Source: Alphaproteobacteria bacterium (lineage in GTDB: Bacteria > Pseudomonadota > Alphaproteobacteria > Rs-D84). From it: DNA of 64,000 nt. Positions 1-64,000 of this stretch are shown here, piece by piece. Within the stretch, counting starts at the first letter, position 1. Each line of letters starts with the position of its first letter. The notes under the pieces are model-generated. The model searched no databases. It worked only from the letters and a program-made list of their open reading frames with translations, and was not told where the DNA came from. The stretch is from NCBI GenBank assembly GCA_009777955.1, contig WRKW01000003.1, forward strand, positions 62,001 through 126,000. The letters are read 5' to 3'. The position numbers and the translations under genes were made by a program.

Positions 1-1091
1 TTTCCCGCATAGTCGGAATGAATGGACATGTAGTAGTTTATCACCAAGATGGTGCGATAGAAGATTATGATTTTCTTATTGATAAGATAAAGCAGAATAA
101 AATTGTATCGTCCAGCATGATAGGTGTCATTCCTGTATTGGAAGGTCAGGCAATGGCATCAGCGAACGGGGTAAATTCTGGCGCAATGGTACGCGGAATA
201 CGTATGGATGATTTGTCGCGGGTTACCGGTGTCGGTACCAAAATCTTCGGAACCGCTTTGCGCGATGTGGGCGATGGCCAGCTTGTGATGGGGGCGGTTT
301 TGTCACGGCGGCTAAGGCTTACCATGGATGATACCGTTACGCTTATTGCCGCGAACAGCGGTACGCCGACAGCATTCGGAACCATTCCGCGTATGATGTC
401 TTATCCTGTGAAATCCACCTTTATGATGGGTATGTACGAATATGATTCTGGTTATGTATTCATGAATCTGGAAACGGCGCAAAAGTATATGAATTCCCCC
501 GGTGGTGTTTCACACATAGACCTGTTCTTGCGCGATCCCGGGCGGACGGATGCGGTGCGCGATGTCCTGCGTGGATTTTTGCCACATGGGTTTGTAGTTC
601 GCGATTGGCGAGAACTTAACAAAGGTTTTGTCGGCGCATTACAGGTAGAACGAAATGTCATGTTCCTTATCCTTATGCTTATCATAATAGTTGCGGCGTT
701 CAATATAGTTTCTTCTTTGGTTATGATAGTGAAAGATAAATCCCGCGATATTGCGGTCTTGCGGACATTCGGTGTGTCACGCAAATCTATGATGAAGATA
801 TTCATGCTGAACGGGGTCTGTATCGGTGTCATAGGTTCTGTATTTGGAACCGTGCTTGGTTTGGTCTTGGCAAAGTATGTCGAACAAATAAGACAGTTTT
901 TTCAATGGTTCACAGGTCGCGATTTATTTCCACCGGAAATGTATTTCTTGTCGGAACTTCCGTCCAAAATCGATCCTGTGAATGTTGCCGGAATTGCTAT
1001 TGTTGCGGTACTATTGTCGTTTCTGGCGACATTGTATCCCGCGTGGAAGGCCGCCAAAATGGATCCGGTTGAAGTGTTAAGATACGAATAA
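1..1091 (+). CDS. lolC: LolC/LolE-family lipoprotein-release permease (5' truncated by window edge)
   Basis: Inner-membrane permease of the ABC system that releases outer-membrane lipoproteins to the carrier LolA. The frame is already open from base 3, so the gene starts before the window and the first ATG at 18 is internal; the N-terminal membrane helix and start of the periplasmic domain are missing. What remains is a long periplasmic domain, then three hydrophobic segments encoded near 655-730, 800-870 and 980-1045, the usual C-terminal three-helix arrangement of the FtsX/MacB-like fold. The C-terminus (PAWKAAKMDPVEVLRYE) is typical of LolC/LolE. The ATPase gene lolD follows after 11 bases, as in lolCD operons. 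Alphaproteobacteria commonly carry one LolC/E-type permease, so C and E cannot be told apart here. Confidence 0.93.
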   Translation, partial: SRIVGMNGHVVVYHQDGAIEDYDFLIDKIKQNKIVSSSMIGVIPVLEGQAMASANGVNSGAMVRGIRMDDLSRVTGVGTKIFGTALRDVGDGQLVMGAVLSRRLRLTMDDTVTLIAANSGTPTAFGTIPRMMSYPVKSTFMMGMYEYDSGYVFMNLETAQKYMNSPGGVSHIDLFLRDPGRTDAVRDVLRGFLPHGFVVRDWRELNKGFVGALQVERNVMFLILMLIIIVAAFNIVSSLVMIVKDKSRDIAVLRTFGVSRKSMMKIFMLNGVCIGVIGSVFGTVLGLVLAKYVEQIRQFFQWFTGRDLFPPEMYFLSELPSKIDPVNVAGIAIVAVLLSFLATLYPAWKAAKMDPVEVLRYE

Positions 1092-1102
1092 GAGAATTAT
1101 TA

Positions 1103-1837
1103 ATGGCTAATATTTTAAAATCATTGAAAAAAGCGAAACGTGACATAGTTATGTCAGTGCAAGAGCTGGGAAAAACATTTATAGAAGGCGGCCAGCCCTT
1201 GCCGATTCTGCGTGGTGGCGGATTCGAATTGGCACGGGGTGAAATTATGGCCTTGGTCGGACCGTCGGGCTGCGGAAAGTCTACTCTGTTACAATGCGTC
1301 GGGCTTTTGGAACAGCCAACACACGGATATATAATAATGTCTGGCGCACCCGCGCACAAAATGACCGAAGATCAACGGACAGTAATACGTCGCGAAAAAC
1401 TTGGGTTCGTATATCAACGCCATAATCTTTTGGAAGATTTTTCCGCGCTTGAAAATGTAATGTTGCCTATGCTGGCGGCTGGGATTGATGAAGATACTGC
1501 GGCTGTGCGCGCAAAGAAATTGTTAAAGTCGGTAAACATACTTCATCGTGCGACCCACAGACCGAACGAAATGTCCGGCGGAGAACAACAAAGAACAGCG
1601 GTTGCGCGTGCGCTGGCCAATAATCCCGATATAATTCTTGCCGATGAACCGACCGGATCGCTTGATCCTAAACATGCGTCTGTTGTTTTTGACCTTTTAT
1701 TGGCTCAGGCACGGGAACATAAAATGGCGATGTTGTTTGTTACCCATGACATGGGTTTGGCTCAAAGGGCAGACAGAATTATCACAATAAAGAATGGGGT
1801 TATATCGCCGATGCCAAAAAGCGAAAAACTTTGTTGA
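1103..1837 (+). CDS. lolD: LolD, ATPase of the lipoprotein-release ABC transporter
   Basis: Cytoplasmic ATPase that powers release of lipoproteins from the inner membrane by the LolC/E permease. The 244-residue protein has a Walker A motif GPSGCGKST near residue 53, a LolD-like segment LGFVYQRHNLL with the Q-loop, the ABC signature MSGGEQQRTAVARAL near 157 and Walker B IILADEPTGSLD near 177, followed by the H-loop in VTHD. Length and motif order are normal for LolD. The ATG at 1103 lies 11 bases after the permease stop, so the two are almost certainly co-transcribed. The first 16 residues are Lys-rich and not conserved; translation from the next in-frame ATG (1151) is possible. Confidence 0.95.
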   Translation: MANILKSLKKAKRDIVMSVQELGKTFIEGGQPLPILRGGGFELARGEIMALVGPSGCGKSTLLQCVGLLEQPTHGYIIMSGAPAHKMTEDQRTVIRREKLGFVYQRHNLLEDFSALENVMLPMLAAGIDEDTAAVRAKKLLKSVNILHRATHRPNEMSGGEQQRTAVARALANNPDIILADEPTGSLDPKHASVVFDLLLAQAREHKMAMLFVTHDMGLAQRADRIITIKNGVISPMPKSEKLC

Positions 1838-1856
1838 TAAAAAAAGGGGGGAAACT

Positions 1857-2579
1857 ATGATAATCAAAAAAGCCGAAAGTTTCTGTGGTGCAGTCGAACG
1901 AAAGCCAAAGGTTGTGTTTTATTGCGCGATAATTGTTGCATTGGGAATTGGTATATTTATTGGTGCATTTTCTGGGAACAGAACTGAAAAGATTGGATTG
2001 TCCAAAAATACGTGTGACAACATAAATGCCGAAATCGGCAGCCTGGCCATAATGGGCATAGATGAAAGCGTTACCAACAAATTGCGCGAACTTAATAAAA
2101 TTTATGAAGCCAATTGCAAAGGAAAAAGGTTCAAACCAGCAAAAACAGTTTCCGCGCCAGTATCCGAACCCGTGATGGTTGAAAGTGAAAAACGTCCAGA
2201 GCGGACTTGCGAAGTTATCGAAAGAAAAAGGCTTGAATTGATATTCGATGAAATGAATGCGTCTGCGAATGACCTTGTGTACAATGCTGTTAATTACTCT
2301 CATCTGGTAAAATATGGTTGTCCGGAAAATATGGAAAAATTCAAACAGCTGGCGATCCGCCAGATAAATATAGCAAATGCCATGAATGGGGATATGCTTA
2401 GTGAATATGATATATATCACAATGTGGGATTCTATAAAGATAAATTGCGTGTTTATAGGGATCTTGCAGAACAGGGTGAATTTGTACGTGAAGCCCGCCG
2501 GATTATGGAAATGGCGAACCGTTTGGGGGAACCCGCATTGGAGTTTATAGGAGAAATAGAAAGAATATTGTCTGAATAA
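1857..2579 (+). CDS. Unknown single-pass membrane protein
   Basis: I do not recognise this 240-residue protein. The start chosen is the ATG at 1857, preceded by a strong Shine-Dalgarno (a run of G at 1846-1851); a longer reading from 1794 overlaps lolD and lacks such a site. There is one clear transmembrane helix at residues 20-40 (VVFYCAIIVALGIGIFIGAF) with a basic N-terminus, so the C-terminal 200 residues probably face the periplasm. That part is polar and likely mostly helical, with cysteines in both halves and a short Pro/Val/Ser linker near 97-110. It follows lolD after 19 bases and may be the last gene of that operon, but no role in lipoprotein sorting can be inferred. Confidence 0.75.
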   Translation: MIIKKAESFCGAVERKPKVVFYCAIIVALGIGIFIGAFSGNRTEKIGLSKNTCDNINAEIGSLAIMGIDESVTNKLRELNKIYEANCKGKRFKPAKTVSAPVSEPVMVESEKRPERTCEVIERKRLELIFDEMNASANDLVYNAVNYSHLVKYGCPENMEKFKQLAIRQINIANAMNGDMLSEYDIYHNVGFYKDKLRVYRDLAEQGEFVREARRIMEMANRLGEPALEFIGEIERILSE

Positions 2580-2669
2580 TATTCGTATCTTTTATCGCTG
2601 GTGCGCGGTAATTTCATAAAAACTTGCATTATTCGAAAATATAGTTATAATTGGCGGGCTGTAATACCG

Positions 2670-2744
2670 GCGGGCATAGTACAAAGGCTAGTATGCGAGC
2701 CTTCCAAGCTTGAGATGAGGGTTCGATTCCCTCTGCCCGCACCA
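2670..2744 (+). tRNA. tRNA-Gly (anticodon TCC)
   Basis: Full cloverleaf: acceptor stem GCGGGCA pairs with GCCCGCA before an encoded CCA. The anticodon stem CGAGC/GCTTG holds loop CTTCCAA (anticodon TCC, glycine), and the T arm AGGGT-TCGATTC-CCTCT is standard. The CCA end is genome-encoded. Confidence 0.97.
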
Positions 2745-2847
2745 TCAGTTTTCTTAATCGGTTATACCGATAACGAAAGTTGAGTATAAGTTCATAGCTT
2801 CATCCTTTATAATACAAATTGGAAGGGCTATGCAGGTATTCAGTTCT

Positions 2848-2933
2848 GGGCGTGCGCCGGAGTTGGAGAGCCGGGGCAGACTGTAAATCTGTTGTCTTTG
2901 ACTGAGATGGTTCGAATCTATCCACGCCCACCA
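2848..2933 (+). tRNA. tRNA-Tyr (anticodon GTA)
   Basis: Class II tRNA of 86 bases with a long variable arm. The acceptor stem GGGCGTG pairs with CACGCCC, with discriminator A and an encoded CCA. The anticodon stem CAGA/TCTG encloses loop CTGTAAA, giving GTA (tyrosine). It lies 103 bases after tRNA-Gly on the same strand, a common Tyr/Gly pairing, but the tuf gene that often follows is absent. Confidence 0.97.
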
Positions 2934-2934
2934 C

Positions 2935-2975
2935 CAAAAATTGTTAGCACTCGAAGGGGTGCTTAAAATTTTTGA
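2935..2975 (+). terminator. Hairpin after tRNA-Tyr, probable terminator
   Basis: An inverted repeat directly after the tRNA: outer arms AAAAATT and AATTTTT, inner arms AGCAC and GTGCT around a short loop. The A-rich 5' side and T-rich 3' side could work in both directions. It probably ends the tRNA transcript. Confidence 0.55.
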
Positions 2976-2978
2976 GTG

Positions 2979-3013
2979 CCCGCCGAAGCCTTGGCGTAGG
3001 TGGGCTGTACACA
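2979..3013. repeat. GC-rich imperfect palindrome downstream of tRNA-Tyr
   Basis: GCCCGCC at the left and GGTGGGC at the right can pair (with one G-T), around an inner CTTGGCG-type segment. It is GC-rich in an otherwise AT-rich stretch. I saw no second copy in the window, so calling it a dispersed repeat is an inference from its form. The rest of 2934-3184 holds no gene that I can support. Confidence 0.35.
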
Positions 3014-3184
3014 AATTACGGCTCTATTTTTCCGATCCGAATGTCGAGTTATCAAAAACTGCATTTTTAGGAGTGGATTCGAACTCTTTGCCGGATTTCC
3101 AAGCATTTGAATCTATCGGCCTTATTTTGCGATTTATCTTTGTTTTTTCGAAACAGTATTTATAATTCAAAAAAGGAAATTTAT

Positions 3185-3817
3185 ATGTTTGAAAATATTA
3201 TTTTTGATTTTGACGGAACTTTGGCGGATACGGTACAGAGTTTTTTAAAAGCCATGCGCCAAGTGTTTCAAGAACTTGATATTTTTTATGACGAAACAAT
3301 ATTCAACGAGAGAATATTTGTGGTGCCGGTCTCAGAACTCAACCAACATCTTGCCAACAGTATTCCGTCAGACAAAATGGATTCGGCGTTGCTAAGATTT
3401 CGTGTACTCAGAAGCGACAGTATTGATAAAGAAGACCGCGTCTATCCGGGAATCGAAAATCTATTGAAAGAATTAAAGTCTTCTGGGCGGAAATTATTCA
3501 TTGCGACAAACAGTTCCAAAGACAGTTTTGCAAAGAAACTTGAATTATTTTTTAAAGAAAGTCCATTTGACGATACTCGTGCGCAAACGGGAACCAAGTT
3601 AGAGATGATTGCAGATTTGATTGCGGTGCATAATCTTGATAAATCAAAAACAGTTATGGTTGGCGACGGACTTGGTGATATAATTGCCGGAAACACCGCA
3701 AAGATAAAAACGATTGCGGTCGCTTATGGCTATGAGCCCGACAAACTGGCGTTAAAATCAACGGCAGATTTTTATGTCGAAACGGTAGGAGAGTTGGGGG
3801 AGTGTTTAAAAAAGTAG
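3185..3817 (+). CDS. HAD-family phosphatase, phosphoglycolate phosphatase-like
   Basis: A haloacid-dehalogenase hydrolase of 210 residues, expected to remove phosphate from a small metabolite using an aspartyl-phosphate intermediate and Mg2+. Motif I is DFDGTLADT near residue 8, motif II is the ATNSS segment near 108, and motif III/IV is a Lys followed by MVGDGLGDI near 158-167. The helical cap between motifs I and II puts it in the Gph/PGMB-like subfamily. The start at 3185 was chosen because AAGGAAA sits 7 bases upstream; a longer reading to 3107 has no such site. Substrate cannot be told. It is the first gene of an AT-rich block after the tRNA pair, whose base use differs from the flanking genes. 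Confidence 0.85.
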   Translation: MFENIIFDFDGTLADTVQSFLKAMRQVFQELDIFYDETIFNERIFVVPVSELNQHLANSIPSDKMDSALLRFRVLRSDSIDKEDRVYPGIENLLKELKSSGRKLFIATNSSKDSFAKKLELFFKESPFDDTRAQTGTKLEMIADLIAVHNLDKSKTVMVGDGLGDIIAGNTAKIKTIAVAYGYEPDKLALKSTADFYVETVGELGECLKK

Positions 3818-3861
3818 ATTCGAATCGATTTCAGATAAACGCTTGTTTTTATATCAGTGGT

Positions 3862-4443
3862 CTAAATTTCAGATTTGCACACTTCCCACAATTCTGGAAA
3901 TTCATGCGTTCCAAAATCATCCGCGCGCAAATGGCCTTTATCGCCCATATTGTGCATATTTATATTTGGATATATTTCCATAATCTTTTTAACTGATTCT
4001 TGGACTCCCGCTATATCATTTGTTGAATAAAATAAATCAATTCGATTAATACGATTTGGCAAATCAGGATCTAATTCAAGATTTTCAAAATAATAGTTCA
4101 AAGGTTCGCCAAACCCAATCCAAGGTGCGACCAGAACCAAATGTCTGGCTTTTAATTCAGGATTTTCGCCCAAATATTTTAATAAAAATCCGGCACCGCA
4201 AGAATGCCCAACCAAACGTGTATCTGCATCCAGTTCCAGACGTGAAAATACATTGACATCATCTGGATATTTTCTGGCCGGTCGCCAAGAATTTGGAAAA
4301 CAAGGATTTTGACAGTTAACGCCCGCGATGATATATCGTTGTTGCAACCAGCCAAGCCAACTGCGCGAACATCCCGGAAAATCATTTTCTGCATTGCTTT
4401 CAAAACTTGGGCTGACACCGTGACATATAATCGCTTTTTTCAT
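3862..4443 (-). CDS. RBBP9/YdeN-type alpha/beta hydrolase
   Basis: A small serine hydrolase of 193 residues. The nucleophile elbow is GHSCGAG with Ser81, and the triad can be completed by Asp143 (in STNDIAGV) and His171 (in GDKGHL), the spacing expected for RBBP9-like proteins. The early HG near residue 8 and WLGWLQQ near 29-35 also fit this family. I chose the ATG at 4443 because GAGG lies about 8 bases upstream on the minus strand; a 13-residue extension lacks support. The family has few known substrates. It lies in the AT-rich accessory block with the HAD phosphatase (convergent) and the unknown protein upstream. Confidence 0.8.
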   Translation of the reverse strand: MKKAIICHGVSPSFESNAENDFPGCSRSWLGWLQQRYIIAGVNCQNPCFPNSWRPARKYPDDVNVFSRLELDADTRLVGHSCGAGFLLKYLGENPELKARHLVLVAPWIGFGEPLNYYFENLELDPDLPNRINRIDLFYSTNDIAGVQESVKKIMEIYPNINMHNMGDKGHLRADDFGTHEFPELWEVCKSEI

Positions 4444-4613
4444 AATCAATACCTCGTTTGAAGTGATAATACCAAAAATCACGATGCTTGCAATCTTTGA
4501 TTATAAATTTGTAATTTCCGGCGAAAAATCTTCGAATTTTCAAAATCCGTGGTCAGAACCGGATGGTTCGATAATAATTCATCGGGTCGTAGGTGAGTGT
4601 GACCAGGACGGGT

Positions 4614-5612
4614 TCATAAGTCTAATTGATTTTTGTGTGCCAAGAATGCAGCAAACTTTAGGTGGTCTTGTTGTGCACTGGATAATTTTTTCTTGGCTCT
4701 ATAAAATCTAACCGCTTTTTTAAGCAGATTTTTATTTGGTACTGGTATCCAAATGTTTCCGCCTTTGTGTATGTATAATGCATGGAAATGGTCGGTATAT
4801 CTATCAATTACTGTTTCCATTTGAACGTCTGTATTTGGATTGGCTTTTCGTAATTCCTGATATTTATCCCGAGTATAATATGGCGTGTTATAATTTTGGG
4901 ATATTCTTAATGATGGTTCATCACTCTCATATCCGAAATTGCCATAAAGTCGGCCTTGAGCCGTATCGCCGGCGCGATAAATATGAAGAAAATTCAGGTC
5001 TTGACTGCCGCTAGCATTTCCGGGGATATAAGGAGCCGCATATTTTGCGCCATAGGCAAATAGCCGTATAGTGGGCGATACATACGGATCGGGTAACCTT
5101 CCTTTGGAAAATAACCAAGACAGATGTTCTTGATTGCTAAATTCGGATTCTATTTGTTCGGTGGTCTTAAAATTCCATTTTGTTTCAAAAAATTTATTTT
5201 CGACATCCATATCGCCAAATATCTCTTTGATTTCTTGCTGTGTAAGCGAATCCGATTTATCAAGAATCAAATCGCGCGGTTCCAAAAAACGGATTTTATC
5301 TGAAATTTCTATTTTATTTTTTTCTAGAATTTCAAATACTTTCGGAATTTCAAGTTTTCCTTTATTATATGTAAAAAAGGGCGATACGATTTCTGTTTTG
5401 CCGTAATTCGGACTGTTTGGAACAGAACGAACAGTCCACTTTTTATGGTTCGGTCGGGGATTTATTTCAAAATCTATGCCAAACTCTTCGAATGTCTTAG
5501 CTATTTCAGAAAGATTTGCGCGTGCGGAAAAGACTGCACTGACGGACTGGTCAGAATCGCGGTGCCAGTGATAGTTAAATTTATCAAAAATTTTCTGGGC
5601 TTGATCTAACAT
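4614..5612 (-). CDS. Unknown 332-residue protein
   Basis: I cannot assign a family. The product is soluble, with no signal peptide or membrane segment. It is rich in Lys, Asn, Phe and Tyr. An alternation of short predicted strands and helices in the first half (KKWTVRSVPNSPNYG, EIVSPFF) is followed by an aromatic-rich stretch (YGAKYAAPYIPG, HIYRAGDTAQ) and a basic C-terminus (AKKKLSS, AHKNQLDL). A TATAAT hexamer ends 7 bases before the ATG on the minus strand and no Shine-Dalgarno is visible, so the message may be leaderless, although the -35 is poor. The AT-rich composition and position beside tRNA genes suggest acquired DNA; that is inference. Confidence 0.65.
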   Translation of the reverse strand: MLDQAQKIFDKFNYHWHRDSDQSVSAVFSARANLSEIAKTFEEFGIDFEINPRPNHKKWTVRSVPNSPNYGKTEIVSPFFTYNKGKLEIPKVFEILEKNKIEISDKIRFLEPRDLILDKSDSLTQQEIKEIFGDMDVENKFFETKWNFKTTEQIESEFSNQEHLSWLFSKGRLPDPYVSPTIRLFAYGAKYAAPYIPGNASGSQDLNFLHIYRAGDTAQGRLYGNFGYESDEPSLRISQNYNTPYYTRDKYQELRKANPNTDVQMETVIDRYTDHFHALYIHKGGNIWIPVPNKNLLKKAVRFYRAKKKLSSAQQDHLKFAAFLAHKNQLDL

Positions 5613-5760
5613 ATTCAGAATTATATATTAAATCGGGTTTGAAATCTATAAGAACAGTATAAACGTACCAGTATTGTAAATTAAAAATAGAACTGTACGA
5701 TAGATAATTGAAAAAGTTGTGTGGGATATAAAATAAGAAAACTGTCTTAACTAATTATGA

Positions 5761-7410
5761 CTATCTGACACGTATCTCGACATCTTCTATAATCCGCCGG
5801 TCGATAACGTCCATTTGGTTCGGTTGAAAATCCGGGTCTGAAAATATAGTTTCATCAGAATCATCTTCGGGCAGCATCGTCATAACATGCGGCGCAATTT
5901 CCTGTTCTTTTGTTGCGGATACACCGGATAGCCTGTATGTGGTTGATCTGTACTTGCCTTCTGCCGATGTGGGTAATTGGATATAATCCAGGGCGTTGAA
6001 TCCATGTGTCAAATATATCTCGTACGGTTTTCGGTCATTCGGTGGTGGGGTTTGATACAAAGGTATTATGAAATTTGTCGCCGCCGGGACAGATACTCTT
6101 GGGGTGCCGCTAGCATTCAGCCGCATTATCTGCAAAGCCCGTTCGCTATGTCCGTTTGGGCGCAACCGGATAAGGCCGTCCAAGCCATTGTATCCAGATG
6201 GATCCAACAAATGTGCCGCTGAACTTTTATTGCCGGATAATGCGCCAATGGCCAGCATCGCCGCATCATATCCCATGGAATTCATGCGGTTTGGTGGAAT
6301 GCCTTCGATATCTGTATATATTCGTGTAAAATCTTTGGATATGGGTGAAAGTGATGCGAATTCCGCCCCATTAAGCGTCAGATCACCGAACATGGAATCT
6401 GCATCCCACATTGCGGTTCCATAAAACCTTACGGTATTGGTCGGCACATCGAAATATCTCAAAAATGATGCCAATGCTTTTGAATCATGTGGGCCGCCAA
6501 GGAAAAGCACAGCATCATAGGGGAGCCGCCCAACCGTATCAGCTTTGTTCAAAGCTTCCAATTGTTGGCTGGCCAAAGTTTTTTCTGCTGAATTAAGGTT
6601 ATGAGACATAAGAACGTCAGCCATTATTTCCTTTGCCCTTTTGTTCGCAGATTCGCGTGGTTTGAACATGGATGCTTTTTCCGCCACGGATTTCATGTTC
6701 GCCATATCGCCTTCTAAATAATAGTAAAGTCCAACAGGACGAACGCCGTGTATACTTGCCGATTCAAGTGCGGAATTGGCCAGCATGTGGCCGGCCTTTG
6801 TATTCGGGGCCAGAATCAAAAGCCGCCGGTTATCCCTGGTCGCCATGTGCTTTACTATGGCTTCAACCCCCTGATTAGGCAACAGCGCGAATGTGAATAT
6901 TCCATCGCCCAGAACCGATGCATCCGAAGTGAACGCAATGGCCGGCAATGTGTCCGGTTTTGCCCTTTTAAGCAGATTCACATCTTCGCTGAATATTGGT
7001 CCGATTATAATATCCGGTTGGCGCGCGATAATTTTGTCTATCGTATCTGTTTTTTGCGCGGCTGTACCCGATAGATCATTAAATGATACCAGTATGTTGC
7101 TGGGTTGTTTTTGGAAAAATGCTATTTCTATCGAACGCTGGATTCCGGTGCCCAATATGGCATTATTGCCAGACAATGGCAAAAGTACCGCGACTGTTTT
7201 TATCCTTTCTTCGTTTTGTGTGAATCCGGTTGACGCGACCAGTTCCCCGTATTCACTTGAATAAAATCCGGGTGCCATGTTGTGTGGGTGTCCGGTTGTT
7301 TCCGTTTCAACATATTCCGGATGCCATTCTCCTTTTTGTCCGGTGCACCCAGCCAAAAAAACACAAAGCGCAAAGCACAAAACAAATAATTTTATTTTAG
7401 TCGTAAACAT
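5761..7410 (-). CDS. LppC-family lipoprotein, putative penicillin-binding protein activator
   Basis: A predicted outer-membrane lipoprotein of 549 residues with a periplasmic-binding-protein-like fold, related to LpoA (LppC/YraM), which activates peptidoglycan synthase PBP1A in enterobacteria. The signal peptide ends in lipobox LAGC, with Cys22 as the lipidated residue. From residue about 65 the sequence reads AVLLPLSGNNAILGTGIQRS, the usual opening of the type I binding fold, then IIGPIFSEDV and FTSDASVLGDGIFTF. It is divergent from rsmI with 47 bases between them; lpoA and rsmI (yraM-yraL) are also neighbours in gammaproteobacteria, which supports the call. The alphaproteobacterial members are poorly studied, so the activator role is by family only. 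Confidence 0.85.
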   Translation of the reverse strand: MFTTKIKLFVLCFALCVFLAGCTGQKGEWHPEYVETETTGHPHNMAPGFYSSEYGELVASTGFTQNEERIKTVAVLLPLSGNNAILGTGIQRSIEIAFFQKQPSNILVSFNDLSGTAAQKTDTIDKIIARQPDIIIGPIFSEDVNLLKRAKPDTLPAIAFTSDASVLGDGIFTFALLPNQGVEAIVKHMATRDNRRLLILAPNTKAGHMLANSALESASIHGVRPVGLYYYLEGDMANMKSVAEKASMFKPRESANKRAKEIMADVLMSHNLNSAEKTLASQQLEALNKADTVGRLPYDAVLFLGGPHDSKALASFLRYFDVPTNTVRFYGTAMWDADSMFGDLTLNGAEFASLSPISKDFTRIYTDIEGIPPNRMNSMGYDAAMLAIGALSGNKSSAAHLLDPSGYNGLDGLIRLRPNGHSERALQIMRLNASGTPRVSVPAATNFIIPLYQTPPPNDRKPYEIYLTHGFNALDYIQLPTSAEGKYRSTTYRLSGVSATKEQEIAPHVMTMLPEDDSDETIFSDPDFQPNQMDVIDRRIIEDVEIRVR

Positions 7411-7457
7411 TTGAAATTTCCCCTGATAAGGGGTATTATAAAGTAAAAGGTTTTATA

Positions 7458-8255
7458 ATGCAATCAGGACTTTACATAGTTGGGACACCGATAGGGAATT
7501 TGTCAGACATCTCAGAGCGTGCGATTGAAACTTTGCGTGCTGTGGATATTATTGCGGCCGAAGATACCCGCGTGGCCGGAAAGCTTGCCGCGCGGTTTGA
7601 TATAAAAACCCGCCGTATCCCGCTGCACGAGCATAACGAGCGTGAAATCACGGATGACCTGGTCATGCGGATATCGGGCGGAATGGCTATTGCGTTGGTT
7701 TCTGATTCCGGGATGCCGGGGATTTCCGATCCGGGATTTTGTTTGATACGCGCATGTCGTGATGCGAATGTGCCGATATTTGTGGTGCCGGGACCGACCG
7801 CGCTTGTTTCCGCATTGGCTCTATCTGGATTTCCAACCGACAGGTTCACATTCTGTGGATTTTATAAAGATGAAAAACGACTGCGCGAAGACAATAAAAT
7901 TCGCCATACCATAATCTATTATGAATCGCCGAAACGCCTTAAAAATACGATTGCCGAAATGGCACGCGTAATGCCGGAACGTCGCATAGCCATAGTGCGC
8001 GAAATAACAAAAATTCATGAAGAAACAATAATTGGTTACCCCTATGAATTGATGGGATTAAAAGAATTAAAGGGCGAAATAGTCATAGTCGTAGAACCAG
8101 CGCCAGAAGTAAAAATGTCCGATGCCGAAATAAACGAAATTGTTCGTGATATTGTTAGTGATGCCAATAGTGCAAAATCTGCCGCCGCAGAAATCGCACA
8201 ACGTACGGGACTGTCTAAATCAAAAGCTTATGAAAAGGTGATAAAAAATGGTTGA
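7458..8255 (+). CDS. rsmI: RsmI, 16S rRNA (cytidine1402-2'-O)-methyltransferase
   Basis: A SAM-dependent methyltransferase that modifies the ribose of C1402 in the 16S rRNA decoding centre. The 265-residue protein opens with LYIVGTPIGNLSDIS and continues IIAAEDTRV, both signatures of the family, followed by LVSDSGMPGISDPGF and GPTALVSALALSG of the tetrapyrrole-methylase-like fold. Length is close to the usual 270-290. The ATG at 7458 has AAAGG 7-11 bases upstream. The 3' end overlaps engB by 8 bases, so the two are translationally coupled. Confidence 0.95.
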   Translation: MQSGLYIVGTPIGNLSDISERAIETLRAVDIIAAEDTRVAGKLAARFDIKTRRIPLHEHNEREITDDLVMRISGGMAIALVSDSGMPGISDPGFCLIRACRDANVPIFVVPGPTALVSALALSGFPTDRFTFCGFYKDEKRLREDNKIRHTIIYYESPKRLKNTIAEMARVMPERRIAIVREITKIHEETIIGYPYELMGLKELKGEIVIVVEPAPEVKMSDAEINEIVRDIVSDANSAKSAAAEIAQRTGLSKSKAYEKVIKNG

Positions 8256-8814
8256 ATTTATAGGTTCTTTTGAAACGGTTGAATCATTGCCAAGGGGTAA
8301 GTTGCCAGAGTATGCATTTATCGGGCGCAGTAATGTCGGCAAGTCTTCGTTGCTTAATGCCTTGGTAGGGCAAAAGGCGGCGCGGATATCAAATACCCCC
8401 GGCCGTACACAACAAATTAATTTGTTCGAATGGAACGATGTGGTACTTGTCGATCTTCCCGGATACGGATATGCGCGGGCATCAAAAACAGAAATTGAAA
8501 AATGGGCGTTGCGGCTTGAAAAATATCTGTTGTCGCGCACACAACTTACACGTTTATTTGTTTTGATTGATAGCCGCCATGGTTTAAAGGAATCCGACCT
8601 GGATATGATGGATTTTTGCGATGCGAATGCGATAAAATACCAAGCCGTCTTGACCAAGACTGACAAGATTAAAAAATCCGAAGTCAACGATCGGCAATTG
8701 GAAATAGAAGCGGAAATGGCAAATCGTGGTGCGGCATGCGATACGGTCATTGTGACAAGCGCGGAAAAAAAAATCGGGATTAAAGAATTAAATAAAGAAA
8801 TTTTCAGAGAGTAA
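8248..8814 (+). CDS. engB: EngB/YsxC GTPase, ribosome biogenesis
   Basis: A small P-loop GTPase needed for assembly of the large ribosomal subunit. The 188 residues show G1 GRSNVGKSS (26-34), switch I SNTPGRTQQIN, G3 DLPGYGYA near 69, G4 TKTDK near 136 and G5 TSAEK near 171. All family motifs are present and the length is normal. The start overlaps the rsmI stop and is preceded by AAGGTGAT. The unknown gene downstream starts 2 bases after the engB stop, so an operon rsmI-engB-unknown-addB is likely. Confidence 0.95.
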   Translation: MVEFIGSFETVESLPRGKLPEYAFIGRSNVGKSSLLNALVGQKAARISNTPGRTQQINLFEWNDVVLVDLPGYGYARASKTEIEKWALRLEKYLLSRTQLTRLFVLIDSRHGLKESDLDMMDFCDANAIKYQAVLTKTDKIKKSEVNDRQLEIEAEMANRGAACDTVIVTSAEKKIGIKELNKEIFRE

Positions 8815-8816
8815 AA

Positions 8817-10106
8817 ATGCGAAATCTTTATGATAAAAATGGAAACTTTGATCCATGCGGCGGCGCATTGGTGCGGACAGTTCGTGATTTACGTGGTATA
8901 GAGATTCTAGAAGACGGCATCATTCGTATTCATAGCAAGATTGCCGGTTTGCAAGAACTGGGTGGACTGTTGTCAAAACAGACATCAGATAAAGGCGGCA
9001 AAATCGCCGGAGATATTTATTCCGAAAAAACTTTGGCATTCAGGACAAATATTCATTTCACATTAAACCACAAAGTTGCAAGCCATATGGCTGGAAATTG
9101 GAAAGATGCGAAATATACCATCATTGGCAATATGCATGAAGTTATTCAGAGAAATGGTTGTCCATTGATGATAAATCCGGTCGATACTTATTGGAATGTC
9201 GGTACTGGCGCATTAGATATACCGGATGCTGTTCTGGTTACTGCCAAATCACTTTCGAAAAATTCCGAACCGTTAAAGGTCGATTCAAAAAGCCATATAA
9301 CAATAAAATCCGAAAACTTTAAAGTTTCTGACTTTGATGATGCAAAAGCTATTGTCGATATAATTGCAACCGGGATTAATGCCGTTACTGACAATGCTTT
9401 ATATTGGGAGCAGGCTGCGCGTATGGTGCCGGAAACATACGCGATGTCGTATGAAGTATTGTCTGCCAGAGAATTTTTGGATATTTTTGAAAAACCGCAT
9501 GAATTTTTTGAAGATAAACAGAATTTCAGCGCAACAGAATTATCTCGAATCATCATCGACATGTTTATCCGGGTTCTTGGGGACAAAAGAGATGCAAAAT
9601 ATGACCGCGCTTTGGAGCAAATTGTTTTAGATGCCACAGAAAGCGAAATGAATGCAAAGGGTATGGATATGGCAATTAACAAAGTTTTGCATCATTTGGG
9701 ATATCATACTGTTACAGGTGGATCGCATTATTCTCATGACAGTAAGTTTCAGGGTGCCGTAGACAAATATGCCAATGAAATAGGGGTTATGACCGGAATA
9801 CATGCCAATGATCCGACGGATATGTCTGATCTAATTGTAAAAATGGATTTTTCAAAACCTTTGCCACAGCTTTTACAGCAGTTGCCTGATAGCGTGGATA
9901 AATCGTTCATATGGTCGCCGGGTACTGTGCGGATATTGCGTAATATCTGGCCAGAAATTAAAAGCAAGTATGTCGATGAAATCAAAAAAATAAAAAAACT
10001 ATATGACCAGATCTATTCGGGAAAGTTGCGACGGGCAATGGATATGATAAACAAACAAAATAACACATATACGGTTTTGCAAACAGTATCCAATGAATAC
10101 GAATAA
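8817..10106 (+). CDS. Unknown 429-residue protein in the engB-addB operon
   Basis: I do not recognise this protein. It is soluble and has no signal peptide. A central segment near residues 73-105 reads TNIHFTLNHKVASHMAGNW and then KDAKYTIIGNMHEVI, with two closely spaced His that could be functional. The C-terminal 150 residues are helical and end in a Lys-rich stretch with KKIKKLYDQI. A second His cluster, HHLGYHTVTGGSHYSH near residue 290, might bind metal. It is packed between engB (2-base gap) and addB (14-base overlap), so it is co-expressed with housekeeping genes. HFTLNH-type motifs reminded me of host-directed effectors, but I cannot support that from this sequence. Confidence 0.7.
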   Translation: MRNLYDKNGNFDPCGGALVRTVRDLRGIEILEDGIIRIHSKIAGLQELGGLLSKQTSDKGGKIAGDIYSEKTLAFRTNIHFTLNHKVASHMAGNWKDAKYTIIGNMHEVIQRNGCPLMINPVDTYWNVGTGALDIPDAVLVTAKSLSKNSEPLKVDSKSHITIKSENFKVSDFDDAKAIVDIIATGINAVTDNALYWEQAARMVPETYAMSYEVLSAREFLDIFEKPHEFFEDKQNFSATELSRIIIDMFIRVLGDKRDAKYDRALEQIVLDATESEMNAKGMDMAINKVLHHLGYHTVTGGSHYSHDSKFQGAVDKYANEIGVMTGIHANDPTDMSDLIVKMDFSKPLPQLLQQLPDSVDKSFIWSPGTVRILRNIWPEIKSKYVDEIKKIKKLYDQIYSGKLRRAMDMINKQNNTYTVLQTVSNEYE

Positions 10107-12498
10107 AAATATTTTTTGCGCATCAAATCCAGCAAAATTGTCCGAAGCGTTATGGTCGTTTCTGGAACATCGTGATTTTTCCAGCGATATAATTTTTCTT
10201 CCAAGCCGCCGTGCCGTACGGTCAGTTGAAAAAATGTTGGTCGAAAAAGCTGGTGGGGCGGTTTTGCTGCCAAAACTTATAGCATTGGGCGAAGGTATCG
10301 ATGATGACGAATATGATGCTGGCAGAGATACAGTATCAAATCTTGAACGTGTTATTGTTCTTGCCAAAATGCTGTCGGCGCAGGATGATAGCGGTATTGT
10401 TGGTACTATTCCCGTTGCCAAGGATTTAATAAGAATGATGGATTATTTAGAAAACGAAAATGCATCCCGACATATAGATTGGATTGAACTTATCGGCGAG
10501 AAATATGCCGAACATTTTCAAGAAAAAGCCAGGTTTCTTAATTTGGCGTGTACCGTTATGCCCCTTGTATTCAAAGGGCGTGATACGATTGTTCAAAAAC
10601 GGAATATGGATATAAGGCAATGGATAACATATCTGGAAAAGCATAAGTTGGTTATCGACAACCGGAGATCAAAAATCATAGTTTGTGGTTCTACAGCAAG
10701 CGTTCCGGCAACATCTGATTTGATGGAATATATTGCGGGATTGGACAATGGTTATATAATACTGCCTGGTTGTATTCAAAATCCAAATCCAAACATATGC
10801 AATCCATATTATTCTGAATTAAAGTTTTTGGAACGCATTAATGTCATTCCAGGATATGTGAAAACTATTGATGTCGGCGAGAGTCCGATCGATTTTTTTA
10901 ATGATGCATTTTCCGATACAATTCATACCAGGTGTGATGCACAATTTGCATCGCGGTTCAACCGTATCGACTGTGACCGTGAATCAGAAGAAGCCGAAGT
11001 GGTTGCAGAAATAGCCACCAGTAAGTCGGGGCAGGGTAAAACCGTACTTATAGTATCGCCCGACATTTCCGCGGCGCAACGTATTTGCGAATCTCTGGAC
11101 AGGCGGGGGGTGGAATTTGATTTTTCCGGTGGTAAAAAAGGATCGGTTACCTCGCTGGGTCGATGGATTCTGCGACAGCTGGACGATAAAAAAAACATAT
11201 TTGATACATTGTTGCCCATGATAGAAGCAAGTGGCGAAAATATTGTCAGCGAGGAATCCCTTAAAGTTATAGAAGCGATGAAAAGTCTTTCGGATATTTT
11301 AAAATCAAATGGACTAGAATTATCTTTGGCCGATTTGCGTGCGGTAACCGCAGAGGCTTTGAATGGAGTATCTGTTCGACCACCAATGGTTGATGGATGT
11401 CTGGTTTCACTGGTCGGCACTATCGAATCTCGTATGCAGTCTGCCGATGTAATTATACTGACTGGGCTTAACGAAGGTATGTTTCCGGCATTGGGTTACG
11501 AAAACCCATGGCTGCCACGCCGGGTCGCTGATGCCATAGGTCTGCCACCACCAGAACGAAAAGTATCACTGATGGCTATGGATTTTATCACTTTATCCTG
11601 TGGTTCTGAAGTTTATTGGACGCGAAGCAAAATGTCCGGTGGTGGGGAAACTACGGAATCTCGTTTTTTATCGCGTGTCGCAGTGTCATCGCGGAATGCT
11701 GCTTTTGCTTCTTCCCTTGATGCTGTTGATTGGCTGGCGTGTGTCCGCGCATTGGACGAAGTTCCATACAAGCCATTGGATCGTGCCCCGCCGCGTCCGC
11801 CAGCAGTTAACGATGATGTTTATGTTACCGAATTGGAATTGCTGATTCATAACCCTTATGCTTTTTATGCGCGACATATATTGCGGTTAAAGCCGAAAGA
11901 TAATTTTGAACGTGATCCGGATGCAAGGGATTTCGGAATTATGGTGCATTCGGTTATAGAAAGATATGCAAAGGGCAATGTTGATAATATTGTTGCGGAA
12001 CTGGACAAGTGTGCACGCGAAATTCTGCCCGAAGGTTCAGTTTTATTTCATTTCTGGCACAAGCGATTTCTGGAAATCGCACCTGCTGTGACAAATCTGT
12101 TAAGTAAAATCGAAAATCCGGAAATTGAAGTATCCATGGAATGCAAGATAGCCGGACGCGGGGTGAAAGCCCGTGCGGACATGGCTTATGATAATACTGT
12201 GCTTGATGTAAAGACTGGTGCTGCGCCGAACCGCCGCCAATTAGAAGAAGGCAACATGCCCCAATTGCCACTTGAAGCTTATATGCGTGGGGCAAAAATA
12301 ATACAGTTTTTACAATTACGCAACCGTGATGTGCGGCTGATCGAATACAGTGGTGCAGAAGTCCGGGGAATGATAGATGCCGCCGTCGCGAAGACAACGG
12401 CATTATTCAAACAATACGGCCAGGATTTCGAACCGTACGAATACCGCGAAACGGGCGACGATAAATACAAACTTTATGACGATTTGGCAAGGCGATAA
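10093..12498 (+). CDS. addB: AddB-type double-strand-break repair protein with PD-(D/E)XK nuclease
   Basis: The helicase-like/nuclease subunit that pairs with AddA to resect broken DNA for RecA loading. The 801 residues contain a UvrD-like inactive helicase core (IIFLPSRRAVRSVE near 32, VIILTGLNEGMFPALGY near 450, ENPWLPRR) and a C-terminal RecB-type nuclease domain: ELELLIHNPYAFYARHIL near 580, then RADMAYDN, VLDVKTG near 704 and QLPLEAYM. The D, the DVK and the downstream Q/Y follow the PD-(D/E)XK pattern. At about 800 residues it is shorter than many alphaproteobacterial AddB proteins of about 1000. The partner addA, normally next to addB, is not in the window. It ends tail-to-tail with the acyl-CoA ligase gene. 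Confidence 0.85.
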   Translation: MNTNKNIFCASNPAKLSEALWSFLEHRDFSSDIIFLPSRRAVRSVEKMLVEKAGGAVLLPKLIALGEGIDDDEYDAGRDTVSNLERVIVLAKMLSAQDDSGIVGTIPVAKDLIRMMDYLENENASRHIDWIELIGEKYAEHFQEKARFLNLACTVMPLVFKGRDTIVQKRNMDIRQWITYLEKHKLVIDNRRSKIIVCGSTASVPATSDLMEYIAGLDNGYIILPGCIQNPNPNICNPYYSELKFLERINVIPGYVKTIDVGESPIDFFNDAFSDTIHTRCDAQFASRFNRIDCDRESEEAEVVAEIATSKSGQGKTVLIVSPDISAAQRICESLDRRGVEFDFSGGKKGSVTSLGRWILRQLDDKKNIFDTLLPMIEASGENIVSEESLKVIEAMKSLSDILKSNGLELSLADLRAVTAEALNGVSVRPPMVDGCLVSLVGTIESRMQSADVIILTGLNEGMFPALGYENPWLPRRVADAIGLPPPERKVSLMAMDFITLSCGSEVYWTRSKMSGGGETTESRFLSRVAVSSRNAAFASSLDAVDWLACVRALDEVPYKPLDRAPPRPPAVNDDVYVTELELLIHNPYAFYARHILRLKPKDNFERDPDARDFGIMVHSVIERYAKGNVDNIVAELDKCAREILPEGSVLFHFWHKRFLEIAPAVTNLLSKIENPEIEVSMECKIAGRGVKARADMAYDNTVLDVKTGAAPNRRQLEEGNMPQLPLEAYMRGAKIIQFLQLRNRDVRLIEYSGAEVRGMIDAAVAKTTALFKQYGQDFEPYEYRETGDDKYKLYDDLARR

Positions 12499-12501
12499 AA
12501 A

Positions 12502-12523
12502 AATCGCCGCGTATGCAGCGATT
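12502..12523. terminator. Bidirectional hairpin between addB and the acyl-CoA ligase gene
   Basis: AATCGC and GCGATT pair around a 10-base loop. A-rich sequence precedes it and a run of T (12533-12540) follows within about 10 bases. Its place between two convergent genes fits a shared terminator, though the T run is not immediately adjacent. Confidence 0.5.
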
Positions 12524-14107
12524 CTAGATTTCTTTTTTTTCTGGGTATTCTCCATTTATCAGCCTTTCGCGAACTACATGATGCTTGATTTTTTGCGTCG
12601 ATGTCAGCGGCAGATCATTCGTAGTTATCGCAAAGTGAATCACCCATTTATAACTGGCGATCTTTTTGTTCTTTTCGGTTATAGCATTTGCAAGGCGATT
12701 CAGGGTCATACCCGGTTCTATCTGGAACACTCCATAGGATACGGTTTTATTCTTTACCGTATGCTCGAACACTGCGACGTTCTTTACGCCCGGGATTTCC
12801 AGATACATGGCTTCCAGTTCATCTGGGTACACGTTCTTGCCGGAATCCAAAACTATTATCTGCTTTTTGCGACTGTGAAAATGGATTTCTCCGTTCTTGT
12901 CCATTGATACCATGTCGCCGGTGTTAAAAAATCCGCGCTCGTCAAATACTTCTGCGTTTGCTTCCGGGTTATTAAGATATCCATCAAACACCTGTCGCCC
13001 GCGCATCCAAAGGATTCCGATACCTTCTTCGTCCTTGTCCCGGACTTCGCATTCGTTATTGATAATCGGCGCGCCGACCGAATAAGGCAGACGGTATTTT
13101 TCCGGTTTTGAAATGCAGATGGGACCGACGGTTTCAGTTAATCCGTATCCCTGGATAAAGGCAAGCCCCAATCGCAGGTAAAAATTTTCCACCTCCGGTT
13201 TTGTCGAAGCCCCTCCCGCGATTAGCAATGTGGCCTTTCCGCCGAATACGGCCAGCACCGGATCCTGTATTTTTCGTACAAGACCGCCCAATCCGATTTT
13301 TTTAAAGAACGACCCGAACCGCAGTATAAATCGCGCCAGCCACCAAATCTTTTTCTTTTTCATACCGTCGATGATTTTATTGCGGAATATTTCGAATACC
13401 CGCGGTACGGCTGGGATGATTTGTGGTTGGAATTTTTTAAAGTCTTCCAAAATTTCTGTTGGATTTACGGTTGGCTGTAAAAGCGTTCCTGCCCCGTAAT
13501 GCAAAGTTGCCAACAGTTCCACAGCAAATCCGAATACGTGGTACATAGGCAGAAATCCATAGACTATATCGCCCGGCTTTATGTAATCGGACATGTCTTG
13601 AAGAGATGCAGCGCATTCGGTAAGATTAAAGTGAGTAAGCGGCACAATTTTGGGTATTCCGGTGGAACCACTTGTGAATGATAGTGTCGCAATGTCTTTG
13701 GATGCTATCGTCGCGGGTGCCAATTTGGGGTCTGTTTTGCTATCTTTTGTTTCGATGTCATAGAATTTGAATCCGGTGGTTTTGTAAAAGAATGATTTTT
13801 CTGCGATGATAAGCTTTGTATCAGTCAGGTTCGCCATATTATCGTACTCAAACGGAGTAAGGTTGGTATCAAGTAAAAGTGCCCGTGCACCCAGATACCA
13901 AATCGCGAACAGGGTCAGTGGAAATTCCATTATATTATGCGAAAGAATGCCGACTGTGTCATTTTGTTTGACACCAAGTGCCGCGAGCGATGTTGCGCGC
14001 GCCTTTACCAGTTCGGGGAAATCTTTGAATTTGATTCCTTCGCGAACGATAAATACATTATCGGGGTATTTTTTTGCGGTTTGTTCCAAAAGTTGATACA
14101 TTGTCAT
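12524..14107 (-). CDS. Long-chain acyl-CoA synthetase-like AMP-binding enzyme
   Basis: An adenylate-forming enzyme of 527 residues that activates a carboxylic acid, probably a fatty acid, to an acyl-AMP and then a CoA thioester. The P-loop is LSFTSGSTGIPK with TSGSTG at 145-150; later come GYGLTETVGPI, the hinge-associated TGDMVSMDKNGEIHF and a C-terminal Lys-containing domain. An 'acyl group on a carrier' role (acyl-ACP or lipid remodelling) cannot be excluded. The start at 14107 has AAGGA 7 bases upstream. It is divergent from xthA and stands alone, with no visible beta-oxidation genes nearby, so phospholipid acylation is a more cautious guess than fatty-acid degradation. Confidence 0.85.
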   Translation of the reverse strand: MTMYQLLEQTAKKYPDNVFIVREGIKFKDFPELVKARATSLAALGVKQNDTVGILSHNIMEFPLTLFAIWYLGARALLLDTNLTPFEYDNMANLTDTKLIIAEKSFFYKTTGFKFYDIETKDSKTDPKLAPATIASKDIATLSFTSGSTGIPKIVPLTHFNLTECAASLQDMSDYIKPGDIVYGFLPMYHVFGFAVELLATLHYGAGTLLQPTVNPTEILEDFKKFQPQIIPAVPRVFEIFRNKIIDGMKKKKIWWLARFILRFGSFFKKIGLGGLVRKIQDPVLAVFGGKATLLIAGGASTKPEVENFYLRLGLAFIQGYGLTETVGPICISKPEKYRLPYSVGAPIINNECEVRDKDEEGIGILWMRGRQVFDGYLNNPEANAEVFDERGFFNTGDMVSMDKNGEIHFHSRKKQIIVLDSGKNVYPDELEAMYLEIPGVKNVAVFEHTVKNKTVSYGVFQIEPGMTLNRLANAITEKNKKIASYKWVIHFAITTNDLPLTSTQKIKHHVVRERLINGEYPEKKEI

Positions 14108-14194
14108 ATCATTTTCCTTGTTTTTGGGTTAAGCGTGCGTGTATTATAGGGATAATATTGTTAAATAGCAAAAAAAATCACAAAGGGTTTTTCG

Positions 14195-14965
14195 ATGAAA
14201 ATTCTTACTCTTAATATAAATTCCATCCGTGCGCATGCCGAAAGCTTTCTGGATTCATTAAGGGAAATCCAGCCGGATATAGTGCTGGTTCAGGAAACAA
14301 AAGTCGAAGATCATATATTTCCACACATATTATTCGAACATCTTGGGTATAACATAAAGATTTTCGGACAGAAATCTTGGAATGGTGTCGCGATATTTTC
14401 AAAACTTTCCATAGAAGATGTTACGCGCAACCTTCCTGGTTGCTCTGATCCGGCCGCCCGAATGATGGAATGCGTCATAGATGGCCGCATTCGGATTATC
14501 AATGTCTATATGCCGAACGGGGAATCGATAGATAGTCCAAAATTCCCCGGCAAGATAGAATGGATGGAGCATTTTTCAAATCATATAGTACAGATGCTGG
14601 ATTCTGAAGAGCCGGTAATAATTGGTGGGGATTTTAATGTTGCGATAGAAGATAGAGATATTTGGAATCCGAAACAATATGAGGGAAGCTCTATTTCCGC
14701 GCCCGCTGCACGCAAGATAATGCGGAAATGGCTGGATGCCGGTTGGCTTGATTGTTATAGACATTTTCATCCCGATGCCGAAAATGCCTGGACCTGGATA
14801 GGATACCGGGGTGGTAGCCTGGGTAAGGGCAACGGGCTTCGCCTTGATTATTTCCTTGCGAATAGGGCGGCGGTCAAATTGTTAAAAAGCTGTGATATAG
14901 ACATGCGTCCGCGCATGGCTGATAAACCGACGGATCATTGCGGGTTGGTTTTGGAAATCGAGTAA
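14195..14965 (+). CDS. xthA: Exodeoxyribonuclease III (AP endonuclease)
   Basis: A Mg2+-dependent nuclease of the exonuclease III family that cuts DNA at abasic sites and trims 3' blocks in base-excision repair. The 256 residues show the metal and catalytic motifs: LTLNINSIRAH at the N-terminus, VQETKVED near 31, WNGVAIFSK near 62, IIGGDFNVAIEDRD near 142, RLDYFLANRA near 221 and the final PTDHCGL near 246. Length is normal. GGG lies about 9 bases before the ATG. It is followed by a hairpin shared with secB on the other strand. Confidence 0.95.
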   Translation: MKILTLNINSIRAHAESFLDSLREIQPDIVLVQETKVEDHIFPHILFEHLGYNIKIFGQKSWNGVAIFSKLSIEDVTRNLPGCSDPAARMMECVIDGRIRIINVYMPNGESIDSPKFPGKIEWMEHFSNHIVQMLDSEEPVIIGGDFNVAIEDRDIWNPKQYEGSSISAPAARKIMRKWLDAGWLDCYRHFHPDAENAWTWIGYRGGSLGKGNGLRLDYFLANRAAVKLLKSCDIDMRPRMADKPTDHCGLVLEIE

Positions 14966-14998
14966 AAAATCCGGCAAAGCCGGATTTTCTTATTTTTT
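14964..14998. terminator. Bidirectional terminator between xthA and secB
   Basis: A perfect stem AAAATCCGGC/GCCGGATTTT with an AAA loop, followed by TTTTCTTATTTTTT on the plus strand and with A-rich flank on the other side. It fits a rho-independent terminator for xthA and overlaps the 3' end of secB. Confidence 0.8.
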
Positions 14999-15415
14999 AT
15001 TCTTTTCTTCGTACAATTTCTGAAAATCCACTGGCTGCATTGCGAATGGCGGAAAACCACTTTCTGCGGTAGTGCGAACCACCAATGCACGGACGGATGG
15101 AAACAGCAATGCCGGAATATCGATAAGCAAAGTGCGTTTTAATTCTTCTTCTTTATCGGTCTTTTCCACCTGGACAAGCCCAGAGTATGTAGTCTCGATC
15201 ATGAATATCGACTTGTCATCTTGTTCCAATTTGGAATGTAGCTTTACTATAAGATCAACCATGTAAAGATTGTTCTCGGTTCCTTTTATTTGGATATCAA
15301 TGTTGATTTCCATCTTTGCCTGGCCGTTCTCTTGTTTAAAGAACAGTTCCGGCACATTTGGGCTTTCAAAGGAAAAGTCCTTTAAAAATTGAGACATAAG
15401 ATTGAATTGCGGCAT
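14990..15415 (-). CDS. secB: SecB, export chaperone
   Basis: A tetrameric cytoplasmic chaperone that keeps preproteins unfolded and hands them to SecA. The 141 residues carry the family hallmarks: FLKDFSFESPNVPELF at the N-terminus, LIDIPALLFPSVRALV and the GFPPFAMQPVDFQKLYEE signature near the C-terminus, which corresponds to the conserved GFPPL..PVDF segment. The start has AAGGAT upstream on the minus strand. Presence of SecB supports a proteobacterial origin. Confidence 0.95.
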   Translation of the reverse strand: MPQFNLMSQFLKDFSFESPNVPELFFKQENGQAKMEINIDIQIKGTENNLYMVDLIVKLHSKLEQDDKSIFMIETTYSGLVQVEKTDKEEELKRTLLIDIPALLFPSVRALVVRTTAESGFPPFAMQPVDFQKLYEEKNKK

Positions 15416-15486
15416 AGTTTATCCTTTTTTTTCGCAGTTGCTTATGCTAATATATCACGTGTATGGAATATTTCAAGGGGGTTGAT

Positions 15487-16605
15487 GTGAAAAAATTTAT
15501 GCTTGCCGCAATGGGCTTTGCACTTTTTTTGTCTGGTTGTGGCGATATGACACGTCATTCGTTCTGGTCCGGCCTGTTTTCTGATTCAGATTCCGGCAGA
15601 TCATCTGCATCTACATCTGGTTCATCTGGCACGGCAAAATCCCCGCAACACATAAAACCTGTCCGTTATTCCGATTTGCCGGGCTGGCGGGAAGATGACC
15701 ATCGGTACGCCCTTCGTGCATTCCGTAACACCTGCCAGGCCAGGTTGCAATATAGCGGTGCTGTTGTTCCCGATAGACAGCTTTTGGAAGAAAAATGCGG
15801 CATGTTGCCGCGCGAGTCCGCAAGCAGGGATGAAGTACGTCAATGGTTTGAAATCCATTTCCAACCATATAAAGTCCATAATGAATCAGGAAATTCAAAA
15901 GGATTGTTCACAGGATATTATTCCCCAATTATTCCGGCTTGCCGTAACAGGACGACCCAGTGTAACGAACCTTTGATGGCCCCGCCAGCGGACGGACAGA
16001 ACTTCAAAGGTATAGAGCGTCGCGAAATAGTATCAAAACAAATAGGTCGTCCGCTTTACTGGGCGAACATAGTTGATGTCCAGAATATACAAATTCAGGG
16101 CAGCGGCACCATACGGCTTGAAGATGGATCATTGGTAAAGCTGAACTTTGCGGGTGTAAATGACATGCCGTTCAAATCCATTGGCGGCCAATTACAGGAA
16201 AGAGGTATAAGGCCGTCTGGCGGATTCGGTGCCGATGCAGTATGGACGCACTTGCGTCAGAATCCTGCGCTGGCACAAGAGGTCATTAACAACAACCAGC
16301 GTTATGTATATTTTGTAGAAGCCCAGGCGCATGATGTGATTGGAACAATCGGCACGCCATTGTCGAAAATTCGCTCTATTGCGATAGACAACACGATTTA
16401 TACGCTGGGTCTGCCGGTGTATGTTGATACTTCGCTTTCCGATGGGCGCAAGTTCCAGCGTCTTATGGTCGCACAGGATACCGGTGGCGCGATAAGGGGA
16501 TGGGTGCGTGTTGATATATTCTTTGGTGTCGGGGACGAGGCATTCGAAGTTGCCCAAGGCCAATATGCCCAGGGCGAGAAATATATCCTTATGCCGAAAA
16601 AATAA
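15487..16605 (+). CDS. mltA: MltA-family membrane-bound lytic transglycosylase
   Basis: A lipoprotein that cleaves peptidoglycan glycan strands with formation of 1,6-anhydromuramic acid. I chose the GTG at 15487: AAGGGGG lies 5 bases before it, and translation gives a proper lipoprotein signal (KKFMLAAMGFALFLSGC) with lipobox LSGC. A reading from 15463 adds eight poorly placed residues. The MltA domain includes FTGYYSPIIPACR near 140 and LVKLNFAGVNDMPFKSIG near 220. The C-terminal 3D domain ends in MVAQDTGGAIRGWVRVDIFF with the conserved aspartates. The 372-residue length is normal. It starts divergently from secB. Confidence 0.92.
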   Translation: MKKFMLAAMGFALFLSGCGDMTRHSFWSGLFSDSDSGRSSASTSGSSGTAKSPQHIKPVRYSDLPGWREDDHRYALRAFRNTCQARLQYSGAVVPDRQLLEEKCGMLPRESASRDEVRQWFEIHFQPYKVHNESGNSKGLFTGYYSPIIPACRNRTTQCNEPLMAPPADGQNFKGIERREIVSKQIGRPLYWANIVDVQNIQIQGSGTIRLEDGSLVKLNFAGVNDMPFKSIGGQLQERGIRPSGGFGADAVWTHLRQNPALAQEVINNNQRYVYFVEAQAHDVIGTIGTPLSKIRSIAIDNTIYTLGLPVYVDTSLSDGRKFQRLMVAQDTGGAIRGWVRVDIFFGVGDEAFEVAQGQYAQGEKYILMPKK

Positions 16606-16644
16606 GGCTTTGGTATCAGAATATACCTTTCCAGAATAATTTGG

Positions 16645-16672
16645 TTGTCTTAGCCCACAAAATTCCTATAAT
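16645..16672 (+). promoter_or_regulatory. Sigma70-type promoter upstream of the DUF721 gene
   Basis: TTGTCT at 16645-16650 and TATAAT at 16667-16672 with a 16-base spacer. Transcription would start near 16679, before the small reading frame at 16695 and the DUF721 gene at 16822. Confidence 0.6.
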
Positions 16673-16694
16673 CTAACTTGAAAAGGATTATTAA

Positions 16695-16751
16695 ATGATA
16701 GAAATCGGCGCAATCTATAAGCATTGGAAAACAGGGGGAGGCACGATTTGA
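16695..16751 (+). CDS. Possible 18-codon leader peptide
   Basis: A short frame encoding MIEIGAIYKHWKTGGGTI, with AAAAGG 8 bases before the ATG and a sigma70-type promoter just upstream. It precedes the DUF721 gene by 70 bases. Its well-placed ribosome site suggests translation, but the peptide is not recognised, and it could be a gene remnant. The rest of the 216-base gap between mltA and the DUF721 gene holds no other supported feature. Confidence 0.3.
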   Translation: MIEIGAIYKHWKTGGGTI

Positions 16752-16821
16752 AAAAGTTTTACAGGCTGCGAAATAAGGTCTAAAAAAATACATTTCCGTC
16801 TTTTCAGCCAAAAATAAATTT

Positions 16822-17157
16822 ATGAACAAAGCCCCAAATCTTTCTGTCCGTAAATCTCGTCCGCAAAGTCTGGGTGGTGCGTTCGGCGGTCTTTTGCGCT
16901 TGTTTGGGGTGCGTGCATCCGATGCGGACTTGGCCGCAAGATGGCATGAAATCATGGGGGCAGAGCTTGCAGGACAGGCAACGCTTTACGGATTGTCAAA
17001 AGGAACAGGTGTAAAAAAAACTGGTCGGACGCTGATAGTCAAGGCTATAAACCCGGCGGGTGCCTTGGCACTGTCCTATCGCAAAGATGATATTATAAAA
17101 GCTGTGAATAAATATTTCGGCTATGCCGCGATTGATAAAATCACTATAAAAAAATAG
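16822..17157 (+). CDS. DUF721 (DciA-like) protein
   Basis: A 111-residue member of the DUF721 family. Members called DciA load or help load the replicative helicase in bacteria that lack DnaC/DnaI. Visible features are the segment LLRLFGVRASDADLAARWHE, with the family's conserved tryptophan, then the LIVKAINPAGALALSYRKDD core, which corresponds to the usual 'L.V.v.s.a.a.eL' strand-helix pattern. The KH-like fold is expected. It is monocistronic apart from the small frame upstream and ends at a long palindrome. The helicase-loader role is by family, not shown here. Confidence 0.75.
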   Translation: MNKAPNLSVRKSRPQSLGGAFGGLLRLFGVRASDADLAARWHEIMGAELAGQATLYGLSKGTGVKKTGRTLIVKAINPAGALALSYRKDDIIKAVNKYFGYAAIDKITIKK

Positions 17158-17169
17158 ACCCAAGTGCAT

Positions 17170-17239
17170 ATATGTTTACTAGACCAGCCGTCATTCCTGC
17201 GACCGGATAGCAGGCATGACGGCTGGTCTGGTAACATAT
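17170..17239. repeat. 70-bp near-perfect palindrome (REP-like), likely bidirectional terminator
   Basis: Arms of about 30 bases (ATATGTT, AGACCAGCCGTCAT and CCTGC blocks) mirror each other with one indel and two mismatches around GACCGGATA. The core GTCATTCCTGC resembles palindromic repeat elements scattered in many proteobacterial genomes. It sits exactly between two convergent genes and could terminate both. Confidence 0.7.
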
Positions 17240-17245
17240 CCGTTA

Positions 17246-17536
17246 TCACTTCTTTATTTTTTTCAACGCGTTCATTTCCCACCATGCGGCAAATGCAGGT
17301 GCCAGGAATATTACAAAACCTGCAATTTTCATGATGCCAAGCAAAATCATGATGTATGCGTCCGCTTCGGCTTTTGAAAAGCTTGTAAGCAATGCCATCA
17401 ACAAATCAAATATTGGTGTAATCGTAATAAGCCAAACAAGAAATACCGCCAGATAATTTATTAAAAACGCCTTGAAGAGAAAATTGCGTTTCATTAGCAT
17501 TTTGTTGTACTGATGTTCGATAAATTCTTTTTTCAT
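17246..17536 (-). CDS. Small two-helix membrane protein, unknown
   Basis: A 96-residue protein I cannot place in a family. It has a basic, amphipathic N-terminus (EFIEHQYNKMLMKRN), then two hydrophobic stretches near residues 23-50 and 66-83, and a basic tail KKIKK. Both ends are therefore likely cytoplasmic. GGATG is found upstream of the ATG on the minus strand. It lies downstream of ruvC in the same direction with a 94-base gap, so it may be separately transcribed. Confidence 0.6.
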   Translation of the reverse strand: MKKEFIEHQYNKMLMKRNFLFKAFLINYLAVFLVWLITITPIFDLLMALLTSFSKAEADAYIMILLGIMKIAGFVIFLAPAFAAWWEMNALKKIKK

Positions 17537-17630
17537 TTCAGCATCCTTTTGTTTGCGCGGATGATTCCACGATGTATGTATTTTATCATAATTTTTGGTG
17601 AAAAATGATAGAAAAGTCGATGAACTGTAA

Positions 17631-18113
17631 TCAGTGGATTGCGAACCTGTTCATGTTACTGTGTGCCAACGCGGTTGCAATAGCATCGGATTCATCGTCA
17701 GTTTTTGGTTTCGCATCGGGTAGTAAAATTTTTAACATCGTGGCGACTTGCGCCTTGTCAGCCCTTCCGGAAGCGGTGATTGATTTTTTTATCATTGTTG
17801 GTTCGTATTCGTAAATTGGGATTTTGTTTGTTCCAACCGCCACCATTGCGGCCGCGCGCGCATGGCCAAGCAACAGCGTTGTGGTCGGGTTCTTGTTTAC
17901 GAATGTAATTTCTATACAGCATTCATCCGGTGAATAGTCTTTGCAAATCTTGTCTATGTCGGAAAATATAATTGCCAATCGTTCGGGCAACAGCGACTTT
18001 GCCGGCGGCTTTATTACGCCCGATGCTATATATTGCCGCGTATTACCGGTTGATTCAATAATCGCCCATCCGGTGTGCAAAAGTCCGGGGTCAATCCCAA
18101 GTATCCGTTTCAT
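17631..18113 (-). CDS. ruvC: RuvC, Holliday junction resolvase
   Basis: An RNase-H-fold endonuclease that resolves Holliday junctions after RuvAB branch migration. The 160 residues carry the acidic residues: GIDPGLLHTGWA (Asp8), CIEITFVNKNPTTT with Glu, and DESDAIATALAH near the C-terminus. LLGHARAAAMVA is also a family signature. The start overlaps the last base of yebC, so the two genes are coupled; yebC-ruvC-ruvA-ruvB is the common alphaproteobacterial order, but here ruvA lies divergently and ruvB is absent from the window. Confidence 0.95.
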   Translation of the reverse strand: MKRILGIDPGLLHTGWAIIESTGNTRQYIASGVIKPPAKSLLPERLAIIFSDIDKICKDYSPDECCIEITFVNKNPTTTLLLGHARAAAMVAVGTNKIPIYEYEPTMIKKSITASGRADKAQVATMLKILLPDAKPKTDDESDAIATALAHSNMNRFAIH

Positions 18114-18829
18114 CAGCTTGCCGCCGTAATAACTTTTTGAACATCATCGTTCGCATCCAGTGCATAGATTAATTTTTCAAGCCTGGCGTATGCTGTGTCA
18201 TCCAAATCCATCGGCATATTTGGTATCCAGGTAAGTTCTGCCTTTTCAGGCTCTCCCAGTTTATCTGCGAGTGCTTTCTGAACCGCCATAAAATCGTCGG
18301 GTTTTGTTTTTACTATATATCCGTCTGGTGATGTTTCCAAATCGTCTGCGCCTGTTTCCATGATGATTTCGGTCATCGTATCTTCGTTTTCGGCCACCCC
18401 CGGTGGATAGAATATAAGTCCGGCGCGGGTAAAAAGAAATGCCACGCTGCCCTCTTCGCCCATGTTTCCACCGTTCTTAGAAAATATGTTGCGGATCTCT
18501 GGAACCGTTCGGCGCGGATTATCGGTCAATGCTTCGACTATAACTGGAACGCTGTCCGGGCCGTACCCTTCGTATCGTACGGATTCATAGTTTTCGGTAT
18601 TTCCGCCGGATGCTTTTTCTATTGCGCGTTTTATATTGTCATTCGGCATAGAATTTTTACGCGCGTTAAGTATCGCTACGCGCAGTCGCGGGTTATTGTC
18701 TGGATTCGGGTCGCCCAATTTTGCCGCCATGGTGATTTCGCGTGCGAGTTTTGTAAATAATCCCGACCGCACCGCGTCTTGGGATCCCTTTCTATGCATG
18801 ATATTATGCCATTTGCTGTGACCGGCCAT
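18113..18829 (-). CDS. YebC/TACO1-family protein
   Basis: A conserved cytoplasmic protein of 238 residues. Family members act on translation (TACO1 in mitochondria; YebC reported to help ribosomes at proline stretches) or as transcription regulators. The opening MAGHSKWHNIMHRKGSQD is the strict family signature, followed by LAREITMAAKLGDPNPDNNP and MPNDNIKRAIEKASG. All three domains are present. It is the first gene of the yebC-ruvC pair and stands divergent from ruvA, with 112 bases between. Confidence 0.93.
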   Translation of the reverse strand: MAGHSKWHNIMHRKGSQDAVRSGLFTKLAREITMAAKLGDPNPDNNPRLRVAILNARKNSMPNDNIKRAIEKASGGNTENYESVRYEGYGPDSVPVIVEALTDNPRRTVPEIRNIFSKNGGNMGEEGSVAFLFTRAGLIFYPPGVAENEDTMTEIIMETGADDLETSPDGYIVKTKPDDFMAVQKALADKLGEPEKAELTWIPNMPMDLDDTAYARLEKLIYALDANDDVQKVITAAS

Positions 18830-18941
18830 GAATATTGCCTTTTCTTATTTTGTAGATTATAATGATTCCTGAATCTAAGAATTGCTGATTTATTTTGAGT
18901 ATCAACAACTATAGATCGGTAACCAGAAACAAGGTTATACT

Positions 18942-19526
18942 ATGATAGGAAAATTGCAAGGGATAGTTGATTATGTCGGCGACGGATTTGTGATTATGAT
19001 GGTTAACGGGGTGGGATACAAAGTATTTGTACCGATGCAATCTGCATTTGGTGGCCATCAATCAGCGATCACATTGTGGATCGAAACAGTTGTGCGTGAA
19101 GATTCGCTCAGACTGTTTGGATTCACATCATTGGCACAACAGGAATTATTCAACCAGCTGACGACAGTATCCGGGGTGGGGCCAAAGGTCGCGATGGCCA
19201 TACTGTCTATTTTGAAACCGGATGTTTTGTTGTCCGCTATTGCGGCCGGTGATGCTAAAACGATTTCTGCCGCCCCCGGTGTCGGTAAAAAAGTCGCAGA
19301 AAAGATAATTGTAGAGTTAAAAGGAAGGATAGGTTCTGAACATTGGGCTTTGGGTGCCGGTGATGGAGATGGCGGTTCAGTGTTACCGGATCTGTTGTCT
19401 GCCCTGGAATCATTGGGATATCGCCGCGCGGATATCGCCGAAATGGCACAGCGTCTGGCAAAAGAGAACCCCGATGCGGATGTTGGGGCATTGGTTCGTT
19501 TGGCATTGAAAGAAATTGCAAAGTGA
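18942..19526 (+). CDS. ruvA: RuvA, Holliday junction-binding subunit
   Basis: Binds four-way junctions as a tetramer and recruits the RuvB motor. The 194 residues contain the OB-fold start MIGKLQGIVDYVGDGFVI, the helix-hairpin-helix pair in LTTVSGVGPKVAMAILS and ISAAPGVGKKVAEKIIVEL, and a C-terminal RuvB-contact domain (LLSALESLGYRRADI). AAGG lies 7 bases before the ATG. Its stop overlaps the GTG of mnmE by 4 bases; usually ruvB takes that position. Confidence 0.95.
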   Translation: MIGKLQGIVDYVGDGFVIMMVNGVGYKVFVPMQSAFGGHQSAITLWIETVVREDSLRLFGFTSLAQQELFNQLTTVSGVGPKVAMAILSILKPDVLLSAIAAGDAKTISAAPGVGKKVAEKIIVELKGRIGSEHWALGAGDGDGGSVLPDLLSALESLGYRRADIAEMAQRLAKENPDADVGALVRLALKEIAK

Positions 19527-20809
19527 CAGACATTATATTCGCATTATCATCGGGACATGGAAAGGCTGGTGTTGCAGTGGTGCGTATCAGCGGGGAATAT
19601 TTGTGTGGGTTATTCAAAGATATTGTACGTTCCCCGAAAAGCAACGATGCGTGGCCGATGCCACGTCATGCGTATCTTTCCGATCTGGTCGATTCAGATG
19701 GCGATGTTATCGACCGCGCCATAGCAATTTATTTTTCCGCACCAAATTCATTTACCGGTGAAGATGTAATAGAATTTCACGTCCATGGGTCGGTGGCTGT
19801 TATCGAAAAGCTTTTTGATGTATTGGGATTAAGGGGTGCGCGGCTGGCAGAGCCGGGCGAATTCGCGCGCCGTGCTTTTAACAATGGCAAGATGGATATG
19901 CTGGAAGCCGAGGGGCTGGCCGCGTTACTGGATTCGCGCACCGAAGCCCAACGGCGGGCAGCGTTGCGTACTGCGGCGGGGACAGATAGTGCCGTATATA
20001 TGCGTTGGCGTAATGATATGATAGAGATTGCGGCGTATTCGGCCGCAATGTTGGATTACCCGACAGAAGATTTGCCTGTTGGTATTGGTGGAACATTATT
20101 GGCACGCACAAATGCTTTGTGTGATGAAATATCCATGGCACTTGCCCGTACGGATGCGGCACGTGCTGTCCGGACAGGATTTAATATAGTTCTTGTCGGT
20201 CCTGTTAACGCGGGAAAGTCTTCGCTGTTCAACCGTCTGATCGGGGAATCGCGCGCCATAGTTTCCGATATTCCCGGAACTACCCGCGACGTGGTGTCCA
20301 CGGAAATCGACATTGATGGGTATTTGGTGCGATTGTCTGATACAGCCGGTCTGCGGGATACAAATGATGTTGTTGAAAAAATCGGAATAGAACGAACGAA
20401 TGCGGAGATCGAAAAAGCTGATTTGATATTAAGAATCGGAGAAAGCGGGAACTGTAAAGATAATGAAATATTTGTTCATAACAAATGCGATTTGGGTGAA
20501 AAGAAAGGACAGATTAATGTATCTGCCCTTACCGGCAAGGGTATTCCAGAATTGTTTGCGCGCATCCGGTCAGAAGTTCGTGCCAGGTTGAATAATTCCA
20601 TGCATGATGTGGTTGTTAATGCGCGTGCGCGGGATAATTTGCAAATTGCTGCGAATGAATTGGCAAAGGCAAAAGGACAAGAGAACAATATGGATTTATT
20701 TGCTGAACACATTCGTGCTGCATCTGATGCTATTGGCAAAGTACTTGGTATCATAGGGGCAGATGAAGTTATGGATTCTGTATTCGGGCAGTTGTGCTTA
20801 GGAAAATAA
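19523..20809 (+). CDS. mnmE: MnmE, tRNA modification GTPase
   Basis: With MnmG, installs the carboxymethylaminomethyl group at wobble U34 of certain tRNAs. The 428 residues show the N-terminal tetrahydrofolate-binding domain (FALSSGHGKAGVAVVRISG), helical domain, inserted G domain with GPVNAGKSSLFNRL near 226, DIPGTTRDVV and DTAGLRD, NKCD, and the C-terminal CLGK motif whose Cys is needed for modification. The GTG start is set by the 4-base overlap with ruvA (GTGA). Length is a little below the usual 450. Confidence 0.95.
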   Translation: MTDIIFALSSGHGKAGVAVVRISGEYLCGLFKDIVRSPKSNDAWPMPRHAYLSDLVDSDGDVIDRAIAIYFSAPNSFTGEDVIEFHVHGSVAVIEKLFDVLGLRGARLAEPGEFARRAFNNGKMDMLEAEGLAALLDSRTEAQRRAALRTAAGTDSAVYMRWRNDMIEIAAYSAAMLDYPTEDLPVGIGGTLLARTNALCDEISMALARTDAARAVRTGFNIVLVGPVNAGKSSLFNRLIGESRAIVSDIPGTTRDVVSTEIDIDGYLVRLSDTAGLRDTNDVVEKIGIERTNAEIEKADLILRIGESGNCKDNEIFVHNKCDLGEKKGQINVSALTGKGIPELFARIRSEVRARLNNSMHDVVVNARARDNLQIAANELAKAKGQENNMDLFAEHIRAASDAIGKVLGIIGADEVMDSVFGQLCLGK

Positions 20810-20838
20810 AGTATAAAACGAATATTTTATTTTGTGTA

Positions 20839-21948
20839 TCATGCCGTGTATTTTTCTGACCTAAGTCGAAGCTGTCCGCATGCTGAACCGATGTCTGCGC
20901 CGCGTTCACGTCTTATGCGCACATGGATTCCTTCCTTTATAAGTACGTCTTGAAACCTGTGAACCGCGTTGCTGCTGGGGGCTGTGAATTTTCGTTCCGC
21001 CACAGTATTCCAAGGAATCAAATTTATCATTGTATTTTTGCCACGAAATAGATCTGAAAGCTCTTTTGCCAATTCCGGCGAATCATTCACACCAGCAAGC
21101 ATAATATATTCTATCATCAGCTGGCGGCCGGTCTTTTCGGTATATTCGAATGCGGCGGCAAGTATTTCTGCGACTTTATATTTGTTATTGACCGGCATAA
21201 GATGCGAGCGCAATTCATCATTTGGCGCGTGCAGGGAAATCGCCAGATTTACTGGTTTTCCCCATTCGGTCAGTTCTTTTATTCCGGGAATTATCCCGCA
21301 AGTCGATACGGTCATGCGTCGCCATGAAATGCAAAGCCGCGAATTGGCGTATTCCAAAAAGCATTTTAAATTTTCAGTATTTTGCAAAGGTTCCCCGGTA
21401 CCCATGACAACTATGTGCGAAACATCGTTATTATTCGGATCGCCATTGGGTTTGATAGTGTGATTTTGCTGTCTAAGCTTCCACTGTGCGACCAATATTT
21501 GCGCCAGCATTTCATTTGCAGTCAGATTGCGGCGCAGGCCAAGCAGGGTGCTTGCACAAAATTTACATCCCATCGCACAACCGGCTTGGGACGATACGCA
21601 TACGCTGTTGCCATAGCTTGTGCGCATAAGCACGGTTTCGATTGTATCGGAATCATCTAATTTTAATAAAAATTTTATGGTCTGGCCATCAGCTGATTCA
21701 ATTTCATTCAAGATTTCAACAGGCAAAGTTCGCGCGGCGGCGTTCAGATCCAGGCGCAGATTTTCCGGCAAGTTTTTCATGTCGGAAAAATCCGGCGCGC
21801 CGCGCCAAAGCCATTCTTGAATCTGTTTCGCGCGGAACCGTGGCTGGCCAAGAGCTATTACGAACTGTTCCAATTCGCAAAGCGTCATGTTGAAAAGAAT
21901 TGGCCTTTGCTTCACCTTAACTAATCGCGCCCCTGTATTTCGCATCAT
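20839..21948 (-). CDS. rlmN: RlmN, 23S rRNA/tRNA adenine-C2 methyltransferase
   Basis: A radical-SAM enzyme that methylates A2503 of 23S rRNA and A37 of some tRNAs. The 4Fe-4S motif is CAMGCKFC (Cys124, 128, 131), followed by MGTGEPLQNTENL near 183, TVSTCGIIPGI and LAISLHAPND; a Cys near the C-terminus in GSACGQL is the expected methyl-carrying cysteine. The start is uncertain: the ATG at 21948 overlaps the upstream chaperone gene by 32 bases, and a GTG at 21915 right after that stop is an alternative; neither has a convincing ribosome site. It is the last gene of the lptF-lptD-surA-rlmN run. Confidence 0.92.
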   Translation of the reverse strand: MMRNTGARLVKVKQRPILFNMTLCELEQFVIALGQPRFRAKQIQEWLWRGAPDFSDMKNLPENLRLDLNAAARTLPVEILNEIESADGQTIKFLLKLDDSDTIETVLMRTSYGNSVCVSSQAGCAMGCKFCASTLLGLRRNLTANEMLAQILVAQWKLRQQNHTIKPNGDPNNNDVSHIVVMGTGEPLQNTENLKCFLEYANSRLCISWRRMTVSTCGIIPGIKELTEWGKPVNLAISLHAPNDELRSHLMPVNNKYKVAEILAAAFEYTEKTGRQLMIEYIMLAGVNDSPELAKELSDLFRGKNTMINLIPWNTVAERKFTAPSSNAVHRFQDVLIKEGIHVRIRRERGADIGSACGQLRLRSEKYTA

Positions 21949-22762
21949 TGATTATTATCACGGCGCGGCGGCGCAGTTGTTTAAGCTGTTGATCGCCGAC
22001 GAACATCGCACGTTTCCAGATTGCATTCTGTTTTATGATTTCATCCAGGTTACCATATTCGTTCATTTTTTTTCTTTCGCATATTAAAAGTACAGAATCG
22101 TTTTCCCGCGATCCCCAGGTAAGTATAGGCTGACCCGATATGCGTATACGTATTTCTTCTGACAGTTCGTATTCGGGTGCGGTAATTTTTTGTGGGGCAC
22201 CGCCCAAATCACGCGCCATCTTTTCCGCTGCCGCACAATCACTGGGCGTGGAAAGCCGCGCCGCTGTTGCCGCCGGGATTCCGACAAGACGGATAAGAGT
22301 GATTTCTATTGGCAAACCGCGTGCGCGTCCAAGTTCCAAAATTTCTGATTCAATATCTTCTTCGGCCACATCTATGGTCGGCATTATTGTTCGGCCTATG
22401 ACCATTTGCCATGCAATATTTGCGCGCAGCGCGGAACGAAGCACTTCCATTCCGGTTTTATCCAGGCCGCTGGTATCGAATCCGCGTTCTTTCAGCGCGC
22501 CCACCTCGTTTTTTATATCCGATTCTGATGGCGAAATTTTAATGGATTCCGCATATGATATCTTTATACTGTCGTCGATTATGTTGGACAAAGCGCGGAT
22601 TCGGTTGTCCGTGCTGCGCTGACCCTGTAATTCCATAAGTCTTATACGTGCGGTTATATCTTTATCTGTAATTGGGATTCCGTCGACGGTTGCGACCACG
22701 GTTGCCGCATTCGCATTAAATGCAAAGTGTATTGCGCAAAGTGCTATTAATAGTTTTTTCAT
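21917..22762 (-). CDS. SurA-like periplasmic chaperone without evident PPIase domain
   Basis: A secreted 281-residue protein with signal peptide MKKLLIALCAIHFAFNANA followed by VVATVDGIPITDKDI, the standard opening of SurA N-domains. A helical region (RIRALSNIIDDSIKISYAE) then fits the chaperone core. SurA from E. coli is about 430 residues with two parvulin domains; I see no parvulin signature here, so this looks like a chaperone-only member. It overlaps lptD by 4 bases, and lptD-surA is a widely conserved pair: SurA helps beta-barrels such as LptD reach the outer membrane. Confidence 0.82.
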   Translation of the reverse strand: MKKLLIALCAIHFAFNANAATVVATVDGIPITDKDITARIRLMELQGQRSTDNRIRALSNIIDDSIKISYAESIKISPSESDIKNEVGALKERGFDTSGLDKTGMEVLRSALRANIAWQMVIGRTIMPTIDVAEEDIESEILELGRARGLPIEITLIRLVGIPAATAARLSTPSDCAAAEKMARDLGGAPQKITAPEYELSEEIRIRISGQPILTWGSRENDSVLLICERKKMNEYGNLDEIIKQNAIWKRAMFVGDQQLKQLRRRAVIIINDAKYRGAIS

Positions 22763-24807
22763 TCTAAATTCCCTTGTTTCCCTTCTGTAAGCTTCAAGCT
22801 GAATTGTAATTTGAATGTTGTTCGGCCTATGTATGTTTCATCTGTATCCTGGTTATACCTTATCGCGCCGTCTTTCTGATATTCGAATCCCACCATATAG
22901 CATGGATGGTCGTAATAAATTCCCGCATTCTGTTTCTGTATTTTATCTTCTGTTATATTATATGTCGTCCGTGCGTGCAACAAAAAGCGTCCGGTAATGC
23001 CGATACCGAATCCGGCGACAATTTCGTTGGTTCGGTTGGCGATAGTGTTGGCATCTTCTAATTGTACCGCATACATATATCCAGATTCCAGATAATTTCT
23101 TCGTGTCCCGGTTCTGGCGACTGATTCGAAATGCCGCGGTGACAAAGTGTTATTTGATACACGTATCCTGTTGTTTATGGAAAACCAATCCTTGTACTCA
23201 ACGCCCAATCGTCCAACCAGGTCAGAAGCCCCGTTGTGAAATCCAGAATTAGGATCCAGATCGTTGGATTGGGAAAAGTCAAATGTTTGTCCTGCGAATC
23301 CTGAAACGGATATCCCGCCGTCGTAGAATGACGACCAACCCAACCCATAATCCATAAATTCGCCATTTTCCCAAAGGTCGTAACCGGAATAACGTTTATT
23401 AGCAAACAGTGTCGCATCCGAAAGCAGGGTACCGGAAGAATCTATATTGGCGAACGCGGGTGTTTCCAGTCTGCGCATGACAGTCATCCTTACCTGGGGG
23501 GTAAGCACATGCGTCCAGTCGTTTCTGTTGTTAACCAGGGGTAAAGCCCATTCGGCATAGCCGCTTGGCAGAAAGCGGGTTTCGGTACCGGAAAATCCCG
23601 CCCCATCAAGCATGATTGTATTGTTGAAATTATAAGCATCATATCTTGCCGATGCTGACAAGGTTATACGACTTCCACCCCAAACTGTCCAGGGCGAAGT
23701 CACGCTGGCCTGACCCAGCATTCTTTGTATACTTGCGCCGTTTTCCATATTGCTTATGCCTATGAAATCCCCCATCAGCGATGCGTATGTGTCACCGAAC
23801 AACGGTGCTGTTTGGTACACGCCGTGTATATTGGGAAGTATATCGCCCGAAGGATTTGATTTATTCCCGGCGGATGCGCGCAGTTCCTGGAATACATGTA
23901 TTTCGCTTGCAACGTATCCATATTCCCCGAATACTTCGGCGCGCGCGCCCGAATCCAGATAGGGTTGATCATCATAGAATCCATATTTTTGCAAATATGT
24001 CTGGTCGGATGTGCGTTGCAGAAACATGTTTATCCGGGCATGGTCGCCAAGTTCGACAAGATCGTCGTTAAAAATATGCCATCTGGTATCGCCGGATTTG
24101 TTATTGGTATATGATCCCTTGGTGCGAAATGAAGAACGGCGTGCGTTCAATTGATGCTCTGCCTGCCATAACAAGTTTTCCGAAGTAAGATATGATGCGG
24201 TTATTGTCGCGTCATGAGTATCAGAAAACGCGATATAGAACGGAAGGTTTAATTGTGACCCCATGTCGTTTGTAGTGTTCATATCTGGGATAAGAAAGCC
24301 GCTTTTATGCCGGACGGTCGGATCCGGATAGTTTAAATACGGGAACCAGAATATGGGAATATCATAGATCCAGAATATCGGATTATAGAATTCTATGTAC
24401 TGGGCTTCTACATCGTGCCGCAGGCGGGATGCCGATATTTCCCATGCGTTTATATTTTCATCACAGTTGTGGCATGCGGTGTATACTATGCCGCTGGCAT
24501 TGGTTATGGTATCATCTTTTTCCAGAACATCGGCCGATATATGCGTACGGTGCGAAAGGGTAAGGTCTGCATTTCGTCCACCGGCAAACCGGCCTTTTTC
24601 ATCCATGTATGCATCATACAGGGTCATTCTTTGCCCCCCTTCGAGAGAAATGGATGCAGCCCCGACAGTTTTTATAGATCCGGTTTTTGGATTGAATTCA
24701 ATTTTATCGGCGACAATTTCTTTTGGCGAATCCGTATCAAGCGTGATTCCGAAAGCAAATGAAACGGAGATAAGGAAAAAGATACAGGATGTCAGGAAAT
24801 GCTTCAT
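22759..24807 (-). CDS. lptD: LptD, outer-membrane LPS-assembly protein
   Basis: The beta-barrel that inserts lipopolysaccharide into the outer leaflet together with LptE. The 682 residues start with a signal peptide (LTSCIFFLISVSFAFG), then an OstA-like jellyroll domain (IVADKIEFNPKTGSI, LYDAYMDEKGRFAGG), then the barrel, ending in LQFSLKLTE near the C-terminus. A CHNC pair near residue 112 is the N-terminal cysteine site typical of many LptD proteins. PIFWFPYLNYPDPTVRHKSG is the strongly conserved family segment. It overlaps lptF upstream and the SurA-like gene downstream by 4 bases each, so expression is coupled. Confidence 0.94.
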   Translation of the reverse strand: MKHFLTSCIFFLISVSFAFGITLDTDSPKEIVADKIEFNPKTGSIKTVGAASISLEGGQRMTLYDAYMDEKGRFAGGRNADLTLSHRTHISADVLEKDDTITNASGIVYTACHNCDENINAWEISASRLRHDVEAQYIEFYNPIFWIYDIPIFWFPYLNYPDPTVRHKSGFLIPDMNTTNDMGSQLNLPFYIAFSDTHDATITASYLTSENLLWQAEHQLNARRSSFRTKGSYTNNKSGDTRWHIFNDDLVELGDHARINMFLQRTSDQTYLQKYGFYDDQPYLDSGARAEVFGEYGYVASEIHVFQELRASAGNKSNPSGDILPNIHGVYQTAPLFGDTYASLMGDFIGISNMENGASIQRMLGQASVTSPWTVWGGSRITLSASARYDAYNFNNTIMLDGAGFSGTETRFLPSGYAEWALPLVNNRNDWTHVLTPQVRMTVMRRLETPAFANIDSSGTLLSDATLFANKRYSGYDLWENGEFMDYGLGWSSFYDGGISVSGFAGQTFDFSQSNDLDPNSGFHNGASDLVGRLGVEYKDWFSINNRIRVSNNTLSPRHFESVARTGTRRNYLESGYMYAVQLEDANTIANRTNEIVAGFGIGITGRFLLHARTTYNITEDKIQKQNAGIYYDHPCYMVGFEYQKDGAIRYNQDTDETYIGRTTFKLQFSLKLTEGKQGNLE

Positions 24808-25901
24808 GTGCCCTTCCTTCGTCCTTTCTTATTTACATCCGACAGCACGAAAAACAGCATTATGATTATGATTGCCTGTGCCGAAAACAGCATGAAAAAT
24901 CCGGTAAGCGTTGCCGCCTTGTCTGTCATTACCATAAATAGGGATTGTGCGCCAGCCATGCCAGCGACTGCAATGGGGGCTGTCATATTGAATCCGCCCC
25001 GCCGCAACAGGGAAGATTTTAAAAGCATGGTCAACCCAATAAGCACCAGCATCATGTTCATAAGCGGGCTGAGAAATCTGGTAGAAAGTTCCGATATTAT
25101 ACGCCGCTGGTTTCGTTCATTAAGTGATTCCGGTGCCATTGCATCGCGTATAAGTTCCGGTGTTGAAAGCCGCCGTACTTTAAATGCACTGCCGGGTTCT
25201 CTGTCTGATACATTCAAATCCATATCAAAACTGTCGAATGTTCCGATTGCGAAACCGTCATTCCGAATTTGGACGCTTCCGGTTGTCATTACTATCGAAA
25301 GACCACGGTCGGTGTTTACCAATTTTCCTTTTTCAGCGGAAATTATAATCTGGCCGCCCGCCACCGAACGGCTGTCATAAAGCATAAGTCCGGACAAGTC
25401 GTGCCCGCTGACCTTTTCCACGAACACCACCAGTCCGCGCGCCATTTGCGTAAAGGTGGCTTCTTGCAATTTCATATGGGCAAGGCCATATCTCATTTCC
25501 CATTGGGTGTCGTAAAATTTCGCCTGGGTCGCGGGAACGGCGAATATATTCAGCACGAAATGCAATGCCATCAATATTCCGGCGAACCACAGGGCGGGTC
25601 GTGCTATCTGCATGGGTGACATGCCGGCACTTGCCATCACGGTAATTTCCCGATCGGCGATAAGTTTGTTGTAAACAAACATGACGGATATGAATGCCGA
25701 AAAAGGCATAATGATAGATATTATCATTGGTAACATCATTGATGTCAGACCCAAAAACTCCCAGATACTTATCCCGTATTGGATAAGAAATCTAAGCAGG
25801 GTAAGTATCTGCATCATCCATGCAAGACCGGATAGAACCAAAAGCAGCATAACGAAAAATGCGACAAGCTGTTTGGTAGAATAGCGGGATAGGGTTTTCA
25901 T
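24804..25901 (-). CDS. lptF: LptF, LPS-export permease
   Basis: One of two inner-membrane permeases that with LptB2 extract LPS and pass it to the periplasmic bridge. The product is 365 residues from the ATG at 25901: paired transmembrane helices at the N-terminus, a periplasmic beta-jellyroll, and helices at the C-terminus. MPFSAFISVMFVYNKL and REITVMASAGMSP are YjgP/YjgQ-family signatures. I rejected the upstream ATG at 25937 because TTGCAC (25932-25937) and TATACT (25909-25914) with a 17-base spacer form a promoter whose start point falls about one base before the ATG at 25901; the message appears leaderless and no Shine-Dalgarno is present. It heads the lptF-lptD-surA-rlmN run. Confidence 0.9.
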   Translation of the reverse strand: MKTLSRYSTKQLVAFFVMLLLVLSGLAWMMQILTLLRFLIQYGISIWEFLGLTSMMLPMIISIIMPFSAFISVMFVYNKLIADREITVMASAGMSPMQIARPALWFAGILMALHFVLNIFAVPATQAKFYDTQWEMRYGLAHMKLQEATFTQMARGLVVFVEKVSGHDLSGLMLYDSRSVAGGQIIISAEKGKLVNTDRGLSIVMTTGSVQIRNDGFAIGTFDSFDMDLNVSDREPGSAFKVRRLSTPELIRDAMAPESLNERNQRRIISELSTRFLSPLMNMMLVLIGLTMLLKSSLLRRGGFNMTAPIAVAGMAGAQSLFMVMTDKAATLTGFFMLFSAQAIIIIMLFFVLSDVNKKGRRKGT

Positions 25902-25908
25902 GGAACCG

Positions 25909-25937
25909 AGTATATAATATGAATCAATAAAGTGCAA
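25909..25937 (-). promoter_or_regulatory. Promoter of lptF, leaderless geometry
   Basis: On the minus strand TTGCAC, a 17-base spacer and TATACT, then 7 bases to the lptF ATG. The -35 lies inside the palindrome AGTGCAAGCACT, which also abuts the -35 of a promoter facing nusA. Confidence 0.6.
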
Positions 25938-25942
25938 GCACT
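25931..25942. promoter_or_regulatory. 12-bp inverted repeat between lptF and nusA
   Basis: AGTGCAAGCACT, an inverted repeat with a central AA. The same 12 bases occur 17 bases before the recA start (47832-47843). It covers the lptF -35 and touches the first base of TTGACA (25942-25947), so it could be a shared operator or a by-product of two back-to-back -35 elements. Confidence 0.35.
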
Positions 25943-25969
25943 TGACATGTTCCGATTCGTATATAATAA
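25942..25969 (+). promoter_or_regulatory. Probable promoter of nusA
   Basis: A perfect -35 TTGACA at 25942-25947 is followed by overlapping AT-rich -10 candidates in the TATATAATAAT stretch; the best-spaced hexamer is not TATAAT itself, which would leave only 14 bases. The leader continues into a strong hairpin at 25997-26024. Confidence 0.45.
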
Positions 25970-25996
25970 TGGACTTGTTCTTAAATAAGTTTTTTT

Positions 25997-26024
25997 AAGA
26001 GCGGGGCTGAAAAGCCCCGCTCTT
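25997..26024 (+). terminator. GC-rich hairpin in the nusA leader
   Basis: A perfect 12-bp stem AAGAGCGGGGCT/AGCCCCGCTCTT with a GAAA loop, ending 27 bases before the nusA start. The T stretch after it is short (TCTTTCC), so it may be an attenuator or a processing site in the leader rather than a full terminator. Confidence 0.5.
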
Positions 26025-26050
26025 TCCATAGAGACAAAAAGGAGTATAAA

Positions 26051-27607
26051 GTGCCACTTGAATCAATGCCGCGCCAGGATCTGTTGTTTGCCATCGAAGC
26101 TTTGGCGACCGAAAAGATGATAGACCGTGAAATCGTAATCGAAAGTCTAGAAGCCGCCATTGCAAAAATAGCGGGGCAAAAATACGGCCAGGAATTCAAC
26201 ATAGTTGCAAAAATAGACCGAAAAAACGGCGCGATACATGTGAAACGCCTGTTTAATATAGTCAATCCCGACGACCTTGGTGTCAACGAGGAAGGCGAAC
26301 CAATAGAATTCAATCCTGATATAATGCTTACAGAGGCTGGTGCGAAAAAATATACAAAAAGCCCAAAGGTCGGCGATGTGGTCGAAGATCAGTTGCCGGA
26401 ACCCGAATTTGGACGCATGGCTTTCCAAACCGCAAAACAGATAATGACAGCGCGTGTTCGCGATGCTGAAAAAGGTCGCCAGTTCGAAGAATTCAAAGAC
26501 ACTATTGGCGACATAGCCAATGGGGTTGTAAAGCGCATAGAATTTGGAAACGTATTTGTCGACATCAGCGGCAAGGCCGAAGGATATATTAAATCTACTG
26601 AGCTTATTCCAGGCGAACGCCTGCAACCGGGCGATCGTGTCCGCGCGCTTATTATGGATGTTGCGCGCAGCAACAGCGGGCCACAGATATTCCTTACCCG
26701 GACGCATCCACTATTTATGGAAAAATTATTCTTCCAAGAAGTGCCGGAAATATACGAAGGCGTAATAAAGATAAAGGCTGTTGCGCGTGCGCCCGGAAGT
26801 CATGCGAAAGTCGCGGTTACCACGGACGATCCATCCATAGATGCCGTGGGTATGACCGTCGGTATGAAAGGAACCCGCATACAGCCCGTAATTAACGAAT
26901 GTCACGGCGAAAAAATTGATGTAATCCTTTATTCGGAAGATCCCGCAGTATTCATAGTCAATGCAATACAGCCAGCAAAGGTTGCAAAAATTATTGTCGA
27001 CGAAGATACACGTACTGCGGCAGTTGTGGTCAATGAAGATCAACAGTCGCTGGCAATTGGTCGACGCGGACAGAATGTGCGGCTTGCATCACAGCTTACC
27101 AGCTGGAATATCGATATCATGAATGAAACAGAAGAACAGGAACGCCGCGCAAAAGAATTCAAAGAAAAAACCGAATTATTTACCAAAGGCCTTGATGTTG
27201 ACGAGATGATAGCGCATCTTTTGATTACCGAAGGATTTCGCACTATCGAGGAAATTGCATTCGTGGATCTGACAGAATTAGCGGGCATTCAGGGATTTGA
27301 TACAGACCTTGCCGCAGAGTTGCAGGGCAGGGCAAAGACACATATAGAAAAGTTGGAACAGGATTATTTCGACACTGGGCATGCGATCGGCATGTCGGAC
27401 GATCTTTTAAAATTCGATTTTGTAAAACGTCCGACATTATTGGCACTTGGCCGTGCCGGCGTGCGTTCCTTGTCTGATCTTGCGGATCTTGCATCTGATG
27501 AACTGATAGAGATATTGGGTGCGGACAATATTTCCGAACGTCTTGCGGGTCGGATTATCATGAAGGCGAGAGAGATAGAATACGGGATAGGAAACGAAGA
27601 GGAATAA
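26051..27607 (+). CDS. nusA: NusA, transcription elongation/termination factor
   Basis: Binds RNA polymerase and nascent RNA and controls pausing, termination and antitermination. The 518 residues show the N-terminal polymerase-binding domain, S1 domain (GDIANGVVKRIEFGNVFVDI and following), KH1 and KH2 (VGMKGTRIQPVINE, LAIGRRGQNVRLASQL) and two C-terminal helix-hairpin-helix repeats (EIAFVDLTELAGIQGFD; SLSDLADLASDELIEILG). The start is a GTG at 26051 with GGAG 6 bases upstream. infB follows after 6 bases. The usual upstream rimP is missing; lptF lies divergently instead. Confidence 0.95.
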   Translation: MPLESMPRQDLLFAIEALATEKMIDREIVIESLEAAIAKIAGQKYGQEFNIVAKIDRKNGAIHVKRLFNIVNPDDLGVNEEGEPIEFNPDIMLTEAGAKKYTKSPKVGDVVEDQLPEPEFGRMAFQTAKQIMTARVRDAEKGRQFEEFKDTIGDIANGVVKRIEFGNVFVDISGKAEGYIKSTELIPGERLQPGDRVRALIMDVARSNSGPQIFLTRTHPLFMEKLFFQEVPEIYEGVIKIKAVARAPGSHAKVAVTTDDPSIDAVGMTVGMKGTRIQPVINECHGEKIDVILYSEDPAVFIVNAIQPAKVAKIIVDEDTRTAAVVVNEDQQSLAIGRRGQNVRLASQLTSWNIDIMNETEEQERRAKEFKEKTELFTKGLDVDEMIAHLLITEGFRTIEEIAFVDLTELAGIQGFDTDLAAELQGRAKTHIEKLEQDYFDTGHAIGMSDDLLKFDFVKRPTLLALGRAGVRSLSDLADLASDELIEILGADNISERLAGRIIMKAREIEYGIGNEEE

Positions 27608-27613
27608 GCAAAT

Positions 27614-29980
27614 ATGGCAACTCTTACATTAAAAAAATCTGTCGATACCGGTCAGGTGGCCAGTGCAAAAGGCGCAGTGATATCAGTAGAGCGTCGGCGT
27701 AAAGTCGCTTTGCCGGGGGAACGCGTGCTTAGGGACGAACCAAAGTCCCCGGTTGTAAAGTCCGCCGCGGATGAAAAGTTGCGCGCCGTGCTGGAAGCCG
27801 CAAAAGCCCGCGAAACTGAACGCGCAAAACAGCAAGCTGAAGAGGAAGCATCTCTTGCGCGCCGCGCCGCAGAAATCGCGCGGGATGCCGAAGAATACGA
27901 GGGTGTCAAGGAACAGTTGCGTGCCAGGGAAGTTGCCGGAAAAGAAGAAACAGACGATGCAAAAGCAGCAACCCGCCCCGCGTTTTCGCGCCCTGTTGGT
28001 ACCGCCCGCGGAGAAGATGAAGATGATCGTGGCCGTCCAGGAAAAAGAAAAAAAGAAAAGAAAAAAGATTTCTCCAAAGGCAAGATTTCCATACGCGACA
28101 TAGTAATGTCCGGTGGTGATGACGGTGATGATGGTATAGGTCTTCGCAGTGGCAGTCATCGCCGATCCGAAGCATCGCTTAAACGTTTTCGAGATAAGGC
28201 GCGTCAGATTTTCAATACCCCGGCAAAAGTTGCGCGCGAAGTCCAGCTTGGCGATTCAATTTCCGTAAAAGATTTGGCGGCACAGCTTTCTGAAAAAGTT
28301 GGTTCGGTCATAAAGAAATTAATGGAAATGGGGATGATGGCATCCCAAAACCAGTCTTTGGATGCAGATACCGCAGAGCTGGTCGCGACAGAATTTGGTG
28401 CCACGGTCAAACGCATAGTCACCGCGCCACATGCTGAATTGCTGGAACGTGTTCCGAATCCTGAACGTATGTGCCCACGTGCCCCGGTCGTTACCGTTGT
28501 CGGCCATGTGGATCATGGAAAGACATCTTTATTGGATGCTTTTCGTGATGCGAATGTAGTGTCAAAAGAAGCCGGCGGAATAACCCAGCACATCGCGGCC
28601 TATGAAGAAAAATCCGCATGTGGCAAAATGATTACATTTCTGGATACCCCGGGGCACGAAACCTTTTCAGCCATGCGTGCACGCGGTGCCAATATGGCCG
28701 ATATAGTTGTTCTTGTCGTTGCGGCGAATGATTCCATAATGCCACAGACCGTAGAAGCGATAAGCCACATTCGTGCCGCAAAAGTTCCATTTATTGTTGC
28801 TATAAATAAAATTGATTTGCCCGATGCCAATCCTGCAAAGGTCAAAACAGATTTATTACAGCACGAGGTTCAGGTTGAAGAAATGGGCGGCGACATTCAG
28901 TCTGTTGAAATTTCTGCAAAGAATAAAACCAATCTGGATAAATTGGAAACCGCTATTCTTATCCAATCAGAACTTATGGATTTAAAGGCCGACCCGGATA
29001 TGCCGGCACAGGCAACGATTGTAGAGGCCAAAATGGAAAAGGGGTTGGGGTCTACCGCGACCATCTTGATGCAACAGGGAACTTTGAAAGTTGGTGATGT
29101 ATTCATAGTTGGCGAAACATGGGGTCGTGTGCGCGGTTTAATAAATTCCAAAGGTGACCGTGTTAAATCTGTCGGCCCGGGTCAGCCGGCGATAGTATTG
29201 GGGCTTGAAACCGTGCCACAGGCCGGTGATGAGCTGCGTGGAATAGAATCAGAGGCCCAGGCACGTGAAGTCGCGGCATACCGCCAGCACAAGAAACAGG
29301 AAAAAGCGAACATGGTTAAACGTTCGTCATTGGAAGAGTTGTTCGCAAAACGTGACGAAACAAAAAAGCTGATGCTGCCCGTTGTGTTGCGTGCGGATGT
29401 CCAGGGCAGTGTAGAGGCTATACGTGACATGTTAAATGGTGTAAGTTCTGAAAAGGCCGGAATCGATCTTTTGTCCGCTGGTGTTGGTCAAATCCGTGAA
29501 GGCGATGTCCGCCTGGCCGCAGCCAGCAATGCGGTCATCATAGCGTTTAATGTCCGTGCCGATGCCGTGGTGCGGGAATTGGCGCGGTCGCTTGGTGTCG
29601 AAATACGCTATCATTCGATAGTTTATCGCATAACGGATGAATTGAAAGATATATTAACCGGAAAGTTGGCACCCGAACGTCGCGAGAATTTTATCGGATA
29701 TGCGGATGTTATCGCTTTGTTTACTGTGGGCAAGGGTACCCGTGTAGCTGGTTGCCGTGTGACCGAAGGCATCATAAAGAAGGATGCCTATCTGCGCCTG
29801 TTGCGCGACAATGTGGTTATTTATGATGGTAAAATCGGCATGTTAAAGCGTGAAAAAAACGAAGTAAAAGAAGTATCTATCGGTGCCGAATTTGGAATGT
29901 CGTTTGATAAATATAATGACCTGAGAGAGGGCGATCGCGTGGAATGTTACGAAGTGGAAAATATCAAAGCGACTTTGTGA
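27614..29980 (+). CDS. infB: Translation initiation factor IF-2
   Basis: GTPase that brings initiator tRNA to the 30S subunit and promotes subunit joining. The 788 residues begin with a charged Ala/Glu/Arg-rich low-complexity N-region (about 30-180), then the IF2_N-type helical segment ([20 protein letters not shown]), the G domain with GHVDHGKTS near 296, [20 protein letters not shown] and SAKNKTN, then domains II-IV ending near [11 protein letters not shown]. It is co-transcribed with nusA. The usual downstream rbfA/truB/rpsO are not here; a repeat array follows. Confidence 0.96.
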
Positions 29981-30116
29981 TTTGTGTTTTACGCTCAAAT
30001 ATCAAGTAAGTATATTTTTTATCCTGTTTGTCAGTCCGGCGGCGGCATTACGATTTATGTAGGGTATTTAAAGAAAAATTCACGTCATTGCAGTCTGATG
30101 TCATTGTAGTCTGGTG
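29981..30116. other. Intergenic stretch after infB, nothing recognised
   Basis: AT-rich spacer with no reading frame, RNA gene or clear terminator that I can support. It ends with two lead-in fragments of the repeat array (CATTGCAGTCTGATG and similar, from about 30083). Confidence 0.5.
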
Positions 30117-30625
30117 TCATTGCGAGTCACGCCGTCAGGCGGGCGAAGCAATCTTTTTCAAAAAGGGAAGTATAATAATTCCATTGCCTGAAAAGATTGC
30201 TTCGCGGTCTTCGACCACTCGCAATGACACAAAGTGCCTGGAAAGATTGCTTCGCGGTCTTTGACCACTCGCAATGACACGGAATGCTGGAAAAGATTGC
30301 TTCGTCCGTCACCGCTTGCGGTGCCGCGACTATTTCGTGTCATTGCGAGCCACAAAGTGGCGAAGCAATCTTTTCCAATAGGGGAAGTGTAAGAATTCCA
30401 TTGCCTGGAAAGATTGCTTCGTCCGTCACCGCAAGCGGTGACGCGACTCGCAATGACACAAAGTGCCTGAAAAGATTGCTTCGCGGTCTTCGACCACTCG
30501 CAATGACACGAAATGTTGGAAAAGATTGCTTCGTGGTCTTCGACCACTCGCAATGACACAAAGTGCCTGGAAAGATTGCTTCGTCCGTCACCGCAAGCGG
30601 TGCCGCGACTCGCAATGACATCATC
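30117..30625. repeat. REP-like hairpin repeat array 1
   Basis: About nine copies of a roughly 50-bp element in both orientations. Constant arms are GTCATTGCGAG on one side and CGAAGCAATC on the other; ATTGC and GCAAT pair. The core GATTGC recurs at 30195, 30245, 30295, 30412, 30474, 30524 and 30574 (spacings mostly 50), and inverted copies end near 30150 and 30370. The segment between the arms varies but stays self-complementary: GGTC-TTCG-GACC, CACCGC-AAGC-GGTG or GCCAC-AAA-GTGGC. Apparent long reading frames across it are artefacts of the repeats. No cas genes or unique spacers, so not CRISPR. Confidence 0.9.
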
Positions 30626-30661
30626 TCTCAATTCCGCTCACTTTACATGACTAAATACAAA

Positions 30662-30690
30662 TTGACCTTTGTCATGGTATATGGTATAAT
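30662..30690 (+). promoter_or_regulatory. Strong sigma70-type promoter of the Cys-rich secreted protein
   Basis: TTGACC, 17 bases, TATAAT: near-consensus. A ribosome site AAAGGAGAGAG follows, ahead of the ATG at 30718. Confidence 0.85.
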
Positions 30691-30717
30691 ATAAATATAC
30701 CCAAAGGAGAGAGTATC

Positions 30718-31221
30718 ATGAATACATTTAACAAAACCATAAAGCTAACAAGCATCATTGCTGTATTAACGATAATCCCATTACATCAGTCCATTGCCGC
30801 GGTTGCGTGCGTGCCACAACCGCCCAATAGCCCGAGTAGTTGTCCAAGTAATGGCATGACCTATTGTTCCGTCCTTGGTACGGGTGGTTATAGTAATGAT
30901 TGTAATAACCTATCCCTTGGGGATTGGAAATTAACGAATTGTACCGGAAGTAATGTATCAGAGTTCAGTGGAACAAGCCTGTGTTCAAGCACAAGCGGAA
31001 CATACCCTAACTTTGGCAACCCTGTTGCCGATAGCGGAAGCAACTGTTGGTGTAAGCTTACAAGCATTCCCGGGTTTAGTGTCGCTTCGTCGGCTTGGGT
31101 TTTCGTGAACGTCCGCGGCTCTCCGTCCGATTGCGCGTATTACTGTGCGTTCATTTGCGCGGACAACGCCCGGGTCAGTTCCGGCTTCCGGTCGGCGCTG
31201 TTTGCGGGTCTCGGCCTTTGA
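30718..31221 (+). CDS. Cys-rich secreted protein, unknown function
   Basis: A 167-residue exported protein of no family I can name. The signal peptide (KLTSIIAVLTIIPLHQSIAA) is cut near residue 28. The mature part is small, rich in Ser, Gly, Asn and Cys (11 cysteines), which suggests disulfide bonds in the periplasm or outside. The C-terminal part WVFVNVRGSPSDCAYYCAF followed by CADNARVSSGFRSALF looks like a compact module with CxxxCxxxC spacing that could recur in paralogues elsewhere in the genome; that is inference. It has its own near-consensus promoter and a strong ribosome site, and is bracketed by REP-like arrays, the second starting right after the stop codon. Confidence 0.75.
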   Translation: MNTFNKTIKLTSIIAVLTIIPLHQSIAAVACVPQPPNSPSSCPSNGMTYCSVLGTGGYSNDCNNLSLGDWKLTNCTGSNVSEFSGTSLCSSTSGTYPNFGNPVADSGSNCWCKLTSIPGFSVASSAWVFVNVRGSPSDCAYYCAFICADNARVSSGFRSALFAGLGL

Positions 31222-31222
31222 T

Positions 31223-31420
31223 GCCATTGCAGTCTGATGTCATTGCGAGTCACGCCGCCAGGCGGACGAAGCAATCTTTTCCAACAAGGGAAGTGTAAAA
31301 ATTCCATTGCCCGGAAAGATTGCTTCGCGGTCTTTGACCACTCGCAATGACACAAAATGCCTGGAAAGATTGCTTCGTTCGTCACCGCAGGCGGTGCCGC
31401 GACTCGCAATGACACGGATC
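31223..31420. repeat. REP-like hairpin repeat array 2
   Basis: Three to four further copies of the array 1 element directly after the secreted-protein gene, again in both orientations, with tips GCCGCCAGGCGG, GGTCTTTGACC and CACCGC-AGGC-GGTG. The junction sequence GCAGTCTGATGTCATTGCG at 31229 also starts array 1, so the gene lies between two similar repeat ends. Confidence 0.85.
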
Positions 31421-31581
31421 GCAATGACACGAAATGTTATATTGGAATACAATTGTTCCCATAGTATTGTCATGCCGGCAACTTTGTTGCCGTTAAGAAT
31501 TTGTCCACGAATTAATTGATATAAACAGGCATAACGATCCCCCGCCTTTCGCCCAGAAATAATGCCGCGTCCGCGGCATTA
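31421..31581. other. Intergenic stretch with two hairpins
   Basis: Contains a small hairpin CGGCAAC/GTTGCCG at 31476-31492 and otherwise no recognised feature up to the accC terminator. Confidence 0.4.
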
Positions 31582-31583
31582 TT
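31556..31583 (-). terminator. Hairpin after accC
   Basis: A perfect inverted repeat AATAATGCCGCG/CGCGGCATTATT with a 2-base centre at the 3' end of accC. No strong T run follows, so it may stabilise the 3' end instead of acting as an intrinsic terminator. Confidence 0.55.
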
Positions 31584-32934
31584 ACTTTGTTTCATCGGTC
31601 AGGAAATTTTCCAACCAGTGATTGTCTATATTCAACTGTTTTACATCTTTCTGTGCCAGCAGTTTTTGTTGAAGCGGTATTGTCGTCTTTACACCTTCGA
31701 TACTGAACTCTTCCAATGCCCTTTGTGAACGCAACAGACATGATGGACGATTCGGTGCCCAAACAATCAGCTTTGCGATCAAAGAATCATATGTTGGCGG
31801 AATTTTCCATCCGGTATAAGCCGCCGAATCAACACGCACGCCCAGTCCGCCGGGCGGGCTGTATAACGTAATGGTGCCGGGATTTGGAACAAATGTTTCC
31901 GGATCTTCGGCATTGATTCTGAATTCTATTGCATGGCCGTTCGCGACCAGATTTGCTTGGGAATACCCAAGCGGTTCCCCCATGGCTATCCGTATCTGTT
32001 CCCGTACAAGATCCACGCCGTAAACCATTTCAGTGGCCGGGTGCTCTACTTGCAGTCGGGTGTTCATTTCCAAGAAATAGAATTTTCCATCTTCAAACAT
32101 GAATTCCAGGGTTCCGGCATTGGTATATCCCATTTTTTTAACTGCTGTCTTGCAGATTTCTATCATGTCATCGCGCTGCTTTTGGGTAAGGGCGGATGCG
32201 GGGCATTCTTCCATAACTTTCTGGTTCTTGCGTTGCAGACTGCAATCGCGTTCGCCGAATATGACCGCATTACCATGCTGGTCGCCCAAAACCTGGAATT
32301 CTATGTGCCGCGGATGCGATAAAAGTTTTTCTATGTATAAGGCATCATCACCGAATCCGGCGCGTGCTTCGGCCTTTGTCATTTGGAATGCTTCCGGCAT
32401 TTCTTCCGCATTTAAAACAGGGCGTATTCCTTTTCCGCCACCGCCCGCCGCCGCTTTCAACATAACTGGGTATCCGATTTTTTCGGCCCAGGACAGTGCA
32501 TCTTCCAATGTATCAACAGCGTCGTCGGATCCCGGTACCACCGGCAGACCGCATTCAATGGCGGTTTTTTTTGCCGCAACCTTGTCCCCCATTTGGGAAA
32601 TCATTGCCGCTGTGGGGCCAATCCATATAAGTTTGTGTCGTTCAACTTTTTCTACGAATCCGGCGCGTTCGGACAAGAATCCATATCCGGGATGAATAGC
32701 ATCCGCATTGGTCAACAGGGCGGCGGTCAAAACAGCGGCCTCGTTAAGATATGATTCTTTGGATGGGGCAGGTCCGATGCATACGGATTCATCAGCCAAC
32801 TTTACATGCATAGATTCCCGGTCTGCGGTGGAATACACGGCCACAGAACGTATCCCCATGTCGCGGCATGCACGAATTATCCGCAGTGCTATTTCACCCC
32901 GGTTTGCAATTAGTATTTTTCTTATTTGTGGCAT
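31582..32934 (-). CDS. accC: AccC, biotin carboxylase subunit of acetyl-CoA carboxylase
   Basis: Uses ATP and bicarbonate to carboxylate biotin on AccB, first step of fatty-acid synthesis. The 450 residues open with KILIANRGEIALRIIRACRD, include the HPGYGFLSE segment, the glycine-rich ATP loop AAAGGGGKGIR near 161, the metal/biotin motifs GERDCSLQRKNQKVMEE and EMNTRLQVEHPATEM. All expected motifs and length are present. It follows accB after 65 bases on the same strand, the usual accBC order. Confidence 0.96.
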   Translation of the reverse strand: MPQIRKILIANRGEIALRIIRACRDMGIRSVAVYSTADRESMHVKLADESVCIGPAPSKESYLNEAAVLTAALLTNADAIHPGYGFLSERAGFVEKVERHKLIWIGPTAAMISQMGDKVAAKKTAIECGLPVVPGSDDAVDTLEDALSWAEKIGYPVMLKAAAGGGGKGIRPVLNAEEMPEAFQMTKAEARAGFGDDALYIEKLLSHPRHIEFQVLGDQHGNAVIFGERDCSLQRKNQKVMEECPASALTQKQRDDMIEICKTAVKKMGYTNAGTLEFMFEDGKFYFLEMNTRLQVEHPATEMVYGVDLVREQIRIAMGEPLGYSQANLVANGHAIEFRINAEDPETFVPNPGTITLYSPPGGLGVRVDSAAYTGWKIPPTYDSLIAKLIVWAPNRPSCLLRSQRALEEFSIEGVKTTIPLQQKLLAQKDVKQLNIDNHWLENFLTDETK

Positions 32935-32999
32935 TTTAATTAATCAAGGACGAGATATCATGAATGGCAGAACATCTTTCGCTTCTTGTCCATAATTCC

Positions 33000-33473
33000 T
33001 CATTCAATTATTATAAGTGGTTGGTCAAATTCGACCGCCTGGCCATCGGCCACCAGAATTTCTTTTACAATTCCGTCCTTGTCGGCCTTTACCGGGTTAA
33101 AAGTCTTCATGGCTTCTATAAGTGCCAGTGTGTCGCCCGCCTTTACCGCTGTGCCGACCGTGGTAAATGTCTTTGATCCCGGTTCCGGCGACAGGTATGC
33201 AACCCCAACCATCGGGGAACGCAGTGCCCCAGTAAAATTTACGGCCTTTTTGTCGGATTCAGTCTTTTCTTGTTCCGAAGCCACGACTTCGGGTTTTTGT
33301 ACGTGAACCTCGTTAGAAGCGGGTGTTGTGGCCGTGGCCGCATTTTGTTTTTTTGAAAGGTGGATTTCTTCGCGGATTACGCCCCACAGTGCGGATGTTT
33401 CAATCTTCATCTCTGAAAGTCCCATCTTGTCCATCATTTGGGACATTTTTTCGATCTCTTTATAAGACGGCAT
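33000..33473 (-). CDS. accB: AccB, biotin carboxyl carrier protein
   Basis: Carries the biotin that shuttles CO2 between AccC and the carboxyltransferase. The 157 residues include an N-terminal helical region, a linker rich in Ala, Thr and Glu (45-80) and a C-terminal biotinyl domain with the biotinylation motif EAMKTFNP (Lys123). The residue after Lys is Thr instead of the commoner Met, as in several alphaproteobacterial sequences. The thumb region is present (SPEPGSKTF). It is the first gene of accBC. Confidence 0.94.
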   Translation of the reverse strand: MPSYKEIEKMSQMMDKMGLSEMKIETSALWGVIREEIHLSKKQNAATATTPASNEVHVQKPEVVASEQEKTESDKKAVNFTGALRSPMVGVAYLSPEPGSKTFTTVGTAVKAGDTLALIEAMKTFNPVKADKDGIVKEILVADGQAVEFDQPLIIIE

Positions 33474-33559
33474 TTATTTTCCTTTTTTTTGTGAGAGCGA
33501 CTTCCATTGTACCATAGTTGTATGGCAAGTCAAATATATTTGGCCAATATGCCCGTATA

Positions 33560-33775
33560 TCAAACGACCGGGTCATGCCCAAATCCGCCGCCGGGACGGC
33601 ATCTGGCGATTCGCCGGACAGCCAACCATCCGCCATGAAAAACACCATATTTTTCAATAGCTTGTTTTGAATATTCGCTGCAAGTTGGGATGAATCTGCA
33701 CGCGGCCCGCCCGCCAATAATCGGGGATATGGCGGATTGATAAATTTTTATAAAGAATAGAAATACGTGCTTCAT
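33560..33775 (-). CDS. yidD: YidD, membrane protein insertion efficiency factor
   Basis: A small peripheral membrane protein thought to assist YidC-mediated insertion. The 71 residues contain the family signature: IKIYQSAISPIIGGRAACRF, IPTCSEYSKQAIEKYG, GWLAVRRIARCRPGGGFGHD, with the three conserved cysteines. It follows rnpA by 4 bases on the minus strand, the standard rnpA-yidD order; yidC itself is not next in line, and neither rpmH nor yidC is in the window. The 86 bases to accB are unremarkable. Confidence 0.93.
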   Translation of the reverse strand: MKHVFLFFIKIYQSAISPIIGGRAACRFIPTCSEYSKQAIEKYGVFHGGWLAVRRIARCRPGGGFGHDPVV

Positions 33776-33779
33776 CTTT

Positions 33780-34145
33780 CTATGTTTGTGTCGATGCTTT
33801 ATTATCGGCGATGCGGCTTGATGACACCTTTTTTATCGCGGACTTCATCTGGTCTTTTGCAGTGGTGTAAATGGCATTCAATATCTCTCTGCGTGCGCTG
33901 AATACATAATCCATATCGGGCAACATATATTTTTCGTTGTCTTTTATCCATGCACGCAAAAGTCGTTTTGCACGGTTTCGATCCGTCGCAAGCCTTAATG
34001 TCCTTTTTGTTACCATGATTCCGTATTTTGCATCATCCTTCCATTTTGTTTGTCGCGCACGTACGACAAACAGTTCTGTTTTGAATGTCGATGCATTATC
34101 CGGCATCGCGAAATCTTTATGTTTTTTTATTATTTTTCTTTTCAT
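33780..34145 (-). CDS. rnpA: RnpA, protein subunit of RNase P
   Basis: Helps the RNase P ribozyme bind and cut pre-tRNA. The 121-residue protein has the basic N-terminus with KKHKDF and the RNR motif region DRNRAKRLLRAWIKDN near 55-70, preceded by KYGIMVTKR. Low overall conservation is normal for this family. The ATG at 34145 is favoured because the conserved K-x-x-DF lies upstream of the next Met. It has no 5' leader: TATAAT ends 6 bases before the ATG, so the message probably starts at the A of ATG. Confidence 0.9.
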   Translation of the reverse strand: MKRKIIKKHKDFAMPDNASTFKTELFVVRARQTKWKDDAKYGIMVTKRTLRLATDRNRAKRLLRAWIKDNEKYMLPDMDYVFSARREILNAIYTTAKDQMKSAIKKVSSSRIADNKASTQT

Positions 34146-34151
34146 TCCTTG

Positions 34152-34180
34152 ATTATACCCGTAAAAATAACATGAATCAA
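34152..34180 (-). promoter_or_regulatory. Promoter of rnpA, leaderless geometry
   Basis: On the minus strand TTGATT, exactly 17 bases, TATAAT, then 6 bases (CAAGGA) to the rnpA ATG. A normal start point at +7 would coincide with the start codon. Confidence 0.8.
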
Positions 34181-34197
34181 ATTTTTTGCGCTGGGGC

Positions 34198-34226
34198 TTG
34201 CTAAATGAAAACTAAAAAGCTATAAT
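34198..34226 (+). promoter_or_regulatory. Promoter of pnp
   Basis: TTGCTA, 17 bases, TATAAT on the plus strand, giving a leader of about 100 bases before pnp. Confidence 0.75.
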
Positions 34227-34254
34227 CACACAGCACGGGAAAAGATTGTTCCTT

Positions 34255-34278
34255 TATATGCTTTTGCGTATGCATATA
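34255..34278 (+). promoter_or_regulatory. Hairpin in the pnp leader
   Basis: TATATGC and GCATATA pair around a 10-base loop. In enterobacteria a leader stem is cut by RNase III and used by PNPase to repress its own synthesis; a similar role here is a guess from position. Confidence 0.4.
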
Positions 34279-34332
34279 GATGAATGATTTTTCTCGCTGC
34301 TTATAATAACCAAAGCAATGGAGAAAAACGAA

Positions 34333-36510
34333 ATGTTATTCGGTTTATTTGGCGACAAGACTGCCAATAATGAAAGTGTCTTAAATCATCCTGTGTCTGT
34401 ATCAATGGAGTGGGGCGGTGAAACCCTTACCCTGGAAACCGGCCGTTTTGCAAAACAAGCAACGGGTTCTGTTATGGCGACTATGGGTCAGACCATGGTA
34501 CTTGTGTCAGTTGTCGCAGAGAAAAACGCAATAGAGGGTCAGGACTTTTTCCCGCTTACAGTCGATTACCAGGAAAAATTCGCATCCGCCGGCAAAATAC
34601 CGGGAAGCCGCGACCGCCGCGAAGGCCGCGCGTCCGTTGCAGAAACCCTGACCGCGCGTCTTATCGACAGGCCGATACGTCCGTTGTTTCCGGAAACCTT
34701 TAAAAACAAGGTTCAGATTACAGCCACAGTGTTTTCTTATGACCGCAAGAATTCCCCGGATATACTTGCAATGATTGCCAGCAGTGCGGCGTTGGCTATT
34801 TCCGGCGTTCCATTCATGGGGCCGGTCGGTGCCGCGCGCGTCGGGTTTGAAGACGGTAAATACATTCTGAATCCCGTTGTCAAAGGCCGCAATGAATTGG
34901 AAATGGATTTGGTTGTCGCGGGAACGAAAGACGGTGTGCTTATGGTGGAATCCGAAATCGGGGAACTGGACGAAGCCGTAACCCTTGGTGCTGTAAAGTT
35001 CGGATTTGATGCTTTCCAGCCAGTAATTAAATTGATTGAAGAATTAAAGGAAAAAACCGGAAAACCGGCATGGACTGTTGCTGAAAATTCTGATGAATAT
35101 AAAAAGATGCAGTCCGACTTTGAACAGTTTTCAAATGAAATCGAAGCAGCTATGGGTATTTCCGAAAAGATGTCCCGTTATGCGGCAAAAGATAAAATAA
35201 TTGAAAAGGCAATTTCCCGTATTCCGGAATTGTTTCCAGAAACAAAGATTGCGGAAAGTACTTTGAAATCATGGGCTATGGAAATTATTGATGGCTTGAA
35301 TGGACGTATACTGCGTGGAAATATCCTGGCCGGCAAACCCCGTATAGATGGCCGTGATAACAAGACTGTCCGTCCGATAGAAGTAGAAGTCGGTGTTCTT
35401 CCCCGTACCCATGGTTCGGCATTATTTACGCGTGGCGAGACCCAGGCACTTGTAACCATGACCCTGGGTGGCGGAAGCGATGCATTACCGATTGAAAGCA
35501 TGGATGGAAAGTCGGAAATGGATTTTTTCCTGAATTATAACTTTCCGGGCTTTTCCGTCGGCGAAGCAAAAATGTTGAAATCCCCCGGTCGTCGTGAAAT
35601 AGGCCATGGGAATCTTGCATGGCGCGCATTGCATCCAATGATGCCGGAAAAATCAAACTTTGATTATGCCGTACGCATAGTTTCCGATATTCTGGAATCG
35701 AATGGCTCTTCATCCATGGCAACGGTTTGTGGCGCAACTTTGGCCATGATGGATGGTGGGGTTCCCATGCGCAGGCCGGTGGCTGGTATTGCCATGGGTC
35801 TGGTAAAAGAAGGCGACCAGTATGCGGTATTGTCTGATATTCTGGGTGACGAAGATCATTTGGGAGATATGGATTTCAAGGTTGCCGGAACCGAAAAGGG
35901 CATAACTTCCTTGCAAATGGATTTGAAAATAACGTCGGTAACCTTTGACATTATGGAAAAAGCATTGGGTCAGGCGAAAGACGGTCGTTTGCATATACTG
36001 GGTGTCATGACAAGGGCTATAAAGGCTCCGCGTAAGGAATTATCGGAATTTGCCCCCCAGACATTTGTAATGAAGATTAACCCGGACAAGATTCGCGATG
36101 TCATAGGAAAGGGCGGATCTGTGATTCAAAGCATTACAAAGGAAACAAATACTTCTATCGATCTGTCCGACGATGGCACTGTAAAAATTTCCTATGTCGA
36201 TGCGGATAATCGTGAATCGGCGGTTTCTAGAATCAAAGCTATTACGGCAGAACCGGAAATAGGCCAGGTTTATGAAGGGGTGGTAAGCGGAATCAAAGAT
36301 TTCGGTTTGTTTGTGAAGATTATGGGCAATTTCGAATCATTGGTGCATATATCTGAAATTACGGGCGATCGTTTGAATAAAATCGAAGATGCCAAATTAA
36401 AAGAAGGCGACAAAGTATTTGTGAAGTATCTTGGCACAGATAAAAGGGGTAAAACCCGCCTGTCGATGGTTGGCATAAATCAGAAAACCGGAATAGAAGA
36501 AAAAAAATAA
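34333..36510 (+). CDS. pnp: Polynucleotide phosphorylase
   Basis: 3'-5' phosphorolytic exoribonuclease of the degradosome. I chose the ATG at 34333 because GGAG lies 9 bases before it, giving 725 residues; an ATG at 34318 adds five residues and has no ribosome site. The two RNase PH domains are visible (GKIPGSRDRREGRAS; LPRTHGSALFTRGETQALV), joined by the helical domain, with the catalytic-side segment MDFKVAGTEKGITSLQMDLK near 520. C-terminal KH (MKINPDKIRDVIGKGGSVIQ) and S1 (VYEGVVSGIKDFGLFVKIMG) domains complete it. rpsO, the usual upstream neighbour, is absent; ybaB follows after 11 bases. Confidence 0.96.
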   Translation: MLFGLFGDKTANNESVLNHPVSVSMEWGGETLTLETGRFAKQATGSVMATMGQTMVLVSVVAEKNAIEGQDFFPLTVDYQEKFASAGKIPGSRDRREGRASVAETLTARLIDRPIRPLFPETFKNKVQITATVFSYDRKNSPDILAMIASSAALAISGVPFMGPVGAARVGFEDGKYILNPVVKGRNELEMDLVVAGTKDGVLMVESEIGELDEAVTLGAVKFGFDAFQPVIKLIEELKEKTGKPAWTVAENSDEYKKMQSDFEQFSNEIEAAMGISEKMSRYAAKDKIIEKAISRIPELFPETKIAESTLKSWAMEIIDGLNGRILRGNILAGKPRIDGRDNKTVRPIEVEVGVLPRTHGSALFTRGETQALVTMTLGGGSDALPIESMDGKSEMDFFLNYNFPGFSVGEAKMLKSPGRREIGHGNLAWRALHPMMPEKSNFDYAVRIVSDILESNGSSSMATVCGATLAMMDGGVPMRRPVAGIAMGLVKEGDQYAVLSDILGDEDHLGDMDFKVAGTEKGITSLQMDLKITSVTFDIMEKALGQAKDGRLHILGVMTRAIKAPRKELSEFAPQTFVMKINPDKIRDVIGKGGSVIQSITKETNTSIDLSDDGTVKISYVDADNRESAVSRIKAITAEPEIGQVYEGVVSGIKDFGLFVKIMGNFESLVHISEITGDRLNKIEDAKLKEGDKVFVKYLGTDKRGKTRLSMVGINQKTGIEEKK

Positions 36511-36521
36511 GGAGATACGCA

Positions 36522-36821
36522 ATGGATATGAAGTTGCTGATGGAACAGGCCAAAAGTCTGCAATCAAAAGTATCGTCGGCACAGGATATGCTTGGCAAGA
36601 CTACGGTAAAGGGGGTTGCCGGCAACGGCCTTTGTATCGTAGAAATGTCCGGCAAGTACGATCTGGTAAAGCTTACTTTGAATCCTGATTTAATGAAAGA
36701 AGATTTGGATACGGTTACTGCAATTGTTACAGCTGCGTTTAACGACGCAAAGGCAAAGGCGGATACGCTTATTGACAAGGTTATGGGTGAAGCGACCGCA
36801 GGAATGCCGATACCGGCATAA
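36522..36821 (+). CDS. YbaB/EbfC nucleoid-associated protein
   Basis: A small DNA-binding dimer of unclear function, usually beside dnaX and recR. The 99 residues show the family pattern: N-terminal helix MDMKLLMEQAKSLQSKVSSA, beta sheet with GNGLCIVEMSGKYDLVKLTL, then LNPDLMKEDLDTVTAIVTAA and a C-terminal helix. The start has GGAG 8 bases upstream. Here it is 11 bases downstream of pnp, an unusual neighbour. Confidence 0.88.
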   Translation: MDMKLLMEQAKSLQSKVSSAQDMLGKTTVKGVAGNGLCIVEMSGKYDLVKLTLNPDLMKEDLDTVTAIVTAAFNDAKAKADTLIDKVMGEATAGMPIPA

Positions 36822-36830
36822 TGCCGATTT

Positions 36831-36906
36831 GGACGATTAGCTCAGTTGGTAGAGCATCTCGTTTACACCGAGGAGGTCGGCGGTTCGAGCCCGTCATCGT
36901 CCACCA
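36831..36906 (+). tRNA. tRNA-Val (anticodon TAC)
   Basis: Acceptor GGACGAT pairs with ATCGTCC before an encoded CCA; the D arm GCTC..GAGC, anticodon stem TCTCG/CGAGG with loop TTTACAC (TAC, valine) and T arm GGCGG-TTCGAGC-CCGTC complete the cloverleaf. Confidence 0.97.
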
Positions 36907-36915
36907 TCAAAAAAC

Positions 36916-36944
36916 ATTAATGCCCGCGGCAAGCGGGCATTAAT
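36916..36944 (+). terminator. Hairpin after tRNA-Val
   Basis: A perfect 12-bp stem ATTAATGCCCGC/GCGGGCATTAAT with a 5-base loop nine bases after the tRNA. T residues follow only sparsely. Confidence 0.65.
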
Positions 36945-36972
36945 TATTCATTAATTTACGAAAAAAGATGGT

Positions 36973-37065
36973 ACAAAAAATCCCGGGTAAAAGAAGAGAT
37001 CGTTTGTCCCGGGATTGCCAGCTCATTTAAGAACCGGCCTTTGTAAGCCAGATAAAACTGGATAC
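36973..37065 (-). ncRNA. Candidate small RNA with three hairpins
   Basis: A predicted transcript of about 93 nt on the minus strand, not overlapping any credible gene. It begins 7 bases after a TTGACT-17-TATAAT promoter. In order it can form a small hairpin CCAG/CTGG, a stem GCCGGTTC/GAGCTGGC with loop TTAAAT, and a terminator stem AATCCCGGG/CCCGGGATT followed by a T run. The 20-base terminator loop contains UCUCUUCUUUU, complementary to purine-rich ribosome sites. I do not recognise it as 6S, 4.5S, tmRNA or RNase P RNA. Confidence 0.65.
36975..37016 (-). terminator. Intrinsic terminator of the candidate small RNA
   Basis: On the minus strand AATCCCGGG and CCCGGGATT pair, followed at once by TTTT. 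It would also catch read-through from the J-domain gene upstream. Confidence 0.75.
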
Positions 37066-37071
37066 GCGTTA

Positions 37072-37100
37072 ATTATAGGGAAAAACGCGGAAATAGTCAA
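37072..37100 (-). promoter_or_regulatory. Near-consensus promoter of the candidate small RNA
   Basis: On the minus strand TTGACT (37095-37100), 17 bases, TATAAT (37072-37077). Confidence 0.8.
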
Positions 37101-37181
37101 GTACTAGAATAATGAATAATGTATGTATCGTGCGCGCGGCGCACGATGTCTTATTGAACAGTGGATGCCTGCCTTTGTGGA

Positions 37182-37688
37182 TTATGATTTGAAATGTTTT
37201 TCAAGCACTTTATATGCTTCGGATATTTCCGCAAACTTCGCGCTTGCCGAACGAGAATTCAACTTTTTCGCAGTATCTGGATGGTACAGTTTCGCAAGAC
37301 GGCGATATGCCGCACGGGCATCTGCACGTCCCGCTGTCAGTGGTAAATCCAATGATTTCAAAGCCTTTATGACCAGTGCCGGCGCGGTGGGTCTTGATGG
37401 CATCTGGTCGAATTTATTTCGACCGGTAATAAAGTCGTTAAGGAAATTTAAATAATCCGACGTTTCCGCATCCGCCTGTTTTTTATCTTTCAATGGTGTG
37501 CCAAAGGTTTGGCGTTCCCAATCAGTTTCAATTTCTTCGGCTGTCATATTCTGGTAATAATTCCAGTTCTTGTTATATTCGGCCGCATGCAGCTGGCAAA
37601 AATTATGATATTCATTCAATGAACGGCTTTTTGGTGCACGGCAAGTGCCAGCCTTTTCGCAACCGGGATATTCACATTTTTTAATCAT
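37182..37688 (-). CDS. J-domain (DnaJ-like) protein
   Basis: A 168-residue protein with a C-terminal J domain, which would stimulate a DnaK-type chaperone. The HPD tripeptide is in AKLYHPDTAKKLN near residue 136, preceded by the helix DARAAYRRLA and followed by FAEISEAYKVLEKHF. The N-terminal half has a Cys/His cluster, CEYPGCEKAGTC and FCQLHAAEYN, that may bind zinc, a layout seen in alphaproteobacterial J-proteins. Its start overlaps the xerD stop by 8 bases, so it is coupled to xerD. Confidence 0.85.
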   Translation of the reverse strand: MIKKCEYPGCEKAGTCRAPKSRSLNEYHNFCQLHAAEYNKNWNYYQNMTAEEIETDWERQTFGTPLKDKKQADAETSDYLNFLNDFITGRNKFDQMPSRPTAPALVIKALKSLDLPLTAGRADARAAYRRLAKLYHPDTAKKLNSRSASAKFAEISEAYKVLEKHFKS

Positions 37689-38601
37689 CGCTTTGTCTCG
37701 ATTTTTTATTTGCCAGGGGGTGATGTTCCGTTACCGCAGCTATAAGCCTGTTTGGCATGACATGGGTATATACCTGTGTCGTAGAAATATCTTCATGTCC
37801 CAGCATTGTCTGTATGGCGCGAAGATTCGCGCCGCCCGCCAACAGATGTGACGCAAATGAATGACGTAACACGTGCGGGCTTACACGATCTGGCGAAATG
37901 CCTGCCAAAACGGCACATTTTTTTATCGCTTTGAAAAATCCATCGCGTGTTATATGTCCAGCATTGCCGGAAGATGGGAATACAAATCGGGATGGATTTT
38001 CCTTATCATGTTTTATATATTCCGGATCGCGTTTCATTAATTCGTGCCGGATGCCAAGGTAATTTTCCAATGCACGCTTTGCACTGTCATGTATCGGAAC
38101 CAAACGTTCTTTCGCGCCCTTGCCGCGAATAAGAAGTTTATCCCCAAGGATCTGATTCATCCGAAGTTCGCAAAGTTCTGATATTCTTAAACCCGATGCA
38201 TAAAGAAGTTCAAGCATTGCGCGAAGCCGCAGCGAGTGTCTGAAATCACCGGCACTGGATATAAGAAGCTCTATTTCGTCGGCATCCAGATATTTGGGTA
38301 TTTTTTTTGAAAGCTTTGGCATCTCTAAGATAACCGCAGGGTTTTTAGAAATAATTTTTTCAAGCGCAAGAAATTTATAGAACTGGCGAAATACGGATGT
38401 CTTTCTTGCAATGCTGCTTGCCATGACACCGTTACGTGACAATCCGGCAAGATAGTCTTGAATACCCGTGCCGGATACTTTGGAAAGATCACCCAATATC
38501 TGTTGGGCGCGTTCAAGGTCAGAGCGATAAGAATCGAGAGTCTTTACAGCGCGGCCTTTTTCAGCCGCAAGAGCTTCCAAAAATATATCTATATAGTTCA
38601 T
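37681..38601 (-). CDS. xerD: Tyrosine recombinase XerD (chromosome dimer resolution)
   Basis: A 306-residue integrase-fold recombinase acting at dif sites with XerC. Catalytic residues can be placed: Arg139 (ASGLRISEL), Lys in the KGAKERLVPI hairpin, His243 and Arg246 (HVLRHSFASHLL), His269 (MLGHEDISTT) and the nucleophile Tyr278 (QVYTHV). The N-terminal SAM-like core-binding domain is complete. The LLAGGANLRAIQTMLGH region fits XerD better than phage integrases, but XerC cannot be ruled out. It lies 13 bases after the small membrane-protein gene and overlaps the J-domain gene. Confidence 0.9.
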   Translation of the reverse strand: MNYIDIFLEALAAEKGRAVKTLDSYRSDLERAQQILGDLSKVSGTGIQDYLAGLSRNGVMASSIARKTSVFRQFYKFLALEKIISKNPAVILEMPKLSKKIPKYLDADEIELLISSAGDFRHSLRLRAMLELLYASGLRISELCELRMNQILGDKLLIRGKGAKERLVPIHDSAKRALENYLGIRHELMKRDPEYIKHDKENPSRFVFPSSGNAGHITRDGFFKAIKKCAVLAGISPDRVSPHVLRHSFASHLLAGGANLRAIQTMLGHEDISTTQVYTHVMPNRLIAAVTEHHPLANKKSRQSDD

Positions 38602-38614
38602 GAATTGCTTGACC

Positions 38615-38746
38615 CTATGGAAACAGCACGACTTCGGTCAAATGTTGTGTCGGTTGAAAATATATAAGCAACAGTGTGATAACAACGGCCGTCGCCGCTA
38701 TGATTATCATGTTGTTCCGCAGAGTATGTTTTTTCTTTAACGGCAT
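38615..38746 (-). CDS. 43-residue single-pass membrane protein
   Basis: Not listed among longer frames because it is short, but well supported. GAGG lies 6 bases before the ATG on the minus strand, and the product is a textbook small membrane protein: a basic N-terminus (MPLKKKHTLRNN), one helix (MIIIAATAVVITLLLIYF) and a tail ending QHLTEVVLFP. It sits between lptG (42 bases upstream) and xerD (13 bases downstream), so it is probably co-expressed with xerD. Positive-inside logic puts the tail in the periplasm. Function unknown. Confidence 0.65.
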   Translation of the reverse strand: MPLKKKHTLRNNMIIIAATAVVITLLLIYFQPTQHLTEVVLFP

Positions 38747-38788
38747 TTTTTACCTCGTTGCATAATTTATTAAGCCCTGAACCTTATT

Positions 38789-39856
38789 CTATATGGTATC
38801 ATAGGACACTATGAATATCGCGGCACCGAACAGCACTATCAGTGGCGGTGCCAATACGGCAAGAAATGTCGGAAGACCGCCACTGGTACCAAGTGCACCA
38901 AAAACGTTTATTGTGAAATAAAGCGCGAAGCAAGCCAGAATTCCGATACTAAATTTCGTGCCAAAGCTGAAATTCCGGCGTTGTCTGGTCTGTGAAAATG
39001 CCACCCCCAGCGTGGCCATGGAAATCAGCGTCAGCGGAAGGAAAAGAAGCGTCCATAACTGTACCAAATGTGCACGCGGATTCAGACCCGTCCTTTCCAT
39101 GTTTCGGATAAAAACGGGCAACTTCCATACCGAAACCTGTTTAGGCATCAAATGTCGTTCCAATACGGTTTCTGGCGTTATCATAGAATCCAAATGCCAT
39201 GACTTTTTCTGTTCCGGGATTCCTTCTGGGCTGAACGAAGTTGCATTTCTTGCAGAAAACCCGTCGTCTGTCAGTGTTATTTCACGTGATTCGATTCGTG
39301 TCTTGAATTTGGAATCGTCGGACAATATAAATGCGGTGGAATTTGAAAATATAAGATTCCCTTTGGAATCGCGCCGCGCCCTTTCGGCGCGCAGTGTAAA
39401 GGTACCCCAATCCGTCGTTTCGCGCAGCCAGATGGCATCGTCAGTAAGCTCTATGTATTCCTGTGTGGCATCTTTACCGGATACGCTTACCGTATATGGA
39501 TTAAGTACAAAGGTCGCAAGCAGTCCTACGATGCCCGCCACAAAAAGAAATGGCCTTGTGCTTTGATATGGGGACAGGCCGGCACCGGATATTATTACGC
39601 TTTCGGAAGAGCGTGTAAGATTGTACGAGGCAAGAAGTGTTCCCATAAATGTGGCCAGTGGCAAAAACAGTGGCACGTATTCCAAAAGCAATACGAATGA
39701 AGTCCAAAGAGCCGCGCCAGCATTGGCCGCGCCGGGAAGTTTTTCTATGAATGTTATGGAAAATATCACGCCGCCAACAATAAGCAGAACCAATGACAGA
39801 CCCGATAAGAACCTGCGCATAAGAAATAGTGTTAATATTTTCGGTTTGAAAACCAT
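38789..39856 (-). CDS. lptG: LptG, LPS-export permease
   Basis: Partner of LptF in the LptB2FG transporter. The 355 residues from the ATG at 39856 show the YjgP/YjgQ layout: N-terminal helices (VLLIVGGVIFSITFIEKLPG), the signature SSESVIISGAGLSPYQSTRP, a periplasmic domain and three C-terminal helices (LFLPLTLISMATLGVAFSQT and following). I rejected a longer reading to 39949: its first residues are not family-like, and TTGCAA-17-TATAAT lies inside it, with the -10 ending 6 bases before the ATG at 39856. As at rnpA, the message appears leaderless. In many proteobacteria lptF and lptG are adjacent; here they are about 13 kb apart. Confidence 0.9.
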   Translation of the reverse strand: MVFKPKILTLFLMRRFLSGLSLVLLIVGGVIFSITFIEKLPGAANAGAALWTSFVLLLEYVPLFLPLATFMGTLLASYNLTRSSESVIISGAGLSPYQSTRPFLFVAGIVGLLATFVLNPYTVSVSGKDATQEYIELTDDAIWLRETTDWGTFTLRAERARRDSKGNLIFSNSTAFILSDDSKFKTRIESREITLTDDGFSARNATSFSPEGIPEQKKSWHLDSMITPETVLERHLMPKQVSVWKLPVFIRNMERTGLNPRAHLVQLWTLLFLPLTLISMATLGVAFSQTRQRRNFSFGTKFSIGILACFALYFTINVFGALGTSGGLPTFLAVLAPPLIVLFGAAIFIVSYDTI

Positions 39857-39862
39857 TTCCAG

Positions 39863-39891
39863 ATTATATCTGCTGAAATTGACATTTGCAA
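39863..39891 (-). promoter_or_regulatory. Promoter of lptG, leaderless geometry
   Basis: On the minus strand TTGCAA, 17 bases, TATAAT, then 6 bases (CTGGAA) to the ATG. Confidence 0.75.
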
Positions 39892-39933
39892 ATGATTTGA
39901 TTAGAGTGTTTATTGTGTAAAACAGGCATAGAC

Positions 39934-40401
39934 ATGGAAAAGAAACCAATATCCCGCGCGGGATTCGACGCGCTGATGAAAGAACTTAAACAATTACAGG
40001 AAATAGAACGTCCCGCTATAATAGAAGCGGTTCAGACTGCGCGCGCACATGGGGATTTGGGCGAAAACGCGGAATATTCCAGTGCGCGCGAGCGTCAACG
40101 TCATATAGACAAACGCATAAGACACCTTGAAGAAATAATAGGTAACGCCCAGGTCATCGATATATCGTCGCTTTCTGGCGATCGTGTTACATTCGGCGCG
40201 ACCGTAACGGTAGAGGATGATACCGGCAACAAAATGCAATGCCAGTTGTTGTCTGATATAGAAGCCGATGGCAAAGTCGTAATAGCATGCACTTCCCCAT
40301 TTGGCCGTGCTGTTATCGGAAAATGCAGGGGTGACACATGTGTTGTCCGTACCCCCGGGGGAGAGAAAGAATACGAAATATTGGAAGTAAGGTTTAATTA
40401 A
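39934..40401 (+). CDS. greA: GreA, transcript cleavage factor
   Basis: Rescues backtracked RNA polymerase by stimulating cleavage of the transcript 3' end. The 155-residue protein has the N-terminal coiled coil with the acidic tip motif ARAHGDLGENAEYSSARERQ near 37-57 and a C-terminal FKBP-like domain (ISYTSPFGRAVIGK-type segment SPFGRAVIGK and GGEKEYEILEVRF). The ATG at 39934 was preferred over a TTG at 39913: GG lies 7-9 bases upstream and the family begins at this point. mutL starts 2 bases after the stop. Confidence 0.95.
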   Translation: MEKKPISRAGFDALMKELKQLQEIERPAIIEAVQTARAHGDLGENAEYSSARERQRHIDKRIRHLEEIIGNAQVIDISSLSGDRVTFGATVTVEDDTGNKMQCQLLSDIEADGKVVIACTSPFGRAVIGKCRGDTCVVRTPGGEKEYEILEVRFN

Positions 40402-40403
40402 AT

Positions 40404-42110
40404 ATGCCGGTGCGCGTTCTGCCAGATGATCTGATCAACCAAATCGCAGCGGGCGAAGTGGTAGAGCGTCCGGCATCCGTGGTAAAAGAGCTGGTCGAAA
40501 ATGCACTGGATGCCGGTGCGGATCAGATCGTTATCGACATAACGGATGGCGGACGGACGCTTATAAACGTGGTGGATAATGGAAGCGGCATGTCGCGTGA
40601 TGATCTTTCTAAATGCATAATGCGGCATGCCACTTCAAAGTTGGCCGGGAATGATCTTTTGGATATAAATACGATGGGATTCCGTGGCGAAGCATTGCCC
40701 AGTATCGCAAGCGTCAGCAACATGACGATTGATACCGTCGGATTGCGGCTGGATTGCGAAACTTTTGAAATAAAACCATCGTCCTGGGAGATTGGAACAC
40801 GTGTCAGGGTGGAAAATCTTTTTTCCAAAACCCCGGCTCGTCTGAAATTTCTTAGATCCGACAGGGCAGAAATGATGAGCGTGGCAGAAATAGTAAAACG
40901 TATGGCTTTGGCACGACCAGATGCTGGTTTTGTATTGAATAATAAATGGCGTTTTCCAAAGGGACAATCAATGCATGAACGCATCGTTTCAGTAATGGGT
41001 GACGATGTTTGTGGACGGATGATTGAATTGCCAGACAGCGGGGACGGCGGTTTGAAATTAACCGGTTTTATTTCAGAGCCCACATTGCGGCGCGCTTCTT
41101 CAATTGATCAATACTTGTTTGTAAATAACCGTCCGGTAAAAGACAAGGTTATGGTTGGCGCGCTTCGTGCCGCGTATATGGATGTGATGGCCGCGCGCGA
41201 ATTTCCAGTTGTCGCGCTTTATTTGGAACTTTCCCCCCGCGAAGTTGATGTCAATGTATCGCCAGCGAAGACAGAGGTAAATTTTCTGGAACCATCCCGG
41301 GTCAGGGCATTCATAATACGAACATTGCGGAATGCGCTGGAAATACCACTTATTAACAAGAATACTTCCGCAAGTGGCAAAGATAGTTTGCAAACCATTC
41401 CTGCCGGTTCGTTTTCATTCACGCATACTTCATTTAAAGACTGGAATAATCATCGTGTCCGCGAGCCTGTGAGAAATTATGATTTTGCAAATGGAATGTC
41501 AGTCGGGAACGAACCACCGCCTGTCGAAAGCTTTGTGAACCCCCATAATCAGCCTTTGGGACACGCCATTGGTCAGATTGGCAATAAATATGTAATTGCA
41601 GAAAGTGCCGACGGATTGGTCGTGGTTGATCAGCATGCGGCGCACGAACGAATCATATACGAACGTTTGCGCAACCGTGAAATAAAACGACAGCTTTTGT
41701 TATCGCCGTTGGTCGTCAAATTAAAGCCCGAAGAAATTGCTGCTGTCATGGAAGTTGCAAATGATTTGTCGGATTGCGGTTTAAAAATCGAAGAATTTGG
41801 CGAAGATGCGGTTGCTATTTATGAAAAGCCCGCCGATTGGGATTTGGATTGGAATTCTGTGTTGCGCGATATGGCGGCAGAAATACGATCAACCGGCCAT
41901 TCGTCAAAGATGTCTGAAAAATTGCATTTAAAGCTGGCTGGGTATGCATGTCACCATTCTGTCCGTGCGGGTCAAAAATTGGATTTGGCACAACAAAATA
42001 CTCTTTTGCGTGATATAGAATCCACGATGCGTGGTGGACAATGCAATCACGGTCGTCCGGTGTATAAAATCATCCCTGTGTCAGAATTGGATAATTGGTT
42101 CGAAAGATAG
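40404..42110 (+). CDS. mutL: MutL mismatch-repair protein with endonuclease motif
   Basis: Couples MutS mismatch recognition to strand removal. The 568 residues have the GHKL ATPase domain (IAAGEVVERPASVVKELVEN, DNGSGMSRDDL, GFRGEALPSIASVS, RTPARLKF-like KTPARLKFLRS) and a C-terminal dimerisation domain. That domain carries DQHAAHERIIYE near residue 409, an exact DQHAx2Ex4E nicking motif, plus ACHHSVRAG and CNHGRP near the end, which complete the metal site. So this is the intrinsic-nuclease type used by bacteria without MutH. It is tightly linked to greA (2-base gap). Confidence 0.95.
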   Translation: MPVRVLPDDLINQIAAGEVVERPASVVKELVENALDAGADQIVIDITDGGRTLINVVDNGSGMSRDDLSKCIMRHATSKLAGNDLLDINTMGFRGEALPSIASVSNMTIDTVGLRLDCETFEIKPSSWEIGTRVRVENLFSKTPARLKFLRSDRAEMMSVAEIVKRMALARPDAGFVLNNKWRFPKGQSMHERIVSVMGDDVCGRMIELPDSGDGGLKLTGFISEPTLRRASSIDQYLFVNNRPVKDKVMVGALRAAYMDVMAAREFPVVALYLELSPREVDVNVSPAKTEVNFLEPSRVRAFIIRTLRNALEIPLINKNTSASGKDSLQTIPAGSFSFTHTSFKDWNNHRVREPVRNYDFANGMSVGNEPPPVESFVNPHNQPLGHAIGQIGNKYVIAESADGLVVVDQHAAHERIIYERLRNREIKRQLLLSPLVVKLKPEEIAAVMEVANDLSDCGLKIEEFGEDAVAIYEKPADWDLDWNSVLRDMAAEIRSTGHSSKMSEKLHLKLAGYACHHSVRAGQKLDLAQQNTLLRDIESTMRGGQCNHGRPVYKIIPVSELDNWFER

Positions 42111-42211
42111 AAATTATTGAATCGTTAACTTCTGCTGTTCTAATCTCTAATTTTCTCCTTTACTATTTCTTGTTTTTTTACTATAAATTCCAGGTAAACA
42201 AAGGAGAAAAC

Positions 42212-42520
42212 ATGGCAAACGAAGTTATCGATATGGTTGGTCAGGCCGCGCCGCTTGCACCGAAAAATGACATTTTTGGAATATTGCTTTATTGTGCGGT
42301 CATATTTGCGATTATTTATTTTTTTATGATCGCGCCGAACAAACGTCGCCAGGCCGAATACAAAAAAATGCTTGATGGATTGAAAGTCGGAAACAAGATA
42401 CTTGTATCCGGTGGAATTTATGGTGTTATAAAGAAAATAGGCGATAAAACGCTTTCCGTAGAAATAGCAAAAGGCGTTGTGGTAGAGATACCAAAGGGTG
42501 CCGTGGCAAATGTGGAATAA
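42212..42520 (+). CDS. yajC: YajC, preprotein translocase accessory subunit
   Basis: Small inner-membrane partner of SecDF. The 102 residues from the ATG at 42212 (AAGGAG 6 bases upstream) show one transmembrane helix (IFGILLYCAVIFAIIYFFMI), the signature IAPNKRRQAEYKKMLDGLK and GNKILVSGGIYGVIKKIG. A longer frame from 42095 overlaps mutL and lacks support. It heads the yajC-secD-secF operon. Confidence 0.94.
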   Translation: MANEVIDMVGQAAPLAPKNDIFGILLYCAVIFAIIYFFMIAPNKRRQAEYKKMLDGLKVGNKILVSGGIYGVIKKIGDKTLSVEIAKGVVVEIPKGAVANVE

Positions 42521-42601
42521 CTTGTGTTCGTGTCCGTGTTTGTGGTCTGTAACGGGCTTTTACAAACAGTGGCATAACCGCAGTCACGAAAGGTTTTTAT
42601 C

Positions 42602-44155
42602 ATGTTGAAAAAATTCGTAATTATTTTTGTCGCCCTGTTTGGCAGCCTGTTGGCTGTGCCGACAATATTTCCCGATATGGCGCGGGATTTTCCGGGATGG
42701 ATTCAGCCTATATCTCTTGGTCTGGACTTAAAGGGTGGGGCACAGCTTCTTTTGGAAGTCGATACGAATGTGATGTTCAAGGAAAAAACCGCTCAACTTT
42801 ATGATGTTACGCGCGCATCGCTTTTAAGCCGTGACAAGGGCATCATACGCTTTTCTGATTTACGTAATACCGGTGACAGCATATCGGTGGTTATACGCGA
42901 TTCAGCGGACGTATCCAAGGCGCGCGGTCGCCTGCGCGCCGAATTCGGCGACAGTGCGGATATAGATACCAGGGGTAACGCTATAACAATTTCTTATTCC
43001 GACAAGCAAAAGGCAAAGATGATAGAGGATGCGCTGGGTCGTTCTATCGAAATTGTGCGTAAACGCATCGACGCGCTTGGCACAAAAGAGCCATCAATTC
43101 AAACCCAGGGTGGCAAATATATAATGGTGCAGTTGCCCGGTGTCGATAATCCGGAACGAATAAAAGATCTTATCGGCCAAACCGCCAAAATGACTTTTCA
43201 TCTGGTAAACGAAGGCATCTCGCGCGAGCAGATGGCAATGGGTCGCCCGCCCACAGGTACGGAATTTATGCCCCTTATAGACGACCCGACACAGTTGGTT
43301 CCGGTTTATACGCGTGTAGATGTTTCCGGCGAAAGTCTGGTAGATTCCCAGGCCTCGTTTGACGAGAACAATATGCCGGTTGTGACAATGGTTTTTGATT
43401 CTGCTGGCGGTCGACGGTTTGCAAGGCTTACAGCCGAGCACGTGAATGAAAGATTTGCAATCGTCTTGGACGGAAAAGTCCTGTCCGCGCCGGTAATACG
43501 CGGACCTATTCCGGGTGGGCGGGGTCAGATTTCCGGAAACTTTACAGTGCAATCGGCCAAAGATCTTGCTGTACTTTTGCGTTCGGGTGCTTTGCCCGCC
43601 CCTTTGACTGTAATTGAAGAACGTACAGTTGGCGCAGGTCTTGGTGCAGATACTATCGCTGCTGGACGCTTGGGCTCTATTATTGGCGTGTTGTTGGTTG
43701 TGATTTCAATGCTGATTATTTATCGCGGGTTCGGAATAATCGCGAATGTTTCGCTTATGATAAATCTTATGATGATTATTGGTATTTCGGCTCTGTTGGG
43801 CGCAACACTGACGTTGCCTGGTATTGCGGGTATCGCCCTTACGCTTGGTATGGCGGTTGATGCGAACGTGTTGCAGTTCGAACGGCTGCGGGATGAACTT
43901 CGGGGCGGCTCGTCACCTCTTCGCGCTGTGGATGCCGGTTTTGCCCGTGCATTCAAGACCGTGCTTGATGCCAACCTTACTACGCTTATCTGTGCCCTGG
44001 TATTATTCCAATTCGGTGCGGGGCCGATACGCGGATTTGCCGTGACATTGTCCATTGGGATAATTACCACCCTGTTTACCTGTGTCGCCTTGTCGCGCGT
44101 TATGGTTGATGTTTATATGGGTGGAAAGAATAGGAAAATCGGATTTGTGAAATAG
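42602..44155 (+). CDS. secD: SecD, Sec translocon motor subunit
   Basis: With SecF uses the proton gradient to pull proteins through SecYEG. The 517 residues have an N-terminal helix, the D1 motif LGLDLKGGAQLLLEVD near 40, the periplasmic P1 domain (IVRKRIDALGTKEPSIQTQG, IMVQLPGVDNPERI), and five C-terminal helices with TLPGIAGIALTLGMAVDANV. Order and length are standard for the short alphaproteobacterial-type SecD. It lies 81 bases after yajC and 28 before secF. Confidence 0.95.
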   Translation: MLKKFVIIFVALFGSLLAVPTIFPDMARDFPGWIQPISLGLDLKGGAQLLLEVDTNVMFKEKTAQLYDVTRASLLSRDKGIIRFSDLRNTGDSISVVIRDSADVSKARGRLRAEFGDSADIDTRGNAITISYSDKQKAKMIEDALGRSIEIVRKRIDALGTKEPSIQTQGGKYIMVQLPGVDNPERIKDLIGQTAKMTFHLVNEGISREQMAMGRPPTGTEFMPLIDDPTQLVPVYTRVDVSGESLVDSQASFDENNMPVVTMVFDSAGGRRFARLTAEHVNERFAIVLDGKVLSAPVIRGPIPGGRGQISGNFTVQSAKDLAVLLRSGALPAPLTVIEERTVGAGLGADTIAAGRLGSIIGVLLVVISMLIIYRGFGIIANVSLMINLMMIIGISALLGATLTLPGIAGIALTLGMAVDANVLQFERLRDELRGGSSPLRAVDAGFARAFKTVLDANLTTLICALVLFQFGAGPIRGFAVTLSIGIITTLFTCVALSRVMVDVYMGGKNRKIGFVK

Positions 44156-44183
44156 ATTTGATTTATAGATAAAGGTTTTTACC

Positions 44184-45047
44184 ATGCAATTAAAGTTTAT
44201 GAAATATCGGAAACTGGCATACGTAATATCAGCGGCGATGATTGTGGTTTCTGTGCTGTCATTAAGTATAAAGGGTCTTAACTATGGTATCGATTTTGCC
44301 GGTGGAATATCGATAGAAATTGTGCCGGAATCGGCGGATTATACCATAGACAAGATGCGACATGACTTGGCGGTCTTTTCACCGGAATTGCAAGAATTTT
44401 CCGAAAGCAAGACAGTCCTTGTCCGTGTTGGTCTGAAAAAAGATTCCACCGAGGAACAACAAAATCAAGTTGTCCGTGAAATCAAAGAAATCCTGGATGA
44501 CAAAGTTGAATACCGCCAGGTGCAGATAGTTGGGCCAAAAATAGGGGGAGAGCTTATCCGGGGCGGAATAATGGCTGTAATATTCTCGTTTACACTTATG
44601 TCCATATACATATGGATACGGTACAGGGGTGGATATGCCGTCGGCTCCTTTGTTTCTCTGGTGTTGGACTTCATATTGATGTTCGGATTCTTTTCCATCA
44701 TAGGGTTGGAATTCAACCAGACCGCAATTGCAGTAATACTTATGGGACTTGGCTATTCTACTAATGACAAGGTTGTGAATTATGACCGTATAGACGAAAA
44801 TGCGAAAAAATATCACAAAATGCCCCAAGAAGAACTTATAGACTTGTCTGTAAACGAAATGATGCGCCGGACTATTATAACTAATATTACAACTATGTTG
44901 TGCATGGCCGGGTTGTATTTCTTTGCCGGATCGGTTCTGCGCGAATTTTCATTGGCGATGATGTTCGCGGTGGTTTTGGGCACGCTGACATCTATCTATA
45001 TTTCCAATGTTATTTTGTATCACTTTAACCTTAGAGGCGATAAATAG
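44184..45047 (+). CDS. secF: SecF, Sec translocon motor subunit
   Basis: Partner of SecD. The 287-residue protein contains the SecF signature GLNYGIDFAGGISIEI near residue 31, a small periplasmic domain with VQIVGPKIGGELI, and helices with the conserved LGYSTNDKVVNYDRIDENAK segment; ending in YISNVILYHFNL. Start has GGTTTT-type weak ribosome site. It completes the yajC-secD-secF operon. Confidence 0.95.
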   Translation: MQLKFMKYRKLAYVISAAMIVVSVLSLSIKGLNYGIDFAGGISIEIVPESADYTIDKMRHDLAVFSPELQEFSESKTVLVRVGLKKDSTEEQQNQVVREIKEILDDKVEYRQVQIVGPKIGGELIRGGIMAVIFSFTLMSIYIWIRYRGGYAVGSFVSLVLDFILMFGFFSIIGLEFNQTAIAVILMGLGYSTNDKVVNYDRIDENAKKYHKMPQEELIDLSVNEMMRRTIITNITTMLCMAGLYFFAGSVLREFSLAMMFAVVLGTLTSIYISNVILYHFNLRGDK

Positions 45048-45080
45048 GGTGTGATCCAAGATGGGCAGAGGAGGGACTGT

Positions 45081-46616
45081 ATGAGCAAATTATTTAAATC
45101 GCTTTATAAAGTTATAGTCTTAACTGTCGTGCCATGTGTTTTGTCAGCCACTTCGCTTTTTGATGTTAAAGAACCATTTCAAGATGGGCTGAATGTTGTA
45201 GAAGTATCAAATACTTTTACGGATATATTCGAGCAATTGGATAGTGTCAAATGGGGCGGGAAAGACATAAGAATTGCATTAGAGGCACTTGAAAAAATCG
45301 ATGCCAACGCAAGTATAGCATTGACCGATAACCGTGCTTTTCTTGTTTGGAAAGGTGATATAGTTGGGAATTGGCCAAGACCGGCCGACCGTGATTGGAA
45401 AGCTTATGGCGAGATTGCCACGGCAATGATATTAAGGCTGCGGGAAAAAATTCCGTCTTTGAGAGATCTTTCAGAAAATAGACTTTACGAAACCGTGGTC
45501 GGTGCGCTGATGAAAGGTGTGGATGAAGATGGCAGATACATATATTCCAAAAGAGCCGAAATTATGGAAGATGGTCGCTTGCTGACATCTGTCGGAATAG
45601 ACGGGCTTCGCGACGAACGCGGAAACTTCCGCGTAACCGGGGTGTTCATGGGCGGATTGGCCGATGTTGCCGGAATTCGCGCGGGCGATCTGATTATGGA
45701 AATCAACGGAGTGCCGATGATGGCAATGCAGCCGGGAGAGATCACCGCCGCATTTTCCGGTTTTAATTCCGGAACCGTAAAAATCCTGGTCGCGAACGAA
45801 TCGGGTACTCGTCCGGTTGTCTTGCGACGCACGACAGTTCTTATGACCGATGCGGATATTATATGGAAAGAACAACTTTCTACAAGCAAGGATCAGGAAC
45901 AGGAAGCCGGAATACTGGAAATAATAGTTCACAGGGTTTCGGATGGGGCGGTTGCTATAATAAACGAAGCACTTGGGAAATATCCGGCGACGGGAATTGT
46001 TCTTGATTTGCGTGCAAGCGGTGGCGATGATGAAAGGGCAGCGGCAAAGATCACAGGCTTGTTCATGGGGGCTGTTCCAGTATTGCGTAGTACTTTGACC
46101 GCACAGGAAGAAATCGAAGTCACGCCTGGCGGCGATGCCGTAATAAGTGAAGATATCCCAATTGTGGTTGTGGTGTCCGGTGCGACCCAGGGTACTGCGG
46201 AAGCTATAGCATCCGCGATGTATGAAAACAAGCGCGGGGTGCTTATCGGTACGCCGACGGCGGGCAGGGCGCGCCTTGCCACACGGCTTGGTCTTAAAAA
46301 TGGCGGAGAGCTGGAAGTCATGAATCGTGTCATAAAGACCGGTGCGGGTCGAATTATAGACGGTCGCGGGGTTTTTCCAATAGTGTGTCTTTCAAATATA
46401 CGCAGCAACAGCCAGCGCGAAGCGTTCTTTTTGAATGTTACCAATGGTAATTTTGGCGGTCGCGACTTTAACAGGGAAGAAAACATAGATCCCGATGCAA
46501 TCCGCAAAGGCTGTCCGGCAATAAGATCGGGTGCCGATGAAGACGCGGCAGCCGCTGCCGTCGCGGCAAAGATATTGACTGACAGTAAAATATATGATGA
46601 ACTGATAACGAAGTAA
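45081..46616 (+). CDS. S41 (CtpA-like) protein with degenerate catalytic site
   Basis: A 511-residue protein with the layout of C-terminal processing proteases: signal-like N-terminus (LYKVIVLTVVPCVLSATS), helical region, a PDZ domain near 180-250 (FMGGLADVAGIRAGDLIMEI), and an S41 catalytic fold (GIVLDLRASGGDDERAAAKI, IPIVVVVSGATQGTAEAIAS). In active CtpA the motif is GSASASE and the base is Lys in GKG; here the aligned residues read ATQGTAE and GRA, so the Ser appears to be Thr and the Lys Arg. It may be a pseudo-protease. The start was set by GGAGG before 45081. It lies 33 bases after secF. Confidence 0.75.
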   Translation: MSKLFKSLYKVIVLTVVPCVLSATSLFDVKEPFQDGLNVVEVSNTFTDIFEQLDSVKWGGKDIRIALEALEKIDANASIALTDNRAFLVWKGDIVGNWPRPADRDWKAYGEIATAMILRLREKIPSLRDLSENRLYETVVGALMKGVDEDGRYIYSKRAEIMEDGRLLTSVGIDGLRDERGNFRVTGVFMGGLADVAGIRAGDLIMEINGVPMMAMQPGEITAAFSGFNSGTVKILVANESGTRPVVLRRTTVLMTDADIIWKEQLSTSKDQEQEAGILEIIVHRVSDGAVAIINEALGKYPATGIVLDLRASGGDDERAAAKITGLFMGAVPVLRSTLTAQEEIEVTPGGDAVISEDIPIVVVVSGATQGTAEAIASAMYENKRGVLIGTPTAGRARLATRLGLKNGGELEVMNRVIKTGAGRIIDGRGVFPIVCLSNIRSNSQREAFFLNVTNGNFGGRDFNREENIDPDAIRKGCPAIRSGADEDAAAAAVAAKILTDSKIYDELITK

Positions 46617-46622
46617 TAATTC

Positions 46623-47801
46623 ATGTCCGATAAATATTTATCCATGCGCGAAAAGATAAATGGGTTCTCATTTGCAAACCTTGGTATTTTTTCAGGCTTT
46701 GCAAGCAGTATTATCAGCGCGGTGTATTCCTTGATTTTGTTGGATATATTTCATAATTCTGCGACTGTTGGTATATATGTATCTATATATTACGCATTTG
46801 CCTTGATAATCGGATTATCTTCGGCAGAGATATTCAAACGAATTACAAAGGCAAAGCTTTTTTACGCCTGTCTGCTGGCGGCGGGAATATTGTATTTCAT
46901 GATGGCTTTTCAGATAAAGCCCGCGACATTCATATCGCTTGATTTCATAAGTCTGATCCCCCAAATTCTGATAGGTCTTTTGATACCGTTATTCATGGCC
47001 GATTTTTCGAAAGATGTTGGTATGGAAAAATTGAATGGACGATACTGGCTTTGGGTGAACATAGGTGCTTTGCTTGCACCGATGTTGGCCATGACTATCG
47101 CTGATAGTTTCGGTATACGCACCCCGTTCTTTGCAGTGTCGTTTATGTATATAGCTGGCTTGTTCTATTTCAATCGTATGAAAATAATCCAACAGGAAAA
47201 AAAGATAAAAACCATCGATCCAAATCGGACGTTGCGGGCTGTCTGGCGTAATACCAGATTATTTTTCCGCCGCAAGGCATTCGTCCGTGCATACCTGGTG
47301 TTGTTCGGCAGTTATGCCTTGGTGGCAATGCGTGTAATATATGTTCCTATTATAGTGGTAGAACAAGGCTTTTCAAAAGACATACTTGGTCTGATTCTGA
47401 CACTTGGAATAATTCCGTATGTGATACTGTCGGAACCGCTTGGAAGATTTGCCAAAAAGTATGGCAAAAAAGGCTTTTTGCTTACCGGATTTTTGTCTTT
47501 CGCCGTACTTTCATTCTGTGCAGTATTCGCGGAAGGCTGGTCATTGCTGGTTATATTTGTACTTTGGCAGATTTCGGGTGCCCTGATAGAGCCATTACGC
47601 GATCTGTTATTTTTTGACGCTGCAAAAAAAGAAGACAGGGCGCGATTCATGGGCACATTCAGAACGGCCACCAGCATACCGCGGTTTATTGCTCCGCTGG
47701 CCGGTGCGACTATGATATTTGTATTTGGTGCCACATCGGCTGTTTGGATAATTTCCGGATTGTTGGCTTTATTTACTGCTGTAATATTGTTAAAGAAGTA
47801 G
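46623..47801 (+). CDS. Major facilitator superfamily transporter
   Basis: A polytopic membrane protein of 392 residues with about 12 hydrophobic helices in two halves and a basic central loop (MKIIQQEKKIKTIDPNRTLR). Repeated Gly/Pro-rich helices and the LGRFAKKYGKKGF loop (a variant of the MFS A-motif between helices 8 and 9) support the call. Substrate unknown. The start codon lies 6 bases after the S41-like stop and lacks a clear ribosome site, so translation may be coupled; an ATG at 46644 is an alternative. Confidence 0.8.
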   Translation: MSDKYLSMREKINGFSFANLGIFSGFASSIISAVYSLILLDIFHNSATVGIYVSIYYAFALIIGLSSAEIFKRITKAKLFYACLLAAGILYFMMAFQIKPATFISLDFISLIPQILIGLLIPLFMADFSKDVGMEKLNGRYWLWVNIGALLAPMLAMTIADSFGIRTPFFAVSFMYIAGLFYFNRMKIIQQEKKIKTIDPNRTLRAVWRNTRLFFRRKAFVRAYLVLFGSYALVAMRVIYVPIIVVEQGFSKDILGLILTLGIIPYVILSEPLGRFAKKYGKKGFLLTGFLSFAVLSFCAVFAEGWSLLVIFVLWQISGALIEPLRDLLFFDAAKKEDRARFMGTFRTATSIPRFIAPLAGATMIFVFGATSAVWIISGLLALFTAVILLKK

Positions 47802-47831
47802 CGGTTGATTTTATTTCTATAAAAGTTGTAG

Positions 47832-47843
47832 AGTGCAAGCACT
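47832..47843. promoter_or_regulatory. 12-bp inverted repeat before recA
   Basis: AGTGCAAGCACT, identical to the copy between lptF and nusA. It lies 17 bases before the recA start, ahead of the ribosome site AAAGGAG. The usual alphaproteobacterial SOS box GTTC-N7-GTTC is not visible here. Confidence 0.35.
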
Positions 47844-47860
47844 AACAAAAGGAGCAAATT

Positions 47861-48940
47861 ATGGCAAAAAAGAACGAAGCGACCGTTGCTGTCGGCAGCA
47901 CAAAGAATGCGGCGTTGGAATCAGCATTGGCACAGATTAAAAAGGAATTCGGTAAAGACGCGATTATGACTATGGGTGATGGTGCTACCCAGAATATCCA
48001 ATCAATTTCGTCCGGTTCTTTGGGACTTGATATAGCACTTGGTATCGGGGGATATCCAAAGGGTCGCATAGTCGAGATATACGGCCCGGAATCTTCGGGA
48101 AAAACTACACTTGCGTTGCATGCTGTGGCCGAGGCCCAAAAGCTTGGCGGAACATGTGCGTATATAGATGCCGAAAATGCGCTGGATCCTTCGTATGCGA
48201 ACAAGCTTGGCGTGGATGTTAAAAACCTTATCATATCCCAGCCTGATTCCGGCGAACAGGCTCTTGAAATCGCAGACACTCTGATAAAATCCGGTGCTGT
48301 TGACGTTGTGGTTGTTGATTCTGTTGCCGCACTGGTACCTCGTGCCGAATTAGAAGGAAATATAGGCGATACATTCGTAGGAACAACAGCACGCCTTATG
48401 TCCCAATCTTTGAAAAAACTGGCGGGAAGTGTTTCGCGAAGCAATACTTTGTTGGTATTCATCAACCAGATACGCATGAAAATCGGCGTTATGTTCGGTA
48501 ATCCAGAAACAACAAGTGGTGGCAACGCGCTTAAATTTTACGCATCTGTCCGCCTTGATATACGCCGCACTGGGGCAATAAAGGACAAAGAATCTGTAAT
48601 AGGAAACGAGACACGTGTAAAGGTCGTAAAAAACAAGGTCGCGCCCCCGTTCCGTGTAGTTGACTTTAAAATCATGTATGGCGAAGGAATATCGCGCACA
48701 TCAGAAATATTGGATATGGGTGTAAAGTTTGGCTTTATTGAAAAGGCTGGAAGCTTTTATTCATATAATTCAGAACGTATAGGGCAGGGTGAAGCCAACG
48801 CACGCGAATGGTTAAAAAACAACGAAGTCGCACAACGCGAATTGCTTGATAAAATCATGTCGCGGTCTGCTGGAATTGCCGAAGAGATGACGACAGGCCC
48901 AGAAGGTTCCGAAGACGATGACAATGATGCAAATGAATAA
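47861..48940 (+). CDS. recA: RecA recombinase
   Basis: Forms the nucleoprotein filament for homologous recombination and SOS induction. The 359 residues show Walker [10 protein letters not shown] near 74, the [17 protein letters not shown] segment with Walker B, L2-type loop [20 protein letters not shown] and an acidic C-terminal tail ([12 protein letters not shown]). AAAGGAG precedes the ATG. A 62-base gap separates it from the glycosyltransferase. Confidence 0.97.
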
Positions 48941-49002
48941 AGTGTGGGATAAGTAAAGTTTGCTGGATATAATCAAATACAATACCAAATGCGGGGGAGA
49001 TC

Positions 49003-49890
49003 ATGAAAAAAACAATAGATATTGCATATAATTTCGATGGGACTCGCTGGAAGACAGCAGCGGTTTCTATAATTTCTCTTTTAAAAAATCGCGGAAATAA
49101 TCATTATTTCGTACACTGTGTGGTAACAAAAGATATGTTTGAAAACCGTGATGCAAGAAAACAAATGGAAAACATAGTTGCTGGCATAGACAAAGATTCA
49201 AAGATAGAATTCATACAATTTGATCCGAAAAAAGCATCTATACCATATGATAACAATATGGCGTTCGGTGGTGGTATTTGTTATTGGAAACAGGATTTTT
49301 TTACGATTTTCCCAAAACTTGATCGTATTATATATCTGGATGATGACACAATTGTTCTGACCCCGCTTGATGAACTTGCAAATATAGGTCTGGGTAAAAA
49401 TTACTTGATGGCGTTCCGTCCGGGTCAGGCCTTTCGCGGAATAGGGGATTCAAAAAGATATGGCGAGATTCAGCAGTACAACGCCGGCGTTATAATAATG
49501 AATCTGAAAGCGATAAGAGAATCCAAGATATACAAAACATTTGCGGAACTTTTAAAAGATAAAAATCTTTCGTTCGAACAGGGATTGCTTGCCGTCGCGT
49601 TCAAAGGTCGGCTTGCCATGTATGACGGGCATACTCTTTATAATTATCGCACGCACGCCGATTATGCAACGAGAGGCAAAAAAATAGCTATAATCCATTA
49701 TACCGGAAAGAAACCTTGGTTCTTTGTAACCAGAAAGATGTCCGCATGGTGGAAATACGCAAAAATGTCGCCGTTCTATAAACAATTCAGATCGAATTGG
49801 ATATACAATTTCTTCCTGTATATTTCCATAATGTTGTTGCCCAGCAAAAAGATGCGGCACCGTTTACGGAATAAATACAGCAGACTTTGA
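49003..49890 (+). CDS. GT8-family glycosyltransferase
   Basis: A 295-residue enzyme that would transfer a sugar from a nucleotide donor, probably to lipopolysaccharide. The DxD metal site is in IIYLDDDTIVLTPLDEL (Asp near 113-115); NAGVIIMNLKAIRES and the C-terminal IIHYTGKKPW are typical of GT8 (GspA/RfaJ-like) proteins. The basic C-terminus suggests membrane association. GGGGGAG lies 6 bases before the ATG. It ends tail-to-tail with typA, 14 bases apart. Confidence 0.88.
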   Translation: MKKTIDIAYNFDGTRWKTAAVSIISLLKNRGNNHYFVHCVVTKDMFENRDARKQMENIVAGIDKDSKIEFIQFDPKKASIPYDNNMAFGGGICYWKQDFFTIFPKLDRIIYLDDDTIVLTPLDELANIGLGKNYLMAFRPGQAFRGIGDSKRYGEIQQYNAGVIIMNLKAIRESKIYKTFAELLKDKNLSFEQGLLAVAFKGRLAMYDGHTLYNYRTHADYATRGKKIAIIHYTGKKPWFFVTRKMSAWWKYAKMSPFYKQFRSNWIYNFFLYISIMLLPSKKMRHRLRNKYSRL

Positions 49891-49904
49891 ATGGTCACAA
49901 AATC

Positions 49905-51734
49905 TTAACTTCTTTTTGCTTTTTTGCGCATCGATGGGTCAAGCTCTTTTTTACGAAGGCGTATGGTCTGGGGGGTAACTTCCACAAGTTCGTCGTCTTG
50001 GATATAAGACAGTGCTTCTTCAAGACTGATGCGCCGCGGTGGCGACAGGAACAGTTTTTCATCCGAAGTGACACTGCGCACATTGGAAAGCTCTTTGCCT
50101 TTTATGGGATTGACTTCCAAATCATTTTCTTTTGAATGCTCGCCAATTATCATGCCGCTGTAAACCTGTGTTTGTGGTTCTATGAACAGGGTTCCGCGTG
50201 GTTGCAGATTGAACAGGGCGTATGTTGCCGCCGCGCCGTTTTCCATACTGATCAGAACCCCGGGGCGATGCTGTTCTATATCGCCGCGGTACGATCCGTA
50301 TTCCGAAAAAATGCGGTTCATGATTCCGGTGCCACGCGTATCTGTGCGGAATTCGGACAAATATCCTATAAGACCGCGCGATGGTGCGCTGAACATTATG
50401 CGGGATTTTCCGATGCCCGATGGCTTTATTTCCACCAGCAGAGCCCGCCGCTTTGTCATTTTTTCTATCACTGTGCCGGAAAATTCTTCGTCTACATCGA
50501 TGACTACATCTTCGATTGGTTCCAGGGTTTCCCCGTTCGAATCGGTGCGCATCACTACTCGCGGTCGCGAGACTGAAAGTTCAAATCCTTCACGGCGCAT
50601 GGTTTCTATAAGTATGCCAAGCTGAAGTTCTCCGCGGCCGCTGACTTCAAATGCATCATTGCTGGCACTTTTTGTTACGCGCAGTGCTATATTTGTTTCC
50701 GCTTCGCGGAACAAGCGTTCGCCGATCATTCGCGATGTCAATTTTTTTCCACCGCTGCGTCCGGCCATCGGGCTTGTATTAACAAAAAATGTCATGGTTA
50801 GCGTTGGCGGGTCTATGGGCAGGGCAGCAATGGGTTCTGTTACCGATGGGTCGCACAAAGTATCCGCTACGGTTGCTTTTGCAAAGCCGGCAACTACGAC
50901 TATATCGCCCGCGTTCGCCGATTCGAGCGATATTTTCTCTACACCGCGGTGTTCTATGATTTTTGTGATTCTGGTATTTTCTATGACTTCGCCCGACATG
51001 CCAATGGCTTTGACAGATTGTCCGATTCGCAGCGTACCCGATTCGATTTTTCCGGTAAGTATCCGGCCTACATAGGGGTCGGCTTCCAGCGTTGTAGCCA
51101 GCATTCGAAATGGTGCGTTAATATCGCAACGTCCAGATACGCCACAGTCCGGCGCGGGTACATGATCTATGATAAGCTGGAACAAAGGTTTCAAATTTAT
51201 ACGCTCATCATTCAAATCGCGTACAGCCCAGCCGCTGCGTCCCGTGGCATATAAGTATGGAAAGTCCAACTGCGAATCGGTCGCCCCCAGCTTGTCAAAC
51301 AGATCGAATGTTTCGGACAAGACTTCGTTCGCACGCTGATCCGCACGATCTATTTTATTTATGCAAACGATTGGCCGCAGACCAAGTTTAAGGGCTTTTG
51401 ACAGTACGAATTTGGTCTGGGGCATTGGACCTTCGGCCGAATCGACCAACAGCACAACACCGTCGACCATAGAAAGTATTCGTTCTACTTCTCCGCCGAA
51501 ATCTGCGTGGCCGGGGGTATCTACTATATTTATTTTATAGTCGTCCCATACAATACTTGTCGGTTTCGCGCTTATTGTTATTCCGCGTTCTTTTTCTATA
51601 TCTCCGCTGTCCATGACGCGCTCAGCTATCCGTTGATGCTCTGCGAATGTTCCGGCTTGTTTCAGCATATTGTCCACTAATGTGGTTTTTCCATGATCAA
51701 CATGGGCGATGATGGCGATATTACGGATTTTCAT
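49905..51734 (-). CDS. typA: TypA/BipA ribosome-associated GTPase
   Basis: A translational GTPase related to EF-G, involved in ribosome assembly and stress adaptation. The 609 residues from the ATG at 51734 (AAAGG upstream) start [21 protein letters not shown]2-G4 motifs [26 protein letters not shown] and [12 protein letters not shown] follow, then the BipA-specific C-terminal domain with [21 protein letters not shown] 16-residue extension is not supported. A TTGAAA-17-TATAAT promoter lies upstream. Confidence 0.95.
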
Positions 51735-51761
51735 ATAGATACCTTTTTTGAAATGCCCGCA

Positions 51762-51790
51762 ATTATATAATAAAAATCCCACAATTTCAA
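51762..51790 (-). promoter_or_regulatory. Promoter of typA
   Basis: On the minus strand TTGAAA, 17 bases, TATAAT; the predicted start is about 21 bases before the ATG. Confidence 0.75.
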
Positions 51791-51830
51791 CCTGTTGTAT
51801 GGATTATATTTACAGCATAATGAAAGATAT

Positions 51831-51867
51831 ATGACAGCATAAGGCGAATGTCGCATTATGCTGTCAT
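51831..51867 (-). terminator. 37-bp palindrome after serS
   Basis: ATGACAGCATAA pairs with TTATGCTGTCAT, continued inward by GCGA/TCGC with one mismatch around ATG. It lies 22 bases past the serS stop and probably forms the end of that transcript; there is no immediate T run. Confidence 0.6.
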
Positions 51868-51888
51868 GTTAAAGAAAAATATATTTGA

Positions 51889-53175
51889 TTATTTCTTTCC
51901 GCCGATTCGTTTTCGGTCGCCCATTAATAGTTGCAATTTTTCCGGTACATTGACACTGCCGTCCGCATTCTGGTGATTTTCAATCACCGCAGCCAAAGAC
52001 CGGGGCAAAGCCATTGCCGTATTATTCAAAGTTGCTACGAATTTGACTTCATTTGTGCCATTTTCGCGATACCGGGTGTTGGTTCGCCGTGCCTGAAATT
52101 CGCCGATTGAAGAACAGCTGCCCAATTCGATATATCTATTTTCTGCCGGAAACCATGCTTCTATGTCGTCCATCTTGATTTTATTAAATCCCATGTCGCC
52201 GGTTGATGTGGCAAGGATATGATACGGCAACCCCAGGTCAATCATGATTTCTTCTAAAAATTCCAGCAACAATGCATGCATTTCCGGTGTTTGTTCGGGC
52301 TTGCAAAATATAAATTGTTCCACTTTGTGAAATTCATGAAAACGTATAAGTCCGCGGGTGTCGCGTCCGGCTGCACCGGCTTCTTTACGATAACAGGGGG
52401 AAAAGCCCGCATATTTGATAGGTAACTTGTCTTCTGGAATAATTTCGTTGCGGTGCAGAGAGTTTATCACAATTTCTCCCGTTCCCGACAGGCACTTGTC
52501 TGGCACATTAAGATAAAAGACATCATTGTCCATAACCGAAAGGTCGCTGCCTGGAAAGTGTCCGGCATCAAAAATCATCTGGGGTCTTACAATCGATGGC
52601 ACCTGGATAAAGGTAAATCCTTTCGCGATCATCTTTTGAATTACAAAAGTTTGTATTGCCAGATCCATTTCGGCTGCTTCGCCGATAAGACAGTATTCCC
52701 GCGTACCGCTTATTTCAGCAATTTTTTCCGGAAACCACCAACCGTTCATATCCAGTATTTCCCAATGTGGCCGCGGGGTAAAATCGTATTTTCGTTTTAC
52801 ACCGGCTTCTTTGGTTACGATATTGGCCGATGCATCCGCACCCACGGGCGAATCGGCATCTGGTATCTGTGGTACGCAGTGTAACAGATTGGAAAGTTCC
52901 ATCTCGGCAGTTTTCAGTGCGACTTCATCATTTGCGATGCTGTTACTGATCTTTTTTGATTCGGCGACCAATGGCGCACGACCACAAGTGTCAGTATTGG
53001 CTATCTGTGCGGTAATTTTATTCTTTTCCGCGGTTTTGGTTTGGGTACTGGTTTTAAGCTGGCGTACGCGCGTATCCAGTTCCAGTATGTCATCAGTATG
53101 ATCTGGAAAGCCTTTTTTTACACAGGCATCCTTTATAATTTTCGGGTTTTCCCGAATAAATTTTATATCGAGCAT
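51889..53175 (-). CDS. serS: Seryl-tRNA synthetase
   Basis: Charges tRNA-Ser. The 428-residue class II synthetase has the N-terminal helical arm (LDTRVRQLKTSTQTKTAEKN) as an antiparallel coiled coil, motif 2 in FRKEAGAAGRDTRGLIR-type segment ACYRKEAGAAGRDTRGLIRF, shown here as CYRKEAGAAGRDTRGLIRFH, and motif 3 ALPRSLAAVIENHQ near the C-terminus. A TGGAG site lies about 8 bases before the ATG. Its promoter is TTGCGA-16-TATAAT. Confidence 0.96.
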   Translation of the reverse strand: MLDIKFIRENPKIIKDACVKKGFPDHTDDILELDTRVRQLKTSTQTKTAEKNKITAQIANTDTCGRAPLVAESKKISNSIANDEVALKTAEMELSNLLHCVPQIPDADSPVGADASANIVTKEAGVKRKYDFTPRPHWEILDMNGWWFPEKIAEISGTREYCLIGEAAEMDLAIQTFVIQKMIAKGFTFIQVPSIVRPQMIFDAGHFPGSDLSVMDNDVFYLNVPDKCLSGTGEIVINSLHRNEIIPEDKLPIKYAGFSPCYRKEAGAAGRDTRGLIRFHEFHKVEQFIFCKPEQTPEMHALLLEFLEEIMIDLGLPYHILATSTGDMGFNKIKMDDIEAWFPAENRYIELGSCSSIGEFQARRTNTRYRENGTNEVKFVATLNNTAMALPRSLAAVIENHQNADGSVNVPEKLQLLMGDRKRIGGKK

Positions 53176-53204
53176 GATTTTACTCCATAAGAGTTTGTTG
53201 AATG

Positions 53205-53232
53205 ATTATAATGTGTGCGAAAAAATTCGCAA
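53205..53232 (-). promoter_or_regulatory. Promoter of serS
   Basis: On the minus strand TTGCGA (53227-53232), 16 bases, TATAAT (53205-53210). Confidence 0.7.
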
Positions 53233-53337
53233 ATGAAAACTATTCCCCCGGGGGGGATGACAAGGACGAAAAAATGAAAAATACTTTGTTCATTATGCTT
53301 GTATTATAATATGTTTCATGCCCGGTGCAAATTATTT

Positions 53338-53874
53338 TTATGCCACAGCCGCGAAGGGCAATTGTTCTGCAAGCTCGTCATGGAACAATTGCGGATCTTC
53401 TACTACCCGTTCAAAAGTCTTTACAAACAGGTAATCGGAAAGTCGGTTGAAATATTTTATTATGGAATCGCAGTTCATGTATCGTTCATTAAGTGGTTTT
53501 GCGCGTTCCGACTCTGCGAATTCGACAACACGGCGTTCACATCGCCGACATACCGAACGTGCCAGCGACACGTACCCGCGCGGATTCACGAACCATGTCG
53601 GAATAGAATTGTTGTGGCTGGTAATATAGTCTTCCAATGACCATATCTGTTGGGCGATTCGTTTTTCATTCGGCTGTTTATAATAAAAATACCCCATAAG
53701 CTCTGATAAAAAGGTTTGAATCCCATCGAATTTATCGCCGGAAAGACCAAGCACGCACGACAATTCATCGATATTTCCCATAAGTTCTATGACAGGGTGG
53801 GTTTTGCTGGAAATCCGATCCGGATTCAGCTGGGTCATTCCGCCGTCGCCTGCCTTTGTTGTTATCTGAGCCAT
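53338..53874 (-). CDS. pduO: PduO-type ATP:cob(I)alamin adenosyltransferase
   Basis: Makes adenosylcobalamin from cob(I)alamin and ATP. The 178 residues begin with the P-loop-like ATP site TTKAGDGGMTQLNPDR and contain the helical-bundle signature SLARSVCRRCERRVVEFAE near 125 (family: RxxxRRAER) and LNRLSDYLFVKTF (here FNRLSDYLFVKTFER), both diagnostic for PduO/MMAB enzymes. It lies 18 bases after dut and downstream of the B12-dependent reductase on the same strand, so it probably supplies that enzyme's cofactor. Confidence 0.92.
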   Translation of the reverse strand: MAQITTKAGDGGMTQLNPDRISSKTHPVIELMGNIDELSCVLGLSGDKFDGIQTFLSELMGYFYYKQPNEKRIAQQIWSLEDYITSHNNSIPTWFVNPRGYVSLARSVCRRCERRVVEFAESERAKPLNERYMNCDSIIKYFNRLSDYLFVKTFERVVEDPQLFHDELAEQLPFAAVA

Positions 53875-53892
53875 GTCGAAAAACCTTTTTCT

Positions 53893-54348
53893 TTATTTTA
53901 TTCCAGAAGAGCCAAAACTCTTCGCCCCTCTATCAGTTTCCGAAAGCATATCTACAAATTCTATCTTTGGCTTCTCTATTCTCTGCACTACTATCTGCGC
54001 TATCCTATCGCCGAACTCTATATTGACCGGGGCATTGGTCAGATTTGTCAGACAAACCTTTCCTATCCCGGTGTAAGAATGGTCAATTGTACCATAGTGG
54101 CACAATACGCCCTTTGCCGACATTCCAGAACGCGGGCGGATAAGCCATTCAACCAAATCGTCTTCTTTGACTAACTGTAACCTGATTCCAGAGCTTATAA
54201 CTTTTGTTTCGCCTGGATTCAGTGTCACAAATTCTTCCGCACAGCGCAAATCTATCCCCGAATTTCCATAATCCCATTCAAACTTTTTTTCACCCGAAAG
54301 GTATGTATTCCTTATCTGTTCGCTTTCAAAGACAACATTCATCTTCAT
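53893..54348 (-). CDS. dut: dUTPase
   Basis: Hydrolyses dUTP to dUMP, keeping uracil out of DNA and feeding dTMP synthesis. The 151 residues hold the five trimeric dUTPase motifs: SGIDLRCAE, RPRSGMSAKGV, GTIDHSYTGIGKV, FGDRIAQIVV and a C-terminal RGAKSFGSSG. I set the start at the ATG at 54348 because the fold begins there, 15 bases after the reductase stop; ATGs at 54378 and 54393 would overlap that gene, and no strong ribosome site decides. It sits between the reductase and adenosyltransferase genes. Confidence 0.92.
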   Translation of the reverse strand: MKMNVVFESEQIRNTYLSGEKKFEWDYGNSGIDLRCAEEFVTLNPGETKVISSGIRLQLVKEDDLVEWLIRPRSGMSAKGVLCHYGTIDHSYTGIGKVCLTNLTNAPVNIEFGDRIAQIVVQRIEKPKIEFVDMLSETDRGAKSFGSSGIK

Positions 54349-54362
54349 TGGCAAAGCTTTTT

Positions 54363-56240
54363 CTATATCATCTCGCATGCGCCACCGCCACATGCCACTT
54401 CGCCCGTGAAATTTACAAAGCTTTTTTCTTCCTTTATGGTATCCAGCCGGAACACATAGTCTTTGTCTGCAAATGCCTTGTATACTTCTTCATTTGTTTC
54501 TTCGAACGGTGCCTGTTTATAGCTTGCGTCGGAATAGGGCAGCAAGGATATACCGGTATAGTTTTGACGGTTTTCCCACATCCATTCACGTACATCGTCC
54601 CATTCATGGTTCTTTACATTGACCGTACACGACACATTATTATAATTATCACCCTTTATATGCCCGGGCTTGACCCAATTTTCAGATATATACTTTACGC
54701 GTTCCAAAAATTCCAATGCTGTTTCATTCCGTCTTGTTACCGCCCCATCCGGTGCGCGCATTATCAGCGACAGTATACCGTTCTTTTCCGGTTTTGATAT
54801 GTCGTCTTCCACAAGATCTGGGAAGTTTTCCTTCATATAAGCATAAATAGGTTCCAGCTTGTTTATTCTTACGCGGCGGATATAGTGCTTTGCATACCAT
54901 GGATGAACGCCGGAACTGGTACCAAGCAACAATGCGCCAGTACCATCGGGTTTTACGTTGGTCAAGCGTTCGGCCCGGTTGATACCGATCATGTCAGCTA
55001 CTTTTTCGTTTGCGCTGCGCACATGCTCAACCGCCTGGCGGAAATCAATCTTAGTAAGATCCGGATGCGATGCGATTCCGGTTATGGATACGCCTATAAG
55101 AGCTGCTTTTTCTGCATTCTTTTTCCATCCCGGACGAATGTATTTAAGATCGGTGTAAGATGCCTGTAAAGTTCCAATAACGGAACAGTAATAAGCGCGT
55201 TCGTTAAAATCTTCCTGGGATTCGACGGTGCCCAGGTTTATGGATGACAGATTGCAAAATCCCATTGATGGCATGGATATTTCTGCACAGGGATTAATCA
55301 GCCAGTCGCGGTTGTTGGTCCAGATAAAACCTGGTTCTCCACAGCCGGATTTTTGGGTAACGGTAAATATTTTATCGAAATCTTCTTTTGTCGTGGTGTC
55401 GCGGTCGAATTGAACAGAATTATTTGCCAGTCCCCGTTGTGGATTTTCGACCCACCATTCGCCTTCTTTTGCATGTAGCATAAGTTCGTCGTCTTTGTCG
55501 AACAGGGCTATCATGGCACTGCGACGGATCCCGCCGCTTAACACTGCGTCTGAAACAAAGCAACATATGTCGTAACAGTCCAGGGTTGAAAGCCGCAAAT
55601 CATCCGCCGCCAGTTTTTTATCCAATAATTTTTTCACATTATTTATTGCATCCCGCAACGGGTCTGAACCGGGTGCAGGTGCCATGCTGGATTTCACCAG
55701 TGCGCCTTTTGGGCGGATTTGGGAATAATCGAATTCTATCTTTACGCCATCTTCAAAGTAAGCACTGAAAAGTGCACGGATACAGTCGGCCCAGCCTTCG
55801 ATTGAATCTTCCGGTGTGAATACGGTTTTCGAATCGGTTTTTGGCTTTATTATCTGCGGAAGTTTTTCGATGAAATGTTTCCTTACCGAAAATCCAACGC
55901 CGCATCCTGACAATAATAAGTGGAACAAATCAGAAAACGCCGCCAAAGAGTCTATGGCGACGGCACTGCAATTATACATTCTGTTATTGTTGGCTTCGAC
56001 CCCATATCCGCCGAATTGCATAGAACGCATGGATGGAAGTATTTTTTTTGCCAGAACCAGTTCGTATGCTTTTTCTATGATTGGAAGCATATCCGGTATA
56101 TGGGTGAATTTACGAATATGCATGTCCTTGTTGCGTGCGACAGTTTCTGGCCACGTTTCGCGACGCTTGTTATCAGGCATGTACTTTGCATACTTCATAT
56201 AATATATCAGATCTGAAAGAGTCTGGGTCGTTTTGTTCAC
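54363..56240 (-). CDS. nrdJ: Class II adenosylcobalamin-dependent ribonucleotide reductase (monomeric RTPR type)
   Basis: Reduces ribonucleotides to deoxyribonucleotides with a B12-derived radical, independent of oxygen. The 625 residues carry the full cysteine set with the spacing of the Lactobacillus leichmannii enzyme: Cys91 (MYNCSA) and Cys329 (GFCNLSS) as the redox pair, Cys318 and Glu320 in NPCAEI as thiyl and acid, 11 residues before Cys329, and a C-terminal CGGGAC pair (Cys617, Cys622). The start is a GTG at 56240 with AAGGAAGG 9 bases upstream. A TTGATT-17-TATAAT promoter with NrdR-type boxes precedes it. dut and the adenosyltransferase gene follow. Confidence 0.93.
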   Translation of the reverse strand: MNKTTQTLSDLIYYMKYAKYMPDNKRRETWPETVARNKDMHIRKFTHIPDMLPIIEKAYELVLAKKILPSMRSMQFGGYGVEANNNRMYNCSAVAIDSLAAFSDLFHLLLSGCGVGFSVRKHFIEKLPQIIKPKTDSKTVFTPEDSIEGWADCIRALFSAYFEDGVKIEFDYSQIRPKGALVKSSMAPAPGSDPLRDAINNVKKLLDKKLAADDLRLSTLDCYDICCFVSDAVLSGGIRRSAMIALFDKDDELMLHAKEGEWWVENPQRGLANNSVQFDRDTTTKEDFDKIFTVTQKSGCGEPGFIWTNNRDWLINPCAEISMPSMGFCNLSSINLGTVESQEDFNERAYYCSVIGTLQASYTDLKYIRPGWKKNAEKAALIGVSITGIASHPDLTKIDFRQAVEHVRSANEKVADMIGINRAERLTNVKPDGTGALLLGTSSGVHPWYAKHYIRRVRINKLEPIYAYMKENFPDLVEDDISKPEKNGILSLIMRAPDGAVTRRNETALEFLERVKYISENWVKPGHIKGDNYNNVSCTVNVKNHEWDDVREWMWENRQNYTGISLLPYSDASYKQAPFEETNEEVYKAFADKDYVFRLDTIKEEKSFVNFTGEVACGGGACEMI

Positions 56241-56272
56241 GGTCTTGAACCTTCCTTTTTGATAGTCCTTTG

Positions 56273-56301
56273 ATTATAGCATTTCTTGGCACTAAAATCA
56301 A
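56273..56301 (-). promoter_or_regulatory. Promoter of nrdJ
   Basis: On the minus strand TTGATT (56296-56301), 17 bases, TATAAT (56273-56278). Confidence 0.8.
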
Positions 56302-56344
56302 TAATTTGTGGTTGTTTTGGATTTTCTGACACAATATATAGTAT
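56296..56344. promoter_or_regulatory. NrdR-type operator pair at the nrdJ promoter
   Basis: ACACAATATATAGTAT at 56329-56344 matches 15 of 16 positions of the NrdR box consensus acaCwAtATaTwGtgt. A weaker second copy, AATCAATAATTTGTGG at 56296-56311 (11 of 16), overlaps the -35. The centres are 33 bases apart, about three helical turns, close to the 31-32 usual for NrdR pairs. Confidence 0.7.
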
Positions 56345-56569
56345 TTTTAGTATAAATGGGATAAAAAAATTTTAAGATTTTTACATATTTTTACTTGCAT
56401 TTATAAATCGGGCTGAATCTTGGGATTTTTTACACGGTCGATTCGATTGGGTTTTGTACAAAAAATAAAAGAGTACCAAAAATAGTTAATAACTTGTCGA
56501 TTCGCACTTGCCAACACATATAAAAGGGGATAAACTTTGCGCGCAAAATATAAAACAAGAGGTTTAAGT

Positions 56570-57460
56570 ATGTATGACATTATTATACTGGGATCTGGTC
56601 CGGCCGGATTGACCGCGGCACTTTATGCTGCGCGGGCAAATAAAAAGACCATGGTATTGGGTGGTGACCAGCTTGGTGGGCAAATGGCCACGATTCATTC
56701 TTTGGAAAATTATCCGGGAACGCCGGGTATAAACGGGTTGGATTTGGCAAAAGTAATGCAAAAACAGGCCGAAACCTTTGGGGCAGAAGTTGTTTTTGCA
56801 TCGGCGAAAACGATAGTTCATGGCGATTCATATAAAGTGATTGCCGACAACGGTTCTGAATACGAATCTAAGACCATCATAATTGCCACCGGGGCCAAAC
56901 CCCGTCGTCTTGAAGTAAAAGGTATACGTGAATTTACCGGAAAGGGCGTGTCGTATTGTGCTACTTGTGATGGGTTCTTTTATTCGGGTCGGGATGTTGT
57001 TGTCATAGGTGGCGGGAATTCAGCATTAAACGATGCATTGTATCTTTCAGACATAGCAAAGTCGGTAAAGATCCTGTATCGAAAAGATTCGTTTGCCCGC
57101 GGCGAAGCGGTTCTTGTAAATCGTGCAGAGAAAGCCGCGAACATGTCATTCTTGTTCAATACAGAGATAGTCGAAATAGGCGGTGGCGAATCGGGTGTTG
57201 AATATGTTGTTACTGCGAATAAAGAACGAATCGATTGCGATGGAGTATTCATAGCAATAGGGCACGAAGCCAATACCGACTATCTTGCCGAATCGGTAAA
57301 ACGTGATGATATGGGTCGACTTGATCCGTCAAAGCTGCCAATTGGTATGTTTGTTTGTGGCGATGTACAATCAGGCCTTAAAATGCAGGTCGCAACCGCG
57401 GTTGGTGCCGGTTGCGATGCAGCCATGGATTGTATAGCATATATTAATCAACATGGCTGA
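56570..57460 (+). CDS. trxB: Thioredoxin reductase
   Basis: FAD/NADPH enzyme that reduces thioredoxin, the electron donor for the reductase next door. The 296 residues from the ATG at 56570 (AAGAGG 7 bases upstream) show FAD motif IIILGSGPAGLTAALYAARA, the redox pair CATC (Cys130, Cys133), NADPH motif VVIGGGNSALNDALYLS, and C-terminal FVCGDVQSG. An 11-residue extension to a TTG is not supported. The gene is divergent from nrdJ across a 329-base region. Confidence 0.95.
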   Translation: MYDIIILGSGPAGLTAALYAARANKKTMVLGGDQLGGQMATIHSLENYPGTPGINGLDLAKVMQKQAETFGAEVVFASAKTIVHGDSYKVIADNGSEYESKTIIIATGAKPRRLEVKGIREFTGKGVSYCATCDGFFYSGRDVVVIGGGNSALNDALYLSDIAKSVKILYRKDSFARGEAVLVNRAEKAANMSFLFNTEIVEIGGGESGVEYVVTANKERIDCDGVFIAIGHEANTDYLAESVKRDDMGRLDPSKLPIGMFVCGDVQSGLKMQVATAVGAGCDAAMDCIAYINQHG

Positions 57461-57489
57461 ATTAATTAATATAGATACCGCGCATTTTT

Positions 57490-57514
57490 AACACCGCTTT
57501 TGCGGTGTTTTTTT
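57490..57514 (+). terminator. Intrinsic terminator of trxB
   Basis: Stem ACACCGC/GCGGTGT with a TTTT loop and a run of seven T. Confidence 0.88.
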
Positions 57515-57636
57515 ACTTTTTTTGATCTGCAAAATATGATATAATACGCACCAGAGAAGAAATTCTAAACTCACAGAAAACAATAGACACAACCATCACG
57601 GATGCGTCGCTGTTTCAAAAAGAAAAGACTTACAAA

Positions 57637-58341
57637 ATGAAAAAAACAAATTTTATACTTTGTTCCTTGATAACAGCTTTTTGTGTTCAGGGTGCATATG
57701 CCAACCCGTTTGAATATGATTATTATGCTGGGGCGCGATTCGGGTTTACGATGGCTGATTTTAAAGAAACGCAAAATCTTGGTGTGCTTCATTTGCCGGC
57801 TAATATAGATGCTGATTTTACTGTCAAACATTCCGCGTCTATGATGGGTGGTAATATGTTTATGGGGTACAGATTGAACAGAACCTGGTCTTTAGAGGGA
57901 GAGCTTGGATTCCTTGGATCATACTCTGATGAATACGAAGATTTTGAACTTTCTATCAACACACCTTATGTACAGGCGAATCTTTTGGCTAATACAGCCC
58001 GAAAGAAAAGTGGTTGGTTCTATGCTGGTGCTGGTCTTGGTGTGGCATTGCCAACTATATCGGTTACTGATAAATTGAATAATCCAGCTAGTTATCTTGT
58101 CGGAGAAAAAAATAGCACATCCATGTCACCATTGGTTGCTTTTATGGCAGGATACAAAGTAAAGCCAGCCCCCAGATGGTTTGTGGACTTTGGGTATAAG
58201 CTTTCTATGTACCAAGGTGGATCTTTAAGCAGGCTTTTTGCAGATGCAGAAAATGATCCTATCGAGTATGTTCATATGTTTAATACAGTTGGCCTTGTGA
58301 CGAATCATACGTTACAGCTTGGAATTGGATATGAATTCTAG
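57637..58341 (+). CDS. Outer-membrane beta-barrel protein (OmpW/Opacity-type fold), unknown function
   Basis: A 234-residue exported protein with signal peptide KTNFILCSLITAFCVQGAYA. The mature part has alternating hydrophobic strands with Gly and aromatic residues (YYAGARFGFTMADF, NMFMGYRLNRTWSLEGELGF, GWFYAGAGLGVALPTISVT) and ends in a strand with terminal Phe (QLGIGYEF), the signal for outer-membrane insertion. About eight strands fit its length. A TATAAT at 57540-57545 lies about 90 bases upstream. It precedes the collagen-like gene on the same strand by 58 bases. Confidence 0.8.
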   Translation: MKKTNFILCSLITAFCVQGAYANPFEYDYYAGARFGFTMADFKETQNLGVLHLPANIDADFTVKHSASMMGGNMFMGYRLNRTWSLEGELGFLGSYSDEYEDFELSINTPYVQANLLANTARKKSGWFYAGAGLGVALPTISVTDKLNNPASYLVGEKNSTSMSPLVAFMAGYKVKPAPRWFVDFGYKLSMYQGGSLSRLFADAENDPIEYVHMFNTVGLVTNHTLQLGIGYEF

Positions 58342-58399
58342 GCAGGTTGCGCAAAGCACAGTCTGCTAATAATAACAAACAAAGCGGAGAGAGTATACA

Positions 58400-59914
58400 A
58401 TGTTCAACAAAAATAATTCTTATGAAAAATCTTACAGCAGGGTCAGCCTTTGCGCTCTATGCTCTGTGCTCTCGGCCTTGTGGGCGGTGGACGCTGCGAA
58501 CGCAGCTGCAACTGTACGTGCATCTGGTGTTTCGGCATCTGGTGTTGCATCCGCTGGTGCCCCGATAAAGGGTGCGGTGTCATCTACTTCTGGAAGTGTT
58601 GCCAGGGCTGGGTCTTTACCAGCTGTGGCATCGCCGCGTGCGTCAAGCACGGCTGCGGCGGATACCGCGCGCAAGTCAGCTATATATGATTATATAAGAG
58701 GCGGTGGCAGCAGCGGTGGTATTGCGGCGGGCGGCGGTAATGTCATAGGTGGCGGCGGTGTAAATGTTGATTTGTCGGATTATGTCACACAAAGAGAATA
58801 TGATTCCGAAGTTAAGAATATCTGGGAAAAAATTGATCAGCGAGATGATGAATTAGATCATATTTTATCACTGGGGGGAATACCCGGACCCGAAGGAGCC
58901 CAAGGCGAACAAGGTGTGCAGGGTGAACAAGGTTTACAGGGTGTCCAAGGAGCCCAGGGTCATCAGGGTTTAAAAGGCGAAGAAGGGGCATCTATATATG
59001 AACTTGCTGGTGGTGATGCAGAGTGGGGCAATATCGGCAATTGGATGCGAACCGAAGGTATGGTTGGTGAAACTGGTGCCCAGGGTCATCAAGGAGCCGT
59101 CGGTGCCCAAGGAGATCAAGGTGCCCAAGGTGTCCAAGGAGCCACCGGTGTAGGTATCCAAGGTGAACAGGGGGTTCAAGGAGCCCAAGGAACACAGGGT
59201 GTCCAAGGAGCCCAAGGAGCAATTGGTGTCGGTATCCAAGGCGAACAGGGTGTCCAAGGAGCCCAAGGAGTACAGGGAACACAGGGTGTAGCCGGGGCGC
59301 AAGGTGCCACTGGTGCGGGTATACAGGGTGAACAAGGTGAACAGGGTGTCCAAGGAGCCCAGGGTCATCAGGGTTCTGTCGGTGCCCAAGGCTCGCAAGG
59401 TCACCAAGGTACCCCTGGGGTTGGCTCTGATGGTTCGCAAGGCCCACAAGGTTCACAAGGTCATCAGGGTAATCAGGGTAATCAAGGTTCTGCCGGAGCC
59501 GATGGTGCCCAAGGCTCGCAAGGTCACCAAGGAGTACAGGGTTCCCAGGGTGCAGTCGGTGCCCAAGGATCCCAAGGTCACCAAGGTGCAGCCGGAACCA
59601 ATGGTACCCAGGGATCACAAGGATCCCAAGGTGCGCAAGGTATCGCAGGAGCCCAAGGAACACAGGGTTCCCAGGGTGCAGTCGGTGCCCAAGGATCCCA
59701 AGGTCACCAAGGTGCAGCCGGAACCAATGGTACCCAAGGGTCACAAGGATCCCAGGGTGCGCAAGGTGTCGCAGGAGCCCAAGGAACACAGGGTTCCCAG
59801 GGTGCGGCCGGTGCGCAGGGTTCCCAGGGTGCCCAAGGATCTCAGGGCGCGCATGGACGAATTCCCTCTGGATCTGCTACAGCGACAAACTATGTCACTA
59901 TCTGGGTACAGTAA
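58400..59914 (+). CDS. Secreted collagen-like protein with Gly-X-Gln repeats
   Basis: A 504-residue protein. The N-terminus is a long signal sequence (SLCALCSVLSALWAVDAANA) followed by an Ala/Ser/Val-rich region and a Gly-rich stretch (GGGSSGGIAAGGGNVIGGGG near 103-122). A short heptad-like helix (YVTQREYDSEVKNIWEKIDQ), which could start a trimer, comes next. From about 161 to 484 the chain is Gly-X-Y triplets with Gln dominating the Y position (GAQGSQGHQG) and little Pro or Lys. One insert near 198-228 (GASIYELAGGDAEW) interrupts the repeats. It ends HGRIPSGSATATNYVTIWVQ-like, with IWVQ at the very end. GGAGAGAG precedes the ATG. The repeats would form a collagen triple helix, probably a surface fibre; anchor and partner are unknown. 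Confidence 0.85.
   Translation: MFNKNNSYEKSYSRVSLCALCSVLSALWAVDAANAAATVRASGVSASGVASAGAPIKGAVSSTSGSVARAGSLPAVASPRASSTAAADTARKSAIYDYIRGGGSSGGIAAGGGNVIGGGGVNVDLSDYVTQREYDSEVKNIWEKIDQRDDELDHILSLGGIPGPEGAQGEQGVQGEQGLQGVQGAQGHQGLKGEEGASIYELAGGDAEWGNIGNWMRTEGMVGETGAQGHQGAVGAQGDQGAQGVQGATGVGIQGEQGVQGAQGTQGVQGAQGAIGVGIQGEQGVQGAQGVQGTQGVAGAQGATGAGIQGEQGEQGVQGAQGHQGSVGAQGSQGHQGTPGVGSDGSQGPQGSQGHQGNQGNQGSAGADGAQGSQGHQGVQGSQGAVGAQGSQGHQGAAGTNGTQGSQGSQGAQGIAGAQGTQGSQGAVGAQGSQGHQGAAGTNGTQGSQGSQGAQGVAGAQGTQGSQGAAGAQGSQGAQGSQGAHGRIPSGSATATNYVTIWVQ
59537..59788 (+). repeat. Two tandem 126-bp copies within the collagen-like gene
   Basis: Copies at 59537-59662 and 59663-59788, 42 codons each, differ at only a few bases, mostly synonymous plus one Ile/Val change; a third partial copy starts at 59789. 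Being in frame, they lengthen the triple helix without breaking it. Confidence 0.85.
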
Positions 59915-59935
59915 TAATAATATCGGACAACAAGT

Positions 59936-59965
59936 TGCGGCGCGAAATGCGCCGCAGTTTTTTTT
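59936..59965 (+). terminator. Intrinsic terminator of the collagen-like gene
   Basis: GCGGCGC and GCGCCGC pair around GAAAT, followed by AG and eight T. Confidence 0.9.
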
Positions 59966-59966
59966 C

Positions 59967-59994
59967 TTGCGACCAATTTGCCATTGTGTATAAT
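59967..59994 (+). promoter_or_regulatory. Promoter of the methyltransferase-glycosyltransferase gene
   Basis: TTGCGA, 16 bases, TATAAT, directly after the collagen-gene terminator. It gives the fusion gene its own transcript starting near 60001. Confidence 0.75.
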
Positions 59995-60016
59995 CGCAAG
60001 AAAAGGCGGTGAAAAT

Positions 60017-61585
60017 ATGATAGATCCGGTAAAAAGAACTTTCATTATAAACAAACTTATACGCGATAATAATCTGAAATCATATCTTGAAATAGGGGTT
60101 TCAAATCCATACGTTAACTATTTGGGTGTGAAATGCGCACGAAAAGTATCTGTGGATCCTTGCGAATTATGCGAATTTTTTTCAAAAGAGGCTATAAGCG
60201 GGTTCAAGCAATTCATAGATCACAAAGTAACGTCTGATGAATTTTTTTCAAAAAATACGGAAACATTCGACATAATATTCATTGATGGTGACCATTCTTA
60301 TGAACAGTCCCTGCGCGATCTTAATAATTCGTTGAAAATTGTTAATCCGGGTGGATTCATAGTGTTACATGATGCATGTCCGCCTTGTTATGAAAACACC
60401 CAGGTTGAAAACCTGCACAGTGGAAAGCCGTATAATGGAGAGGTTTGGAAAACCATAGTATCCGCAGTTCGTCAATCAAAAGGAGAGCTGAAAATAAAAA
60501 CCCTTATTTGGGACTGGGGCGTTACGGTAATAAAAAAGATATCGGATTATGCGGTTGAAATTGTTCCGGAAAATCTGGATTATTACAGAGATTATAGCAT
60601 TCCGGCATTGAATCCGGAATATGACATCTGTTCTTTGAATAATGAAAAAGTTTCTTATTTCACATCACTGTATAACACGCCGCAAAAATTAATAGAACGC
60701 ACGACCCGAACAGTATTGAACCAAACAAATCCCAATTGGGAATGGGTGTTGGTTGATGATTCTGATAATAATGCGGATTCCGAAAGACTTTCGAAATACT
60801 TCGTTTTTTTAAACGATGATCGCATAAGGTATTTTAAATACAGCCACAGGTCAGATGGATTTATAGGGGAAGCAAAGCACCGTGCGGCATCGCTTTGTCG
60901 TGGCACGTATCTTGCGGAATTGGATCATGACGATCTTCTTATGCCGAACATTACAGCTGATATATTAAATAACTCTGCTGGGTTTGATTTTATATACTCT
61001 AACTGTGCATCTGTAATAGTAGCTGATGATGAAACCTTATCAACCGGTGAAATATACGGGGAAGGGTTCGCCATGGGATATGGCAGCTATCGCACTACAT
61101 TGGCCACAAATCCGTTGAATGGTTTTGACCATGAATATCAGGAATGTGTATGCTGTCCGATAAATCCGAAAACAATCCGACATATAGTCGGCGTGCCAAA
61201 TCATATAAGGGTCTGGAACAGGGAATTTTATAACGCCATACAGGGACATAATCCGGATCTTTGGGTTGTGGATGATTACGAGCTGGTTTTACGGTCGTTT
61301 CTTGCGGGCGGAAAGTTCCTGCATCTGGATGTTTTGGGATATCTGCAAACATCAACCGGCCAGAACACTACTGATAGCCGCCGTTCTAAAATCCAAATAA
61401 TTCTTGCCGCGATTGTCGCCGCCAACGATGAAAATATAAAGATGGAATTTGCAGCAAGAAAAATGAATGACTGGGCATATGAATATCACAAAGATCGTTT
61501 CGGATTCCAATCGTTACATTACTGGGATGTGCCGACCCAAAAGGATGCCTTGCGCGCGAATGATATATGGCCAGAGAAGAAATAG
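60017..61585 (+). CDS. Fusion of a SAM methyltransferase and a GT2 glycosyltransferase
   Basis: A 522-residue two-domain enzyme. Residues 1-190 resemble class I methyltransferases of the Methyltransf_24 type: SYLEIGVSNPYVNYLG near 21, FDIIFIDGDHSYEQSLRDL near 84 and IVNPGGFIVLHDACPPC. Residues from about 210 form a GT-A glycosyltransferase: SLYNTPQKLIERTTRTVLNQ, VLVDDSDNNADS near 240, GEAKHRAASLCRGTYLAELD-type donor site ending in DHDDLL near 301. The start at 60017 has AAGGCGGTGA upstream; a TTG at 59978 overlaps the promoter. PAP2 follows with no gap. Such fusions occur in polysaccharide or protein-glycosylation loci; the target is unknown. Confidence 0.82.
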   Translation: MIDPVKRTFIINKLIRDNNLKSYLEIGVSNPYVNYLGVKCARKVSVDPCELCEFFSKEAISGFKQFIDHKVTSDEFFSKNTETFDIIFIDGDHSYEQSLRDLNNSLKIVNPGGFIVLHDACPPCYENTQVENLHSGKPYNGEVWKTIVSAVRQSKGELKIKTLIWDWGVTVIKKISDYAVEIVPENLDYYRDYSIPALNPEYDICSLNNEKVSYFTSLYNTPQKLIERTTRTVLNQTNPNWEWVLVDDSDNNADSERLSKYFVFLNDDRIRYFKYSHRSDGFIGEAKHRAASLCRGTYLAELDHDDLLMPNITADILNNSAGFDFIYSNCASVIVADDETLSTGEIYGEGFAMGYGSYRTTLATNPLNGFDHEYQECVCCPINPKTIRHIVGVPNHIRVWNREFYNAIQGHNPDLWVVDDYELVLRSFLAGGKFLHLDVLGYLQTSTGQNTTDSRRSKIQIILAAIVAANDENIKMEFAARKMNDWAYEYHKDRFGFQSLHYWDVPTQKDALRANDIWPEKK

Positions 61586-62254
61586 ATGTTCTTAACAAAA
61601 GAAAATAAAATCAAATGGAAATTTTTGGGCGCGGCACTTGTCGCTGTGGTATTGCTTTGTCTGGCGGGGATTCTGTGGCTTGATAAGCACATATTCATTT
61701 TTTTACGCGAATTTGACGGATTATGGGTCAGAATTTTCCAGTTTGCAGGAAGTTCTAAATTTTGGCTTTTCGCATCAATCACAGTATTCGGTATCGCAGG
61801 TTTTTTGTATATAATGTTTTCCAAATTTTGGATTGGCTTTTCCAACAAAGCTCGTCTTTTGTCCCGTATATCTGTTTTTGTTTTCATTTCTGTCTTGCTT
61901 TCCGGTGCGGCGACAGGTGTATTAAAGTTTGTGTTTGGAAGAATGCGCCCCATACTATGGGAAGTTTTCGGCCAAACCGGCTTTTATCCTTTGAACGCGG
62001 AATGGGTGCTAAATTCGTTTCCCAGTGGCCATGCGACCGCAAGTTTTGCTGGTCTTGTCATGATAGGGCTTTGGTTTCCACGTTTAAAATGGGCGACATG
62101 GACGCTGGCGGTTATGGCGGGACTGTCACGCATAAGTCTGGGGGCTCATTGGCCGTCCGATGTCCTGTTGGGGGCGTTTATTGGTATGGTTACAGCTGAT
62201 TTTGTATTTTCAATCTTTAAGCGATCCAGGCGCATGGATTTTTTTGCAAATTAG
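61586..62254 (+). CDS. PAP2-family membrane phosphatase
   Basis: An integral membrane phosphatase of 222 residues with about six helices, probably acting on lipid phosphates such as undecaprenyl diphosphate or lipid A. The three PAP2 motifs are intact: KFVFGRMRP (114-122), PSGH near 146 in NSFPSGHATASF, and SRISLGAHWPSD with His188 and Asp192. The ATG directly follows the stop of the fusion gene, so the two are coupled. In that setting, recycling of the lipid carrier used in glycan export is a reasonable guess. Confidence 0.9.
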   Translation: MFLTKENKIKWKFLGAALVAVVLLCLAGILWLDKHIFIFLREFDGLWVRIFQFAGSSKFWLFASITVFGIAGFLYIMFSKFWIGFSNKARLLSRISVFVFISVLLSGAATGVLKFVFGRMRPILWEVFGQTGFYPLNAEWVLNSFPSGHATASFAGLVMIGLWFPRLKWATWTLAVMAGLSRISLGAHWPSDVLLGAFIGMVTADFVFSIFKRSRRMDFFAN

Positions 62255-62272
62255 ATTTATTTGTGGTATAAT
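62244..62272 (+). promoter_or_regulatory. Promoter of the Pro-rich outer-membrane protein gene
   Basis: TTGCAA, 17 bases, TATAAT, overlapping the end of the PAP2 gene. Confidence 0.75.
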
Positions 62273-62297
62273 ACCTTGAAATGCAAAAGGTTTTACC

Positions 62298-63530
62298 ATG
62301 AAAAAACAAAAGTCTTTATTAATTCGGGCTGTTGCGGTTTTTGGAATTCCGACAGTAATCTTTATTTCTGGCGAATCAAAAGCTGCGACGACAACGGTGC
62401 GGAGAGAACCCGCCCCGATACATATTCAGAATAATATAAATATCACCAGTCGACCCCAAATCCACGATACACGGCCATCCCCCGATGTGCAGCAGCTAAG
62501 GTATACGGAAGAACCGGCACCTGTAACAAAACCTGTACCGGCACCTGCGCCGGTGGCAAAGCCTGTCCAAAGGTCAGAGCCTGTACGCCAACCCGCACCG
62601 CAACCTGCGCCAAGAAAGGCCGGTAATAAATCGACAATTGCGGATCCTTTCTTCCAGCCAGCCCAGGGTAACATAGGAAGTGTGACAGAAATCGGCTGGT
62701 CAAAGAATTCGTATAATTTCAAAATCCCGGCGTTAAATCCGGAAATTGTGGATAATCCGGGTGGGTTTTTCCCCGGCATTACCGGAAATTGGAAATCCAC
62801 GTCATTATATATAAAAGAAGATTTGTCGTACGGAATTACGGATGATTTATCCATAATCGGCAGCATAACGTACAGCATGGATAATTTCAGAATGGGCTGG
62901 GGTGATGCCGATGGTTCGGTGGATAAAGGTAAAGATAGCGGATTCGGCCAATACGGTATCGGTATTCAATGGCAGTTTATGGATAGTTCTGAATGGATTG
63001 GATATATAGGAACTTATTATCAGCATCAGGAAATGGCAAATCTGATTATATTGGATACAAAAATTGGCAAAAAGGTTAATAACTCTACCGTTGTTTATGG
63101 AATCGGTCGTTTGTGGGGTGTAAACTGGCGAACGGATTCTTATGGCAACGGGCTAGAGGATGCTGATGGCTATGTGGCGTATTTGGCATTGGAAACAGAA
63201 GTTGATATATCGTTGTTTATCGAGGGTGGGGTCGGCGTTTTCACTGCATTGGATGATCAATGGTCGCTGGAACTGGAAACACTTTTGGGTGATTACGAAT
63301 GGCACAGCCAGTTGGGCATTTCTGCAAAGGTCAGCTTTCAACCGACAGACCGGTTTTCGATAGGGCTTTTGGGCAGAATGTCAATATGGGATTCCGCCAA
63401 TAGCAAGGACGATATCGGGTTATACATGTGGAATGATAAGAAAAATCTTGCCCCAGGATTTGTCGGAAATGCAAAGATGAAAGATTATTCCGATATGTCG
63501 CTTGGATTAAGGATACAATTGTATTTTTAA
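62298..63530 (+). CDS. Predicted outer-membrane protein with Pro-rich N-terminal linker
   Basis: A 410-residue exported protein I do not recognise. The signal peptide (LLIRAVAVFGIPTVIFISGE) is followed near residues 70-110 by a Pro/Val/Ala/Lys linker (EEPAPVTKPVPAPAPVAKPV) of the sort that spans peptidoglycan. The remaining 290 residues alternate strands with aromatic and Gly residues (LSYGITDDLSIIGSITYS, FGQYGIGIQWQFMDSSEW, DMSLGLRIQLYF) and end in Phe, so a beta-barrel is likely. AAAAGG precedes the ATG. A similar but partial gene follows. Confidence 0.75.
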   Translation: MKKQKSLLIRAVAVFGIPTVIFISGESKAATTTVRREPAPIHIQNNINITSRPQIHDTRPSPDVQQLRYTEEPAPVTKPVPAPAPVAKPVQRSEPVRQPAPQPAPRKAGNKSTIADPFFQPAQGNIGSVTEIGWSKNSYNFKIPALNPEIVDNPGGFFPGITGNWKSTSLYIKEDLSYGITDDLSIIGSITYSMDNFRMGWGDADGSVDKGKDSGFGQYGIGIQWQFMDSSEWIGYIGTYYQHQEMANLIILDTKIGKKVNNSTVVYGIGRLWGVNWRTDSYGNGLEDADGYVAYLALETEVDISLFIEGGVGVFTALDDQWSLELETLLGDYEWHSQLGISAKVSFQPTDRFSIGLLGRMSIWDSANSKDDIGLYMWNDKKNLAPGFVGNAKMKDYSDMSLGLRIQLYF

Positions 63531-63568
63531 ATGATTACGGCGAATAACCGGTAAAACGAAAGTTAAAA

Positions 63569-64000
63569 ATGAAAGCATTAAAACTGTATTCTATATCTTT
63601 CGCATGTACATTGTGCTTAATGCTTTGTTCCCCCGCACGCGCCAATCTGCATGAAGAAAATTTACAAAATCATCGTGCTGGTAATATAGACAATGTTACA
63701 ACCCGCAGGGATGCTATCCGGCTTGACACCGAAGATCCTTTATTCTTTGCACGGCAGGGCGACTTTCTATTCAAGACCCAGGGCAGCTTTGGCGGCACCC
63801 ATCTGCGCGCTTCTGAAAATTTGCTTGTCGGCATAAACAATAGTTTGAATTTGTTTGCGGACATAAAATACCAACAAAATTTTGATGGACCGGATGATGG
63901 TTTTTCTGGATTCGGATTCGGGATGATGTATCGGTTCAATAACGGGCCTTTTCTGTCGGACGTATTCGCGGGGCTTGAATTGGCGGGAAATTCCAAAGTT
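63569..64000 (+). CDS. Predicted outer-membrane protein (3' truncated by window edge)
   Basis: An open frame running off the window. 144 codons are visible: signal peptide (LKLYSISFACTLCLMLCSPA, cleaved near ARA), a polar stretch, then strand-like segments FLFKTQGSFGGTHLRAS, NNSLNLFADIKYQQNF and GFGFGMMYRFNNG that resemble the barrel region of the preceding protein. A tandem pair of related outer-membrane proteins is likely. The ribosome site is weak (AAAGTTAAAA). Confidence 0.7.
   Translation, partial: MKALKLYSISFACTLCLMLCSPARANLHEENLQNHRAGNIDNVTTRRDAIRLDTEDPLFFARQGDFLFKTQGSFGGTHLRASENLLVGINNSLNLFADIKYQQNFDGPDDGFSGFGFGMMYRFNNGPFLSDVFAGLELAGNSKV

Follow-up and report, generated by a model that had tools for sequence, protein, structure and literature searches.

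Collagen-like proteins are widespread in bacteria and phages, and their stabilization and decoration are known only in a few spore formers. In Bacillus, the glycans of BclA and other exosporium collagens include O-methylated sugars such as anthrose, and the BclA transferases are encoded by separate genes, without a methyltransferase fusion. In Clostridioides difficile, SgtA, encoded next to bclA3, transfers O-GlcNAc onto threonines of the collagen repeats in vitro (PMC7157674). The window analyzed here, a 64,000-nucleotide stretch of an alphaproteobacterial contig, comes from a gut bacterium and carries a gene for a collagen-like surface protein next to a gene in which a methyltransferase is fused to a sugar transferase (Table 1). 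We propose, with a probability of roughly two in three, that the fusion is dedicated to modifying collagen: its glycosyltransferase family 2 (GT2) half would glycosylate the collagen chain, and its methyltransferase half would O-methylate the sugar.

Gene content of the collagen locus

The collagen-like protein scores 149.5 bits against PF01391 (curated cut-off, 27.2) and contains a long G-X-Y array, spanning residues 160 to 488, whose longest unbroken run is 48 triplets; in 1000 residue shuffles of this stretch, no run exceeded 10. The original prediction described a secreted protein with about 100 Gly-X-Y triplets in which Gln, Ser, and Thr replace Pro and Lys, and both parts of that description hold: glutamine occupies Y in 69 of approximately 100 triplets (69%), X is Ala, Ser, Val, or Thr, and the collagen region includes only five prolines and one lysine. 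Hydroxyl residues fall mainly at X (26 of about 30), mostly preceding Gln. The short C-terminal tail belongs to a type, ending in YATIW(V/I)(E/Q), that is common to the fusion-adjacent collagens and some other secreted proteins of relatives.

Table 1. Features of the collagen–fusion locus (window coordinates)
Feature	Position	Strand	Description	Basis
OMP_b-brl outer-membrane beta-barrel protein	57637..58341	+	Immediately 5' of collagen gene	PF13505, 9e-14
Collagen-like secreted protein	58400..59914	+	504 aa	Pfam Collagen, E=2e-44
Collagen region	58877..59863	+	Briefly interrupted array of 102 G-X-Y triplets; Y mostly Gln	
C-terminal tail	59864..59911	+	Ends in NYVTIWVQ	
Intrinsic-terminator-like hairpin	59932..59960	+	3' of collagen gene; 13-bp stem and T-run	
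Promoter-like site	59967..59994	+	TTGCGA-16-TATAAT, before fusion gene	Consensus match only
Methyltransferase-24/GT2 glycosyltransferase fusion	60017..61585	+	522 aa from ATG	Pfam, structure model
Putative class I SAM methyltransferase half	60035..60544	+	Residues ~7-176; motifs LEIGVSNP, FIDGDHSYE, LHD	Pfam, fold, motif alignment
Putative GT2 (GT-A) half	60650..61456	+	Residues ~212-480	Pfam, alignments, Foldseek to PDB GT2 enzymes
PAP2-family membrane phosphatase	61586..62254	+		Pfam, E=5e-28
Outer-membrane-like protein	62298..63530	+	410 aa; directly after PAP2 here, in G001 and in G004	

Both halves of the fusion are recognized by Pfam: Methyltransf_24 at residues 44-119 (5e-12; 47 bits against PF13578, cut-off 26.3) and Glycos_transf_2 at residues 217-311 (6e-13; 49.4 bits against PF00535, cut-off 23.3). 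The original prediction proposed modeling the enzyme, and the resulting model—built from a deeper alignment, and replacing an 11-sequence model that was poor in the GT half—has a mean pLDDT of 90.9 and a pTM of 0.89. The methyltransferase half has a class I fold, with PDB matches that include the O-methyltransferases 3r3h, SafC, and CCoAOMT; the GT2 half has a GT-A fold, with Foldseek matches to GT2 structures. The latter carries the motifs DHDD (303-306, invariant in the alignments), NPKTIRHIVGVPNH (383-396), and DDYEL (419-423), and marks a subfamily with the signature AELDHDD...NPKTIRHIVGVPNH. The putative catalytic and metal-binding motifs of the methyltransferase are kept in Alphaproteobacteria (with one D-to-N change, in G078) and in the viral sequence L122. 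In both Streptococcaceae copies they are altered (IDGDH to INGVH or INADH; HD to QN or FN), and this half looks degenerate there, its putative catalytic residues having changed. The methyltransferase half is a lineage-specific accessory that probably O-methylates the sugar.

The fusion gene was originally predicted to have its own promoter, which is supported by the terminator-like hairpin behind the collagen gene (z=-2.3) and the promoter-like site that follows it, both being consensus matches only. An alternative, longer TTG frame of the fusion begins at 59978 and runs into this terminator/promoter zone. A joint collagen–fusion operon was rejected, and operon co-expression is unsupported, because a terminator and promoter separate the two genes here and, in three relatives, fusion and collagen gene point toward each other. 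The fusion stop codon abuts the PAP2 start codon with no bases between them, and the two genes are therefore probably co-transcribed in this genome. However, the inclusion of PAP2 in an enzyme module was not borne out: in G001 and G004 the order collagen, PAP2, 410-aa protein is kept without an intervening fusion, and since PAP2 stays with the collagen gene where the fusion is absent, it is part of the collagen locus. OMP_b-brl homologs adjoin collagen genes in many relatives, lying immediately 5' of them in G003, G005, G078, G021, G044, and G240. The locus includes neither export nor sugar-nucleotide genes.

Association with collagens in bacteria and phages

Full-length fusion orthologs occur in 11 of the 183 genomes of this bacterial family, and all 11 carry collagen genes, which are found in 58 of the 183 (41 above cut-off); the Fisher p-values of 2e-6 and 2e-8 carry no phylogenetic correction and overstate independence, because genomes and viral contigs are related. 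Most collagens do not need the fusion, given how much commoner they are (58 versus 11 genomes). A collagen gene lies within 1.5 kb of the fusion in five of the 11 family genomes and one of two Streptococcaceae; in the other Streptococcaceae genome, G245, a 2460-aa LPxTG collagen lies 1.05 kb away. Other GT2 loci had no nearby collagen (0/22; p=0.001 versus fusion loci), and the closeness of fusion and collagen has p ~2e-6 against random placement if a 3.3% background is assumed. The nearest collagen is 5.5 kb away in G003, and none is nearby in G001 or G020, the contig of the last ending 1.7 kb from the fusion; three more contigs terminate beside or inside it.

The arrangement of the pair is variable, as are its genomic surroundings. 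The collagen gene is upstream and co-directional in G000, G005, and G243, and downstream and convergent in G021, G044, and G078; the linkage has therefore been rebuilt. G010 and G021, of one genus, share a DedA–collagen site at which only G021 has the fusion, whose distribution is patchy overall (7/13 genera). The original prediction proposed looking for the pair in relatives, and would have been refuted had the fusion usually lacked a collagen gene or clustered with LPS genes. Neither was seen, and the complete co-occurrence and repeated linkage in several arrangements support the suggested dedicated modification system.

The GT subfamily extends beyond this family. On viral contigs that encode it, a collagen gene lies within 6 kb in 40 of 80 loci (16 of 37 non-redundant, all co-directional), compared with 0/80 phoH and 0/80 td (thymidylate synthase) control loci (p=1e-5 and 6e-7). 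Eight of 15 seemingly collagen-free viral records have a collagen elsewhere on the contig, and among 80 viral tail-sheath loci, a collagen occurs in just two, which are also the only ones to carry the GT. An unrelated phage GT2 family used as a control yielded only one locus. In phage relatives, genes for 2OG-Fe(II) oxygenases also adjoin those for the GT and the collagen. Phage glycosyltransferases cluster with tail fibers for other reasons as well. On a Peribacillus (Bacillaceae) plasmid, a GT with a 37% identical domain precedes by 1.2 kb a collagen gene that adjoins BclB-related exosporium genes. Samples of 398 further genomes each from Bacillota and Pseudomonadota contained no additional member, and the subfamily is therefore rare in bacteria. 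As judged from these sequences, it is the GT2 half whose link to collagen is conserved, because this half recurs in phages and the Bacillaceae exosporium island without this methyltransferase. The recurrence of an unnamed GT family beside collagens in unrelated bacteria and many phages suggests that it probably adds sugars to bacterial and viral collagens; a literature search uncovered no publication about the enzyme or its family.

Proposed function, acceptor residue, and alternatives

In the cytoplasm, the GT2 half would use a nucleotide-sugar donor to glycosylate the G-X-Y chain while it is still nascent and unfolded, with Ser or Thr side chains as the likeliest acceptors, after which the methyltransferase half would O-methylate the added sugar. 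The glycosylated chain would be exported, trimerize through a coiled-coil-like segment preceding the repeats, and be displayed at the outer membrane. There the glycan would set the surface chemistry of the collagen and may stand in for hydroxyproline and charge pairs, stabilizing a charge-poor, proline-poor triple helix. The sequences themselves show the domains, the conserved motifs, the co-occurrence and recurrent linkage of the genes, and the presence of the same GT subfamily beside collagens of phages and a Bacillaceae exosporium island; we infer the activities, acceptor, sugar, compartment, and stability effect.

Collagen composition complicates the choice of acceptor. Most GT-linked collagens carry little charge and have many glutamines at Y, and within-genus permutation relates fusion presence to both Y=Gln (p=0.0025) and charge (p=0.02); proline content shows no difference. 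Across all genomes, Ser+Thr content (p=0.05) and Thr at Y (p=0.02) are also associated with the fusion, but Ser+Thr does not track it within genera (p=0.5), which would be unexpected if Ser/Thr were the acceptor. Ser/Thr enrichment was therefore rejected as a substrate signature; Gln and low charge remain. The modified residue might be Gln at Y rather than Ser/Thr, and the product a collagen whose glutamines are glycosylated or methylated: within genera, nothing correlates with the fusion as strongly as Y=Gln, which also dominates the GT-linked collagens of Alphaproteobacteria, Streptococcaceae, and Peribacillus (72-90%) and of many phages. Yet Gln is frequent in fusion-free collagens too, and the GT-linked phage collagens L187 and L200 consist of G-T/S-S repeats with little Gln, so that Ser/Thr is universal among GT-linked collagens and Gln is not. 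To our knowledge, moreover, no glycosyltransferase of this type acts on Gln, and we consider a glutamine acceptor very improbable. The broader proposition, that the AELDHDD...NPKTIRHIVGVPNH subfamily glycosylates collagens across prokaryotes and phages by acting on glutamine in G-X-Gln repeats, is scarcely easier to credit. If true, glutamine modification would imply a new side-chain chemistry, a glycan-stabilized triple helix requiring neither hydroxyproline nor charge pairs, and an exchange of partner enzymes, methyltransferase or 2OG-oxygenase, from one lineage to another.

Two further readings dispense with a collagen substrate. The fusion may build or cap a surface polysaccharide or lipid-linked glycan (LPS, capsule, or undecaprenyl-linked), with PAP2 recycling lipid phosphate and the collagen gene nearby merely because surface genes share a region. 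GT2 is dominated by polysaccharide enzymes, the solved structures closest to the GT2 half are those of chondroitin polymerase, TarP, RmlT, SpsA, and WrtF, and PAP2 begins right at the fusion stop codon; glycosyltransferases in pelagiphage tail-fiber regions have, furthermore, been attributed to host LPS changes (PMC7029224). However, an LPS-cluster setting was rejected, as neither LPS nor capsule clusters lie beside fusion orthologs in the loci read; PAP2 remains with collagen where the fusion is missing; and the collagen association, absent from the 22 other GT2 loci, recurs in phages and in Bacillota, an LPS-free phylum. We regard this reading as unlikely. It is more doubtful still that the GT and collagen genes simply travel together on phages and mobile islands as surface-variation cargo, with no enzyme–substrate relation. 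The patchy distribution, transfer to Streptococcaceae, and abundance in phages would fit such a history, but linkage re-forms in opposite orientations, hitch-hiking does not predict genomes that keep both genes unlinked (G001, G020), collagens of the same genus differ in composition depending on whether the fusion is present, and the loci read gave no noticeable hint of an integrase or transposase next to the fusion.

If the fusion is a collagen-modifying enzyme, its signature could be used to predict glycosylation of individual bacterial and viral collagens, among them those of aquatic phages whose tail-region transferases were attributed to host LPS. The finding also suggests what might stabilize triple helices that are poor in charge and proline, and this would be useful for recombinant collagen design.

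Comparison with known systems

The closest parallel is SgtA–BclA3, in which a WcaA-like glycosyltransferase gene with a GT-A fold likewise adjoins a collagen-like surface protein gene (PMC7157674). The domain layout sets the fusion apart, and SgtA-type membership was rejected: SgtA combines an N-terminal GT with a TPR region at its C terminus and lacks a methyltransferase, whereas the fusion has an N-terminal methyltransferase, a C-terminal GT, and no TPR match. SgtA modifies G-P-T triplets on a spore protein; the repeats here are G-X-Q, in a Gram-negative bacterium without spores. The GT2 half shares the GT-A fold and DxD-type motif with chondroitin polymerase, TarP, RmlT, and WrtF, but only 12-19% identity (Foldseek), and those enzymes are not collagen-linked; we know of no GT2 polysaccharide enzyme with the NPKTIRHIVGVPNH signature. 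The methyltransferase half resembles 3r3h, SafC, and CCoAOMT in its class I fold, with FIDGDHxYE and HD at the usual catalytic and metal-binding positions, and departs from them in its GT fusion and its motif I, LEIGVSNP.

Dedicated collagen glycosylation is also carried out by the mimivirus hydroxylase/glucosyltransferase and animal COLGALT/PLOD, a likeness extended by the 2OG-Fe(II) oxygenases of phage relatives. Those enzymes act on hydroxylysine; the enzyme here is a GT2 with a methyltransferase, and the collagen region, with its single lysine, does not fit lysyl-linked glycosylation. Assignment to the Legionella Lcl adhesin (NF046116) was rejected, its score being repeat-driven and below cut-off (208.5 versus 500 bits). 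The window collagen does not belong to the BclA family either: it lacks an exosporium targeting segment and the large (~135-aa) C-terminal globular trimerization domain, in place of which a 16-residue tail follows the repeats. Still, Bacillus exosporium filaments of the BclA type are collagen-like surface structures glycosylated by dedicated transferases, and the BclB-type island of Peribacillus encodes a GT of the same subfamily as the fusion.

Gene content of the collagen locus

The original prediction of three adjacent genes, encoding a collagen-like protein, a methyltransferase–glycosyltransferase fusion and the membrane phosphatase PAP2, was confirmed in position, as was the replacement of Pro and Lys by Gln, Ser and Thr in the collagen: its roughly 100 G-X-Y triplets, with short interruptions, carry 69 Gln at Y, and only 5 Pro and 1 Lys. 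The longest uninterrupted run is 48 triplets, compared with a maximum of 10 across 1000 shuffles; by inspection, a segment before the repeats resembles a short coiled coil. Collagen gene and fusion are separated by a terminator-like hairpin followed by a promoter-like site, in agreement with the proposal that the fusion has its own promoter, and its stop codon directly abuts the PAP2 start. The fusion was modelled confidently (mean pLDDT 90.9; input of 50 related sequences).

A small outer-membrane beta-barrel gene lies immediately 5' of the collagen gene. In most relatives such a gene likewise precedes a collagen gene directly, mainly one with an A(S/A)(S/T)VR start, and its product is a possible anchor or secretion partner. 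Two kinds of protein end in the motif ...YATIW(V/I)(E/Q), fusion-adjoining collagens and secreted non-collagen proteins bearing an IASxxYVD start; this tail is possibly a surface-sorting or assembly signal.

Coordinates of features in the window and in related loci (L numbers)
Feature	Position	Description
Beta-barrel gene	window 57637-58341	small, outer-membrane
Collagen gene	window 58400-59914	signal-peptide-like start, coiled-coil-like segment, G-X-Y region, 16-residue tail
C-terminal tail	window 59864-59911	16 residues, ending NYVTIWVQ
Fusion	window 60017-61585 (+)	Methyltransf_24 + GT2 domains (domain search)
Beta-barrel gene	L010:3666-4403	upstream of collagen
Beta-barrel gene	L013:14026-14763	upstream of collagen
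Beta-barrel gene	L015:2568-3344	upstream of collagen
Beta-barrel gene	L056:16266-16964	upstream of collagen
Beta-barrel gene	L098:6530-7270	upstream of collagen
Tail-bearing gene	L010:7330-7881	
Tail-bearing gene	L012:9618-10019	
Tail-bearing gene	L013:9978-11018	
Tail-bearing gene	L056:12344-12826	
Tail-bearing gene	L058:9990-10919	
Tail-bearing gene	L066:11265-12527	
Tail-bearing gene	L088:6223-6654	
Tail-bearing gene	L115:9876-10904	
GT gene	L052:9629-11158	Priestia megaterium plasmid; interrupted in frame

Linkage of fusion and collagen in bacteria

The window genome (1.02 Mb) has two further collagen loci, and its family includes gut Alphaproteobacteria; the sample name of one fusion-bearing relative, Lab288P3bin104, is as in termite-gut genome papers (PMC7024585). 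Fusion orthologues were found in 11 of 183 family genomes (one truncated at a contig end), representing 7 of 13 genera. The proposed check for co-occurrence in relatives was positive: all 11 are among the 58 genomes with collagen (Fisher p=2e-6, or p=2e-8 with the Pfam cut-off, statistics that ignore shared ancestry).

The window genome, G005, G044, G078, G021 and a Streptococcaceae MAG (G243) have collagen no more than 1.5 kb from the fusion; G245, found among relatives of the latter, has a 2460-aa LPxTG collagen at 1.05 kb. The nearest collagen is 5.5 kb away in G003, none is linked to the fusion in G001 and G020, and other GT2 genes have collagen at 0 of 22 loci. Order and orientation of the pair differ between genomes, so the two genes must have become linked repeatedly; G010, of the same genus as G021, has the DedA–collagen junction of that genome with no fusion in between. 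The Streptococcaceae copies (L016, L096), which occur with G-X-Q collagens bearing LPxTG-like ends, suggest transfer across phyla. Contigs end beside or inside the fusion in G240, G015 and G018, with the MAG loci L011, L014 and L057 stopping 0-0.3 kb from it, as would be expected if collagen repeats break assembly.

PAP2 was considered as a partner of the fusion and rejected: in G001 and G004, of the window's genus, collagen, PAP2 and the 410-aa outer-membrane-like gene follow one another without an intervening fusion, and PAP2 is therefore part of the collagen locus.

The glycosyltransferase subfamily in phages and plasmids

The glycosyltransferase (GT) half defines the family. Its aligned signature is S.FT...QT..WEW...DDS, AELDHDD, NPKTIRHIVGVPNH.R.W and ADDYEL, and best matches to the fusion in public phage and plasmid records span this half only. 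When viral contigs were scanned with a GT profile, 229 relatives were recovered, of which 80 were kept. Collagen (at least 10 triplets) occurs at 40 of these 80 loci, or 16 of 37 once redundancy is removed, invariably on the GT strand, and at 0 of 80 phoH and 0 of 80 thymidylate synthase control loci from the same collection. Among 80 tail-sheath loci picked blind to both genes, just two have the GT, and just those two have collagen. Eight of 15 viral GT records without near collagen have it elsewhere on the contig.

Viral GTs are mostly about 600 aa, with an N-terminal half different from the methyltransferase, and many neighbour DUF6445 and 2OG-Fe(II) oxygenase genes; stand-alone Methyltransf_24 genes occur at two viral loci. 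The viral contig L122 encodes a complete fusion, with no collagen anywhere on its 26.8 kb. Phage cassettes (e.g., L127, L146, L160, L168, L187) combining collagen-like genes, DUF6445, 2OG-Fe(II) oxygenases and GT2, sometimes with GT17 or Methyltransf_24, look like candidate collagen hydroxylation and glycosylation modules.

A Peribacillus plasmid has an island that combines BclB-related genes, sugar-nucleotide genes and the GT gene, the last at a distance of 1.2 kb from a collagen-like gene. The GT reading frame is broken in related Priestia plasmids, and the P. megaterium copy is probably a pseudogene or sequencing error. Samples of other genomes, 398 from Bacillota and 398 from Pseudomonadota, contained no further subfamily members.

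Putative activity and comparison with SgtA

The methyltransferase motifs LEIGVSNP, FIDGDHSYE and LHD are retained in nearly all alphaproteobacterial fusions and in L122. In the Streptococcaceae copies the first Asp is Asn and HD is QN or FN, with all GT motifs intact; the GT is therefore the constant element, and methylation probably dispensable. Anthrose-type BclA glycans are methylated at a sugar hydroxyl, and the methyltransferase half may act likewise, in line with its Foldseek placement near O-methyltransferases.

Collagens of fusion-bearing genomes have a low median charged fraction (0.115 vs 0.393) and a higher median Gln fraction at Y (0.46 vs 0.29). Within genera, the Gln effect persists at p=0.0025 and the charge effect at p=0.02, uncorrected for the roughly nine measures examined, among which Ser+Thr and Pro have no persisting difference. 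Gln also fills 72-90% of Y positions in Peribacillus, 67-73% in Streptococcaceae and 50-79% in many phages, and is a less favoured candidate for the modified residue. Since two GT-linked phage collagens consist of Ser/Thr repeats and contain little Gln, Ser/Thr is the sole residue class always present, Gln being the usual majority. SgtA, encoded next to bclA3 in Clostridioides difficile, is a precedent for collagen O-glycosylation (PMC7157674), and putative O-glycosylation of Ser/Thr by the fusion GT is favoured on that account.

The fusion belongs to a genuine collagen-linked enzyme family. No description of the methyltransferase fusion, or of a GT subfamily common to phages, exosporium and proteobacteria, was found in the papers searched (subscription literature lay outside the search), and both appear to be undescribed. 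In its putative activity the fusion is like SgtA-type dedicated collagen glycosylation; it resembles that type in predicted role, but differs in architecture and is therefore not a member.
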